From Salvator merianae (taxonomy: Eukaryota > Chordata > Lepidosauria > Squamata > Teiidae): a stretch of DNA of 64,000 nt. A program made the translations under genes and the position numbers. Location of the stretch: NCBI GenBank assembly GCA_003586115.2, contig QVOM02000126.1:53990839-54054838 (forward strand), read 5' to 3'. The first letter of the stretch is position 1, and every line of letters begins with the position of its first letter. Under the pieces are notes generated by a model. That model saw only the letters and a program-made list of their open reading frames with translations. It had not been told where the DNA came from and ran no database searches. Below are positions 1-64,000 of this stretch, piece by piece.

Positions 1-1140
1 TGTAGTGTGCTGCTTGTACACCTGTTATTCCCAATCATGTTAACATTGCAGCCGGGAAACTTTCATCCCCCAGCTGTGATGGCACCGTTTCCTGGATTTA
101 AAAGCACAGGGCCACAACCAACTATGACAGTGGACTGTGGTAGGTGTGGTAGTGTTGTTGTTGTTGCAGCAGCATGGTTGCTGGAACAACAGAAGTAAGT
201 GCTGTCACAGTAGTTGCTCCTGCATTCCATTTGCAGTGCTCTTCTGAGTGCTTATGACAGGGTGGTGGCTGAATACATGTGTATCCCTGTGGGTGTTGCA
301 CACGTCCAGTGTACCAACTGAGTTACACGGGAGCAGGGTCAAGTGAACCCTGTGCCCACTTGCTTTAATTATGGTGCCGTAATAGTACCATGCAGATCTT
401 GCAGCAATCCAGATATAGGTGTGATTAAGAAGAGGAGAACTGAGTTTTCAGGATACCACTTTTACCCCATTGCATCTAGTTGTATGGCCTGCTACATTGC
501 AATTCATATACCTGCTAGGTGGACATGTGGGCACAAGCAGATTCCTCAGGAAAAATAAATTAAAAAAGCAGGTGTGTGGATGCTGCCCATGGCATCTAAT
601 TTCTATTGTGGTTGTGCACATGCATGGAGGATCAATATCACCTCTGATGGAAACAGTTTTATGATCAGTACAATGGATGCATCCTAGGATGGTGTATTCA
701 GATAGCCTGATGTTCCTCTAAACAAGTATCATGATGAGACTGAATCATCTATTGGAGCATACTGTATTTGGAAGAACTGTGAAATTTTAAAAGCAGATAA
801 AAACAATGAGAAAGGTCAGAGGCTGCCTCCCCACAGTCAGAATTGGGTAAGGCTCTTACTCTGACCATAGAGGTGGAGGCCATGGTATCTTTGTGTCATG
901 CACCTCACCCTCTCACTAATACTGAAGCTAGGCAATGAAAATCCCCCAGTATGCACTAGGGACTTGACAGCACAGATGTATTTTTGATGTGTTCGAAAGA
1001 CCCCTGGAAGCTGACCATTTCGGGCATGTAAAAGAAGACTGCAAAGCAGAGTGCAGAGCAGGCAGGACACTCACATGGCTGTCACCTATCTATACAGTGC
1101 CTGAGGCCAGCAGCGCCTTCAGAATCACTCTTCCCCCTCC
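1..1140. other. No recognisable gene; unique-looking sequence
   Basis: Only short open frames without domain-like composition occur here. No splice-consistent exon, RNA gene or strong repeat was recognised. Confidence 0.5.
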
Positions 1141-1283
1141 AGAATATATCCTGGAATAGGAGCCTGCCATTCTCATGCTAGTGCAGACTATGGGAGACCC
1201 CCAGGCAGGACTTGCTGTAGTCTGCACCAGCAGGTTCCTATTCCAGGATATAATCCAGAATAAGGCCCAGTGCAGAAAGGGCC
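1141..1283. mobile_element. MITE-A, copy 1 (left end missing)
   Basis: The right arm carries the ATATAATCCAGAATAAGG block and ends in GTGCAGAAAGGGCC. The left side starts inside the element at the ATATATCCTGGAATAGG block, so the outer left terminal inverted repeat is lost. Other copies lie at 8091, 19160, 25034, 36109, 38175 and 52900. The element has no coding capacity and is probably mobilised in trans by a DNA transposase. Confidence 0.85.
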
Positions 1284-1429
1284 ATTGCCTCTGAGGGTGC
1301 TTGCTGGCCCTTGGAGACACATTGCCTGTCCAAGAGTATTGCTGATGTCAGAACGTTGCCCTCTCAAGGCCTCGCAGGGCATGCTTCTAATCAGGAGTGG
1401 ATGCAAACAGAGACAATTTTATGAGAACT

Positions 1430-1454
1430 CACAACAACAACAACAACAACAACA
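1430..1454. repeat. (CAA)n microsatellite
   Basis: An uninterrupted run of CAA units, about eight copies. Confidence 0.95.
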
Positions 1455-2520
1455 TGTCTTGGCCAGAGTTCAGAAGCTCGGTAGCATCAAGGTTTATACT
1501 TGGATGAATAGTGGAATGGCAGAATTACTAGATGATTTCAGTTTTACAATAGTACACTGCACTAAACATGTAGGTAAAAGAAATATATTACTAGCTATTT
1601 ATAAATGTGTTTTTCAAACCATTTATATAAAAGGTGTGAAGACAAAGAAAAAGACATTGAAAACTAAATCCCTGAGAATTTTGATGATATATATAGATTC
1701 TTAGTAAGCTAATTATTTTGTAAAATGAAAGAAATTTCCTGCCAATAATACCCAGTGGCATATGCTACATATAGTTTGTTGTACATTTAGAATAAGGGAA
1801 AGAAAATATTGCTTCATCCCTAGTGCCAAATAGTTGCTTTGCAACTATTTTAAGTTATGAGGAAGATTATCTAGATTTTAAAGTTCAACCATTGCTGTAT
1901 TTCTGAGGCCTTCATTGAAAAAAGAGGCTTTCATTGTTCAATAAGGACCTCAGCCAGATTTGTCGCTTTCATCTCACATCACTTTGGTGACATCAACCAA
2001 ACTGTTATTTTGGGGTTAGCTATCTACATTAGAGGAGACACTATTTCATAGTGGTTCACATGCTGAATGATTATTTCACACAAGGATACAGAAGAAATAA
2101 GCTTCTGGGTGCCCTGCCGTATTCAAACTTTAAAACCTGTGCAAAGGAAATTTCTTTGACTTTCAAATTTCCAGCTGGATGCATGACCTGAAGCATGAAA
2201 AATGCCCCAGAAGTCAGCCATTTTTGACACTTTGCATTGTGGGCCTAAGCAGCAGGAACAGAAGTACAGGTATGTCTCACCAGTGTCTGTCACCTCTCCT
2301 CATAGTGACTGTAGGAGCAGACAGGTCTGCAGTCCCTGGGTGAGAAGCACTTTCAATTTGAGCCTTTTCACACTCACCTGCCATGGACCTCTCCAGTAAA
2401 ACTGGATAAGATCAAATGATGCACTAGCTGGAATGTCCCACATGCCCCAGAACAAGGCCATCCATATTAGGATGGCTATCCCAGGAAACCTCCATGTCGA
2501 CCCCCAAACTCAAGTGAACT
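1455..2520. other. No gene seen
   Basis: This is AT-rich sequence with only short chance open frames. Nothing was recognised. Confidence 0.5.
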
Positions 2521-2526
2521 GGCCTC

Positions 2527-2640
2527 GGAGTTTATTTATTTATTTATTTATTTATTGGATTTATATGCCGCCCCTCTCCGAAGACTCGTACAAGACTTGT
2601 ACAGCACGTGTACAAGTTCCTGAGGGACCCATTTTAACAG
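2527..2640. repeat. Dispersed retroposon end with (TTTA)n
   Basis: A TTTA microsatellite at 2530-2555 is followed by GGATTTATATGCCGCCCCTC and CCGAAGACTC. This is the junction typical of an abundant squamate retroposon family in which a TTTA tract abuts a 'tatgccgcccctc' block. Related but diverged pieces lie at 18366, 26941 and 37488. The exact family is not assigned. Confidence 0.65.
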
Positions 2641-2674
2641 TGCTCTTTTCACATGGAATCATCAAAGGTTTAGA

Positions 2675-2839
2675 CTGAACTCAGTGGATAAGATGCATAA
2701 CTTCCTGCAGAAGTATGGAAAAAGATTGGAGGAGATGGAAGAGGAGCCACTGAGGTCAGAAGGAGAAAAGCAAGTAGCGGATCAACAAGCGGCTGGAATA
2801 GTAGAAGCTAATAAAGCAGAAAATCAAGATGGAATGTAA
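2675..2839 (+). pseudogene. L1 ORF1 C-terminal tail (fragment)
   Basis: An open frame rich in lysine and glutamate runs to TAA at 2837-2839, overlapping the ATG of ORF2 at 2829. Composition and position fit the C-terminal tail of an L1 ORF1 RNA-binding protein. About 54 codons remain and the coiled-coil and RNA-recognition parts are missing. The assignment rests on position next to ORF2 and the overlapping stop/start, because the tail has no diagnostic motif. Confidence 0.45.
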
Positions 2840-3583
2840 ACTTGTGACTTTAAATGTAAATGAACTGAATGCCCCCCAAAAAAGAGAACATTTTTTCATA
2901 TGCTTAAGAAATTGTACTTAGATCTGATATGTATTCAAGAAAGTCATATCTGTAATAAAGATGAGAAGTATTTGATTCAAAAAGTATTGGGACAAAAATT
3001 TATTGCATCAGGCCCCAAAAAGAAAAACGGCGTAGTGATATATGCCAAACAACATTTGAATCCTAAGTTAAAAATAAAAGATAAGGATGGAAGATTCCTT
3101 GGTGTTGAGATTGAAATACATGGAATTAAAATTTTGATCTTAGGGATATATGCTCCGAACACAGAAAAACAGAATTTTTTTGAAGATTTAAGAGATAAAA
3201 TATTGACCTTCGATTATGAAAATTGGTGTCTTCTAGGAGATTGGAACGGAGTCATTGACCCATCAATGGATAAATTAGCTTCAAAAAACATTAGAGCTTC
3301 TCAAGGTAAATTACCAAAATCTTTTTTTGACTTAATGGAAATCTTGCAATTACAGGATATGTGGAGATATAAGAATGGCAATGCAAAAGAATATACATAC
3401 TTTTCGGACAGACACAAATCACTTTTAAGGATTGGCATGATTTTAATATCTAAGACAATTGCAAATCTGGTAACGGAAGTGGACATTCTGCCCAAAACAT
3501 TTGCGGATCACAACCCAGTAAAAGTAGTGATAGGATGCAGAATGAGAAAACCCAAATGGAGACTAAATGAATATATTTTTTAA
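2829..3583 (+). pseudogene. L1 ORF2, endonuclease part (broken)
   Basis: This is an apurinic-like endonuclease (APE) domain that would nick target DNA for target-primed reverse transcription. Reading from ATG 2829, the first residues include the LNVN motif. The frame then shifts by one near the T-run at about 2893 and continues from 2900. Visible catalytic motifs are CIQES (Glu, residue 14 counted from 2900), LLGDWNGVID (residues 111-120) and FADHNPV (Asp-His, residues 203-204). The usual S-R-I-D motif reads LLRIGMIL, so its Asp is replaced by Gly. A stop at 3581-3583 ends the frame before the domain joins the reverse transcriptase. Confidence 0.93.
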
Positions 3584-5455
3584 AAAGGAGAAGTGATACA
3601 ACAATGTAAAAGAAAATTAAGAGAGTATTTTGAAGACAATTTAAACAAAGGGACACCTCTGAATATAGTATGAATATATATGCCAGCAATATATATGCCA
3701 GCAATATATATGCCAGCAAAGCATTTATTAGGGGTCATTTGATTAGACTGAACAAGGAAATCAGGAAGAAAAAACAAGTAAAAATGCAGAAACTGTTAGA
3801 GGAGATTAAGAAGAAGGAGACAGAATTAAAGCAAAAGCCAGACTGTCGAGAGACGCTAAGAAATTTGAAAATCTTACAAAAGGAACTTTCAATGATGGAT
3901 GTAGAGGGAGAGGAAATTGACTTATCTGAAGCAAAAGAGTTTTGAATCAGCCAATAAACCAGGGAAGTGGCTGGCATGCAAACTGAGAAAGGAAAAAGCT
4001 AACAAGGTCATTTTAAAACTGAAAGAGGCTGACAAGGAGGTAACAAACAAAACAGACATCCAGAGAGTAATGTGTGAGTTTTACAAAAAACTCTATAAAA
4101 AGAAAGAAGTTCCAGAGGAAGATATTAAGAATTATTTGAAAAAACAAAACTTGCCACAAATTTCACAACTATATAGGACTATGTTGAATGCCTCTATAAC
4201 ACCAAGGGAACTCTCTGACGCTATCAAGAAAATGAAAAGAGGAAAGGCACCAGGGCCGGATGGCTTAACAGCAATTTATTATAAAGTATTCCAAGAGGAA
4301 CTTCAGCTACCACTATTAATGACAATGAATAGTATATTGGACAGTGGGAAAATACTGGAAAGCTGGGAAAAAGCGTTTATAACTTTATTTCCAAAAGAGG
4401 GTCAGGACTTGACGCTGCCAAAAAATTACAGACCAATATCATTATTGAATAATGATTATACAGTTTTTGCAAGTATAATGGCAACAAGGTTGAAACATGT
4501 GCTACAAGAATTTATTCACCAAGGTCAAGCAGAATTTCTCCCCAAAAGACAAATGAAGGACAATATAAGATCTATATTTGATGTTATAGAATATTTAGAG
4601 TCTCATAATGAAGTACAAGCAGCAGTAATCGTTCTAGATGCGGAAAAAGCTTTTGATAATTTGAACTGGAACTTTATGTTTAATCTTCTAGACAGGATGA
4701 ACTTTGGAGAGAACTTTACAAAATGGATTAAAGCAATATATACAATGCAGTCAGCTCAACTTACAATAAATGGAGAAGTCTCACAAAATTTTTCAATACA
4801 AAAAGGTATAAGACAAGGATTTCCACTCTCACCACTTTTATTTATATTGACATTAGAGGTAATGAATAGAGCTATAAGGCAAGAGACAAATATTGAAGGT
4901 CTGAAGATCAAAAAAGAAGAGTATAGACTAAGAGCATTTGCAGATGATATAGTGATTATTTTGAAGGATCCAAATGAATCAATAGAAACAGTTAAATTTT
5001 TGATAAAGACGTCTGGGCGAGTGGCAGGACTGAAAATCAATGAGAAAAAAACTAAAATACTGGTGAAAAATATGAGAAAGAAAGAACAAGAAGATCTGGG
5101 AAGAAAATCTGGTTTTGACATAGAAAAGAAAGTTAAATATTTAGGTGTATGGCTGACTAAACAAAACTTGGCATTGTACCAGAACGATTATATGAAACTT
5201 TGGTCTCAAATTAAGCAAGACTTGGAAAGATGGTCCAAATTGAAATTATCGTTACTGGGTAGAATCTCAGTTTTAAAAATGAACGTTCTGCCAAGAATGA
5301 TGTTTTTGTTTCAATCTATACCGGTAATAATTAAGGAAGAGGTATTCAAAAAGTGGCAAAAGGACTTGACAAGATTTATATGGCAAGGCAAAAAGCCAAG
5401 AATACGTTTTAACTTGATGCGAAAGAAAGAGAAGGGTGGGATTTACCAAATTTAA
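3584..5455 (+). pseudogene. L1 ORF2, linker and reverse transcriptase (broken)
   Basis: The linker (3670-3945) is lysine/glutamate-rich and carries a triplicated 15-bp unit. Its frame shifts by one near 3940 into the frame that starts at 3917. The 512-codon frame from 3917 is the reverse transcriptase. It shows KAPGPDGLTAIYY (residues 110-122), NYRPISLLN, VIVLDAEKAFD (first catalytic Asp), GIRQGFPLSPLLF and the catalytic box RAFADDIVI, whose FADD codons are at 4937-4948. The thumb region follows. The frame is lost at about 5437-5455 by a one-base shift and stops at 5455. The motifs are L1-clade rather than CR1-clade. Confidence 0.96.
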
Positions 5456-6612
5456 AATTATATTTCGCTGCCTGCTGTTTAAGCTGGATTGCTAAATGAT
5501 TTTGGCTAAGAGATAAAAGATTGTTGCAATTGGAAGGTTTTGATTTAAGATATGGCTGGCACGGTTACTTATGGTATGACAAGGTAAAAGTAAATGCTGC
5601 ATTTAAGAACCACTACGTAAGACATGCGCTATGGATAATTTGGAGTAAATACAAAAGTAAACTGTATCCTAGAATACCAATGTGGGTTTCACCACATGAA
5701 AGTTTATTTAAAGAATTTGGGAGAAGAGAAAGATGGATTAAATATGAAGAGGTGTTGAGTAGAAATAATGAAATAGATGAATTTTTCTTGAAAACAAGAG
5801 AACAGTTAAACCAGGAGGGGTTAGAGGTACAATGGCTAATGTATGCTCGACTGATGGATGTTTTTAAAGAAGATAAAACAAGGAGGAATTTTGAATTAGA
5901 AAGACAGAAATGGGAAGAAGAACTGGAAAAAGAAGAAAGGGGTATTATAGGGGTACTGTATGATTTCCTTTTGAAAATAGAACTAGAGCAAGAGCAAGTT
6001 AAAGAATGTATGATAACGTGGGCAACTAATTTTGGCTATAATATTTCAATGGATCAATGGAAAAAATTGTGGACCAAAGTTATGAAATTTACTGTATGTA
6101 ATATGTTGAAAGAGAATATATATAAAATGATGTATCGGTGGTACTTAACACCTTTTAGAATCTCAAAAATGTTTCAAGGCATGTCAAGTAAGTGTTGGAA
6201 ATGTAAGAAGCATGAGGGTACTTTTTATCATATGTGGTGGACTTGTGCAAAAAGCAAAATGTTTGGGCTTCAAATTCATACAGTTATGCAGAAAATCTTA
6301 AAGACAAACATTCCTTTTAGACCAGAATTATTCCTACTGGGGATAGAGGGAAATAATGTTGAAAGTGTTAATGTGTTATTACAAAATATGGTAACTGCAG
6401 CCAGAATTGTATATGCTCAGAAGTGGAAAGGGTAGAAAATACCAACGGTGGGTGATTGGATAGTTAAAATGATGGTGCTTGCCGAGATGGATAAATTGAC
6501 AAATCTTTTGAAAAATAAGACAGTTGATAGGTTTTACAGAAACTGGAAACCCTTTATTGACTTTCTGCAAGAGCTGGACAATGGACTTGTGATTGCTGGA
6601 TTTGAAGAGTGA
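5455..6612 (+). pseudogene. L1 ORF2, C-terminal part with zinc knuckle (broken)
   Basis: This continues ORF2 one frame over. A TGA at 5497-5499 sits where a Trp codon is likely, the frame is open from 5521, and a TAG at 6433-6435 interrupts it again. Translation in the same frame runs on to TGA 6610-6612, which I take as the original end. The region carries the C-terminal cysteine/histidine motif C-x2-C-x8-H-x4-C (6193-6246, CWKC...HMWWTC) found in L1 ORF2 proteins and needed for retrotransposition. The same WKPFIDFLQE block recurs in the fragment at 20200-20640. Confidence 0.93.
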
Positions 6613-6785
6613 AAAAGGAAGAAGAGTTTCGGTGAAGAAAAAGAAGGAAAGAGAACAGGACGGAGAGGAACATGAAGTATAGAAGAAACTGTTAATGAAG
6701 GAGGAACTTGTTAATAATAGTGATATAAGAATGTAATGTAGAGTGTAATTTTATATATTTGAAATATAATAACAATACCATTTTC

Positions 6786-8090
6786 CAAAGTCAGCAAGAG
6801 AACCATAGTTTAGCTCAAAATAAACAAATATGTCAAGTGGTGTCCCTGCTATAATTTTATCTTTCAAAAACTAATCCATATTGTGGGTGGGAGAGAAAAA
6901 GAGACAAAGATCCTGATCAGACGAGCTGGTGAAACTCATGGTAACACCTTCTGAAGCCTGTCACATCTTTTGTCATGTCTGCATCATTTGCAATAATAAT
7001 AATAAAAAAGCTGATCCATCTATCACCTGAACTGACACAGGATGGAGAAAGCAATACCAAAATCCTTGGAGAGTGTGAAATTCCACACATCCTGTGCCCT
7101 CCCATATTCTGAGGTGGTGTGTGGGTGACAGGCAGACATGTCCATTGATCCATGGGTCATGAGTGCAGATACCTGTCCCTATCTGACAATGGTCCTTATC
7201 TGACCATGGCCAATGGCAGAAAGAAGGAGGAACTCACAATGTCCCCAGGGATGCAGGAATCTGAAACAATTTGAAAGTGGTTGTAAAATATGCATTGCTT
7301 TTGAGAATATTGTCATATTGTTTAACTTTCTGCCTTGTTGTTAGAATGGTCCTAACAACCCTGTTAAGGAACCTTCTTTCAGACAATCTTAGCCCATGGT
7401 GGTAAACAATGGCTTCACTCCAAAGATAAAGCAACTGTGATTTATATCATGAATAGAAAATATGTGACTGTTCAATGGACTGTAGCTCCATTGTCCTTAG
7501 GCAATGGACATGCTGGCTGGGGGTGAATCAAAGCCATGAATTCTCAAATCCTGATGTGGAAAATTCCGTTTCAATCATAAATGACTATGTTCTTAGGTAC
7601 GGCAGATGCATATGGACATCTAGGACTTTTCTAACCCTGCAGTGTCTTGGGAACCCCTTATCCAGTCTCCAGGCCAGCCTACCAGAAAGCCACACCTTGT
7701 GGTAGACCAGTTCATCTGTACCGGATGAGGCACTGGGGTGGGCTACAGTGTGAAAATGGCAGCATAACTCACTCCAAATTTGGAGCATTTGTAAGCCGTC
7801 CATGCAGTGTTCCAGGCTGGTATATCAGACTAGTAACTCATGTGCTGATGACACAAGAGTCTCTAGGCTGGTATACCATGGCTGAGAAATGCACTCCTTC
7901 TGGAACCTGACCAGAACAGCCCTGGTTGGCAACTACAGAGGCTGAGAACCTTCATTCCCAATCTCCATAGCTGTGTCAGGTTGGATTGCACACAATGTGG
8001 TCAGCCATTAACCCAGGTGGTGGCATCCCAGCTCTTTGTGGGCTGGATTTTGTAATCTGGACCATTGCAGCATAGGCCAACCTACACAAT
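6786..8090. other. No gene seen
   Basis: Short open frames of 63-87 codons occur on both strands without recognisable motifs. Part of 7640-8060 has a composition like degraded DNA transposon sequence, but no ends could be placed. Confidence 0.45.
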
Positions 8091-8270
8091 GGCCCTTTCT
8101 GCACTTGGCTTTATTCTGGACTATATCCCAGAATAGGGACCTGCTATCCACACACTAGTGCTGATTATAGGAGGCCTCATGTGGGGCCTGCCATAGTTCA
8201 TAGTAGCATGCAGATGGCATATTCCTATTTCAAGATACAATCTGGAATAAGGTCAAGTGCAGAAAGGGCC
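8091..8270. mobile_element. MITE-A, copy 2 (both ends present)
   Basis: This is a 180-bp near-palindrome that starts GGCCCTTTCTGCACTTGG and ends with the inverse, AAGTGCAGAAAGGGCC. Inside each arm is a block reading ATATCCCAGAATAGGGACC or its inverse. Flanking trinucleotides are aat (left) and tat (right), one mismatch from a 3-bp duplication. There is no coding capacity. Confidence 0.92.
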
Positions 8271-8632
8271 TATGTGGAAAAGCCCATAGATGTCTATTTG
8301 CCTCTACAATATACTGCAGAAATCACCATTGCATAAACCTAGCTTTTTGCCAGGATGTCATAGAATAAAGGGGATCCTTTGGAGTATTTGGGTGACTTCT
8401 GAGCATTTTCTAAGTGTTTCTGGTTTGAGTATACCTGAATGAGGGGATCATTTTGATTTCTTAGTGATCTATTCTACCTAACTATGCCATTGCAACTATA
8501 TTCTTTTGAGTTAAATAGGAACAGGTATTCCTATTCAGAATGTTAATAGCTTCTGTTTGTGACTAAATATATTCACCAACAGCAGAACTGGGCTACTATA
8601 TATAGTGAGACTTACTCAATTGTGGGAAATGT

Positions 8633-8664
8633 ATAGAATCATAGAATCATAGAATCATAGAATC
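8633..8664 (-). repeat. CR1 3'-terminal 8-bp repeats
   Basis: Four tandem copies of atagaatc are followed by atagagttgg. CR1 elements end in such short tandem repeats instead of poly-A, and the element's reverse transcriptase uses them for priming. They fix the 3' end and orientation of the element. Confidence 0.95.
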
Positions 8665-8725
8665 ATAGAGTTGGAAGGGACCTCTAGGGTCATCGAGTCC
8701 AACCCCCTGCTCAATGCAGGATTCA

Positions 8726-11461
8726 CTAAAGCATCCCAGACAGATAACTGTCCAGCCTCTCCTTGAAGACCTCCAGCGAAGGAGAGCCCACCACCTCCTG
8801 TGGCAACCTGTTCCAATGACTGATTGCCCTTACGGTCAGGAAGTTTTTCCTAATATCTAGCCTGTATCTACTCCCTTGAAGTTTCATCCCATTGTTTCTA
8901 GTCCTTCCTTCTTGCGCAACTGAGAATAGGGCCAATCCTTCTGCACTGTGACAGCCCTTCAGATACTTGAAAACAGCTATCATGTCTCCTCTCAGTCTTC
9001 TCTTCTGCATGCTAAACATTCCTAGGTCCTTTAACTGTTCCTCGTAGGACATGGTTTGCAGACCACTCACCATTTTGGTCGCCCTTCCCTGAACTTGTTC
9101 CAGTTTGTCAATGTCTTTTTTAAACTGGGGTGCCCAGAACTGGACACAATACTCCAGATGAGGTCTGACCAAAGAAGAGTAAAGTGGGACAATTACTTCT
9201 CGTGATCTAGACTCTATACTCTTCTTGATACAGCCCAGGATGGTATTTGCCTTTTTTGCAGCTGCATCACACTGTTGACTCATGTTTAATCTGTGATCTA
9301 CTAGTACACCCAGATCCTTTTCACATGTGCTGCTGCTCAGCGAGATTCCCCCCATTCTGTATTGGATATTGTCATTTTTCTTACCCAGATGTAAAACTTT
9401 GCATTTCTCCCTGTTAAATGTCATTCTGTTAGTTTCAGCCCACTGTTCAAGCTTGTCCAAATCCTTTTGAATCCTCTCCTTCTCCTCCCTAGTGTTAGCA
9501 ACCCCTCCTAGCTTTGTGTCATCTGCAAATTTGATCAGCGTCCCCTCGACACCTTCATCCAGATCGTTTATAAAAATGTTGAACAGCAATGGGCCCAAGA
9601 CAGAGCCTTGCGGTACCCCACTCGAGACAGTCTTCCAATCGGATGTGAAGCCATTTATGACCACTCTTTGAGTACGATCACTAAGCCAGTTATGAATCCA
9701 CCTAACAGTTGTCCTGTCAATCCCATATTTGATCATTTTTTCAATAAGTATAGTATGAGACACCTTGTCAAATGCTTTGCTAAAGTCAAGATATACTATG
9801 TCCACAGCCTTTCCTTGATCGATCCATCCAGTAATTTTGTCATAAAAGGAAATAAGATTAGTCTGGCATGACTTGTTTGTTACAAATCCATGTTGGCTTT
9901 GGTTAATTACTGCATTTCCATCCAAGTGCTCCCATATGTGCTGTTTAATGATTTGTTCAAATATCTTGCCTGGTATTGAAGTCAGGCTCACAGGCCTGTA
10001 GTTGCCTGGGTCAGCCTTCTTTCCTTTTTTAAAGATAGGTACAACATTTGCCCTTCTCCAATCTTCTGGGACTTCTCCTGTTATCCATGAGTTCTCAAAT
10101 ATCACGGAGAGTGGTTCAGCAATTATATCAGCTAATTCCTTCAGCACCCTAGGATGTAATTCATCTGGGCCTGGAGACTTGAATACATTTAAGTTTGCTA
10201 AGTGTTCCCTCACCTTCTCCTTGTCCATACAGAGCCTTGATTCTCTTATTCCCTCAACAGCACAGTGAAGGCCAACTGATGTTTCCTTTCCTTTCTGAGA
10301 GAAAACAGATGCAAAATAGGAGTTCAGAAGTTCTGCCTTCTGAATATCGTTTTTGACCAAATCGCCCTTCTCATTTTGTAAAGGTCCTATAGCTTCTTTG
10401 ACTTTTCTTTTGCTTCTGACATATCCCCAAAAGCCTTTTTTATTGTTTTTGGCCTCTCTTGCAATCCTCAATTCATTTTTAGCTTTAGCCTGTCTGACAC
10501 TTATCCTGCAGTTCCTGCAGATTGCATTATATTCTTCTTTTGATATGTCCCCCTCTTTCCATTTTTTAAACATTTCTTTTTTTCTTTTTAGCAAGTTATT
10601 AAGTTCAGGGTTCATCCACCCTGGTCTCTTTAGATGCTTGCCATTCTTTTTTCTTTTAGGAATTGTTAAAGATTGTGCCTCTAGAATCTCCTTTCTCAAA
10701 ATTTCCCATCCTTCCTGGACATTTCTGTCCTTTAAGATATCCAGCCAATGGATCCTTCCTACCCTCCTTCTGAGTCCATCAAAATCTGCTCCTCTGAAAT
10801 CTAACCTTGAAGTCCGAGTCCTCTCAGATCTTCCTCCTTTTGTTATGCAAAACTCAATGATAGCATGGTCACTGCCACCCAGGGTCCCAGTCACCCTTAC
10901 TTCCTCAACCATTTGCTCCCTGTTGGTAAGGATTAGGTCCAAGATAGCAGACCCCCTTGTTTTTTCCTCAATCCTTTGGAAAATGAAGTTATCTGCCAGA
11001 GAGGATAAGAATTTATTGGACCCATGACTTTTGCCAGAGAGAGATTCCCAACAAATGTCCGGATAGTTAAAATCTCCCATAATGACTAGGTCGTGTTTCC
11101 CCGAGAGCTTGGCCATCTGATATATAAATAGTTCATCCATATATTCTGTTTGTCCAGGGGGTCTATAATAAACTCCTACAACAGTATCCTTTGTGTTGCT
11201 CTCTCCTTGTATTTTCACCCAAACGGTTTCTACAGGGCTTCCATTATCTGAAAGATTAATCTCTGTGGTGGTATATATTTTCCTTACATACAATGCAACA
11301 CCTCCTCCCCTTTTATTAAGCCTGTTTTTTTTAAATAAGTTGTATCCTTCGAGCTCTGTGTTCCAATCATGCGTATTATCCCACCAAGTTTCAGTTATGC
11401 CTATGATATCATATTTATTTTCCTGTGCTAGGATTTCCAGTTCTCCTTGTTTGTTTCCCAT
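8726..11461 (-). CDS. CR1 ORF2: endonuclease / reverse transcriptase
   Basis: From the first ATG this is a 911-residue frame without stops. It encodes the nicking and copying enzyme of the element. APE-type endonuclease motifs are GITETWWD (Glu24), IMGDFNYPD (GDFN 129-132) and GGSDHAIIEF (Asp-His 198-199). Reverse transcriptase motifs are FKSPGPDELHP (from 427), NYRPVSLTS, YLDFSKAFD (559-565), SGVPQGSVLGP (614-624) and KFADDTK, whose FADD codons lie at 9518-9529. The RPHLEYC motif typical of CR1 follows. The first Met lies downstream of the conserved endonuclease start TNAQS (Asn codon 11471-11473). The frame is open, without any ATG, up to a stop at 11744-11746 inside ORF1. Translation therefore probably enters upstream, plausibly by frameshifting at 11650-11656. 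Confidence 0.97.
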   Translation of the reverse strand: MGNKQGELEILAQENKYDIIGITETWWDNTHDWNTELEGYNLFKKNRLNKRGGGVALYVRKIYTTTEINLSDNGSPVETVWVKIQGESNTKDTVVGVYYRPPGQTEYMDELFIYQMAKLSGKHDLVIMGDFNYPDICWESLSGKSHGSNKFLSSLADNFIFQRIEEKTRGSAILDLILTNREQMVEEVRVTGTLGGSDHAIIEFCITKGGRSERTRTSRLDFRGADFDGLRRRVGRIHWLDILKDRNVQEGWEILRKEILEAQSLTIPKRKKNGKHLKRPGWMNPELNNLLKRKKEMFKKWKEGDISKEEYNAICRNCRISVRQAKAKNELRIAREAKNNKKGFWGYVRSKRKVKEAIGPLQNEKGDLVKNDIQKAELLNSYFASVFSQKGKETSVGLHCAVEGIRESRLCMDKEKVREHLANLNVFKSPGPDELHPRVLKELADIIAEPLSVIFENSWITGEVPEDWRRANVVPIFKKGKKADPGNYRPVSLTSIPGKIFEQIIKQHIWEHLDGNAVINQSQHGFVTNKSCQTNLISFYDKITGWIDQGKAVDIVYLDFSKAFDKVSHTILIEKMIKYGIDRTTVRWIHNWLSDRTQRVVINGFTSDWKTVSSGVPQGSVLGPLLFNIFINDLDEGVEGTLIKFADDTKLGGVANTREEKERIQKDLDKLEQWAETNRMTFNREKCKVLHLGKKNDNIQYRMGGISLSSSTCEKDLGVLVDHRLNMSQQCDAAAKKANTILGCIKKSIESRSREVIVPLYSSLVRPHLEYCVQFWAPQFKKDIDKLEQVQGRATKMVSGLQTMSYEEQLKDLGMFSMQKRRLRGDMIAVFKYLKGCHSAEGLALFSVAQEGRTRNNGMKLQGSRYRLDIRKNFLTVRAISHWNRLPQEVVGSPSLEVFKERLDSYLSGML

Positions 11462-11646
11462 GCTTTGCGCATTGGTATAGAAACATTTTAGTTTGCGACA
11501 AATGTCTCTTTCAAGCTTGACTCCTTTAGTTTCCTTCCAAATTGTTGGACTTTGTTCTTTCCTTTCATTTCTGGTAGCAAGTTCCTTATCTGTATTTATT
11601 AGCTGCTTATCTTTCTCTGGACTTTTACTTCCCTTCCCCTTTCGCC

Positions 11647-12588
11647 CTAGTTTAAAGCTCTCCTGATGAGCGCAGCCAGTCTCCTGCCAAATATGTGCTT
11701 TCCTGTCTTTGTAAGATGGAGCCCATCTCTTGCAAGGAGTCCATCATATAAGTAGTTTAGTCCATGGTCTAGAAATCCAAATCCTTGCTGGTAGCACCAT
11801 CGACGTAGCCAGTTGTTTACCTGTAGAATCCTTCTCCATCTTCCTGTTCCACGGCCATTCACTGGTAGGATAGAAGAGAAGACAACTTGCGCTCCCAGTT
11901 CCTTCACTTTCCTGCCCAGGTCTTCAAAGTCTCTGCAGATAGCTTCAAAGTTCCTTCCTGCAGTGTCATTTGTTCCTACATGTATTAGTAGGAACGGGTA
12001 ATACTCTGTAGGACTGAAGAGTCTTGGCAGTCTCTCGGTTACATCTTTGATTCGTGCACCGGGAAGGCAGCACACTTCTCGCGAGGTCATGTCAGGTCTG
12101 CACACAGCTGCCTCTGTTCCCCTCAATAAGGAATCCCCCACAACCACCACTCTCCTATTCTTCTTCACAGCTGCTCTTCTTTTTTTTGGTTCAAGAGGTT
12201 TCATATGGCACACCAAATCTTCCCGAACTTCCTGATTATTCTTCTCCGTGAGAGCCTGGTACCGGTTTTCAAGCTGTATAGTTGCTGACTCTCTCGTTAT
12301 CCTCCTGCTTCTTTTCGTCACATGCTTCCAATCTTCAGCTTCCACAGGTTCTCTGATGTTGTCCTCTCCGTGATCAGTTTGAAGTGCCTCTTCCGTTGTA
12401 TCCAGGAAGCTCTCCTTCTCCCTAATGAGCTTCAAAGTAGCCACTCTCTCCTCAAATTCTTGCACTTTCTCTTCCAGCAAAGACACGCGCTTGCATTTGT
12501 GGCAGGTGTAATCAGGATCCCCCTCTGGTAGAAGTATCATCATATTACACTCCTTGCAGCTAACTACAAAGCTTCGCTCTTTCTCCAT
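11647..12588 (-). CDS. CR1 ORF1: zinc-binding and SGNH esterase protein
   Basis: This is an intact frame of 313 residues. The N-terminus has paired cysteines C11-x2-C14 and C29-x2-C32, a zinc-binding module of the PHD-like kind described for CR1 ORF1. A predicted coiled coil follows at about 36-60, then a basic stretch. From about 146 comes an SGNH/GDSL-type hydrolase. It has VVVVGDSLLRG with the nucleophile Ser153, HVGTNDT (Gly-Thr-Asn-Asp 205-208), and RDGLHLT with Asp288 and His291 of the triad. All expected catalytic residues are present. ORF1 of CR1-group LINEs is thought to bind RNA or lipid in the retrotransposition particle. The frame ends ALN-TAG, where the last codons form a T TTA AAC heptamer. 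The ATG at 12586-12588 gives the cysteine module at the very start. Confidence 0.95.
   Translation of the reverse strand: MEKERSFVVSCKECNMMILLPEGDPDYTCHKCKRVSLLEEKVQEFEERVATLKLIREKESFLDTTEEALQTDHGEDNIREPVEAEDWKHVTKRSRRITRESATIQLENRYQALTEKNNQEVREDLVCHMKPLEPKKRRAAVKKNRRVVVVGDSLLRGTEAAVCRPDMTSREVCCLPGARIKDVTERLPRLFSPTEYYPFLLIHVGTNDTAGRNFEAICRDFEDLGRKVKELGAQVVFSSILPVNGRGTGRWRRILQVNNWLRRWCYQQGFGFLDHGLNYLYDGLLARDGLHLTKTGKHIFGRRLAALIRRALN
11650..11656 (-). promoter_or_regulatory. Candidate -1 ribosomal frameshift site (T TTA AAC)
   Basis: On the minus strand ORF1 ends gct tta aac tag. Read in the ORF1 frame the heptamer is T TTA AAC, which has the X XXY YYZ form of a canonical -1 slippery site, and the stop codon abuts it. 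A one-base backward slip gives TTT AAA and enters the ORF2 frame, which is then open for 65 codons to the first ORF2 Met and on to the ORF2 stop. The next bases are purine-rich with three G-runs (GGGCGAAAGGGGAAGGG). No convincing pseudoknot was seen. Function is inferred and not shown. Confidence 0.55.
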
Positions 12589-13090
12589 GTTATCTACAGA
12601 TGTTTGGAGTCCTCTTGTAAGATATTAAACAGTGCGGAGAACTTTCAATGTTCTTGAACTAAAATTTAATCTTCCTTTTTTCGTTGAATTACTTAAATTG
12701 TCACTTTAGGATACTTATTTTACTCTACTAAATTAAACAAAAGGTGGCTACTTATTAAATTATTCAGTTGTTTTAGCTTATTTTTACTTTTCCTTACAAT
12801 TTAAGTTCTCTTACTTGATACATTTGGACAAAAAAAGAAAAAAGATCTAAATTAGTATTTTATAATAGGATTATGATAGGATATATGTCGGCCCGCGGTC
12901 CGCTGTTTTTATCAGCTGAAGGGAGTGGCCAAATATGCTAATTGGCAGGGGTTGTCTGCAGGGCGTTTCCCTGCTCTCTGACCTAGTTTTCCTGACCTTG
13001 TTTTCCTGGCCTTGTTTTTCTGACCTTGTTTTCCTGGCCTAGTTTTTCAGACCTAGTTTTTCAGACCTAGTTTTTCCTCCTCTAGGTCAC
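12589..13090 (-). promoter_or_regulatory. CR1 5' untranslated region and probable promoter
   Basis: The non-coding region upstream of ORF1 has an AT-rich part (12590-12880), a short GC-rich block near 12893-12905, and a tandem repeat array at the distal end. LINE 5' regions carry internal promoters. Here the array is the obvious candidate for factor-binding repeats. The outer boundary is uncertain. Confidence 0.6.
12979..13076 (-). repeat. Seven 14-bp tandem repeats at CR1 5' end
   Basis: Seven contiguous 14-bp units occur on the plus strand: tgacctagttttcc, tgaccttgttttcc, tggccttgtttttc, tgaccttgttttcc, tggcctagtttttc and two copies of agacctagtttttc. The two identical outermost units suggest recent unit duplication. 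On the element's sense strand the core reads GAAAAACTAGGTCT. Confidence 0.95.
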
Positions 13091-14627
13091 CGCTATATGC
13101 TCAGGCAGAGCCAAGTATTCTTCTTCCAAATTCTTTTCCAATTCCTGGTCTCAGGACAGCAGCCTTCCTCCTCTTGCGAACACCTGGTTGTGCAAGACCT
13201 GGCATACATTATTTATCATATTGTCATTGTATTCGATTCTCAATTAGTGGTGGTTATTCAAAGGTACTTTTGTATCTTACTATGAAAATAGAGTGGAAAA
13301 TGGAAGTATTAGACAAGTTTGCTTCACATTCCTCCCCCTTCCCAGCATAAGCTGAGTTTTCTTACATCCTCCAGATTTCCTTCCTGAATGACGTTAATAA
13401 GCACAGCTTTTGAAATATTCACACTGAAATTTGTCAGCCCTGTAGGTCTCATATGAGAGTTAGATGTCGGAACATCAGTATTGTTTTTGATAGGAACCAA
13501 GTCAAAATTTGGTTTCAAAATATAAGCTCCTTATAATTTACAGCTATGTTCTTACTGATGACAGCAATGCCTTCTTATTTCATGTAGCATTTTGTGCTTA
13601 GACGAACTCTTCAAGTAGCCTTCCTGGCTGCGTTACAGTAGCATTCATCATCTCTCAAGGCAATCGCTCCCAGATGGCTTGGCATAAGCAGCACTTTGCT
13701 TTTAGTGACATAAGAGGCTTCCCCTTTCTGTATAGCAAAGCTTTTGAAAGATTGTCTTTTGTTTCTTATTAAGAATTGTTCCTACGTAAAAACAGCTGAT
13801 AAAGACTGTAGCCAAACAATGAATACGGGGAGCTCTTTGAGCACCCCCAGAGGCACAAAATCTGATCTCAGGGCTCCCCTGGGTGCAAATTGGGAGGAAC
13901 AACTCTTCTGTCACTGAGCAGAGTGACAGCGGTAGAGGAGGCAACTTACCAAGGGTGATTTCAGCATGTCCCCATTTAACATCAGTTGGAAAATGGCAGA
14001 CTTCAGGGGTAATTTCTGGTCCAACACTAAGCAGGAATGATAGAAAATGCACAGCTTTGGAGCTTTTGTTTTGCAATTGCAAGGATTTGGGAGGCGGGGA
14101 GGTGCCGCTGGGTGACGTGTGTGCCTCCCTCTTCTGCTGTGGATCCCCGTGCTCCCACCCTTCAGATGGCCATTCCCTGGCCATCTGGATGAAGCCAAAG
14201 GTCACTGCTCCACTTACCTGTGAAGGCTTCCAGAAAAGTGACTTCTGCCACTTTTCAGCAGTCCAGCAGAAAGCATCTTGCATCAATTATGCTACCTCAT
14301 TTCCAGGCACTATCACCATTGGACATGACATTTTTACAGGGTGTGATTTTCTGTCAGAACGAAGAGCCTCTCAGGCAGCTGTGGCAATGTGTTTTTTTTA
14401 AAAAGTCTGTTTTTTAGTGGGCTATCAAGGCACCTCCCACACATGCCTCTGAAGAAGTCACACTGACTGTTCAGTGGGGACCTGGCCTAAGGCACTGGTG
14501 ATGCTGTTTTAGATGAAAACATCAATGCATGAGCAATCGTATAAGAATAAACCTTATCAGAAATAACCTCTCATCAATTTTAGGGAGTCACCCACATTTA
14601 CACCTTTGTGTGAATTACACAGGTCTA

Positions 14628-14628
<1 letters not shown>
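13091..14628. other. No gene seen
   Basis: This stretch has moderate GC with open frames of up to 194 codons on the minus strand (13702-14286) and 172 on the plus strand (13883-14401). They overlap each other in antisense and have no domain signature. A short inverted repeat lies at 14234-14255 (AAAAGTG...CACTTTT). Some of it could be degraded DNA transposon. Confidence 0.45.

Positions 14629-14673
<45 letters not shown>
14629..14673. repeat. Poly-A run, about 45 bases
   Basis: An uninterrupted A homopolymer. It could be the tail of a plus-strand retroposed sequence ending at cacaggtctac, but no AATAAA or recognisable body was found upstream. Confidence 0.95.
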
Positions 14674-14676
<3 letters not shown>

Positions 14677-14751
14677 GGTGCCAAGGTTTTTTGAATGGAT
14701 TTAGAGTATTTTGGGGGTGCTGAATTAAAAAAGCCCATTACTTTTGCTGAA

Positions 14752-15003
14752 TTGGTTCTAGTTTTTGAGATAATGGACATCCATGAAAATAATGCATTCC
14801 CCCAATGCGACTTGTTTGTGATAACAAATGCAATAGCTTTTGGTCTGTCTTTTGACTCTTTAACAGTGTCTTAGGTAATGAACTATCCCATATAATTATT
14901 TTGTATTGCAATTTGTAGGCCTACAATGCTGGCAGGTCTGAATGTTTTTCAAACATGTTGCGTTAATTAATTAACTATTAAATATCTCAGAAACTAGAGC
15001 CAA
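14752..15003. repeat. Inverted repeat flanking about 210 bp
   Basis: The left arm at 14752-14772 is TTGGTTCTAGTTTTTGAGAT plus A. The right arm at 14983-15003 is its inverse, differing at two of 21 positions. It could be the ends of a small DNA transposon or a folded transcript element. No further copy was seen in this window. Confidence 0.6.
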
Positions 15004-15135
15004 TCTGGCAAACGTGAAGCCATATTCTTAATCAGCATAAACTTAATATAAACTTAATATAAAATCGTTCAGACACCGTCGGCACCAAAATCACTGTATA
15101 CCAGTGTTATTATTCCATTTCAATGAACATACACA

Positions 15136-15529
15136 GGGCCTGTTCACACTTAGTTGCTAGTGAGTGTCTGCATGCTCACTAGCAAGTGTGTCAGCATTTT
15201 CTGGAGGCCCAACGAATCAGGAGTGTCTGCAGACCACAAAACTGTAGCCCACAGCTGAACTGGAAGCAGCTGGGCAACTCCAGATAAGCAACATTTGCAG
15301 CTACTTCGTGGTGCTGTTGGCTGTGGTATGTCTGCAGCTGTGCAGTTATGCACTGCATCCCTGGTTGCCAAGGAAGTGGCTGGACATTTCCATGGCTGCT
15401 GTCATGGCATGGGGCTGGAATTCACACTGCAAATGCTGGAAGTCCATTTTCAGACTGTTTCAACCCTCACAGCGTGGATGGCTGCTGTACCACTGCGACT
15501 GTTCCAAAGTGGAATGTGAGAAAAGACCT
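15136..15529 (+). mobile_element. MITE-B, copy 1 (right end decayed)
   Basis: It starts GGGCCTGTTCACACTTAG. Its internal blocks, such as 'gctgtcatggca', 'ttcacactgcaaatgctgga' and the 'gactgttccaaagtggaatg' end region, match 31266, 32816 and, inverted, 24313. Short open frames through it, such as 15295-15519, are by-products. Confidence 0.75.
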
Positions 15530-17690
15530 CAGTACTCATATCTGTGGCCACCTTAAAAAAAAAAGCCCACTGGCCCAGATCCCCTAGTATTTTCTACTAT
15601 AATTGGCAGTGGTCTTCAAATTTTTAAGCACTTTTTTAATTACTTTTCTAATTACTTAGGGATTTTTCTTTTGTTTTTCACACTAGAGATATTTATGTAT
15701 TATAGCTTTTCCTCAATGTTTTCTAAATTGGGAAAATGCCCGTATATTAGTATATTTTAAACCTTTTGCAGACCTTCAGACTTATCTGCCTGGCCAATAA
15801 CAGGGAAAGATGAGCATTCTTGATTAGGGCAATGCTTGCATGGCCCATGAAAGTGTCATGAGTGTGCAAGGTCTGTTAGAATATGGATTCTATATTAGCC
15901 ATAAGCTAATGCCAGTATTCTCTAGTCTTAACAATTTCCTGTTTCCTGTAATACAGTTATTTTTGTTTATGCTGAATGGAAAGTTACTGAAGTAGTCAAC
16001 ATCCAGTTTCATTGAATTGTTATGGCTAGTATGTTACAGATAACAGTATTTCCTATCCATGAGAACCTTAGCTTGAGAGCTTATCTATTCAATAACAATG
16101 TATTACAATAACAATGATGTGATGCTATATGAGTCCTTTATAGATGAATGCTATATGTCATTCATTCATTCCTTCATTCATTATGAGCTGATTATTAAGT
16201 GTGACTATGTGACAATGATTGCAACTCTTGTAACCATGTTTCCTGATTTTACTTTACTGAAGATATTCTAATACTGCTACCATAATGTGCAGTGCAACTG
16301 TATTTTATCCTACTTAGCTATTTTTACTATGGAACTAAGCAACAATAAAGACTGAGCTTTGTAGTCAACTCTGCTACTCACAGAGTTTATTTTTCTACTT
16401 CACGGGAACGACTCATCAGTCTTCCGCACAAAGAAATGCACACTCTAACAAGGTCCATATGTCCCTGCACATTCAGTAGATACACTGGAATAGTGCAGGG
16501 TCTCTGCACTAGACCATGGTTATTCAGCAGGTATCCAACAGGTATCCAACCCTAAGTTCTCATTAGACCACTGCTAGCAGCCCTCATCCAAATCCTGTCT
16601 AAGTGCATCTGGATGGTTACAATAGACATGCACTTTTTATACTCTATATTTTAAAAATTATTTTAGTTATTCATGAAATTTAGAAGCTTTAGGCAGTATA
16701 TTTGCTGTTTCTTTTATAAAATTCCCAAAACAATATATTAGTACTATAGATACGGCAGAAGAACCATGCTATCATATTTGAGCAATGAATATCCCAAGAT
16801 CAGTCAATCGTAACGCTGGAGGAGACCTCAGACTATTATGTCCAAGATAGGGATGTTGCAAGGAATCCACTTTAAACGGATAGTACAGGATAGTGAATTA
16901 CTGTGCATCTAAAGATGGAAAAATGCAATGGAATGGAATGCCTGGTGATGTGATAGCATCCCACAAATTACACATTTTCTATTTCAATTTCAGAGTGGAC
17001 AAAAACATGCATTTTGCATAAATTATATCCTTATCAGAATACATGCTTTCTACAATATGTGTTATTTACATAAAAATATTTTTTTTCTTATGGAAAATAC
17101 ATGAACAACTATATTGTAGTTTACACAAGAATTTCATAAAAGGTAGCACAGTGGCAACCTCTTTGGCCCAAGGATTTTGCTTTTGTCTCTTCTTCATGGA
17201 GGAAAGCTAGATCTCGTGCATCACCAATAATTGCATATCTAGAATCTGTTTGAAGATCTTCAGTGAGAGATCATTGTTTGTAAAAAAAAATTTCAGTCAA
17301 ATTGCTTTTACCATCAATATTTTTTTCCCTAAAGATAATTTTACTATTCAGGTTTCCATGAAAACTGCCTAATTTTTAATGTGCTTTGTAACTGTCAATT
17401 CCAGGGGCTGGGGAGGCAATGTCCAAACGTAAAAATGTAGGAAGCGTCCTGTTATTTTATACCAGTGATTCATCTAGTCCAGCAACCCATCCTCACAGTG
17501 AAAGCAGTTACTTTTTCCCTGAATATGGCTGTCAGAACTTGGATGGACTATTTCAGGCATTCCTGCACTGCTCTGCACCTCTCCAAAATTTCCATGAGCT
17601 TTGGAGCCTTTAGTTCCTGGCCTCTCAACCCCAGGGGGACCTATTTTGGTGGCACAACTTGTTTAACACTGTCCCAGTCTAGGTGGCCAT
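15530..17690. other. No gene; one possible retroposon scrap
   Basis: The region is AT-rich and mostly unique-looking. At 17457-17500, 'taccagtgattcatctagtccagcaa' resembles the 3' region of CR1-like retroposons ('catctagtccagca'). No gene or RNA was recognised. Confidence 0.45.
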
Positions 17691-17694
17691 TTTG

Positions 17695-17842
17695 GGCTGC
17701 TTAAACTAGGCTATGCTCTGTCCAATGCAGACATAGCATGCACACAGGGCATGTGGCCTCCAGTGTATTGCTCCGGCGTGCAGAAGAGTTGCTGCTGGAC
17801 GCCTTGCTGGACCGATGCAAGGTAAGTGCAGAAAGGCCCATA
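17695..17842. mobile_element. Possible decayed DNA transposon end
   Basis: The right side ends aagtgcagaaaggccc, the same outer sequence as MITE-A and related families. The interior does not match MITE-A, and no left inverted repeat was found beyond gggctgctt. This is a weak call. Confidence 0.35.
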
Positions 17843-18365
17843 GATAGCCCTGTCCTTCATGAATTAGAACTATTTTTGAAGCCATCCCAAACACCCTAAT
17901 CTCACTGTAGCAAATTAAGACTGTTTCCACATGATAGCAGATACCTTTATCTATGTATTTGGTGCTACTTCCCCCAAATTCCAAAACATTAGTCAGACAA
18001 GACTTTCCTTTACCAAGGCCATGTTGACTGCCTTTGAACTCCTGAGCTTCCAAACATTTGATAAATGTTAAAAAATATATAAAAAAATATCTTTCCAATT
18101 CAACCTTCCTTTGGTTATTCTTTTAAATATTTCATTAGATCTAAAATAAATGGCTAAAGCTAGCTGTGCTGCAAGTGTTGTCCAGGGTAATATAGTGAGT
18201 GGCACTTGTATAACAGACTTATGGACAGAAACCTTGGGTATGTGTTCAGTGCCATGGATTCCTAGCACTTAGGCTGCATCCATAAAGGTGCAAAAGAATC
18301 TCTCAGGCACCCAGGGACCTGGATGTCCATACATTGGCTGCACAGAGGTTTAGGCATCCAGATGA

Positions 18366-18545
18366 TTGGTTGATTGATGATTGATTGATTGCATTTCTAT
18401 CCCATCCTTTACCCTAAAGTCACAGGGTAGATTACAATCACTTCAATGTGTTGAGTTAAACATATATACGAGTTACTGAGGTCAGCATGTCTTTGCACTG
18501 GGTCTCAGAATAGGTTACAATAAAACCGGTATAAAAAGATACAGA
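18366..18545. repeat. Dispersed retroposon piece (pair with 26941)
   Basis: A gattgattgatt tract is followed by gcatttctatcccatcc, ttgagttaaacatatata, gaggtcagcatgtctttg and a gtataaaaa end. The same ordered blocks, diverged, occur at 26990-27150. This is an old dispersed repeat of LINE/SINE-tail type, with the family not assigned. Confidence 0.65.
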
Positions 18546-19159
18546 TTCAACCCACAGTTCAGGCTGTATTTGTGCCAGTATTCTTGGAAGTTCTCACACA
18601 ATAAATCAAAATGGGAGCATGCTCTTGTAATAAGAAACTTTTGTGCTACAAAAGTCCTTTTTCCCAAAATACATTTATTACTACATTGCCTTGCCTCTCA
18701 ATTTCAGAATACTTACATGACAAAGGTAAGCACACCTGGCAATTCAAGAATAATTTCACAATATTTCAACTAAAAACAAAGTGTCTGGATGCAGTCTGGG
18801 AGAGCCTGGAAGCTAAATGTGTGTTTCTAGGCAGGAGACTAAAAGCTAGGACCTCCTGTGAGAAGGATTGTACACTTTGGGTACAATCACATGGGGTGTG
18901 TGTGTATGTGATAGAAATGTGATATTGTTTTCTCATCTGCTTTTTCCCTAATGCAATTTGTTGTGGTGGTTGTTCATATGCTGCTTTGATAATGCACATA
19001 CAGTCTGCTGCCACAGCAGGCCACACACTCATTTTTCATCTTCTTCCCTATGTGGTTCCCCCTTCTCTCACTTGCCTATATAATACAGATGGATATCCAG
19101 CTGAAACTGTGCAGAAAGCCCCAGCTAATGAGGTCTCCTTTTGAGCCAGTGGTGTCCAC
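18546..19159. other. No gene seen
   Basis: Short open frames only (18611-18922 and its antisense shadow). Nothing was recognised. Confidence 0.45.
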
Positions 19160-19310
19160 TGAGCTTATTCCAGATTATATCCCAGAATAGGGATCTGCCA
19201 TCCACATGCTGTTGCAGACTGTGGGAAGCCCTTGACAGAGGCTGCCATTATCTGCATTAGCATGTGGATGGCAGGTCCATATTCTGGGATGTAATTCAAA
19301 ACAAGGCCTG
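19160..19310. mobile_element. MITE-A, copy 3 (outer ends lost)
   Basis: Inner arms are present: gcttattccagattatatcc on the left, and atggcaggtccatattctgg followed by gatgtaattcaaaacaaggcc on the right. The terminal GGCCCTTTCTGCAC and its inverse are not preserved. Confidence 0.8.
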
Positions 19311-20199
19311 GTTTAGTGGCTCATCCTGACAACTTACCTCCTTCTGGGTCATCCTCCTGCTGCTAGCTTGGTCTCCTCACCATTTCCTTGTATGCTTAGC
19401 CATCCTTTTGTTTGCTTGCTTTGGAAAGCTTTTGGAACAATACTTCGTTTGAATTATACTTATGCAATTAATCAAACCTTCAGATTCTTCTGCTGTATTT
19501 AAAGCAAAACAAAACAATAAACCTGCCCCAAACTTTTCTCTTTCCATCATGTGCAGTACTCAATATGCCTGAAGCAAAAAAGCATTTTCAGGTTGACCCA
19601 TCCATGGAACATGCAGGATGCAGTCTGACATGCCATTTAATCAGTTTACAGTCCATCTTCAGTTCCTACTAGCCCAACATGATTTTGCCTTTCTGTAGTT
19701 TTTTGGGACTAAATTGTCAAAATCAGTACATTGCATTCAGATTACATGAGTTCTCAGCCCATTTCAGATCATTAGCCCATTTTATTTTGCAATGTGAGAA
19801 CATGCAAATAGACTATTTTTGAGAGAGAACCATACTTTTGGGGATGTGCTGAGGGAGGGGTCAGGAGGGTGAGAATATCACAACTGGGTGTGAAGAAAGG
19901 ACAGCAGCTGGCATATATTTCCTGGTTTCCACCGAGTTGTCTTCTTTCATGTCTTCAAATTGCTTGATTTTATTTTTCCTGTTTGAGTTTTTTTAACAAA
20001 AGAGAAGATGCAGTGGAAGCTATCCCTCATTTGCCTTGGGCAACACCCTGTTCTGTAGTTTGCTGAGCACAACAATCCACTCTCAATATGTGTACCTCCT
20101 CCTTTCTCTTCCCTCTCTGCAAGAAGAAGGACACTATGTTTCCTTCTTTTTCCTTTGGCAGTGCACAAGGATAATATTTCCTTTCATTAAAAGAGGACT

Positions 20200-20640
20200 T
20201 TTAAGAACATTCCTTTTAAACCAGAACTTTATTCACTAGGTATAGTAGAGGAAAACTTTGATAGCATTAATGTTTTAATTCAAAACATGGTGACTGCAGC
20301 TACACTAAATGCAAAGGAGATAAAATACCTACGGCAGATGATTGGTTGATTAAAATGATGGGATTTCACAGAGATGAAAAAATTGACTAATTTATTGAGA
20401 AACAAGACTGTGGATAAGTTTGTTAAAAACTGGAAACCCTTTATTGACTTTCTACAAGAATTAGAGAATGAGTTTGTTATCACTGGATTTGGAGAATAAA
20501 GATGAAAGAAGACAGGTCAGAAGAAAAAAATAAAAGACCAGGAGGGGCAAGAAGCAATAAATCTAGGAGAAACTTTTGAAGAAGGGGGAAAGCCAAAATG
20601 TAATGAACAAAGGTTACCTACATAAACAAACCCGTTTGGA
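20200..20640 (+). pseudogene. L1 ORF2 3'-end fragment
   Basis: Starting near aagaacattcc, this tracks the L1 at about 6300-6640. It shares the block ending 'aaaacatggtgactgcag' and the segment encoding WKPFIDFLQE, and its ORF2 stop is at 20497-20499. It is severely 5'-truncated and sits inside element E. It represents a subfamily close to the 2660-6785 copy. Confidence 0.85.
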
Positions 20641-20651
20641 ATAAGATAAAT

Positions 20652-20655
<4 letters not shown>

Positions 20656-20694
<39 letters not shown>
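20656..20694. repeat. (CA)n microsatellite
   Basis: About 19 CA units lie just 3' of the L1 fragment, so it may derive from the element's tail. Confidence 0.95.
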
Positions 20695-20696
<2 letters not shown>

Positions 20697-21519
20697 ATAT
20701 AAAATAAAGAGGATCTTTACACAAAACTGGCACTGTGCTTCAGCAGCTCTAGGGCAAACAGCACAGTACAGCTTTCTTCAAGAATGCCGGGGGTGAGGGT
20801 GCATGCTGGTTGGTGTACACCTCAGCTGTGCCTGTTTGGGGGCGCAGTCCTCTTACCCCAACAAATAATCCACATCACTTATCAATTTTGCCATCCGCAA
20901 TGCACAACTACATAGTGGGACACATGCTGCTGCGGATGTCTTGGGGGGAGGTGAGGCAGAGTCCATTTGTTGACCACTAACTTCATTATCATGATAATGG
21001 GTACACCACACATCTCCCCCCCCTTTTCACTGACATCTCTCTACTTTTACACTACTTTGAAATTGTACAAAAGTACAATTACGAAGGAGCAGAAATTGAG
21101 ATCTGCCCTTTAAGGAGCTTTATTGTGTGGTAGATGTGGAATTTAAGTTATGCTTGGGGGTATACAGGTTGGAGGGGGAGAACAGCAAACAGTGAATGAC
21201 CAATAATGCCACCAAAGGAATTCATGTTCTGATGACACAGCTGGGAAATACAGAGGATGGAGTTTGACATTCCTGCCCCTGTGAAGTCAAGATTTGAACA
21301 CTGGGGCTGCATCCAATCACTGACTGCACAAGGAGGGGAATTTGGTGAGGGCTGGAGACAGAAAGGTAAGGTTTTCCCATGCTGAAGCACAGGAAAAGTG
21401 AGAAGTGAGAACGGGCAAGTCCGAATTGAGCCTGTGTTAAAATACAAATGTGAGAACAACTGGAACACGTACTTAATCCTTATTCTCTCCAAATACAGAT
21501 TAAACCTACACCGTCTGAC

Positions 21520-22079
21520 CATGCCTGCAATTTATCTTTTCTGAGATGGTACTTGAGTAAGGGGGCACATTAGGAACACCAATGTGTGTCAGAATCACTG
21601 AACAACTATCCCTAAACCTTTTCTATCCACATGTGGATACAGAGAAGCAATTATAGCATGATTTTCCCCATCTACTGGTATTCTACAGCATCCCAACCTC
21701 TTCATTTCACTTCCATACCCCATTTTATAACATTCCAGTTCTTCATGAAACATTGCTTCTGATATCTGTGCATGCAGAATCCATGAATATTTGCTTTCTT
21801 TTTAATTAAAACAAAGCCATACCATCCCAGATGATTCTAAAAACCATACAGTATTAATTAGTGGTTCTTTTTCCCCCCGTATAGAACTTCTTAAGGTTGT
21901 TGCAGTAGACCACTGCTGAATATTTCTCTCTCTGCAACCAAGAGTGTGTAGAAGAAAGAATAATTCAGTAGCTAGACATTACATTGACCCCCAGTAGGGT
22001 TTTCCCTTGAATCAATCTCTGGCTACTTGGCCTGACAGTGTGGTAGAAAATTTCCTTTTCGAACAAAAATCCTATACAG
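21520..22079. other. No gene seen
   Basis: Unique-looking sequence with no recognisable feature. Confidence 0.45.
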
Positions 22080-22690
22080 CAGGACAGGCTAATGGGGCTG
22101 AACTGTTGAAATGTAAATGGCTCTGACTGTTTGCTCTCTCATAAGAGCTGAATTATGCATTACTTTTTATCTACCATTGTCAGCAGCAGTGACACTGATT
22201 CCATCTTACTTTGGCACTTATGTGCATAGTCTGGAAGCATACTGCAGTAAAATCTCATTCCTCGAGCAAGTTTTTAGAAAGGCAAGACAGTCATCATTTG
22301 ATTTTGTAATTCCAGGCGGTCAGTTTCTTTTGTCTTGAACCTCCAGTCCCACAGGTCTCAATGTTTTTATTAGAAGGTGTTATGACATTCCTGGGCTGTT
22401 CGGTTTGTTTGGCTGAGCCAATATGTTGGTTTGATGATTAATCAGCATACTATAGGTATGTAAGAAATGACACGCTGAGGGCTATTATGTTAATTCCCCT
22501 GTCTCTGCAACTTGCTGTCAAACCTGTATTTTTTTTCAGGATGCAAATGAATGATGAAAAAGACATCACCTAGAACTATTGATAAGGACTGCGGGAAGGT
22601 TCCCTTTTGTTCATAGGCAGACACAGCTTTCTTTCATTTCCATTTTGTAAGGTCACAGAATTTTGTAAGCCAAGCTTTGCTTGCGTACCC
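22080..22690. promoter_or_regulatory. Candidate conserved non-coding element
   Basis: This stretch lacks repeat signatures and is balanced in composition. It is dense in homeodomain- and POU-like words, such as atgcaaat, tgattaatca, attatgcattac and gttaattcc. That texture is common in vertebrate developmental enhancers. The call rests on texture alone; no alignment was possible. Confidence 0.3.
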
Positions 22691-23110
22691 CATCAATTCC
22701 AGGGGGAAAACTGTAGCACACCCCTATAATTTTTAAAATCAAACTGGATTTTTTCTCCTAAATAAGAGCCATTTTAATTCTGCTGCCTTAATATTAGGAA
22801 TAACATAGAAATTAGGCTCTTTCTTCTTTTCTTTTTTTTCACCCCTCGCTCCCCACCCTTTGTTGTTCTTTTAACTTGGGGATTGGGAAATAATTACACA
22901 CATTTACATTACACACATTTCAAACTTTTGCAATACAACTTCAATACCGTAAAAGTGTGTACAAAAGTGTTTTTTTAGTGTTCAAAATAAGTAAATATGA
23001 AAATGTACACAATTTAAATAGGTACTTTTTAATAACATAAATGAGAATATAACAGATTTAGTAGAATATAAAAGGTCAGTGAGCATAGAGTGGAGTAATA
23101 AGCAGACTGT

Positions 23111-23540
23111 GGGCCTGTTTGTGTGTGACAGCTTAAAATGTTATACTAATACCATTCTAGGCTGTACAAGATCCCGTGGCGTGGCCATCTGCACTGCGAG
23201 AGCTGGCACAGCCCTGTACTGGGCCTTCAGCAGTCCCAGTGCAGATGGCTGGGCCAACCACCATGACAGCGGGCACAACAACATTTGGCTGTTGCCATGG
23301 TGATCTGGGATGTGGCACATAACTGCAAAGCTGCAGCTGTGCCATGCTGCTGACTCACAGCATTCACACCCGAAGAATGTGCAAATGCTGCTGACCGGGA
23401 GCAATTTAGCCACTTCCGGTAAAGCTGTGGACAATGATTTTGTTGTCTACAGCTAATAGTGTTCAGAAGCAGCTGTAGCCACTCTTGGATGCTGTGGCAG
23501 TGGCGGCATGCAAACACGCTTACCCAGTGAGCATTTGATT
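23111..23540 (-). mobile_element. MITE-B, copy 2 (inverted, diverged)
   Basis: It starts GGGCCTGTTTGTGTG on the plus strand. Its interior matches MITE-B in reverse: 'ttgccatggtgatctggg', 'cagcattcacacccgaagaa' and 'gctgaccgggagca' correspond to blocks at 32990-33090. The right end is eroded. Confidence 0.7.
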
Positions 23541-24312
23541 GGGCAAGGGTTGTTGTGAGGACAAAATGGAAGGGAGGTGAATATTTATTTGGAATAAAGG
23601 TAGAATAAAAATGTAGAAATTATTAAAGAAAAAATAATAAAGAAGGAAATAAACATGTAAACAGAAATGTTATTGCTGTCTTTGTCTATCACATTTCATA
23701 AGGCCTTTACAAAAATTACCCTCTTTCTGATCTTTCTGAAAGAGAACATGAAGATGCTGGAAAAAAAAGAAAAGAAAAGCTTAACAAGAGTATTTAGATA
23801 TCCAAGTCTGCAAATAACATGTAGATATTATTCCACTTATAGACCTATCAATTGCAGTGACTAACACAGCTCTCTCCTGCCTGTTCTCTATAAAGGATAT
23901 GCTCCAGAATCCATTAAGCACGAGAGAAAGGGTGGGAAGAAACAAAATCAGATGTAAAAGAAGGTAGATAATAATAGCATAGAAGAGCTATATCTGTCGA
24001 TAATTCCTTCCTTACATAATTATTAAAGTTGTAGGAACCCTGCTGGAATCCTGTCGATCTTTGCACTTTTTCAGAACTTAGCTAGGTTTGATTTATCATT
24101 GCTCCATGATTAGTTCACTCGTATCTCTTCTCAAGTATTTTGGGCTAGTTCTGCATGGAATGTTGTCCCGTGCCAGGAAAGGGACAACTGGTCTCCTTCC
24201 ACATGCTGGTGCAGGAAAGGGAAGGCCCTTCTCACTGTTAGCATGGTCTGTCTGCACAGGACAGAACACAAACAGGGATAGGGCATCTTAGTTTGGTTTA
24301 CTGGTAGATCTT
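23541..24312. other. No gene seen
   Basis: AT-rich sequence containing AAAG-type purine tracts. Nothing was recognised. Confidence 0.45.
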
Positions 24313-24770
24313 GGGTCTTTTCTCACTTTCCATCTTGGAGTGTTTGGAAGCTGGAATAGACCTCACTTCATGGCAACAGTCTGAACTGTGAGGTCTTCAA
24401 GCTGGCAGCAGGATACCAGCATTCACAGTGCAAATGCTGGCATTTTGTTGGCACCCTGTGCCATGACAGTGACCGGGAAACTTCTGGCTGCTTCCATGAT
24501 GTTAGGGAATGGTGTGTGATAGTATAGAAGCCAGTGGTGTTGGTGTGGCTGTGCCACGCCACTCTTTGTCTGTACCCAGAGGCAGGTACAAACACAGTGT
24601 ACCAGGAGCAGTCCAGCTACTCCTTTTTGTGCACAATTTTATACTCCACAGCTAGAAGAGATTGGGAGCAACTGTAGTCTGCTCCCAATCTCCAGAGCCT
24701 CCACAAAATGCAGAAGCTTTTGACTAGTGATAGTCCCTGGTGCTCACTAGGGCCAAATATGAAAAGGCCC
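24313..24770 (-). mobile_element. MITE-B, copy 3 (inverted, both ends)
   Basis: It runs from GGGTCTTTTCTCAC to ATGAAAAGGCCC, 458 bp, the same length as the 32816 copy. Blocks such as 'caccctgtgccatgacagtg' and 'gtgtaccaggagcagtccag' match that copy in inverse orientation. Flanks are ctt and act, so no clear target duplication remains. Confidence 0.75.
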
Positions 24771-25033
24771 ACTGTCATTGAGGTCTACCAGTGTGTTCCT
24801 TATCTGTCCTGGAACAGGCCATGTATGGAAGGCACACAACCCTCTCTTTTGGGATTCAGGCTGGGGACATTTCAGGGTGCACTGCCTACAGGGTGCACTG
24901 CCAAAATGGACCCCTTAAAAATATGAAGGGAAAGAATTTGAGCTTCTGGCTGTCAGACTCCTGCATGGGCTCTAATGCTCATACAGCCTTCAGAGCCAGT
25001 AGTGGGGGCTGGTGTGGGATGGACTGTCTCTAT

Positions 25034-25214
25034 GGACCTTTCTGCACTTGGCTTTATTCTGGATTATATCCCAGAATAGGGACCTGCTGTCCACATGTTA
25101 GTACAGATTACAGCAGGTCCTAGGTGGGGGCCTGCCGTAGTTCACACTAGCATGCAGATGGCAGGTCCCTATTCCAGGATATAATCTGGAATAAGGCCAA
25201 GTGCAGAAAGGGCC
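25034..25214. mobile_element. MITE-A, copy 4 (both ends present)
   Basis: 181 bp, from GGACCTTTCTGCACTTGG to CCAAGTGCAGAAAGGGCC. The two arms pair almost throughout. Flanks are tat and aat, one mismatch. Confidence 0.93.
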
Positions 25215-26448
25215 AATGTGGATGGCCCTGTTCTGCACCAGAAGCAACCTATTCCAGCCTAGGATGAGATGCCCTGTCCTGGAATGATGAAGGTAAGTGT
25301 GAAAAGAAGGTTGGTCACTGACACAGAAGTATCTTGGCCACTGCTCTGTGTGAACAGTAGTGCCGGCACAGGACTCAGATCATTAAGGACAAAGGAAGGC
25401 TGAATATGTATTCAGATTCCTTTGCTCTTAATTATCTAAAGCATGTGCAGACACTGTTATTCACACAGAGCACTGATACTGGGCACTATCTTAAACAGTT
25501 ATGCATGGTTGGTACTTTTTTGGGGGTAAGGGTGGGGTGGGATCTCTGTGGCAGTATGCTAAGAAAGTAGTTGTTTTAGCTGACAGCAATATATATAAAA
25601 AATAGCTTTGTGATTGGAGAACACTCAAATATTGAGATGCTGTTCATTGTATCACACCAGAAGTATTGCAAACCCTATGACAGATTTATTGCATGGATTA
25701 TGCTTTTAATGCAGATATCCTGTGGCTGTACATCAGATTGGTTGACTCATAAGACAGTTTAGAAATCTAATTCTAAGGAGTTAGAGAGAGAGAGGGAGAA
25801 TATTAATTGAGAGAAATCAAGGCTATGCCAACTGGTTTCATGAATTCTGTTCATCTGTTTAATGATATTAATGGGCTAATCACTATGAGTTGCAGATATC
25901 ATTGTGATTTATGTGTGCTGCTGTCGGACAAAAATGGAAACAGCAGAACCACAACATTATGGGAAGCATCACAACTTACCAGACTAAATAAAGAAGAAAG
26001 GCACCTGCATCAGTACTGAAACATGGCTAGTAGTTTGATAACACTACCTTATGTCAGCCTGTTGAGAAGTTCCACTGGATTTAATACAACTTACTGTTAG
26101 GTAAGGTTGAAAAGTCAACAATGAGGGATTTACTGCCTGCTGGTTCCTAATTTTGGACTTGAAGAAAATAGCTTCAGAATTTGGCCATTTTCTGCTTGTC
26201 TCAAAATACAGTTGTGCGGAGCATGGGGAGGTAGATCACTTATGCAGCTGACAGGCACCTTCATACTCGCAGTGAACATCCTCTGGAAAGAATGGTTCTG
26301 AGGGTGCTTCCATTCCTAGGAGGTGCATTGCATGCCTGGAACATTGCGACGTCTGCACACCATGATCCCCGAGCCCTCACTGGGTGTTTTATTTACCAGG
26401 TGCCAGCTGTTGCTCCCTGTCTTAGAACCAGACTGTGAGAGACTGTAG
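25215..26448. other. No gene seen
   Basis: Short frames only. 25222-25300 begins gatggccctgttctgcacc and may be a remnant of a further GGCCC-type DNA transposon. Confidence 0.4.
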
Positions 26449-26775
26449 TAGGGATGTGCAAATTTGAATTCATATTCGAACATTCGTTCAAAATTTCATT
26501 TTTGCAAATTTTCACATCGAAATGAAAATGATTTTTTTCGCATTTACTGTTTTCAAACAAAAACGAAAAAGCTTATTATTTTGCAAAAAATGAAATTCGT
26601 CGAATTTTTGCAGTTTTTGTTCTGTTTAAACCATGAAAATGGCATTTTCAATGGGAAAAAATGCAAAAACAAATGCGAAAATACATTTTTCGACAACAAA
26701 ATTCACTGATGAAGCGAAAATACAGATTTTCATTCCAAAATCGAAAGCAAATCTTTTTTTTCGTGGACATCCTTA
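26449..26775. mobile_element. AT-rich hAT-like DNA transposon, copy 1
   Basis: Terminal repeats are TAGGGATGTGC on the left and the inverse of TAAGGATGTCC on the right. The interior is made of repeated cgaaaatg, cattttc and gcaaaa words on both strands. Flanking ctgtag and ctgtgg are near-identical, a possible target duplication. The ends resemble hAT-type elements of reptiles, and the superfamily is inferred. Diverged relatives lie at 48802 and 63355. Confidence 0.7.
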
Positions 26776-26940
26776 CTGTGGAGGATGAATGTTGATAGTT
26801 CTTGAGGCTTCTTAAAATTATGCAACAGCTAGAATGAATGTAACGTGCCAAAGATTCCTGACCTATCCTATTTATTAAAGAAAGAAATTGAATAAGGGTA
26901 ATTGTTGCCTCTCTTTTCAGTTAGCGATTGCACTAGTGAT

Positions 26941-27150
26941 ATTGTTTATTTGTTTATTTATTTGCATTGTTTATTTATTTGCATGTTTATTTATTTAATT
27001 GCATTTTTATTCCACACTATGACTTATGGCTTTAGGGCAGATTACATATCAAGTTAAACATATATATAATTTGTGAGCTCAGCAGCTCTTTGTATTGATG
27101 CAGGATTAACTCCAGTCTATTGCAGAATATAAAAACCAGTCATGATAAAC
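26941..27150. repeat. Dispersed retroposon piece with (TTTA)n
   Basis: Tracts of tttatttattt are followed by gcatttttattccacac, caagttaaacatatatataa, gagctcagcagctctttg and a tataaaaacc end. The blocks are in the same order as at 18366-18545. Confidence 0.65.
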
Positions 27151-27173
27151 CTATTTGCCTAACAAATAATCTA

Positions 27174-27262
27174 TACAATCCTATAGATATCTATTCAAAA
27201 GTAGGTCCCATTGAATTAAAAGGGTCTCAAGTGAAGAATGTTGTACATAAAGCAGCATAAAA
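27174..27262. repeat. Old short palindromic repeat (pair with 35664)
   Basis: It contains caatcctatagatatctat and aaaagtaggtcccattgaat. These resemble an abundant reptile repeat built around 'caatcctatgc...agtaagtcccattgaa'. It is diverged and has no coding capacity. Confidence 0.55.
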
Positions 27263-27315
27263 AAAGAAGGCAAGACAGGAAACATATTTAAATGTATCAA
27301 ATCCAAAATAAACAG

Positions 27316-27364
27316 TATATATGTGTGTGTGTGCGCGCGCGCGTGTGTGTGTGTGCGTGCGTAT
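27316..27364. repeat. Alternating (TG)/(CG) microsatellite
   Basis: A compound alternating purine-pyrimidine tract with a GCGCGCGCGC core. It is Z-DNA-prone by composition. Confidence 0.9.
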
Positions 27365-27369
27365 CTGTA

Positions 27370-31265
<3,896 letters not shown>

Positions 31266-31577
31266 CGGTAAATACAGAAAATGGTACTCCGCAGTTGTAC
31301 CAGGAGCAGCAGACGAGAGTGTGAATGCTGTGCTGCACAGCACGGCTGCACAGTTATGTGACTGTGACTGCGCAGTTGTGCTCCATCCCCAGTCAGTATG
31401 GCAGTGGTTAGAAGTTTTCCCGGCCACTGTCATGGCGCAAGCTGTCAGCATTCACACTGTGAGTGCTGGAAGCCCATTTCTGGGATGTTCCAATCCTCAC
31501 AGTGCAAATGTTTTTTGTGCTGTGTGGCCTGTTCCACGGTGGAATGTTTGCCCAGAAAGAAATATGGGCTGCCTAAT
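31266..31577 (+). mobile_element. MITE-B, copy 4 (left part missing)
   Basis: It matches MITE-B from the 'tgtaccaggagcagc' block to the 'gttccacggtggaatg' end region. Conserved inner words include 'gtcagcattcacactgtgag' and 'tgctggaagcccatttctgg'. The GGGCCTGTT start is absent. Confidence 0.7.
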
Positions 31578-32815
31578 CTTCTTATTCAGGCTTATCTGTT
31601 ACATAACAGATTTCACACCACCTGCAAAGATGCCAGGCCCCTATTTTATTTCTTTCTGTCTTTGTAGTAGAACAGTAGTTGTGAAGTGAAGAAATCCTGA
31701 AAGAACAAATTTGGTGTGAAGAAAAGAGTTAAATGTCCCTTCATTTCCCCACCTTCCTTTCAACCTGAAGCCACCTGTGGTTGCTATGGCTGCTTAAAGA
31801 AAGTCCTCCAGCTAGTGGAGAGAGAGTCGTGAGACAATTTATAATGTATGGGTCCATCCTTAAGGAAACTTCAAACAATAGGGAAGAAATGAGCCAAGAA
31901 GAACTGTTCTGAGTGAGGAGAAGTGTTTTCATTATGTCAAAACAAAAGACAATTTGGATACCTTCAAGGATGAGCATCTGCCTTTTTCTTTTGTAAAATG
32001 ACTTGTAAAACTGAACGGGCATTGGATGATAACACTTAACAATTCTCTACGTGTGTCTTAAAAAAAAAAAACAAGCTGGAACTTCTAGGAGTTCTGAGAA
32101 GATGCTTGGGGCATTCCCGAAGGAAATATTAAGGGTGTGTATATGTGGATGGATTTGCTTCCTTGGTTGTCAGCCCAAGCACCTGATCTGTTTTTCATAT
32201 TTGATATTATGCATAATTAAAACTGTAGCTTGAATTTATGTAGGGCAGAATAGTAATTATTCAGAGTGGAGTTTAGTCGGGACACTAGGGATGTATTCTT
32301 GTGGAAGGAGCTATGACCTCTTTAATCCTGCCTGAGGACAGCAGACCTCTGTAATAACAATTCCCAACCAGGCTTTTAAAAAAGCTGTCCTCATCATGCA
32401 CTGTCTGCCTATAATATAACTTGTCTGGAATGGATACCAGCTTAGGTTATGGCTTTGTATATTGAGAGACTACTGTGAATAGGGCTATGCACATAAATCA
32501 TTTTGATGTCAGTTACCATAGTATTTATTTTCAGTTGTACTAATACACTGCAGCCATCTATAAAAAATCACAAAAAAAAATCACAAAAGCCCTCCCCTCA
32601 CTGCCAAACTATGAATATCTATATCTATCTATTCAAATGCTTCTTCTTCATGAACATTCTTTGTATAATAACGCTCTGTGTTCTACTCAGAAGAGTGTGT
32701 GTGTGAGAGGGAGAGAGGGAGAGAGGGAGAGGAACCAGAACAGACAAAATCTGTTCCTCAGCATTCTGTTCTCCACCACATCAGCAACACAGTAAGGTAC
32801 TGAAGTAAACATTCT
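31578..32815. other. No gene seen
   Basis: Unique-looking sequence with a GA-rich microsatellite at 32698-32730. Nothing was recognised. Confidence 0.45.
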
Positions 32816-33273
32816 GGGCCTGTTTGCACTTTGGTGCTAGTTAGCATCTGGATGCTCACTAACAAAGTGCATCCACACTTTGTGGAAGCCCCAGTGTTTG
32901 GGAGCATTTGTAGATGTTCACAAATGCCACTAGCTATGGACAGCTAAATTCCTGTCCATAGCTGTACTGGGAGCAGCTGTACTGCTCCTGGTCAGCAGCA
33001 TTCGCACCCACTTCAGTGTGTGAACACTGCAGGCCATGGCACAAAGGTGACTGCACAGTTTATGCACCACATACCCAGTCACCATGGCAGTGGAAAGATG
33101 TTTCTGCAGTCACTGTTATGGCAGGAGGTCCAACATTCACACTGCGAGTGCTGGAAACTGGGTTCCAGGCTGTTCCAGCCCTTTCAGTGTGAATGGCTAC
33201 TGCATCATAGGGTCTGTTCCAGTGTAGAATGGTAGAATTATACCAGCTTATGCTGGCAAACGTGAATAGGCCC
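32816..33273 (+). mobile_element. MITE-B, copy 5 (both ends, 3-bp duplication)
   Basis: 458 bp, starting GGGCCTGTTTGCACTTTG and ending CAAACGTGAATAGGCCC. It is flanked on both sides by tct (32813-32815 and 33274-33276). This is the best-preserved member in this orientation. There is no transposase frame. Confidence 0.85.
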
Positions 33274-33949
33274 TCTGTGTAGTTCATCCTCACAAACAAG
33301 TGAAGAGGCAGTCGCAAACAGGGAAAATAATTTAGGAAGATGAAACTCAGGGCTTCTGCCCTCCAGTTTTTTTAGAAATTATTTTTTTCTTTTCTTTTTT
33401 ACTTCTTATTCTAAACACTAGAAGCCCCAGGAATATTGAACCAATCTGCACTGTACCAATGTTTTTTTTTTTTTGCACTTTAAGAGTAATGCTAGATCTT
33501 CTCCCACATGAAGGCCGTGTCCCCATTTTAAAATGGCTGTGGCTTCTTCTGGGTAATATGAGAGAGGCACCATGATCATCACTCGAAATGCTACCTCTTA
33601 AATCTCCACTTCCAAATAAGGAGACATCGTCTGAAGAGGGGCTCCAAAATCACACCATCAGAGAAAATGATACCTTAGATGTTAATTATGTCCAGCAATG
33701 GGGCTGCTGCTGCTATTATTATTAGTGGTGGTAGTAATGGTAACTGTATTTTATTAGCCTGATATATATGAATGTATGTAGCTTCCTTATTCAAACTTTA
33801 GATACATCCCATTGTTCTTATTTTATGTTCTCCCACCATTCTTTCAACAGGTGGTTGCCATGTGATATTATAAGTATTATTTTCTTCTATTTTAAACTAA
33901 ATACGCTTTCTTTTATAGAGAACAACATTTTCTTTTTTTAAAAAAAGTA
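33274..33949. other. No gene seen
   Basis: AT-rich with T-runs. It may include the 3' region of the neighbouring L1 fragment. Confidence 0.4.
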
Positions 33950-34620
33950 CCAAATAAATTCCATTGAAATAAATTCCCATAGATTATAATGCCAAAAGTC
34001 TAAATTGCATCACCTTCAGCAACATTTTTAGTAATCATTATCAATGTAATTAATACATTTGGGTTCTGAATAGATCTATTTTTTTTTCTTTCCATATAGT
34101 GCAATATATCATTGGATCTACATTTATTTGTTTCCCTAACATCCATGACCATTCCTTGCCAAACATTTAACATAAGTCTGAAATCTTTTTAGAGTGCCAC
34201 CACACATGTATTCATGAATCTCTATATGAGTATACATGCTAACAGTTCAGAGGGAGAGTCAGATAAATATAATTGAGATGGGCCTGTACCATTGATAGAT
34301 GGCTTTCAGGAGGATTCCCCTATATTTTGGAAATTTTGGAATGTGGTATATCATGTTCATAATTCCCCTTCCCCAATTTTTTGCCCATACATTTCTCCCA
34401 TCTAATTATTATTTGTTTTGGTTCTTGATATTTGTGTAAGATCATTAACTTATACATTTTAGAAACCTTCCCTTTATTAGATGAATTATTTTCATCTATC
34501 AGATCTTCAAAGCTTGATCTCAGTGCCAGGAGTAAATTCCTTAGCTCTTCCAAAGTTATATATTCTTACTGCATTTTCCATAAGCTAGTTTTCCTCTGTT
34601 CTTTTCATTAATTGCATGAT
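33950..34620 (-). pseudogene. Old L1 ORF2 C-terminal fragment
   Basis: On the minus strand 34320-34553 encodes a lysine-rich stretch aligning with the region before the L1 zinc knuckle. Farther on, 34160-34310 encodes a 'TLPLNC' block and then 'HVWWHSKK', matching the CWKC...HMWWTC knuckle region of the 2660 copy but with stops in between. It belongs to a different, older L1 subfamily. Boundaries are approximate. Confidence 0.65.
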
Positions 34621-36108
34621 TTTTTTCCAGAGGTTTTGGTTTTTCCTCTGAGTCAAAAATGGTATAAGTTACTTTTATTATTATTATTATTATTACATTT
34701 AAGCTCTTCTAATACAGGTTAGTTAAATAAATTCCTCCTGGATCTAGACTATCAGTTTTAGCAATCAGTGAGTATAAAGTTATCAGCTTTTCTTGCTAGT
34801 TTAAATAAGGATTTGCTGATTTTGTTTTATTACCATCTGACAGATTAAAAAGTATATTTACTAAATGCTTACAATATAAGGCCATTGTCTATTCTGTCCT
34901 GCCTGAAAATCTAAAATATTTGCTATATCAAAGGCTTCATAATAAGTTATAGAAGAGGGGAATCTCCACCCTCTACTATTTCATCACAGAATAGTAGATA
35001 TGCTCCAGGATACGGGGCCGTTAATGAAAGCTATGAAGCATCTACTGCTGCCACAAGTGAAAACTCAGCAGCATAATGTGTTTTACTAGGCATCTCAACA
35101 AGTAAGTGGAGACACAGCCAAATTATAACATATATTAATCACAAAAATGCATAAAACCATTGGAGTCTGTGGTAGCAGTTCTAGATAGTATTACAGTATC
35201 TGAAAGGAAGTCTTGTAGAAGTTTCTCAGGCAGTTCCACATGATAGTAGAAGGAGCAGAGAGAAATAGTGTTCACATGCCCTCACTAATGTCAAAGCCAG
35301 GGAACAAAAGTTCCCCTGCTCCAAAGATTCTTCCAAGGACCATTAAGTGGCCCTTGAAGTAGATCATTTTTTGTATGTCTTGAAATAGGCAGAGAGCATG
35401 CCAGGTAGGTCACATTGGTAGCAGCGGGAAGAGAACCAGCACAGCCAGTCCTTGCAGTGTATATAAGAAGTGTTTTATAAGAAGTCCTCTTCTGAAACTG
35501 GCTGTCACTTTCTAGTGCAGGCTAGGGAAGATGATGGTTGTGATGGTGTGTAGTAACCATGACCTTGGGGCCCTTTGTGAGCAGCCTTTTTTTGGCCTTG
35601 TGGATTCAATCAGAGATTCTATTTCTGATCAGACCCACAGAGGGTTGCATTGCAGACCTCTGGCAATGCAATCCTAAATTGACTAAAGGGCTGTACCTTT
35701 TTGAACACAAACAGGACTTACTTCCACGTATATACTGTATGGCTAGAATTTTATCATACCCAGTAACATGCATAATTTACAGGGTTTCAGAAATAAACCT
35801 TTCAGTTCTACTTGGAAAGGTTTCACTCACTTTGCTAAAGAAATCAGTCAGTGGAGAGACATCAAATTTTAAAGGTTATCAGTCCTTTGCACAGTGAAGA
35901 CAGATGAGCATTTAGAAAGGTGAGTGAACAGTGAATTTCAAACATATTTTGTTACATCACGATTTAGGTGTACTGTACTAATAATATTAGAATTGTTACA
36001 TTTATAATCTTACAAGATAAAGTTCCACAGATCAGGAACATAGGCTGAGCAGGATAGGGCAATCATTCCAAGGAAAGTCCTGTTTACAGCTGTCCTAACT
36101 TAGACTAT
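34621..36108. other. No gene seen
   Basis: A (TTA)n tract lies at about 34675-34695. The remainder has no recognisable gene, except the short repeat listed at 35664. Confidence 0.4.
35664..35740. repeat. Old short palindromic repeat (pair with 27174)
   Basis: It contains gcaatcctaaattgac and acaggacttacttcc, the two arms of the same reptile-type repeat as at 27174-27262. It is strongly diverged. Confidence 0.5.
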
Positions 36109-36289
36109 GGCCCTTTCTGCACTTGGACTTATTCCAGATTATATCTCAGAATAGGGACCTGCCATCTGCATGCCAGTGCAGATTTATGGCAGGCCTTGGG
36201 CAAGACCTTTCATAGTTTGCACTAGCATGTGCATAGCAGGTCCCTATTCTGGGATATAATCCACAATAAGGCCAAGTGCAGAAAGGGCC
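36109..36289. mobile_element. MITE-A, copy 5 (both ends, 3-bp duplication)
   Basis: 181 bp, from GGCCCTTTCTGCACTTGG to CCAAGTGCAGAAAGGGCC, flanked by tat on both sides (36106-36108 and 36290-36292). It is palindromic along nearly its whole length. Confidence 0.95.
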
Positions 36290-36924
36290 TATGTCTCCAC
36301 TCAGCTTGGGTAAGCTGACTGGAAGGGGGTTAGGTATGGCCTGACTGTTGTGGCAAATTGTCTCTACTGCTACTGGTCAGGTTACCCTCAGAAGTGCAGG
36401 TACCTCCACACTGAGGCTGACTTTCCTGATCTTCTTGTGAGTCAGCTGCACTGCGCAGAAACAAGCAGCCCCTTTATTTTGGTATGTAACATTTCCATGA
36501 TCACTGAAGAATGCTGCAAGTCGAATTAAGGTGTTAGGGTGTCTTTGCAGTTGGAAACTTCCATGCTGCACCTAAGACACTGTCCCCTTGCCCACATGAC
36601 TCCAGTGACAGTCCACAACTACATTAACATGGGGACCTGTAGGATCACGCTACCACAGGGTAGGAAAGGGCACCTTCATGATGTAGTGGAGATTTAGCCT
36701 ATGTTTAGGTACAGAACATATTGGTTTTGATGGGTGAAAGTGAGCATCTGAAATGCACTGTTGATCCTCCCCTCCCCAAAATATCATTAACAGTCCACTG
36801 TTGGTTTGCATATCTAAAACAACTTACTGAACAATCTGAAGGACTACGCTGACTGGCATATCATGCTTTTAATTGCACTGATAAGGTATATGACATGTTG
36901 TTGTTATTACTAATATAGTAACCC

Positions 36925-36951
36925 ATCATCATCATCATCATCATCATCATC
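36925..36951. repeat. (ATC)n microsatellite
   Basis: Nine uninterrupted ATC units. Confidence 0.95.
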
Positions 36952-37487
36952 ACACACAAAACTCACATTAGGAACAACTTGATAAAAATGAAACAGGAAA
37001 GCTATAAAATCTTCAGGCTAGATAAACATAAGACTATATAGGTCTTGTCATCCTGAGCTATACCCTAGAAATTATTTATGGCTACATCTATGTCTCTTTG
37101 ATAAGGTACTGCTAATGCTGAAGGATAATATTTCATTTTTATGCTCCACTTGTGTAAGTTAATGGCTAATTGTAAAAAACAACTCTTCTCTACTTAACGC
37201 CTTTTATTGGTATGTATTTGCAATGATACTCAGGGTTTTGAATTTGTTTTTAAAGTTGAAAGGTTTGAGCAGGCATTAAATAATCCCTTTGAGACAGGTA
37301 AAATGGCCAAATAAATTTTATCGTTGGTGAAATTGAGCTTTCTGTGTAGATGCCCTGCCCAAGGTCAGCTTGATGAGTAATTGGTACGGTAGGCTTTAGA
37401 ATTTTTGGAGTCTGTTTCTCAACTGTATATAATAGTGCCTTGCTATTACATTGTATTTCTCGCAATCACTCATTTACTTAAAATATG

Positions 37488-37600
37488 TATTTATTTATTT
37501 ATTTTGGTAGAATTTATATCCTGTTCTTCACCAAAAAGTCCTAGGGTAGGTCACAGCAATACAAAATAAAATAGATAAAATATCCTTAAAGAAATTTAAA
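37488..37600. repeat. Dispersed retroposon end with (TTTA)n
   Basis: A tatttatttattt tract is followed by ggtagaatttatatcctg, ttcttcaccaaaaagtccta and gggtaggtcacagcaatac. The order matches common reptile retroposon ends ('tttatatccc...ctagggcgg.ttaca'). Confidence 0.55.
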
Positions 37601-38174
37601 ATATATCCTTCCCTCCCTCCCTTCCTCCCTCCCTGGCAGGAGGACACCCAGAGGAAGCTAGACATCAAAGGCCTGGGTAAAGAGGCTGCTTCCCATTAAA
37701 ATATAATCTCAAAGCAGTGTATAAAGAATAAAAACAGTTAAAATCATAATAGTTATTTAAAAAATAAATCAAGGATGGGGAGAAACAAACATTCACTATG
37801 GAATAAATGTATCAGCATAATAAAGATGGGGCATGCAGTATCTATGAATTCTCTCCACCTTTTGCGCTAGAAAGGTACTAGTTATGCTACTGGATGCCAA
37901 CAAAACCTGGAACAATTCTTCTACAGCTCACAAAAGTGTACAAAGGAAGATGATACCAGAAATAAGTCCTTCCTGGTATTCTAAACTGAATTTAGTATCA
38001 ATAAGACAAAGGAAAAGCAGAGGCATTGTACCTGATTACTAAGATATTCTTTCACTGGTTGTCTCTTCCAGAAGCTCTAAAGTTGCCATCATCATCATGT
38101 AGTGAGAAGACACCCGAATTAGTCATCATCTTAGGTTAACTGCAAGCAAGAGAAGAATTCTGAGTTTATCAAAT

Positions 38175-38353
38175 GCCCTTTCTGTACTTGGCCTTATTGT
38201 GGATTATATCCCAGAATAGGGACCTGCTATCCACATGCTAGTGCAAGCTATGAAAGGTGTTGCTCAGGGCCTACCATAGTCTGCACTAGCTTGCAGATGG
38301 TAGGTCCCTATTCTGAGATATAATCTGGAATAAGTCCAAGTGCAGAAAGGGCC
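38175..38353. mobile_element. MITE-A, copy 6 (both ends, 3-bp duplication)
   Basis: It runs from GCCCTTTCTGTACTTGG, with one terminal G lost, to CCAAGTGCAGAAAGGGCC. It is flanked by aat on both sides (38172-38174 and 38354-38356). Confidence 0.92.
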
Positions 38354-38841
38354 AATGTGGCAGCAAGAACACAAGCAGCTGACCTAAGTGCTTAGAGTGA
38401 AAAGATTAGGGTTCCATAGTTTGACTTTTGATGAGACTCCAAATGCCTTGATTTCCTGCACTTCCATTTGGGAAGCAGAGGATAGAAATAAGGATTCGTT
38501 GTCATCATCATCATCATCTATATGGAATGAGCTGTTCATGAGACTTTTCTTTCCTTGTCTTCCTCTGTTTTATAATCTCAACATTACCAAAGTACTGATG
38601 GGGCCAAGGTAATTTCACTAAAACTGGCAGTGGTTCTACTTTTGAGGGAACATTATTTTTCTACCTTTAGCATGGGTGGGCTACTTTGGGGTCAGCAACT
38701 GATGGTGGCAACTGTCCACATTGGGAAAGAGGGATTCTACCTTCTGAGACCTATCAAATGCCAGTATGTACAATACAGTTATATATAGTATAGAACTTCT
38801 TTTGAAGTTGAAAGATAGTTATGTGTCTTCAAAGGCATGTT

Positions 38842-39556
38842 GGGCCTTTTCGCACTGAGCGAGTGAAACGTTCTTGTCCGTTCACTAGAATGGAGCTTTT
38901 GCACTGCCACGGGTACGCGCCTCACCTGATCCAAACCGCTTCGTACCCGAACCCAACCCGATGCTGAGTAAGGCAAGACAAGTACTTACCTGTCTTGATC
39001 CCGACCCGCGCGATGGGGCGAAGATCGGGCACAGAGCTTTCGCACTGCGTCTGTCTCGCGGTTCCCTTCCGTCGCTCTGATGTCGGCGGATATGGTCATT
39101 GCCCACATGCGCCGTTCCTCGGTACGCAGACGCCGGCGACTTCATACTGTACTTCGTCCCACTTCGTACTGTACTTCGTCCCACTTCGTACTGTACTTCG
39201 TACCCACTTCGTCTCCGCTCCGTATCTCAGCTCCATATCTCAGCTCCGTATCTCAGCTCCGTCTTCGTATCATTGACTACGGAGCACGATATGGAGTTCC
39301 TTTTTGTCGCCGCGGAAGTGACACCGCTGGGACGGAGTGCTCCGCCAATGCCGAACATCAGAGGGAGGGATGTCCGGCGGCCGCAGCAGGCACGGAAATG
39401 AACAGGGCGACGGAGCGTTCACACTGACGTGGAGGCCGGCTGGCTTCAGGTACGTTTTAATGAGAAACAGTGCGAATGGAAGGGACCTCTCCTCATCTGC
39501 ACCAGCCTGAAGCAGGCTAATTAGATTGTTCTGCTTGCCTCAGTGCAAAAAGGCCC
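38842..39556 (-). mobile_element. Element C, copy 1 (GC-rich DNA transposon, 715 bp)
   Basis: It starts GGGCCTTTTCGCACTGAG and ends CAGTGCAAAAAGGCCC, with gtt on both flanks (38839-38841 and 39557-39559). It is rich in CpG compared with its surroundings. It is inverted relative to the copies at 48088 and 56275: its left part matches their right parts, including blocks 'gcgaagatcgggca' and 'gttcttgtccgttc'. It contains two internal minisatellites, three 22-bp units at 39139-39205 and a 13-bp unit at 39217-39262. No transposase frame is present. Confidence 0.88.
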
Positions 39557-40373
39557 GTTGTTTCACTTTATGCATTTCTTCCAAAGAGCTTTCAATTGCT
39601 CTTTGCCCCTCCACTTCTATCCATGTAACAACCTTGGGAGGCAACTTAGGCTAGGCAGACAGCTGCCCAAGAGCACTCTCTAACTTTCCATGGCAGAGAA
39701 CAGAGTTAAGCTCTGTTTTTTCCAGTCGTCATCTAATGCTCTATTCAGTAAACACCACAGTGGCAGCAGAGTTCTCTTGTGTATGCTGGTTGTATGATGG
39801 CACAGAGATATTTCCTGAGCGCATGTTTCCATCACTGTGAAACTATTAGCTTCCAATTTATATATTCATTGGGAGCATATGGACAGACTTATCAATGCAT
39901 TCCCTAAAAACAATGATGTCTGATGGTGCCTTTAGGGATCCTGAAGAACATCTACCATTCTACGCTGTACTTTTATTTCCCAGTTGTGCATTTTTCCGCT
40001 CCCTTCTCAAGCTAAGCATGCAGAGAATATAGTGACTGTTCTGCCAATGAAACGATGGTGTACTTCCCTCCTGGGGTAATTAGTGTAGTTTTCCTCATCT
40101 ACCCTCCTTTTCAGTTTGGCAGGGGAGGCCTGTTTCCCCAATTTTGCAGGCTGCAATATCTTCACTTTGCTTGTACTTGTTTTTTAGTTGGGCTATTATC
40201 ACTTTTGTAATTACAATCTGATAAGCTATAAATACCCACAGGTACTTAAATAAACCTTTCTGGATAATTAAGCTTAAGTATTTTTGTTCAGATTATGCAA
40301 ATTTACTCTACCTGCATTATACCTTCAAAGGTATCCACAGGTTGAATGGGCCTTTGGATCTCCACACTGAAAT

Positions 40374-40401
<28 letters not shown>
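40374..40401. repeat. (CA)n microsatellite
   Basis: An uninterrupted CA tract followed by imperfect units. Confidence 0.9.
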
Positions 40402-40406
<5 letters not shown>

Positions 40407-40607
40407 AAACACATACATAGATGTTTGCTGTATTTTCCTTTATAGAGGAGACAACATCTCTGTCCTAGATAACGAAATGCTCCATTTCCAGCTTATTTTT
40501 TTCTGACACTGTTCAGTTTCTGCAGCAATGTGTGCGCGCGTCTATTTGTGTTTGTTTTTTACTATGCAGGCAAGAAGGATATTTCACTTATTGAAAGAAT
40601 ATATTTA

Positions 40608-40683
<76 letters not shown>
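40608..40683. repeat. Compound (TA)n(TG)n microsatellite
   Basis: About 20 TA units pass directly into about 18 TG units. Confidence 0.95.
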
Positions 40684-40685
<2 letters not shown>

Positions 40686-41954
40686 TGCCCTGCTCTACCT
40701 GAGAACCACATGCTCTATCAATAGGCTTCTGTATATGATTCTCCAGGTGGATGGATAATTACGTGTATAAATGAATGTAGCATGCATGAATTGTCAGCCC
40801 AACCCTGCCTATTATAGGTGCTGTAATAGTCAGGTGAATAGTAGTGATGTTTGAACTTTTCAGAGATCAGGCTGAAACAGGTAACATACACTGTAAGAAT
40901 AATTGTCAAACTAAGGCTGAAATTTTCTCCCAAGTTTCCTCTTCAAAGCCACTTCCTGAGGGTAGTGGCAGGGGCAGCTGGATCAGAAGGGCAACATGAG
41001 CATCACCCCAGCCCATCCAATACCTCAAAATCAGAGCCCACTCTCAATTCCTCTTTTGTGCATGTCTCAATTCATGGCTAATGCATGTGAGATCAATTTT
41101 CATGTAGGTTTAAATAGAATTATGGTCCTTTCTATGTTTCACATATATGTTTTGGCTCCTAAGGCCACTTATTTTAAGCTGCCATGTCCTCCACTGTACC
41201 AGCCACAATGGGCACCAGCCACCACTGCATGCTGGACTGAGAAGCATATAAAGCTTGGGGAGCACAGAAGTGCAGAATGATGCCATATGATATCCCAAGG
41301 CATTCCAGATAACTAGAAGGCCATAGAGAGAGCCTTGTGACCCTGGAAGATTTATTTATTTATAATTGTTTTTGTTTTTTCACTGCTGTGATTGAGGTTA
41401 TGTCTTTATTTACCTTCACAGACCCTCACTGGACCATCTGAGGCATTATGTATCCATGTTTGGTGATATCCACCTCCCTCCAGAGCGAGTCTTATAACTG
41501 CCTGAGGGTGGGATCCCTGGCTATGACACTTCTGATGGCTTGTTTGGAAGGCCCAGTGATGTTATGGGGGAGGGTGTTTCAGTGAAACCACCTGTTCCCA
41601 GTCACCTGCCAAGTTATGTGTGGAATCAAAGGTCTAGAGAGGCTCAGTTATATGTAAAATATCTGGGTAACTGTGTGAATGCACATGTATACATGCTTGT
41701 ATGAGATATATATGTATATATTTTCCATTTTATCAATGGACTCCCTAAAGTGGACCCAGGTGCTTTGTTTTGTTTTAGGGGTTTAAATATATGTATTGAT
41801 TTTCAACTGGTATAACAGCAAAAGAAAACAATACTGAGAATAACAAGTATACAAAAATAACACAAATGGTATATAACTGCATTATTGGAATAATAAACCT
41901 GCAGAATTTGAATTGATGCTGATTGTGTTGTGTGGTTTGTTCTAAGATCTGAGT

Positions 41955-43337
41955 TTGGGTGTGTTCTGACATGGCATTTAATCAGTTTACAGTCCATGTT
42001 CAGTTTCTGTTGGCCCAACATGTTTTTGCTTTTCTGCAGTTTTTCTTGACTAAATTACCAAAATCAGGACTAATTTGCCTTCAGATTAAGAGATTTCTTA
42101 GCCCATTTCAGAATGCTAGCCTGTTTACCTTGCAATGTGAAAATGCACAAGGAAACTATTTGGGAGGAACTGTACTTTTTGGGGTGCATGCAGGGGGAAG
42201 GTTCCCCATTTCCTGTCATTCAGTGTTGGACTTTGTTGTGGGCGTTGTACTCACAACCAGAGTGGGAAGAGAGAACAGCTCATTCCTCTCCTCTCTCTGT
42301 GCTTGGCTGTTGTGCTCAGAGGAAGGGGGAAAAGAAGAGGGGAGGATGGTTGGGCAGCCAAGGCCAAACCAAGTAAAAGGGACGAGCAGAATGTTGTGCT
42401 CCTTGGCTACTGGGGCTTCTGGCAGCTCTCCAGGGGTCTCTCACTCAACTCAGCCTGCCTGCTAGCAGCATGCCTGACTCGCCATCTTCCACATTGCTGT
42501 GGAAGTCTCTGCTGCTGAGTACTGCTGACAAACCAGTGCTTGAGTTTTGCACAAGTCCAGACTTGCATACAGCATCAGCAGCACTTTTCCTCCTTTTGAG
42601 GTGTGCAGACACACACTCATGTGCAGTGGCAATCCCTATGGCAGGAGACCAGCCCCGCAGTGACCTGCTGGAAGGTCTCTCAAATTCCTTGTCCCACTGC
42701 ATCCAATCTCTTTCCCTCTCTCTCTCTCATGCACACAAACCACACACACAAACCACACAGAGAATGCTCCTCGTAAGTCAGCAGCAGAGGGAGAACGGGG
42801 GGGCGGGGGAGTTGACTGAGAGGATTATTAACACACACAGAGAGGTGGGGATGAGAGAAATTGTATTCTTATTATTTTAAAGCCTGGAAAAGCAAAACAA
42901 ACAAACAAATAACCAGCCACCCTCCCAAAACAGTTTCTCACAATGCCTTCGTTTGATCCCTCATTAGGATCTAACAAGGAGATTAGAAACTTTTTTTTCC
43001 CTTTTTTTTTTTTATTTAAAGAAAGTGTTTGTAAAGGGCAGGAAGAATCTCCCACCTTGCCTATTGTAACTTGTAGCCAAAAAAAAAAGGGAAGGAAGAA
43101 AGAGGGAGGGAGGTGGCCTTGCCCTCCCATGAAGAGAAGTCAGCCAATCACTGACTGCACAGGGAGGGGAATTGGTGAGGGGTGGTGCAGTTTCCCCAAG
43201 CCAAGCATGGGACAAATGAGATGTGAGAATGAGAGAGTCCAAACTGAGTCCTTGTGATATTGCAAATGTGAGAATGAACAGAACATGTACTCAGTCCTCA
43301 TTCTTCTCCAATACGGAATAAATTTGCTATGTGGGAC
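41955..43337. mobile_element. Element E, copy 2
   Basis: The left part (ttctgacatggcatttaatc to about 42210) and the right part (ccaatcactgactgcaca to about 43337) match copy 1 at 19623-21519 in the same order. The middle (42210-43140) is more GC-rich and unlike copy 1's L1-interrupted middle. Several overlapping frames of up to 168 codons cross it, but none has a transposase or other recognisable motif. Confidence 0.65.
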
Positions 43338-43499
43338 TGCACTTTTTATGTAGATTCTAAATCCTGGAAATCCCGCAACAACCATTTGCATAAAGGGATG
43401 AATTGGGAGGTGAGGAATCTTGATGTTTGGGTGTGATTTTCTAGAAGTGGCAGCCAAATGTCATTAAACTGAACTACTGAATCTTGGTCCCTCATTTAT

Positions 43500-43864
43500 T
43501 TTATCTGTGCTATGTTCTACACATGGGTGTACCACATATCCAGTGTGAGTTTATCATACGTTTTCCAATTACTGCCAATTACCCATTTTGCAGAGACAAA
43601 CAGAAATTTTAAAAGCAATTTATAGATCAGAACCTTGTTTGGATCAACAAATATGTTCAGCAAACATGTTTTCAGCATCAGGGCTAAATCCACCTTAAAC
43701 ACTTCCATTGTCTCTTCATAAATAGCAAGCCAGAAATGGGCTACCTTAGCACATGATGGATAAATGTGCAACAGATTGAAATATTGTATGTATTTTTGTA
43801 TGTATGTATCCATAAATCTGTTGGAAATTTTGATACAGGGAAGATCATCCCTGAGAGTTGACAA
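43500..43864 (-). pseudogene. L1 ORF2 C-terminal fragment, second subfamily
   Basis: The minus-strand frame 43517-43864 (115 codons) resembles the part of L1 ORF2 after the zinc knuckle. HIYPSCAKVAHFWLAI sits where 'HMWWTCAKSKMF' lies in the 2660 copy. SAKWVIGSNWKTYDKLTLDMW resembles the region near the ORF2 end. It is short, without the catalytic domains, and nonfunctional. Confidence 0.65.
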
Positions 43865-44729
43865 GAAGGAATGCCTACCTTGGGCCTATACTTCAGTGTT
43901 TTAAAGGAAACCATCATGGTGGCATCAAGCAGCTCTTCTTTGTGTTAGAAGGGACATGGGTACTGTCAGATCTGTCTCACTGGTACATTTCTATTTAAGG
44001 TTTCATTGCTCAATCCAATAATGAACTTCCATATTTGGTATTGGGATGAAACCTGCTACACCATTTCTACTGTTTTCCTTCACCACTGCTATTCTTTCCA
44101 AATCAGGCTTCCCTGATGAAATCAAGTCAGTGACCAAGACATTGATGCTGACCCCTCCCCGCTCCTTCTCCTCCTCCCCTGCTTGATCTTGGGGGATGAA
44201 ATCGAGGTAGAGATTGGGTTTTCCGAGGCAAGGGGAGCAAGGTGAGGTGTCAGCTGGAGATCTAATTTTTACCTACCCAAAATACACTGCAGCCTGTTAT
44301 GGATCAGCACACAGTTCAGGCAGGTGAATGACATCCCTGGAAAGTCCTGTTTGCACATGTCTTGTGTGTCACTAATCTGGTGAGTTGGAGAAACCAGATA
44401 CTAAATCAGGCCTAGGATTCACTACAGGGGGGCTAAATGAATTTTCTTTTCTTCTTCTGTCCATGTTTACCTTTTTCTGGGCTACTGCATTATTTTGTCT
44501 AAATGGCATTGCAGCCTCATACAAGCAGCTGTTTTGATTGGTTCACTGAAGACGATATACAAGCCAATTCCCCCACTCTGAATTTTTTGTGTGTGCGTGG
44601 GCGCGCGTGTGCATGCATGCATGCAAACACTGCAGTAAAGTAGACATACTTTCTTTTATATTAGCAACATATTGATTCTCTTTTTGGGTAATTATTGTTT
44701 CACTATGCAGTTTTTGAATAATCACATTG
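43865..44729. other. No gene seen
   Basis: An alternating GTGTG/GCGCGC/GCATGC tract lies at 44590-44625. No other feature was recognised. Confidence 0.4.
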
Positions 44730-44945
44730 AGGCTACATCTACCTGCACCTAAAAAAGTTGCTGCTCAAAAACAGCTTAGAGGTAGTAGCTGTGGTATGCT
44801 ATGGTTCCCATTCGACTTCTAATCTATAATTAAAGGTCAGAAATGTATTTTCAGGATTCTAAATGGATTAAAAGTGCAATGGGAACATGAGCTGCCATAT
44901 GCTACACTTTTGAGCTGTTTTTATTAATGTGTGTGAATGTAGCCT
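44730..44945. mobile_element. Palindromic MITE (AGGCTACAT ends)
   Basis: The ends are AGGCTACATCTAC and its near-inverse GTGTGAATGTAGCCT. The inner arms also pair: gtggtatgctatggttccca mirrors tgggaacatgagctgccata. It is 216 bp with no coding capacity and no obvious target duplication. Only one copy is in the window. Confidence 0.75.
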
Positions 44946-45151
44946 GAAAGATCCCTATATATCCCACTTTGCAGTAGAAAGCATTTGCTGTAACAGTGTG
45001 CAGACTTGAGGTTGCAATGGGGGGTAGGGATAGGAGAGATGACATGTACTATGCTTCTTCCTGAGTCTTGAACCTCCCAGGGACATCCCTAGCACACAAG
45101 TGAAGCAAAATAGCACATTTTCTGAGGTGTTACTTTCCACCCAGAAGGCTT

Positions 45152-45337
45152 TTATTTTCTTATGTTTCTGTCTAGTTTACTCCATTTATAAATAAGACAT
45201 GAAAGGTAGAAGAAAATGCCCAGTACCACCAGGAAGATACCGAGCTCCTGCTGCATGGCCAATCTATGCTGTTCTAAAGCTAGCTGACTGTGCAGGAGCT
45301 GAACCAGAATTAAAACATTTGCACTTTGAAGTTTCAT
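45152..45337 (-). CDS. Candidate single-pass membrane microprotein (unrecognised)
   Basis: This is a 61-codon frame from ATG. Residues 1-30 are amphipathic and glutamine-rich. Residues 32-50 (LGIFLVVLGIFFYLSCLIY) form a clean hydrophobic segment of membrane-spanning length. The tail KWSKLDRNIRK is basic, which would place it on the cytosolic side. An AATAAA signal overlaps the stop codon (45151-45156). The frame is open upstream to a stop at 45424 with no other ATG. It lies between a palindromic MITE and a SINE and is not itself repeat-like. I do not recognise the family, and chance hydrophobic frames of this size are not rare. Confidence 0.3.
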   Translation of the reverse strand: MKLQSANVLILVQLLHSQLALEQHRLAMQQELGIFLVVLGIFFYLSCLIYKWSKLDRNIRK

Positions 45338-45460
45338 GTCAATAACAGCAATCAGAAGTTGTTTAATTTGGGAACAAGGGGTTAAAGTAATCAGGTTGAC
45401 CTGGGTCAGTGTAGCTCTGGGTCACTCCAGCTGTAAATCCAGATCCAGCTTACCAGAGGC

Positions 45461-45768
45461 ATGATGGCGCAGGTGGCTAAGGCACTGATCTTTCAATAGG
45501 AGGATCAGAGTTCAAGGCTCTTGTCTGCCGTGTAGAGGGGATGAGTGCCCTCTACTGGCCTCTAGCTCCAGCCAACCTAGCTGTTCGAAAGCAAGTAACT
45601 GCAAGTAGATAAATAGGGAGCATCACATTTTGTGATGCGGAAGTTAGACAGATGTAAGCCTTCGGGCGAAAAATAACCTTGTAAGCCTCTTTGAGTCAGC
45701 TTCGGCCGAGAAAAGCGGAGTATAAAAACCAAGTTCTTCTCCTTCTTCTCCTTCTCCTTCTTCTTCTA
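45461..45768 (+). mobile_element. tRNA-derived SINE with (TTC/CTTCTC)n tail
   Basis: The A-box region is atggcgcaggtggctaagg and the B-box-like word is cagagttcaaggctc, about 45 bases later, giving a pol III promoter. A tRNA-unrelated body follows. The 3' end reads cttgtaagcctctttgagtc and gagaaaagcggagtataaaa, a tail typical of reptile SINEs that borrow a LINE 3' end. A pyrimidine microsatellite at 45735-45768 serves as the tail. It is well preserved, so fairly young. Confidence 0.85.
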
Positions 45769-45959
45769 AATGAATGTGCCTCCAGGCAGTGAGAGGAAAT
45801 TGTGGGACCTTGTTTGGAACCTACAATTGCCACTTACTGCCCCTGCCAAACAACAGGAAGCAATGCCAGGACAATCCTGGGCTCTTAGCTTGTCTGTCAT
45901 ATCTGTGTGGGATCACTGCTCTTATAAAAGAACACTGATGCAAATAAGCACCCACCCAC

Positions 45960-46040
45960 CCCTACCCTGCTGCTGCTGCTGCTTCTCCTCCTGCTTCTCC
46001 TCCTGCTTCTCCTCCTCCTCTTCCTCCTCCTCCTCTTTGC
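45960..46040. repeat. Pyrimidine-rich (CTG/CTT/CTC)n microsatellite
   Basis: Mixed triplets ctgctgctg, cttctcctc and ctcctcttc. Arg- or Glu-rich frames in antisense are artefacts of it. Confidence 0.92.
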
Positions 46041-46167
46041 ATATGGGTACTTTTGCAACAACAAGGTTCCCACAATGAAATGGCAGACAAGGTAAGCAAT
46101 CTGGCAAGATGGAAAACTTGGAGTCAGAACTGGATTTTTCATAATGCCTATATAGCGTATTTTTGAT

Positions 46168-46262
46168 GGATTATCCTGAGAGTATATTGGGATTGTCATG
46201 TCACTCCCAGTATAGACCCAGGAAAATCATGGTTTTTAAATCACATCTGAATGCACCCTAAG
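46168..46262. repeat. DNA transposon end (pair with 57965)
   Basis: The blocks ttatcctgag, gacccaggaaaatcatgg, tttttaaatcacatctg and aatgcacccta correspond in order to 57985-58075. Only this end is present here. Confidence 0.5.
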
Positions 46263-47949
46263 AGTTATGCAAGACCTGCTGATAGGGTTATCAGATAGAA
46301 AGGAGAACAGGACTCCTATTCCTTTAAAACTTATACAGAAGAGGAAGTTTAAGCAGGTGAGTTTTAATTCTGACCAGGAATTCTCTCCCCTTTCCACAGG
46401 GTAACCCTATCTGCTTTCCCTTTCCTCTGACTCACCTTTACCTGGCATAGTACTGTTCACATCTGCCTGCCTGCAACTGCAAAAGGCTGCTCTGTGTATA
46501 AGTATGTTTTTCTTAATATTATATGTTGTCTTATTAAGCTTTTCAAAATTATTATTGTCGTTATTTGAATGTGCCTGCAGTTTCTTTGAAAGGTGATGGG
46601 TTAAATATTCATTCCAGCAATACCTATGCAAAATCTAAACAACAATAACAAAACAGAAAAACAGTACAATAGGCAAACCATCAAAAATAGCCATCAAAAT
46701 CAATCGTAGACTCTTCTACTAGAGAGTAGCCTTTTTCTTTTCTTTTAGTAAATTCTGGCTTGAGTTACTGTTCCGAACTGACAACTGTCCCTTTAACAAA
46801 AAAGGATGAGTTTGCTAGGCTAGACAAATCACTTTTTCCCATAGCCCAGTCAATTACACTGCTTGAGTGCCCCCCTTTTGAAGAATTAACTTTTCACTTC
46901 CCATACCTCTCAAAAGTGACAAATCACCTACTGTGCAGCTTGAAAGATCATGCAGGAAAGTGAAACCTAGCACTATTTATGATTTCCTCCCATAAAAGAA
47001 TTGATTTTATTTCATTCTCACACCATCCACTGCAGAAACTAAACTGAACACCATATGTTCAAGGCCCAGAATTCACCTACAGCTTGTTATGAGCTTCAAT
47101 ACTTCCATTACTCACTTCCTTTATTCCTTAGTAGGAGAACTGGTAAGACCAAGGGCTTCAGCTACCATCAAAGCTCCAGTGCCTAGTAGATGTGTTCTTA
47201 GGACCCTTTGCTCTTGCTTTTCCTGACATTATTATTTTATTGATTTGGCAATGTTGCTAGACCTTTCAAAAATGTTATGCTTGGGAATGTCACACACCTG
47301 CATTAGATTAAATATTTGCCTACTTGGTCCATCGAAATATTCTGGCAGGGGAGCAAGAGATAGAAATACTCCAAATGAAGTTCAATTGTCATCTCCCCAA
47401 ACTGTGTGTTGATCTCCAGTAGCTCAAAAAGTGGTGAAGTGAGCTGTGAGTCAGTTTTTATCTTGCTACTTGCTGTTGATCCAGACTACCATTCTGTTTC
47501 TAAGAAGCCATCCTCATGAACTACTGCAGGAGTGACCAAGCCTTGGACACACATCTGAGGTCATGGTGATAGTGGGGGGAATGCTGCTGCAATGAAGCTT
47601 GTCCTCAGCAGAGGAAATCCCTCTGGGATCATGGGGCTGGGGTGGGGATTGAAACTGTGGCCAGATGGGTGCTGCAGCTCCTTGTCCCTATCTGTGATTT
47701 GGGTTTCAATTTTGGTCCTGGAGTTGCTTCTTCCCTCTTTTGTGCATCCCACATGGAGACGAAGGTGGCTTTCCAACAACTACCCCATTGAAGTACTTTA
47801 CTTTGATTTATCATTGGCTCTCTATGCTTGGAACCAAATGGAGCAGGATATTTGTCTGCCCTGATTACCACAAAGGCCCTGAAATGGGCCCATGTGGGTG
47901 CAGACTAAGACTGGCAACTCTGATTCTTTCTTAACGTTTTCAGGTAGAA
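46263..47949. other. No gene seen
   Basis: Short frames on both strands (e.g. 47592-47864, 90 codons) without motifs. Confidence 0.4.
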
Positions 47950-48080
47950 CACTGGAAAGGGCTAGAACTGGTACTGTGCATTCAAAAGATCCTAGGTTCA
48001 GTTCCTGGAATCTTGCAAGAAGTGGGCTCAGATGAGTTAATAGGTTGCTTTGTCATAAAAGGAATCTTTCAGTGCTCCTA
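47950..48080 (+). repeat. Possible degraded tRNA-type SINE
   Basis: ctaggttcagttcctggaatc resembles a B box followed by the SINE-typical 'cctggcatc'. The A-box region is poor. Confidence 0.35.
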
Positions 48081-48087
48081 AAGCACT

Positions 48088-48684
48088 GGGCCTTTTCGCA
48101 CAGAGCTCCGTAGTCCGTTCCAAGTAGTTGGCTTCAGACTGGAGAGGTTGGAGAACACTGGCTGCCCTTTGCACTCCCAGCCAGAGGAACGGACATGAAG
48201 CCAACCAGCAGAGGGAACAGTGCGAATGGCAGCTGCTAGTTTGGTACCGCACTCCATAGAATTGAGCTCCGCTTCGTAACTAGAGGGCTCCTTACGGAGC
48301 CGGCTTCGTAATGGCAGCTAGGCTGCCATGCCCAAAGGGCTATCCCAGGTACGAAGCTCTGTACCGGCGTGTGAAGCTTTGTACTGGGGTGTGAAGCTTT
48401 GTACCGGGGTGTGAAGCTTCGGACCACGCATACGCAGCCGCGCCAGCCACACCCAGCCGCCATTTCAAACACCGACAGGAGTGCGAAAGCACCATGCCCG
48501 ATCTTCGCTCCATCGTGCAGGTTGGAATGAAGACAAGCTTTTACTTGCCTAGCCTTACCCAGGATCAGGTATGAATCGGGTACGATGTGGTTCGGATTGG
48601 GTGAGGCGCATGCCCGCGGCAGTGCGAAAGCTCCGTTCCAGCGAACGGACAAGAACGTTCCACTGCCGTAGTGCGAAAAGGCCC
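48088..48684 (+). mobile_element. Element C, copy 2 (597 bp)
   Basis: It runs from GGGCCTTTTCGCACAGAG to GTAGTGCGAAAAGGCCC. Flanks act and tct differ by one base. It is CpG-rich. Three 20-bp units lie at 48353-48412 (gaagctttgtaccggggtgt type). Additional inward copies of the end motif (cagtgcgaaagctccg) lie near 48625. Confidence 0.9.
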
Positions 48685-48801
48685 TCTGTTTCTTGTATGG
48701 ATATAGTTCAGGATTTTGACCATTATAAACATGAAAAGTAATTTTTGCCTGAAACTGTTGTCTGCCAGTGCCACAGGTGGACAGATTTTAGCCCTCTAGA
48801 A

Positions 48802-48868
48802 TAGGGATGTGCAAATTTCAATTCACATTCAAACATTTGTATGGAATTTCATTTTTGCAAATTATTTA
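48802..48868. mobile_element. AT-rich hAT-like element, copy 2 (left end only)
   Basis: TAGGGATGTGCAAATTTCAA and the following bases match the first 70 bp of the element at 26449, and the rest is missing. Confidence 0.65.
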
Positions 48869-49528
48869 TATGAGGAAATTATCCTTTCAATAGGTAAGTG
48901 GATACAAACATATTTCAGGGTAAGGAACCTAAGCAAGAAGAAATATAGCAAGAAGGAAGGGAAGTGAGCTAGCATGGCTTGGTCTCAGGGAGAAATCTAA
49001 AGTAAATGCTACACAAATTTAATTTGATTTGCTTCAGGATACCTTGACCATTGAAGGCTAACCTGTTTTGCTATTTTTCAGTAGATTAGAATGGGGATAC
49101 CAGTCTTGGAGGCTTGGCTGCAGAGCTCAAACCAGTAAATCACTTGTACAAGGTGAAAACTGGGATTGTGTGGCAGGCAGGGACCATATATTATGTCCAG
49201 GCCTTTAAATCTCTTTCTAACAACCTTGCCTAAAATGATAATCATTCACAAGTACATGACAGGAAATTTACTAAGAACCCCATAAACATGGTAACAGTTC
49301 TAAAACTTTCCCTGATGGATCAAACTAGGGGTGGGCCAGGCAGCAGAAGTGCCAGGGGAAGGGTGAGAATATCTTTAAAACCTCATGCTTGGTTTCCCTA
49401 AATGGTGTTTTCATCAAGAGAAGATTAAGGCCTCTGTGTAATCACATATTCTACCTCCAAGAGCAGCTCACCCAAAGCTTTAAAATACGAAGGTGATGGC
49501 TCACTTGTGTTGCTTTGTGTTGTGTTTC
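48869..49528. other. No gene seen
   Basis: Nothing recognised. Confidence 0.4.
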
Positions 49529-49715
49529 AGTATCCAAGATATTGAAAATTGCTACAGCTCAGTGGTTGAGAAGATGCCTGGAATGCATGAAGTCAAAAAA
49601 TTGACCTCCAGTATGTCCGCGGAAGAAGAAAATGGGAAACCACTTCTTCGTTTGCTTAAAAAACTGCATGGATGTGGCTATGTAGACAGCCTACATAGAG
49701 ATTGATCTGTTCTGG
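49529..49715 (+). repeat. Possible tRNA-type SINE remnant
   Basis: acagctcagtggttgagaag, gatgcctggaatgcatgaag and tgacctccagtatgtcc follow the order of a common squamate tRNA-derived SINE ('agctcagtggtagagc...ctgcatgcagaaggt...ccccagcatc'). A 70-codon open frame passes through it, and I treat that frame as incidental. Confidence 0.4.
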
Positions 49716-50389
49716 AATAACCAACCTGCCCCATGGTGGAACATGTTGCTGTTGGGCTGGGCTAAGGCTGTCAGCATAGTGGCAGCCCCTCCCTGCTCAG
49801 TGGTGGCTGCTGTGGCATAGGCTAGTTCCAGCCTTTGAAGCTGCCACTCAGCCTCCAAAGGCTGGGAGCTTTTTCTTCCCAACATTCAGTGTTTCCCGAA
49901 GGGCATTTTTGGGGGATGCACCCACTTCTGGCAATACTTCCTGATGTGCTGCCAAAATGCCCCCTGTGTCCCAGAACAGTAGGCCATGTGCCTTCTGTTC
50001 TAGGGTCATTAGACCTTGTTGTCAAGGTCTACCAATAGAATGGGATGAGGTGTCAATTTTGGTGCCCTTTCCCAACTCTATTGTTCTATCCATGCAGACA
50101 GAGTGTTCCAGGGGTTATGGGGCCTCTCTTGTTCTTCCTTTCTGTGTGGAATAAAGAGGTCTATGATGCTCCATGGGCTGGAATAACAGTTTGTGCAGAA
50201 ATGATTATGGAGACCAGGATTCACCTCTAACTTGATGGTATCTAACAGCAACAATCCAAAAATATGGTGCCTTTTGACATGGAAATTCCATTTAAACATG
50301 CTAATGAAAAGCTTTTGATAATCTATGTTCTGTGAAATATTTAACCTTCTTTAAAAGATTTAAAACAGTATAGATATTTTTCCCCCTAT

Positions 50390-50393
<4 letters not shown>
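49716..50393. other. No gene seen
   Basis: Overlapping short frames on both strands without motifs. Confidence 0.4.

Positions 50394-50452
<59 letters not shown>
50394..50452. repeat. Compound (CT)n(AT)n microsatellite
   Basis: About 21 CT units pass directly into about eight AT units. Confidence 0.95.
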
Positions 50453-50469
50453 CAAAGAAGGGGCTTGCT

Positions 50470-51050
50470 GGCTTGTGGTGGGGGGAGGAAGGGCCTTGAA
50501 TAAGCTAGAATAGATGGGGAAGTAAGGGGGCAGGAGGAACATGATGGTTGGATAGGGGGCAGTGAGAAGATCTGGTCTGCAGCTGGGGGAGCAGAAAGGG
50601 TAGGTTGACTTGAAATGCACTTTCTGCTCCAGGTGGGAAGGGCCTTATTATGACCAGATGTAAGCTCCAATCTCACAGGTACCCACATAATGGCACTGGG
50701 CAATTTCATAATTTCAAAAACCTGTACAGTTACCATGAAGCTCATCTGCTAGGAAATGAAAATAAATTTCCTTCTTGTGAAGTTTGCCCTGCCTGCAGGG
50801 TCCCCCTTCCTCAAACTTCACCAATACCAGGCAGAGCGAGGGATCACAGGCTCTCACACACCCCTCCAACCACAGCATGGTGAACAAATGAAACACTGGA
50901 GGATCCCTCTTCCTCAAAGGTGCATGTTTGTTGTGAGGGGGCAGCGTGCAAATGTCTTGGAAAAGCTAAAACAGATGGGGGGAGAGGCAAGAGGGCAGAA
51001 ATGTGAAGGTTGAATGGAGGGGCAGTGATAGGAGGGGGGGGGGACTATTC
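50470..51050. repeat. Segment with an internal diverged duplication
   Basis: 50498-50578 and 50957-51040 share an ordered series: ttgaataagctagaatagatgg versus ttggaaaagctaaaacagatgg, then gggcaggaggaacatgatgg versus gggcagaaatgtgaaggttg, then ggggcagtga. Copies are in direct orientation about 460 bp apart, either an old tandem duplication or two pieces of one repeat family. Confidence 0.55.
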
Positions 51051-51689
51051 CAGCTGGCTGATGATTAAAAACAAAAAGCAGAGCAATGGAGGCAGGACAG
51101 AACTTGACAAGAGCTTCACTACTGGAACTTTAAAAAATAAAAGGAAACATGGACCCTGTCTGCTCTTGAGAGCAGTTCCAGGATACCCTTACACTCCACC
51201 CTTAACACTAAGCCTCCTATAATTGGGGGGAAAAAAAAGTGAGTGAGAGAGAGAGAGAAGATGCAAGATGGCGAGACAGAGGGAGTTGGCCTTCCCTCCC
51301 CCTGAGAGCCCAAATGTGATTGATAGAAATATAACCAATCATATTTGCAGGGTTGGAGAGGGGAGAAGTATGCTGTCTGAAGACTGAAGCTTGGATCTTA
51401 GAAAGTGTGGGCAAGCAAACACCATCTCAGGGAGCAGGAAAATCAGAAGTGTCTGAACCGGCCCAAAGTCTCCATTTTGTCTTGAAACAGACTAAATACT
51501 TGTAGTGTGACCTTGGCCTCAGAGTATAATATCCAAAAGCAGTATTAACACTTGTAACTGACAAGATTACTTAAGGGTGCAGGAGGGATGTGCCTTAAAC
51601 AGGGGAGGACTTGAAAAGCCTGCAAGCAAAATAAACAAATTCCTGTAAGGTTTGGGGTCACTGATACCCCCCCCATCTCCTCCTCCTCC
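51051..51689. other. No gene seen
   Basis: Purine-rich tracts (51195-51260), otherwise nothing recognised. Confidence 0.4.
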
Positions 51690-52560
51690 TTTTCTGAGCA
51701 GCAATGTGAAATTTACTTAGTATTAATATATACAGCGGTGGGGAATGGGTGTGGGGAGCCTAAAAATATTATAGCAGTCCGGTAGTAATTTGCTACTTTT
51801 TAATGACAAAGCCAACAGAAACAAAGAGGGAAAGAACAGCGAAAAGAAAGAAGAGAAAATGTTAGTTTTCAGTAGAAACATCAGGGAGGTGGGGAGTATG
51901 ACAGCAGCTCCACTCTGGTTGGTTACCTCCTAATAATCGCCTTCCTGTAATGAGCTTGGGGATGGAGCGACATCTCCTTGACAATGCTGGCAGCAGGATA
52001 ACTTCTACATGCTATAGATTTTTCCTCATTGATTGTAATCTTCTCCTTCCCCAGCGTCTGTCTTTGCTTCTCCGTGACTTATCGAACACCGAGCAGCCCC
52101 TGAGTAATTCTCAAACAGTTTGGGATCATTTTTATTTTCACAGGACAGTTGAGACCAATGGACTGATTTATGTGTACTTTGGAAGGAAAAACAAAACAGG
52201 GACACCCTGGGAGCTGGCATGGCTGAGGGGATTTCAAAGCACAAACTAAAACAAAGGCGGCACACTCGGCTTCCCCACCCCATCCCTGCCGCTCCCTCCG
52301 CACACTGATAATTTCATAAGTCTCTGCCAAATCTTGGAGGGGAGAACAGTAAAGCATAAACAGCTTTCACAGCTGTGATTCCAGCCATGATTGATGATGA
52401 AATACCACTGGAGGGATAGTAAGAAAATGAATATTTATTAATGGCATAAAGTGTCACTGGTTTAAACTCTAAAGAGATCCATCATTTAATAACCACAGAA
52501 TGTGTGTGTTCAAAAGCAAAGCGCTCAATAAAAAGTGCCAAAGACACTAAATAAAAAGTA
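51690..52560. promoter_or_regulatory. Candidate conserved non-coding element(s)
   Basis: There are no repeat signatures and the sequence is highly complex, with words such as cctgtaatgagc, gataatttcataag, ttcacagctgtgattccag, gattgatgatgaaat and tatttattaatggc. E-box (cagctg) and homeodomain-like sites are dense. The 99-codon frame at 51950-52249 shows no protein-like pattern. The call rests on texture alone. Confidence 0.3.
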
Positions 52561-52899
52561 GTTATCCAAAGGGGATTGCTGAAATCAACTCCTCTATTTA
52601 GATGGGTAACCATAACCACAGTGGTTTTACATTTAAAGATTATAGTCCCATTATAGCATCAATTTGGCATTACGTTAGAGGTAGATTGTATAGTTTCTTG
52701 TGAAAAAAAAGGAGGTCAGTCATTCCAAACTAGCATGAAATAACAAAGCTATCATTCATATTTATTGACTGCACATTGCTACTGTGCTTTTCCACATATT
52801 TGATATAGGAATAATGATTTGGATGTTTGGTGGTGCAAGAAACAAGACAAAACTCCCCCCCCCTTTATAATACTTCATTCTTTCTTATCAGGGGCTTAA
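52561..52899. other. No gene seen
   Basis: AT-rich, nothing recognised. Confidence 0.4.
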
Positions 52900-53036
52900 G
52901 CCCTTTCTGCTTTGGGCTTTATTTTGGATTGTATCTTAGAATAGGGGCCTGCCATCCAAATGCTGGTGCAGACTATGGCAAGTCTTGCCCCTATTCTGAA
53001 ATATAATCCAGAATAAGGTCCAGTGCAGAAAGGGCC
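52900..53036. mobile_element. MITE-A, copy 7 (internal deletion)
   Basis: It runs from GCCCTTTCTGCTTTGGGC to CCAGTGCAGAAAGGGCC at 137 bp instead of 180. The centre and part of the right arm are gone while both ends remain. Confidence 0.88.
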
Positions 53037-56000
53037 ATAGTTAGAGTGGCATGGGTCCCTGGCAAAGCAAGATGGTCCCTAATTCGATGTACGCAGGTTA
53101 AAAACATGTGCAAAGTGCAATAAGCGCCTGGCATAGCATTCAGCCAAATTATCCAAAAGGGCCCCCACATTGCTTCATGGGCTTCTAGCAAAACCTGGAC
53201 TTTTCAACTGTAGTTACAACCCTTCTTGTGTTGTTTTCTTAGCTGACACTAATGAGATTGCAAAAGAGGACATTCATGCCCACCTCTATTTACTGTCAAT
53301 AGAATCACTTTTGTACAATGAAGGCTATACACACACACACATGTTCTCTTACACACATATCTGGTAAGTTAAAGACAATTTTAAGTTAATGAGATATGGA
53401 GAAGATTAAGATACTGTTCTCAAAAACACTATTTTAAGAGATTGAACACTGCAGGGGAGGCACTTATTGGCAATTAAGTATAGCAAAATTGATGGAGTCT
53501 GCTGTTCTATTTCATTGTAGTTCTCCAACTGATTTGACTGCTTATGGACTGTGCAGGAGAGAGGGAGCACTGCTGACTAATCAGAAGAAAAACTTGCCTC
53601 ACTGGTGTTGTAGGTTTGAGGTAAAATTTTAACATCCTCTGAAAAGTGTATAAACGTATTATAAAATGAGCAAAGGGAAGTCATTTAGGGCACTGCAAAC
53701 AGTGATGTGAAGATTTCAGGAGCTTGGTTATTGTTTTCTGTGATTAACATACGGAAAAGACTACAGCAGTGGCACACACTTGATGGTTGCACAGAAGAGA
53801 CAATTTCAGAAGGTATAGCTTATAAGGTAGGTGACACCTGCAGAATGAGCACCTTATATATAATTGTTAAGAGATAGCACTCTTGTCATTTTCTCCTTAT
53901 GATGATCCTATCTTTTTAAAAAATTCTTGGAAAAGCCAAGATAGGATTGTAAAAGGACTCAGAATGATAGGAGCCCAGAATCAAATTGATTGTGGATTAA
54001 ATTTCCGATTTTTTAAAAATAATAAAAATATAAATAGAACAAAATAAACAGCGTATTATCAATATAATGAAGTGAGATGTGCATGGTGCCATGGTGGCAC
54101 TGTGAGAGTCCCCTGAGGGATCTGCACATCCAATGCTCCCTAGTAGTACCATGGGTACCCTTGGAAGAGCACACCATCCACACTCATCCAGCAAGTATCC
54201 CAGAGTAAATGCTCATTAGAGGGATGTAAAGGTAGAGAATGACAAGGCACTATGGCAATGTTTCTTTCCTGCCTGCCTGTCCTGCTGCAGCTGCTGTTAA
54301 AGGTGCAGGCTTACCTATGTCACAATCTTTGGGGTTCATAGACCAACTTTTTCCCCCCCTCCTGAACATAGAAAATAGCCATGGGTGAAAAGACCATTCA
54401 TAAAGTGGACATCATAGTCTTTCCAAAGGTTAATGCTGTCTGGTGTCCTGCCTGCCCACTACTTTGTTGATGAAATTAGAATTCTCATCCTTGGTGAATT
54501 ATATTTAGCACACCATGCAAAAGGGTAGCATTTATGCTCCCCTGAAATACAATATTTCACTTCACTTACTTATTAACCAAAGTATTTCTAGCTCACCCTT
54601 CATCCTGCTCATTGATAGCAAGGATTTCAACTACAATGAGGAACAATGCAGAGACAGCACCTGGCCCCAATTGTCTTGCCATCCAGAGTACATTTCCTGA
54701 TATTCATGAGACCAGAATCTTGGGACCTGGACTGGATGGCACAAGAGCAGTAGGACTTGTATCTAGGTCAGAAAATATGTATCTGTACAGTAAAGAGTCT
54801 TTGTACTAAGGTCAGCCAAATGTTTACTCTCCCTTGGGATTGTTACCATATTCATAGTCCTGAAGATTCTCCACATATGTGAGAATAATGCTTAACACAT
54901 GTATAGGGGCAGTTCTCATAATACTCCAGAGTCCCAGGAACTATTATTCACTGCAAGTCCTAGCTCATGCCAGACAGGTTCTGATAAGGCATTTGGTTCG
55001 ATGGTCAACTGAGCATACGATTTTAGTTCATGTACATCTCTGGACTAGGCTTGTGTCAAACCGAAGTCTGTCTGTTGTTGAACCCCATAAAGATAACTGG
55101 GACTATAAAGTACTCTATGCAGGATACCTGGTAAATGTGGAAGGCAGAACAACATGATGAAAATTGAAGAAGAATACATCTACTGCCCATCACATGCCTT
55201 CTGCTGCTGCTCCCTAGTTCTATGCAACTGGGAGCAGACTGGCCTGCATCATGCTCACATATGATGTTACTGTACAGTTACTCCTTCCACCTCTATGCAT
55301 CCACACTGGGGGAGGGAGCAACTTGAGGATGTAACAGAGGGTGCCTGAATTTGATGCCATAGACCCAGAATGTCCTCTGGAGTGTACCAACTGCCCAGGG
55401 GTGGTGTCTCTGATATGACACAGAGAGAAAGCACTTTTCACAAGATTACTCAGAATTTTGCAGAACTGCAAAAAGATCAGAATAGGAATGTTCCATTTCT
55501 TCCACTGCTAACACAATGGCTTTTCCATTTGTATTTTTGATTCTTAGCAATATAAATTAAGGCCTTCATCTCCATTCATCTACACAACCTCTGCATAAAA
55601 GCAAAACTAAGTAGCATATCTCCTTATGTTGATTCAACTTTGTCCTAATGTTGTTTGCTCCCTAGTATACAGGATGAGCTTGTTCAAACAATTTTTTTAA
55701 AATGTATTCACGGTGTTGACAGGAAAGGAGAAATTGACAGATGGGATTCATCTGCATAATTTAACATTCCCTTTTTTTTAGTTCGAATGGAATTTCCAGA
55801 ATATTAAACGTAGACTAATAGATGTTGCTGAAGAAAGCTGGGATTCAGGCTAGATGTATTTATAAACAGATGAAAATATATTGCTGATGTGCCAACAAAC
55901 AATTGGATCAGAACAAAGAATCTCTTTGTACTAGCTGCTAAATGTTTATGTAGCAAACATGTAAAAATATAAGAGAGGTGTAGCACTAGACCTTTTTGCA

Positions 56001-56274
56001 AACTGTGGTAGTTATACAAAAATCCTTCCCTTGAGTCACAAAATCATCTGTCTGGCATTTATTTTTGCAGACTGAACCACTGATTGGGAACATAGATTGT
56101 TCAGAAAGTGCTATGCAGCTTATGTAGCTTGTTTCCAAAGTTGCTTCTAAATGTTTTGGTGACAAAGATAACTTAGAAAATACATTTCATCCTTGCTATG
56201 ACATACTGTTCCATCCTTCTTTCTGCCAATATTCCATTTTTCAAGCTATAATCTCTGTAAGAACATGTGTATAT
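53037..56274. other. No recognisable gene over 3.2 kb
   Basis: A short CA tract lies at 53330-53342. Many small frames occur without motifs. Nothing exon-like was convincing. Confidence 0.4.
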
Positions 56275-56827
56275 GGGCCTTTTCGCACTGAGCTCCGTAG
56301 TCCGTTCCCAGTAGTTGGCTTTGGACCGGAGGGGTTGGAGAACGCTGGCTGCCATTCGCACTCCCAGCCAGAGGAACGGACCCGAAGCCGACCAGCAGAG
56401 GGAACAGTGTGAATGGCAGCCGCTAGTTCGGTACCACACTCCATACCATCGAGCTCCGCTTCGTAACTAGAGGGCTCCTTACGGAGCCGGCTTCGTAACG
56501 GCAGCTAGTCTGCCATGCCCAAAGGGCTATCCCAGGCATGAAGCATCGTACCGGGGTGTGAAGCTTCGGACCACGCATGCACAGCCATGCCAGCCATGCC
56601 CAGATGCCATTTCAAATGCTGACGGGAGTGCAAAAGCACCGTGTCCGATCTTCGCTCCATCGTGCAGGTCGGAATGAAGACAAGCTTTTACTTGTCTAGC
56701 CTTACCCAGGATCAGGTACGAATCAGGTACGATGTGGTTCGGATCGGGTGAGGTGCGCGCCCTTTACAGTGCGAAAGCTCCGTCCCAGCGGACGGGAACG
56801 TTCCACTCGCTAAGTGCAAAAAGGCCC
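56275..56827 (+). mobile_element. Element C, copy 3 (553 bp)
   Basis: It runs from GGGCCTTTTCGCACTGAG to TAAGTGCAAAAAGGCCC, collinear with 48088-48684. It carries a single 20-bp unit (gaagcatcgtaccggggtgt) where copy 2 has three. Flanks are tat and ttt, one mismatch. Confidence 0.9.
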
Positions 56828-57517
56828 TTTGTGTTGGTATATGGGTTTTTTTCCAGTGCATTGTTTGAAACCCGGTCATTCTAGCTTTCATAGCATGCCC
56901 ACTGCAGACTCTGGAAACTGCAGTAGGTCAGGAAACACTGCAGTATGGATAATGTGGGCCCAGCAAGCTGCTTAGATGGTTCACGGGAGGACACTGCTTG
57001 AAAAATGTTAGTAGATATTATCCACATTTCTGTCCTCTGTTGTACTTATTTAGTGCTAATTTAACATTGCCCTAAATGAAAAACTGGGGCTGATATTTGT
57101 ATTATTGTCCCAGGCACAATGTTCTACTATATTTTATTGTGAACAGTCTGGAGAATTGATGCTTTCCAAAGGCAAGTATATCAATAAATAAAACTGGTGG
57201 AATCATTTGAATGCCATTCTGTGGATGAAAAGATTCTGATGGAACTCCCCTCTGTGGAGCCCTGTGTCTCTCCTAAATTTTCCTTGGATGGAGTCTTCCA
57301 AGACATATTTATGAGGATGTCAGTTGAGCTAGAAGTAGGAATCCTATCAAATTGCCTCCACCAATTCTGCTAATGGGTCTTTCATCAGTATAGTGACATC
57401 TATTGGGTTTCACTCAGAATAGACACATGAAAAAGCTGGTTAGAAGAGATTCTGCACAGGATGAGGGTCTAGTTGTCATGAAGATGAAGAGACAGAAACA
57501 TTTCTTCGTAGATCCAT
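56828..57517. other. No gene; possible retroposon tail
   Basis: 57118-57190 (ttttattgtgaacagtctgg, then caagtatatcaataaataaa) resembles a reptile LINE/SINE tail ('gtatataaataaataaa'). The remainder is unassigned. Confidence 0.4.
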
Positions 57518-58075
57518 TTAGGTTGTGCTCACACAATGGAAGCAGCAAGTGCTTTGAAACAGAAGTGTTTGCTTCCTCCCAGGGGTGGGGTGCATGTCAC
57601 CCATACACTATGCATCTTGCCCCCTCTGTCTCTTTACAGCCAGGGACTTCGGGAGCATCAAAGGTTCATTGCTCTGGAAAAGGCCCTGGAAGGGGAGGAA
57701 GCAGAAGCACTTACTAGTGTGGATGCTGACTTCTGCAATGGCACCATGCATTTATTCAACTATTTTGATGATGCCAGCTACCGAGAAGTGTGTTATTACT
57801 GCCCTGTACACATGTACACCAGCCATTTTCAGCTAGGTTTGGCTCCACACATGCACTGTGGCCATTCCCAAGATGGTGGATCACACAAGGAAGTGTCCAG
57901 ACAAGGTAAGTGCTCCCACTTGCTATGTGAAACCCGGGTTGGGAGCTGATTTTCCCACTATAACATTATTGCAGAATATCACCTCAATATCCTGGGACTA
58001 TGTGGACACATGCAGAAATCCCAACATGGCCCCAGGATAATCTTGGATTTTAAATCCTGTCTAGATGCAGCCTAC
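57518..58075. mobile_element. Possible DNA transposon (pair with 46168)
   Basis: The left end tttaggttgtgctcacaca and the right end gtctagatgcagcctaca are weakly inverted. The right 90 bp match 46168-46262. A 137-codon frame (57536-57949) crosses it without a recognisable motif. Boundaries are tentative. Confidence 0.4.
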
Positions 58076-58079
58076 ATTT

Positions 58080-60250
58080 TCACATGGTCAGTGCATGGCC
58101 CCAAATCCCATAAATCGTAACCTGTGAGATCAGGCATTGAGGACTTTCAATATGCATCTGGAATTTCATTTTTTTCCTGGATTTCAGAGTGCCAGGTGAT
58201 ATCCAGAATCATATGCACATTGATTGGGGGGTGGGGTGATACAGCTTTCATATGCTCAGAGGAATGGACCAATCCCTCAGAATCATAACCTGTGGACTCA
58301 GGTATAGAAGTATTTCAGGAAGACGACAGGGCAAATAACATCCACTTACAACATTTAATTCCCCCACACCCGCTAGGTGATCCAGAATTGCATGAACTTA
58401 ATTTTTTAGAGGAAAAACACTCAGGTTTCATTCTGTTGCAGAAATATTCTGGACTCTCTTAAATTGTAGCCCATAGAGTCATTCATTGAGGCATTTTGGG
58501 AAGCACAAGGGATTTCACCTTTTTTTTTCCAGGATTTCAGACCACCAGGTGTTGCTGTAACACAACCACATCAATTTTTAATCGAAAACATTTTGGTTTT
58601 TGTCAGGATCGGAGACATGGCCCAAAGCTGTCCAAATTGTAATCCATGGGATCACACTTCAAGGCAATTCAGGACCCATCTGGGATTTCATTTTTTTGTT
58701 TTGTAATACAGAGCCTAAGAATCACATCTTTTTTTTTTATGGTGTGGAGAAATGCTCTGAGATACTCTGAATCATAACCCATAGGGTCAGCCGTCATGGT
58801 ATTCTGGGATGCACCTGAGATTTCATGTTTTATTCTGGAGTTCAGAGCTTCAGGGAATCCAGTATGTTATTCATACCTATTATTGATGGAAAAAGTTCAA
58901 TCTCCGATTGGTCAAAGGAATGGCCTGAAACACTCCCAGCTGTGGCTTGCAGGGTTCTCTGTTGAACGTTTTGGGATGCTTCTGGGCTTTCACTCTTTAT
59001 TCCGGATTTGTGGGCTTTAGGAAATGTAGAATCATATCCACATTGATTTTCTGTGGAAAATATTCAGTTTTAAGTCAGTCATAATCTGCACAGTCAGACT
59101 TTGAAACATTTCATGATTCTTCTGGGATTTTTACTCTTTAGTTTAGAGTCTTAAAGGATACAGAATCACATCCACATTTATTTTCATTGGAAAGCATTCA
59201 ATTTCCATCTATCAGTTGAATGGTCTGAATCTCTTCAAATTCTAACCTATGCAGTCAAGTATCATGCTGTTTCAGGACAATTCTTGATTATTATTATTTT
59301 TTTTTTAAAAAAACTGTATTTTAGATCTTCAGGGGATCGAGAATTACATTCACCTCAATTTTCATTGGAAAATATTCAGTTTTCAGTACATCAGAAGAAT
59401 AACTTGAAACACTCTAAATTGGAAATTGAGGTGCCAAGCATTAGGTTTTGGAACATGTCAGGAAATCAATTTTAATAATGATTTTAGATCTTCAGATGAT
59501 AAGGAATCACATTTTAGGTCTGTAAGAGGAATAGCTTCCTGAATTGTAACCTGCAGGGTCAGACATCAAGGCATTTTGGGATATGTGTAAGATTTCACTT
59601 TTTATTCTGGATTTCAGAGCCTCAGGAGATTCAGAATCTTATTCGTGTCAATTTTTCGTAGAAAATGTTCCATCTCAGTTAATTGGGGGATTGGATCAAA
59701 ACCATCTGAATTGTAATTCATGGTGTCAAGCATTTCAGGATGCATCTGGGATTAGTATTTTTATGCTGGATTTCAGAGTCTGAGAGGATTAAAAATAATA
59801 TCCAGATGGATTTTTGTTGGGAATAAATGAATGAATGAATGAATGAACGAATGAATGAATAAAACAGTTTTCAGTAGGTTGGACAAAAGTGCTGAAACAT
59901 TTTGTATTGTCATCCATGAGGTTAGGCATTGAGATGTTTTGGTGTATATCTGTGATTTCCCTTTTTATTTTGGATTTCAGAATTTTAGATGATAAAGAAT
60001 CTATGTTCATTTTTCATACAAAACATTATTTTGTTTGTTTCTTCAGTTGAGGAAATGGCTCAAAACACTTTGAATTGTAACTCAGTGGGCGAGGCATCGG
60101 GACATTTTGAGGCATGTCCAGTATTTCCGTGTTTGGCCTGAATTTCAGAATCTCACGAGATCCAAAATTAAATCCACATCATTTTTTGGTAGAAATTGTT
60201 CACTTTTCAGTTGTTTGGAGGAATGGTCTGCAAAACTTCAAATAATAAAA
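58080..60250. repeat. Degenerate tandem array, about 13 units of about 165 bp
   Basis: The same ordered blocks recur along the array: 'attgtaacccatagggtcag', 'gcattttgggatgcatctgg', 'gatttcactttttattctgg', 'atttcagagcctcaggg', 'gatccagaatcacatccac' and 'attttcattggaaaatattc'. The 'ggatttcagag' anchor or its decayed form falls near 58179, 58375, 58531, 58705, 58836, 59002, 59141, 59318, 59478, 59608, 59766, 59971 and 60139. Spacings are 130-205 bp. Units are strongly diverged, so the array is old. A (GAAT)n tract at 59823-59862 has expanded inside one unit. Confidence 0.85.
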
Positions 60251-60770
60251 ATGACTTACATTTTAAATATGTTTTGATAATACTTTATATATTTTATCTT
60301 TTTATTAATGTGACCTTTTGTTGAAGGATTCTTAAATAAAATAAAATAAATAACCCACCGTGATAGGTGTCAAGGCTTTTGTTTTTATAGGAAGAGAATA
60401 TATTGAGAAGCAGATTTCAAAAAGGTTTGGCAAAATTATCTTTTTCTGCTATAGTGTCTTGAATTGAACTCTCTCTGCCTTTTCTTTTATATGCAGTGAC
60501 ACTTGAAAAATAGGTCTGAAAACTTCTTCAAACAGGAAAGCAATGAAACTCTAGAGAAGCTTATCATTTCTTCTGTAACTGCCTGCTTTCTGAAAGCTAC
60601 TTCTTTCTCCTAGTATTCTAGCATGCTACTATAACATGACATGTCAGGAGACTCCAACCATAAAATATAAGTTACACAGAGTGTTTTGAAAAATGTTGCC
60701 TTGACTGACAGGTTAAAAAAAAAAACAACTTTTCTTCCAGGTATAACTGTTCTAGTTGGGTCCAATTCTT
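60251..60770. other. No gene seen
   Basis: 60330-60352 (aataaaataaaataaataacc) is an A-rich tail-like tract. Nothing else was recognised. Confidence 0.4.
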
Positions 60771-60846
60771 TTCTTCTTCTTCTTCTTCTTCTTCTTCTTC
60801 TTCTTCTTCTTCTTCTTCTTCTTCTTCTTCTTCTTCTTCTTCTTCT
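60771..60846. repeat. (TTC)n microsatellite
   Basis: About 25 uninterrupted TTC units. The poly-Leu, poly-Arg and poly-Glu frames across it are artefacts. Confidence 0.97.
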
Positions 60847-61723
60847 AATAGTGTGCTCAGAGATGAGTGATGCACCTTCTTCCTTTGCAAAATGATCCCC
60901 CATTTTAATATTTTGGAGCTTACATGAATTGAAGGGAGGTAGACAAAAGATCTTACGGATAGGTTAATATCAGATATTCTCCTTCATGCCTTTAAATCCT
61001 GAACTATTTGACGATTAGAAAATAAGCACCATTATCCTGAACTAGACTCAGAAATGAATTTCAGGAAAGCATGGAACTGCCTTGGGATGATATCCATAAT
61101 GTCAATTGTGATTAGTTTTGGATCATGCCTCTTGTATTTTGTGACTGGTGCCACTGAGGTATTACTGGAACTTCTTTTATTGACCTTGATCCCCAAATTT
61201 GTGCACTTCTGTGATAAATAGTGATGTATTTGTTGTCTGTTATGGAACACCCCTGCAGAGTCAGTGGGTGTTGGAGGTGCAATTCCGGTGGGTATTACAT
61301 AAGAACATAAGAGAAGCCTTGCTGGATCAGGCCACAGCCTATCAGGTCCACCATTCTGTCTCACACAGTGCCCCACCAAATGTTAATAGGCTTTCTCAAG
61401 CAGAAGACAAAAGCAAAACAGTGACCTGCTTTCAACTCCCTGCAAATGGCCTTTAGAGTCTTTCTGTCTGTCTCTCTTACCTGGAGGCAGTACCTAGGCA
61501 TTGATTCTAGTAGCCATTGATACAATTCTCCTCTATGAATTTGTCTAACCCTTTCTTTAAGCTATTCAGGTTAGTTGCTGTCACCACCTCTTCTAATAGT
61601 AAATTCCATATATCAATGATCCTCAGGATGAAAAAAACAAAAACAAAAACCCTTCCCTTTGTCAGTCCCAACTCTCCTGTCCATCAGCTTCATTTTCTTC
61701 CCCCTGGTTCTAGTGTTCTAAGA

Positions 61724-61831
61724 TAAAGAGAAGAAGAAGAAGAAGAAGAAGAAGAAGAAGAAGAAGAAGAAGAAGAAGAAGAAGAAGAAGAAGAAGAAGA
61801 AGAAGAAGAAGAAGGAGGAGGAGGAGGAGGT
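61724..61831. repeat. (GAA)n passing into (GGA)n
   Basis: About 30 GAA units are followed by about six GGA units, running directly into the assembly gap, so true length is unknown. Confidence 0.97.
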
Positions 61832-61895
61832 NNNNNNNNNNNNNNNNNNNNNNNNNNNNNNNNNNNNNNNNNNNNNNNNNNNNNNNNNNNNNNNN
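61832..61895. other. Assembly gap (64 N)
   Basis: 64 undetermined bases directly after the purine-rich repeat. Confidence 1.
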
Positions 61896-62190
61896 GGTTT
61901 CTCTAGCCACCTTTTCCGCACTATGCAAGCTTTTATATACTTTAATCAGGTCAGTTCCTAAACACTATTTTTCAAGGATGAAGAGACCTAGAAATTGCAG
62001 TCTGATTTCAAAAGGGAGGTATTCCAGCCCCTTGATCATTCTTATCTTTTTCTTATCTTTTTCATGTTCTACAATATCCTTTCTGAGATGTGGCAATAAG
62101 AATTGTGTGAAATATTCCAAATGTGGCCTCATCATAGATTTATAAAGAGGCACAAGGATACTTGCTACTTATTTTCTGTTCCTTTAATAA

Positions 62191-63354
62191 TTACCCCCTT
62201 CTCCTTGTTGTGAAGCCATGAACATATGTCCTTTTCCTTAGCTCCACCTTGTATAGTTAGTAGTTGGGATTAAATCTTTCCTATCTAATGGTTAGTTAAT
62301 CTTAAGAACAGAATCTCCATGTATTTATTGCTGCAACTAAAGTTGCACTCTTTAACTGGAGTTAGGACTTCTAGCTATGTACACTCTACTTAATATTAAA
62401 TTGTCTGATTGGAATTAACACTGTAGCAGACAAATGTTCCAACACTGGAGAGGAGCAAGGATCTGACTGAAATCCTTTCTTTAATGTCCCTGAACTGTGT
62501 TTTGATTTCCAGCAGATCAAAATGCAGGTCAAGGAGATAAGAGGGAAGCTTCTGATCAGAAACATGGCTCTCCCTCAATTTTGTTATGTATTCCTGGAAT
62601 CAAGAACAGCGTATTCTTGATCTGTGTGTGCCACTCAAATATGAGATATGATTTTTAATATTTGATTTAGTATTTATAGGATATCCTACATCCAAATGTC
62701 TCAAGGGGCATGCCTCAACTTTCGGTGTAAGTTCTGAGATTTCTAATGGGCTCCATTTGAAGTCTGAGGATTGATCAAATTATGGACATTTGGATGGGGA
62801 TTGAAGTCCAAAGACAGGTCATGTGGCTGCTCCTTCACCTGCTTTAGCAGTCCAAACAAAGCAGCCAGGAAGTCTACAAACAGTTTGCCAAACAGGAACA
62901 CTACTGGCCAGTCTCCAGGAGAACTCCGTGTGATGAATACAAAGTGTCTCTAGCAACTTCCACATACATGCCTATGACTAGGCAGGATGGAGTGGGCTGG
63001 TGGGCATCCACTTGATGGGCACACCAGCCTGACCTACTTTTGAATCCACACACTCTTCCATTTCACATGCACTTCTGAAGAACAGCAGACCTATCTAAAA
63101 TGCTTCCTTTAGTCTGAAAAACAAATCCCTATTTTTGACTATAGAGACAGTAGCTGACTTCTGTGACCACTTCCTGTGCCATTGAAAATAGTCTCAGGCA
63201 GAAACAGAGAAGCTGGAGATATAAGTTCTTCAGTTTTGCTGTTTGCACTGTCATATGTATGTGTGTGTGTGTGAGTATGGGGCTACTAAGCACTCCAGAA
63301 CCTAAAGTGGCCAAACAAATGTGTGAATAATGCTATAACCTTCATGGCACAATA
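62191..63354. other. No gene seen
   Basis: Short frames only, with a (TG)n tract at 63257-63272. Confidence 0.4.
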
Positions 63355-63703
63355 CTAGGAACGTGAATGAACAAAATTTGCATTTTTGATTCACTGTCAA
63401 AGTGAAAACCCATATTTTTGCTTCATTGGTGAATCACAGCTTCAAAGAGGTGGTTTTTTGCATTCAATTTTGCAGTTTTCGTTATGTTTTCCCCATTGAA
63501 AATGCTATTTTTATGGATTAGAAGACAGTAAAAATGTGAATACTCAATCAAATATTTTGCTTTCACAAGGGGAGAGACTAGTTTGTTTCAACTGAACTCT
63601 GAAAATACAAAAAGAAAACACATTTTCATTTTGATATGGATATCTGTGAATGAAAAATATTCAACTGAATTTGCAAATATGAATCAAATTTTGAACATCT
63701 CCA
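63355..63703. mobile_element. AT-rich hAT-like element, copy 3 (diverged)
   Basis: It begins ctaggaacgtgaatg and ends tttgaacatctccac. The interior has the same texture as 26449-26775: ttttgcattcaattttgcag, cccattgaaaatgctatttt and 'gtgaatgaaaaatattc'. The end motifs have decayed. Confidence 0.6.
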
Positions 63704-64000
63704 CACAATACCAAAAGCATCTGTGTTCCTATGATTCTGTTCCTATCCCTGCCTCAAACTGTTTTGTCCTTCCTTGTGCCATTGAAGTGCACATATGGGC
63801 AGATGATGCATGAATCCCATACAAATCTCTGCAATGGTTGAAGCTCGCAAAACATATACGGCAGCATTTGCGATCCTTCTTTATCTTTGGTGATGGTGGC
63901 CTATGGATTGGAAACAGTGGTGAAGCAAATCCAAATATGGTAGAAGCCCAAATGTCAACTTTTCCTCCATTTCTTGAACTTTGCTCAGCACTTCAGGTAA
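63704..64000. other. No gene seen
   Basis: Unique-looking sequence to the window end. Confidence 0.4.

Follow-up and report, generated by a model that had tools for sequence, protein, structure and literature searches.

A slippery heptamer fused to the ORF1 stop codon of a CR1-type retrotransposon and its possible role in the translation of ORF2

Organization of the element

The window, the whole 64,000-nucleotide stretch of DNA that was analysed, carries on its minus strand two overlapping open reading frames and a terminal tandem repeat.

11647..12588, minus strand: CR1 ORF1, 313 amino acids, ending ...IRRALN*, with a C-terminal esterase domain (PF13472, 4c1b)
8726..11743, minus strand: CR1 ORF2, an open frame of 1005 codons between stops, with endonuclease and reverse transcriptase (Pfam and PDB matches)
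8633..8669, minus strand: 8-base repeat at the CR1 3′ terminus, period 8, 4.6 copies (tandem-repeat analysis)

The C-terminal half of ORF1 matches a GDSL/SGNH esterase (Pfam PF13472, E 3.2e-9), and the top structural resemblance of the protein is to 4c1b (E 3.6e-24), which is labelled 'ORF1-encoded protein' and which we take to be ZfL2-1 of zebrafish. ORF2 contains an APE-type endonuclease (PF03372, 1.1e-16), PF14529 (6.7e-11) and a reverse transcriptase (PF00078, 1.5e-37) whose best PDB matches are LINE-1 and R2 proteins. The 3′ end of the element consists of short tandem repeats, without poly(A); CR1 3′ ends carry ATTCTATG-like short tandem repeats. With its esterase-domain ORF1, its ORF2 that joins an APE-type endonuclease to a reverse transcriptase, and this 3′ end, the element is classified as a CR1-type non-LTR retrotransposon, a label drawn from anatomy and general background.

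Upstream of ORF1 lies a 14-base tandem repeat in seven copies (12977-13076), perhaps part of the CR1 5′ untranslated region or of the flank. Three further stretches of the window (4244-4948, 17856-18029 and 61905-62159) weakly resemble ORF2 and probably represent what is left of other LINE copies. CR1 relatives were sought in viral_contigs and genome_contigs with protein-derived and degenerate-pattern scans, and among plasmids with blastn; none was found in these collections, nor was any other vertebrate genome.

The junction between ORF1 and ORF2

The two reading frames meet in an overlap that contains a slippery heptamer, followed by a linker that has no AUG in the ORF2 frame.

11647..11743, minus strand: 97-base region read in both ORF1 and ORF2 (-1 frame), ORF1 stop included (ORF reading)
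11650..11656, minus strand: slippery heptamer T TTA AAC, in frame with ORF1 and comprising its two final sense codons (sequence; young copies; diverged copy L008)
11647..11649, minus strand: ORF1 stop codon TAG, adjoining the heptamer (sequence)
11462..11646, minus strand: purine-rich linker without AUG, with the first endonuclease motif, open in the ORF2 frame only (frame analysis)
11471..11473, minus strand: Asn codon (AAT) of the TNAQS motif, upstream of the first ATG (sequence)
11459..11461, minus strand: first in-frame ATG of ORF2, context AGC ATG G (sequence)

The original prediction held that ORF1 ends in GCT TTA AAC TAG, and re-reading the minus strand to the base gives the same letters, with the heptamer T TTA AAC in frame at 11656..11650 and the abutting TAG at 11649..11647. 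The heptamer is thus of the X XXY YYZ form, in the zero frame and within the overlap. The geometry claimed for ORF2 also stands: it lies in the -1 frame, is open from 11743 (just after a TGA at 11746..11744) to 8726, and overlaps ORF1 by 97 bases. As had been stated, ORF2 has no in-frame ATG before 11461 (its codon 95), and the Asn of TNAQS at 11473..11471 does lie upstream of that ATG. This residue is presumably the expected catalytic Asn of APE-type endonucleases, and a start at 11461 would lose it. The 94 ORF2 codons before 11461 contain no CTG, GTG, TTG or ACG; the near-cognate codons among them are of the weaker kinds only (AAG, AGG, ATT and ATA). Over 11743..11461, the other two frames contain 4 and 7 stops, the ORF1 stop being among the 4.

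Initiation at the ATG at 11461, by leaky scanning, an IRES or reinitiation, would yield a separate ORF2 protein whose endonuclease either works without its first motif or is dispensable. The ATG has a good context (A at -3, G at +4), and the Pfam endonuclease profile barely registers the upstream part: with it, the match scores 65.7 bits and its first residue is 102 (profile position 20); once the sequence before 11461 is removed, the score is 65.2 bits and the first matched residue is 107 (position 27). Both matches start after the ATG, and the first profile positions would precede the ATG only if the match were extended backwards. A phmmer search of the endonuclease against PDB gave no match, and a single-sequence AlphaFold2 model had a mean pLDDT of 35, unusable for placing the motif Asn. 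Against this route stand the loss of the presumably catalytic Asn, the opening of the linker in the ORF2 frame alone (a 1.8% chance under the Markov model described below), and the retention of the pre-ATG motif KCFYTNAQ as KCLYANAK in a very diverged copy, which argues mildly that coding starts before the ATG. Overall, a start at 11461 appears quite improbable.

Chance expectations for a single copy

The rate at which such a junction arises by chance was estimated by holding the ORF1 peptide fixed and redrawing its own synonymous codons 20,000 times. Any X XXY YYZ heptamer fell at the terminal codon pair in 4.1% of draws and anywhere in the overlap in 10%, while the -1 frame stayed open across the overlap in 19%. 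Further, a first-order Markov model leaves a 186-base linker open in one given frame with a frequency of 1.8%. Because of these rates, the evidence for a slippage signal from one copy alone is of moderate strength, suggestive but not decisive.

The same calculations bear on an explanation in which the Leu-Asn end of ORF1, or a nearby RNA motif, is kept for the protein's C-terminus or for RNA packaging, so that the slippery appearance is incidental. The window element and the diverged copy both end in LN, and a peptide constraint alone would keep the motif in part. The same constraint leaves a choice of six Leu codons, both Asn codons and whichever third base precedes them, and only 4.1% of the draws above placed an X XXY YYZ heptamer at the last two codons. 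A purely incidental origin is improbable.

Young copies of the family

A 651-base DNA query across the junction (11300-11950) was run against the 2.05-Gb genome (1816 contigs; judging from its repeats, probably reptilian), yielding 1391 first-look candidates of which the best 40 were scored. All of these 40 best candidates align over the full 651 bases with a printed value of 100%, one copy being one base longer, and 7 of them, the window copy included, are identical over the whole length. The identity of 7 of the 40 scored copies and the presence of 1391 candidates suggest that this CR1 family is very young and probably still jumping in the genome. Elsewhere, two CR1 3′ fragments (L003:9411-10000 and L019:4429-4733) show 95% and 82% DNA identity, indicating that CR1 copies of different age coexist.

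The junctions of the last 16 of the best 40 (of 1391) were fetched, with 331 bases each. All 16 keep TTTAAACTAG, with 0 to 2 differences per copy, and therefore the junction belongs to the amplifying element and is not a quirk of one copy. These 16 copies are too alike to test selection or to count as conservation. No earlier in-frame ATG occurs in any of the 16 young copies, and a single -1-frame ATG occurs in the linker of the diverged copy. Two of the 16 have a stop in the ORF2 frame. The one at 11665 lies upstream of the heptamer and is harmless to slippage; the one at 11644, after the heptamer, would end a fusion protein in that one copy. The latter stop is found in the L035 copy, where the CGA codon immediately past the heptamer has undergone a C to T change that closes the -1 frame.

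A splice or an RNA edit that joins ORF1 to ORF2 in frame would dispense with slippage, and nothing specific speaks in its favour. All 40 scored young copies (the best 40 of 1391) keep the unspliced junction, and since retrotransposed copies are made from RNA, this retention makes splicing most improbable, with the reservation that choosing the best-scoring 40 of 1391 would leave copies with a deletion out of the list.

A diverged relative in the same genome

Stretches of this genome totalling about 275 kb, chosen without regard to the heptamer and including at least 12,515 bases of N, were searched with tblastn for homologous junctions. This brought up one further junction, in an old and decayed copy (L008; C1:5120001-5130000). 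Its endonuclease is 29% identical to that of the window element (E 4e-8), and a 48-residue piece of its ORF1 is 35% identical (E 1.5e-4). Its ORF1 ends ...SEQLLN*, encoded as CTT TTA AAC TGA (L008:2338, minus strand), with the same heptamer and a different stop. The slippery heptamer is accordingly present in the one diverged junction (1 of 1) that homology brought out of this sample, a single decayed copy.

A gap-free alignment of the last 40 ORF1 codons of the two elements, anchored at the stop, has 3 identical codons and 7 identical residues; TTA AAC makes up two of those three codons. Counting both strands, 548,000 bases contain 6 instances of the ten-letter string of heptamer plus stop, of which 2 are at CR1 ORF1 ends and the other 4 elsewhere. 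From this frequency, we estimate the chance of its falling within 50 bases of the L008 ORF1 end at about 1 in 1000. The presence of the same heptamer in all 16 fetched young copies and in this very diverged old relative lifts the case above the single-copy level. Other LINE remnants in the sample (L002, L007, L012 and L016) were read for a junction and none was recognised; the match of L042, traced upstream into L044, tapers off near residue 732, far from reaching the junction.

The register of the endonuclease was also compared. The best L008 counterpart of KCFYTNAQ is KCLYANAK in the -1 frame, with an ungapped score of 32 versus 20 and 17 in the other frames, a score equalled by 4 of 2000 shuffles. 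The distance from the heptamer is 174 bases to FYTNA in the window and 204 bases to LYANA in L008, both multiples of 3. Between heptamer and endonuclease, the -1 frame of L008 contains two stops and a single ATG, which encodes the M of KTQPMIAH; L008 might therefore once have had its own ORF2 start. The endonuclease of L008 now spans three frames: KCLYANAK is in -1, ELECLVMDKK (the counterpart of ELEILAQENK in the window) in +1 and IIGITETW in that of ORF1, which is also the frame in which the tblastn alignment begins. As L008 is a single decayed copy, the agreement of register could be chance, at 1 in 3. One case, from the same genome, bears on the conservation that the original prediction had called for: in L008 the heptamer with its abutting stop recurs, as does the -1 placement of the first endonuclease motif.

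RNA structure downstream of the heptamer

For the 107 bases that follow the heptamer, the folding energy is -7.4 kcal/mol, compared to a shuffle mean of -10.55, and 183 of 200 shuffles fold as well or better. Four downstream stretches gave z scores of +1.29, +0.15, +0.98 and +1.35. Moreover, a simple scan for hairpins and pseudoknots starting 4-10 bases past the heptamer (perfect helices of at least 5 pairs, 200 shuffles) found none below zero, and Rfam returned a chance-level match on the other strand and nothing more. Within these simple models, no stimulatory structure was found downstream at the usual spacing. The original prediction had called the signal canonical, which is too strong a word for a heptamer with no stimulatory hairpin or pseudoknot found 3′ of it by folding and simple scan. 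It follows that either a low basal rate of slippage would be enough or a stimulator of another kind would be at work; the latter may be a protein, a long-range pairing, or the adjacent stop or purine tract.

The lack of a stimulator in these scans favours the main rival to slippage, in which ORF2 is translated on its own, through termination-reinitiation or through initiation without an AUG close to the ORF1 stop, a route put forward for LINE-1 of mammals; the heptamer would then be a by-product of a conserved Leu-Asn C-terminus. Mechanisms of this kind have been described for non-LTR elements, with UAAUG coupling in SART1 and unconventional initiation in LINE-1 (PMC5972666, PMC5009743), and the L008 linker does contain an ATG in the -1 frame. 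On the other side, the window has no ORF2-frame AUG near the ORF1 stop, nor any of the four stronger near-cognate codons before 11461, and reinitiation does not predict that TTA AAC and the preceding T should be retained in L008, where the last 40 codons agree at only 3 positions. Overall, this rival is unlikely, though it deserves more weight than any other alternative.

Interpretation

The reading that best fits the junction, and which probably holds, is that -1 slippage yields a low level of ORF1-ORF2 fusion without a classical stimulator. Ribosomes that reach TTA AAC at the end of ORF1 would in their majority terminate at the adjoining stop. A small fraction would slip back by one base on T TTA AAC (to TTT AAA) and then read CTA GGG CGA and onwards, giving an ORF1-ORF2 fusion that includes the whole endonuclease. 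On this reading, slippage would be the main route to ORF2, and its low efficiency would set the ORF2:ORF1 ratio. In support of slippage are the in-frame terminal heptamer, the -1 position of ORF2, the lack of an upstream start codon, the 16 of 16 young copies and the recurrence in L008; against it are the lack of a downstream structure, the single decayed state of L008, the 4% chance in the window alone and the stop at 11644 in 1 of 16 copies.

A broader version of the slippage reading, put forward tentatively, is that over a long time CR1 elements have relied on -1 slippage at a stop-fused T TTA AAC, without a classical 3′ structure, to produce a fusion of esterase, endonuclease and reverse transcriptase; this could well be so, with the balance tilting slightly the other way. 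How the LINE ORF2 protein is synthesized is a long-standing question. If the proposal is true, the ORF2 protein of a major amniote LINE clade would be a viral-style fusion product and not separately initiated, with the enzyme tethered to ORF1 and dosed by slippage. The heptamer would then offer a single mutation-sensitive site for testing CR1 activity, and CR1 would be an example outside viruses of -1 slippage that does without the usual structure. No description of CR1 frameshifting was found in the literature searched, PMC1925062, PMC5009743, PMC4255032 and PMC5972666 among it, which covers LINE elements in part.

Comparison with known systems

The likeness to 4c1b is one of protein and lies in the ORF1 esterase domain (E 3.6e-24). 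For the junction itself, the nearest comparisons are with other elements that express a second protein from one RNA. In SART1, through stop-start coupling (UAAUG), and in LINE-1, through unconventional initiation, ORF2 is begun anew at or near its start codon (PMC5972666). The task is the same, namely to obtain ORF2 from a bicistronic non-LTR RNA, but in the window element no AUG lies at the junction in the frame of ORF2. Among non-LTR elements, the Drosophila telomeric HeT-A is said to require a frameshifting event (PMC5009743). There, the frameshift serves gag expression in an element without reverse transcriptase, whereas in CR1 a frameshift would connect ORF1 with the ORF for the enzymes.

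Viral -1 programmed ribosomal frameshifting uses X XXY YYZ heptamers, with U UUA AAC in coronaviruses and some retroviruses. The CR1 junction differs from these systems in that no pseudoknot or hairpin was found, the stop abuts the heptamer, the element is a non-LTR retrotransposon and its slippage is a prediction from sequence. It has in common with them the identical heptamer, its phase, the -1 overlap and an extension that bears the enzymes.
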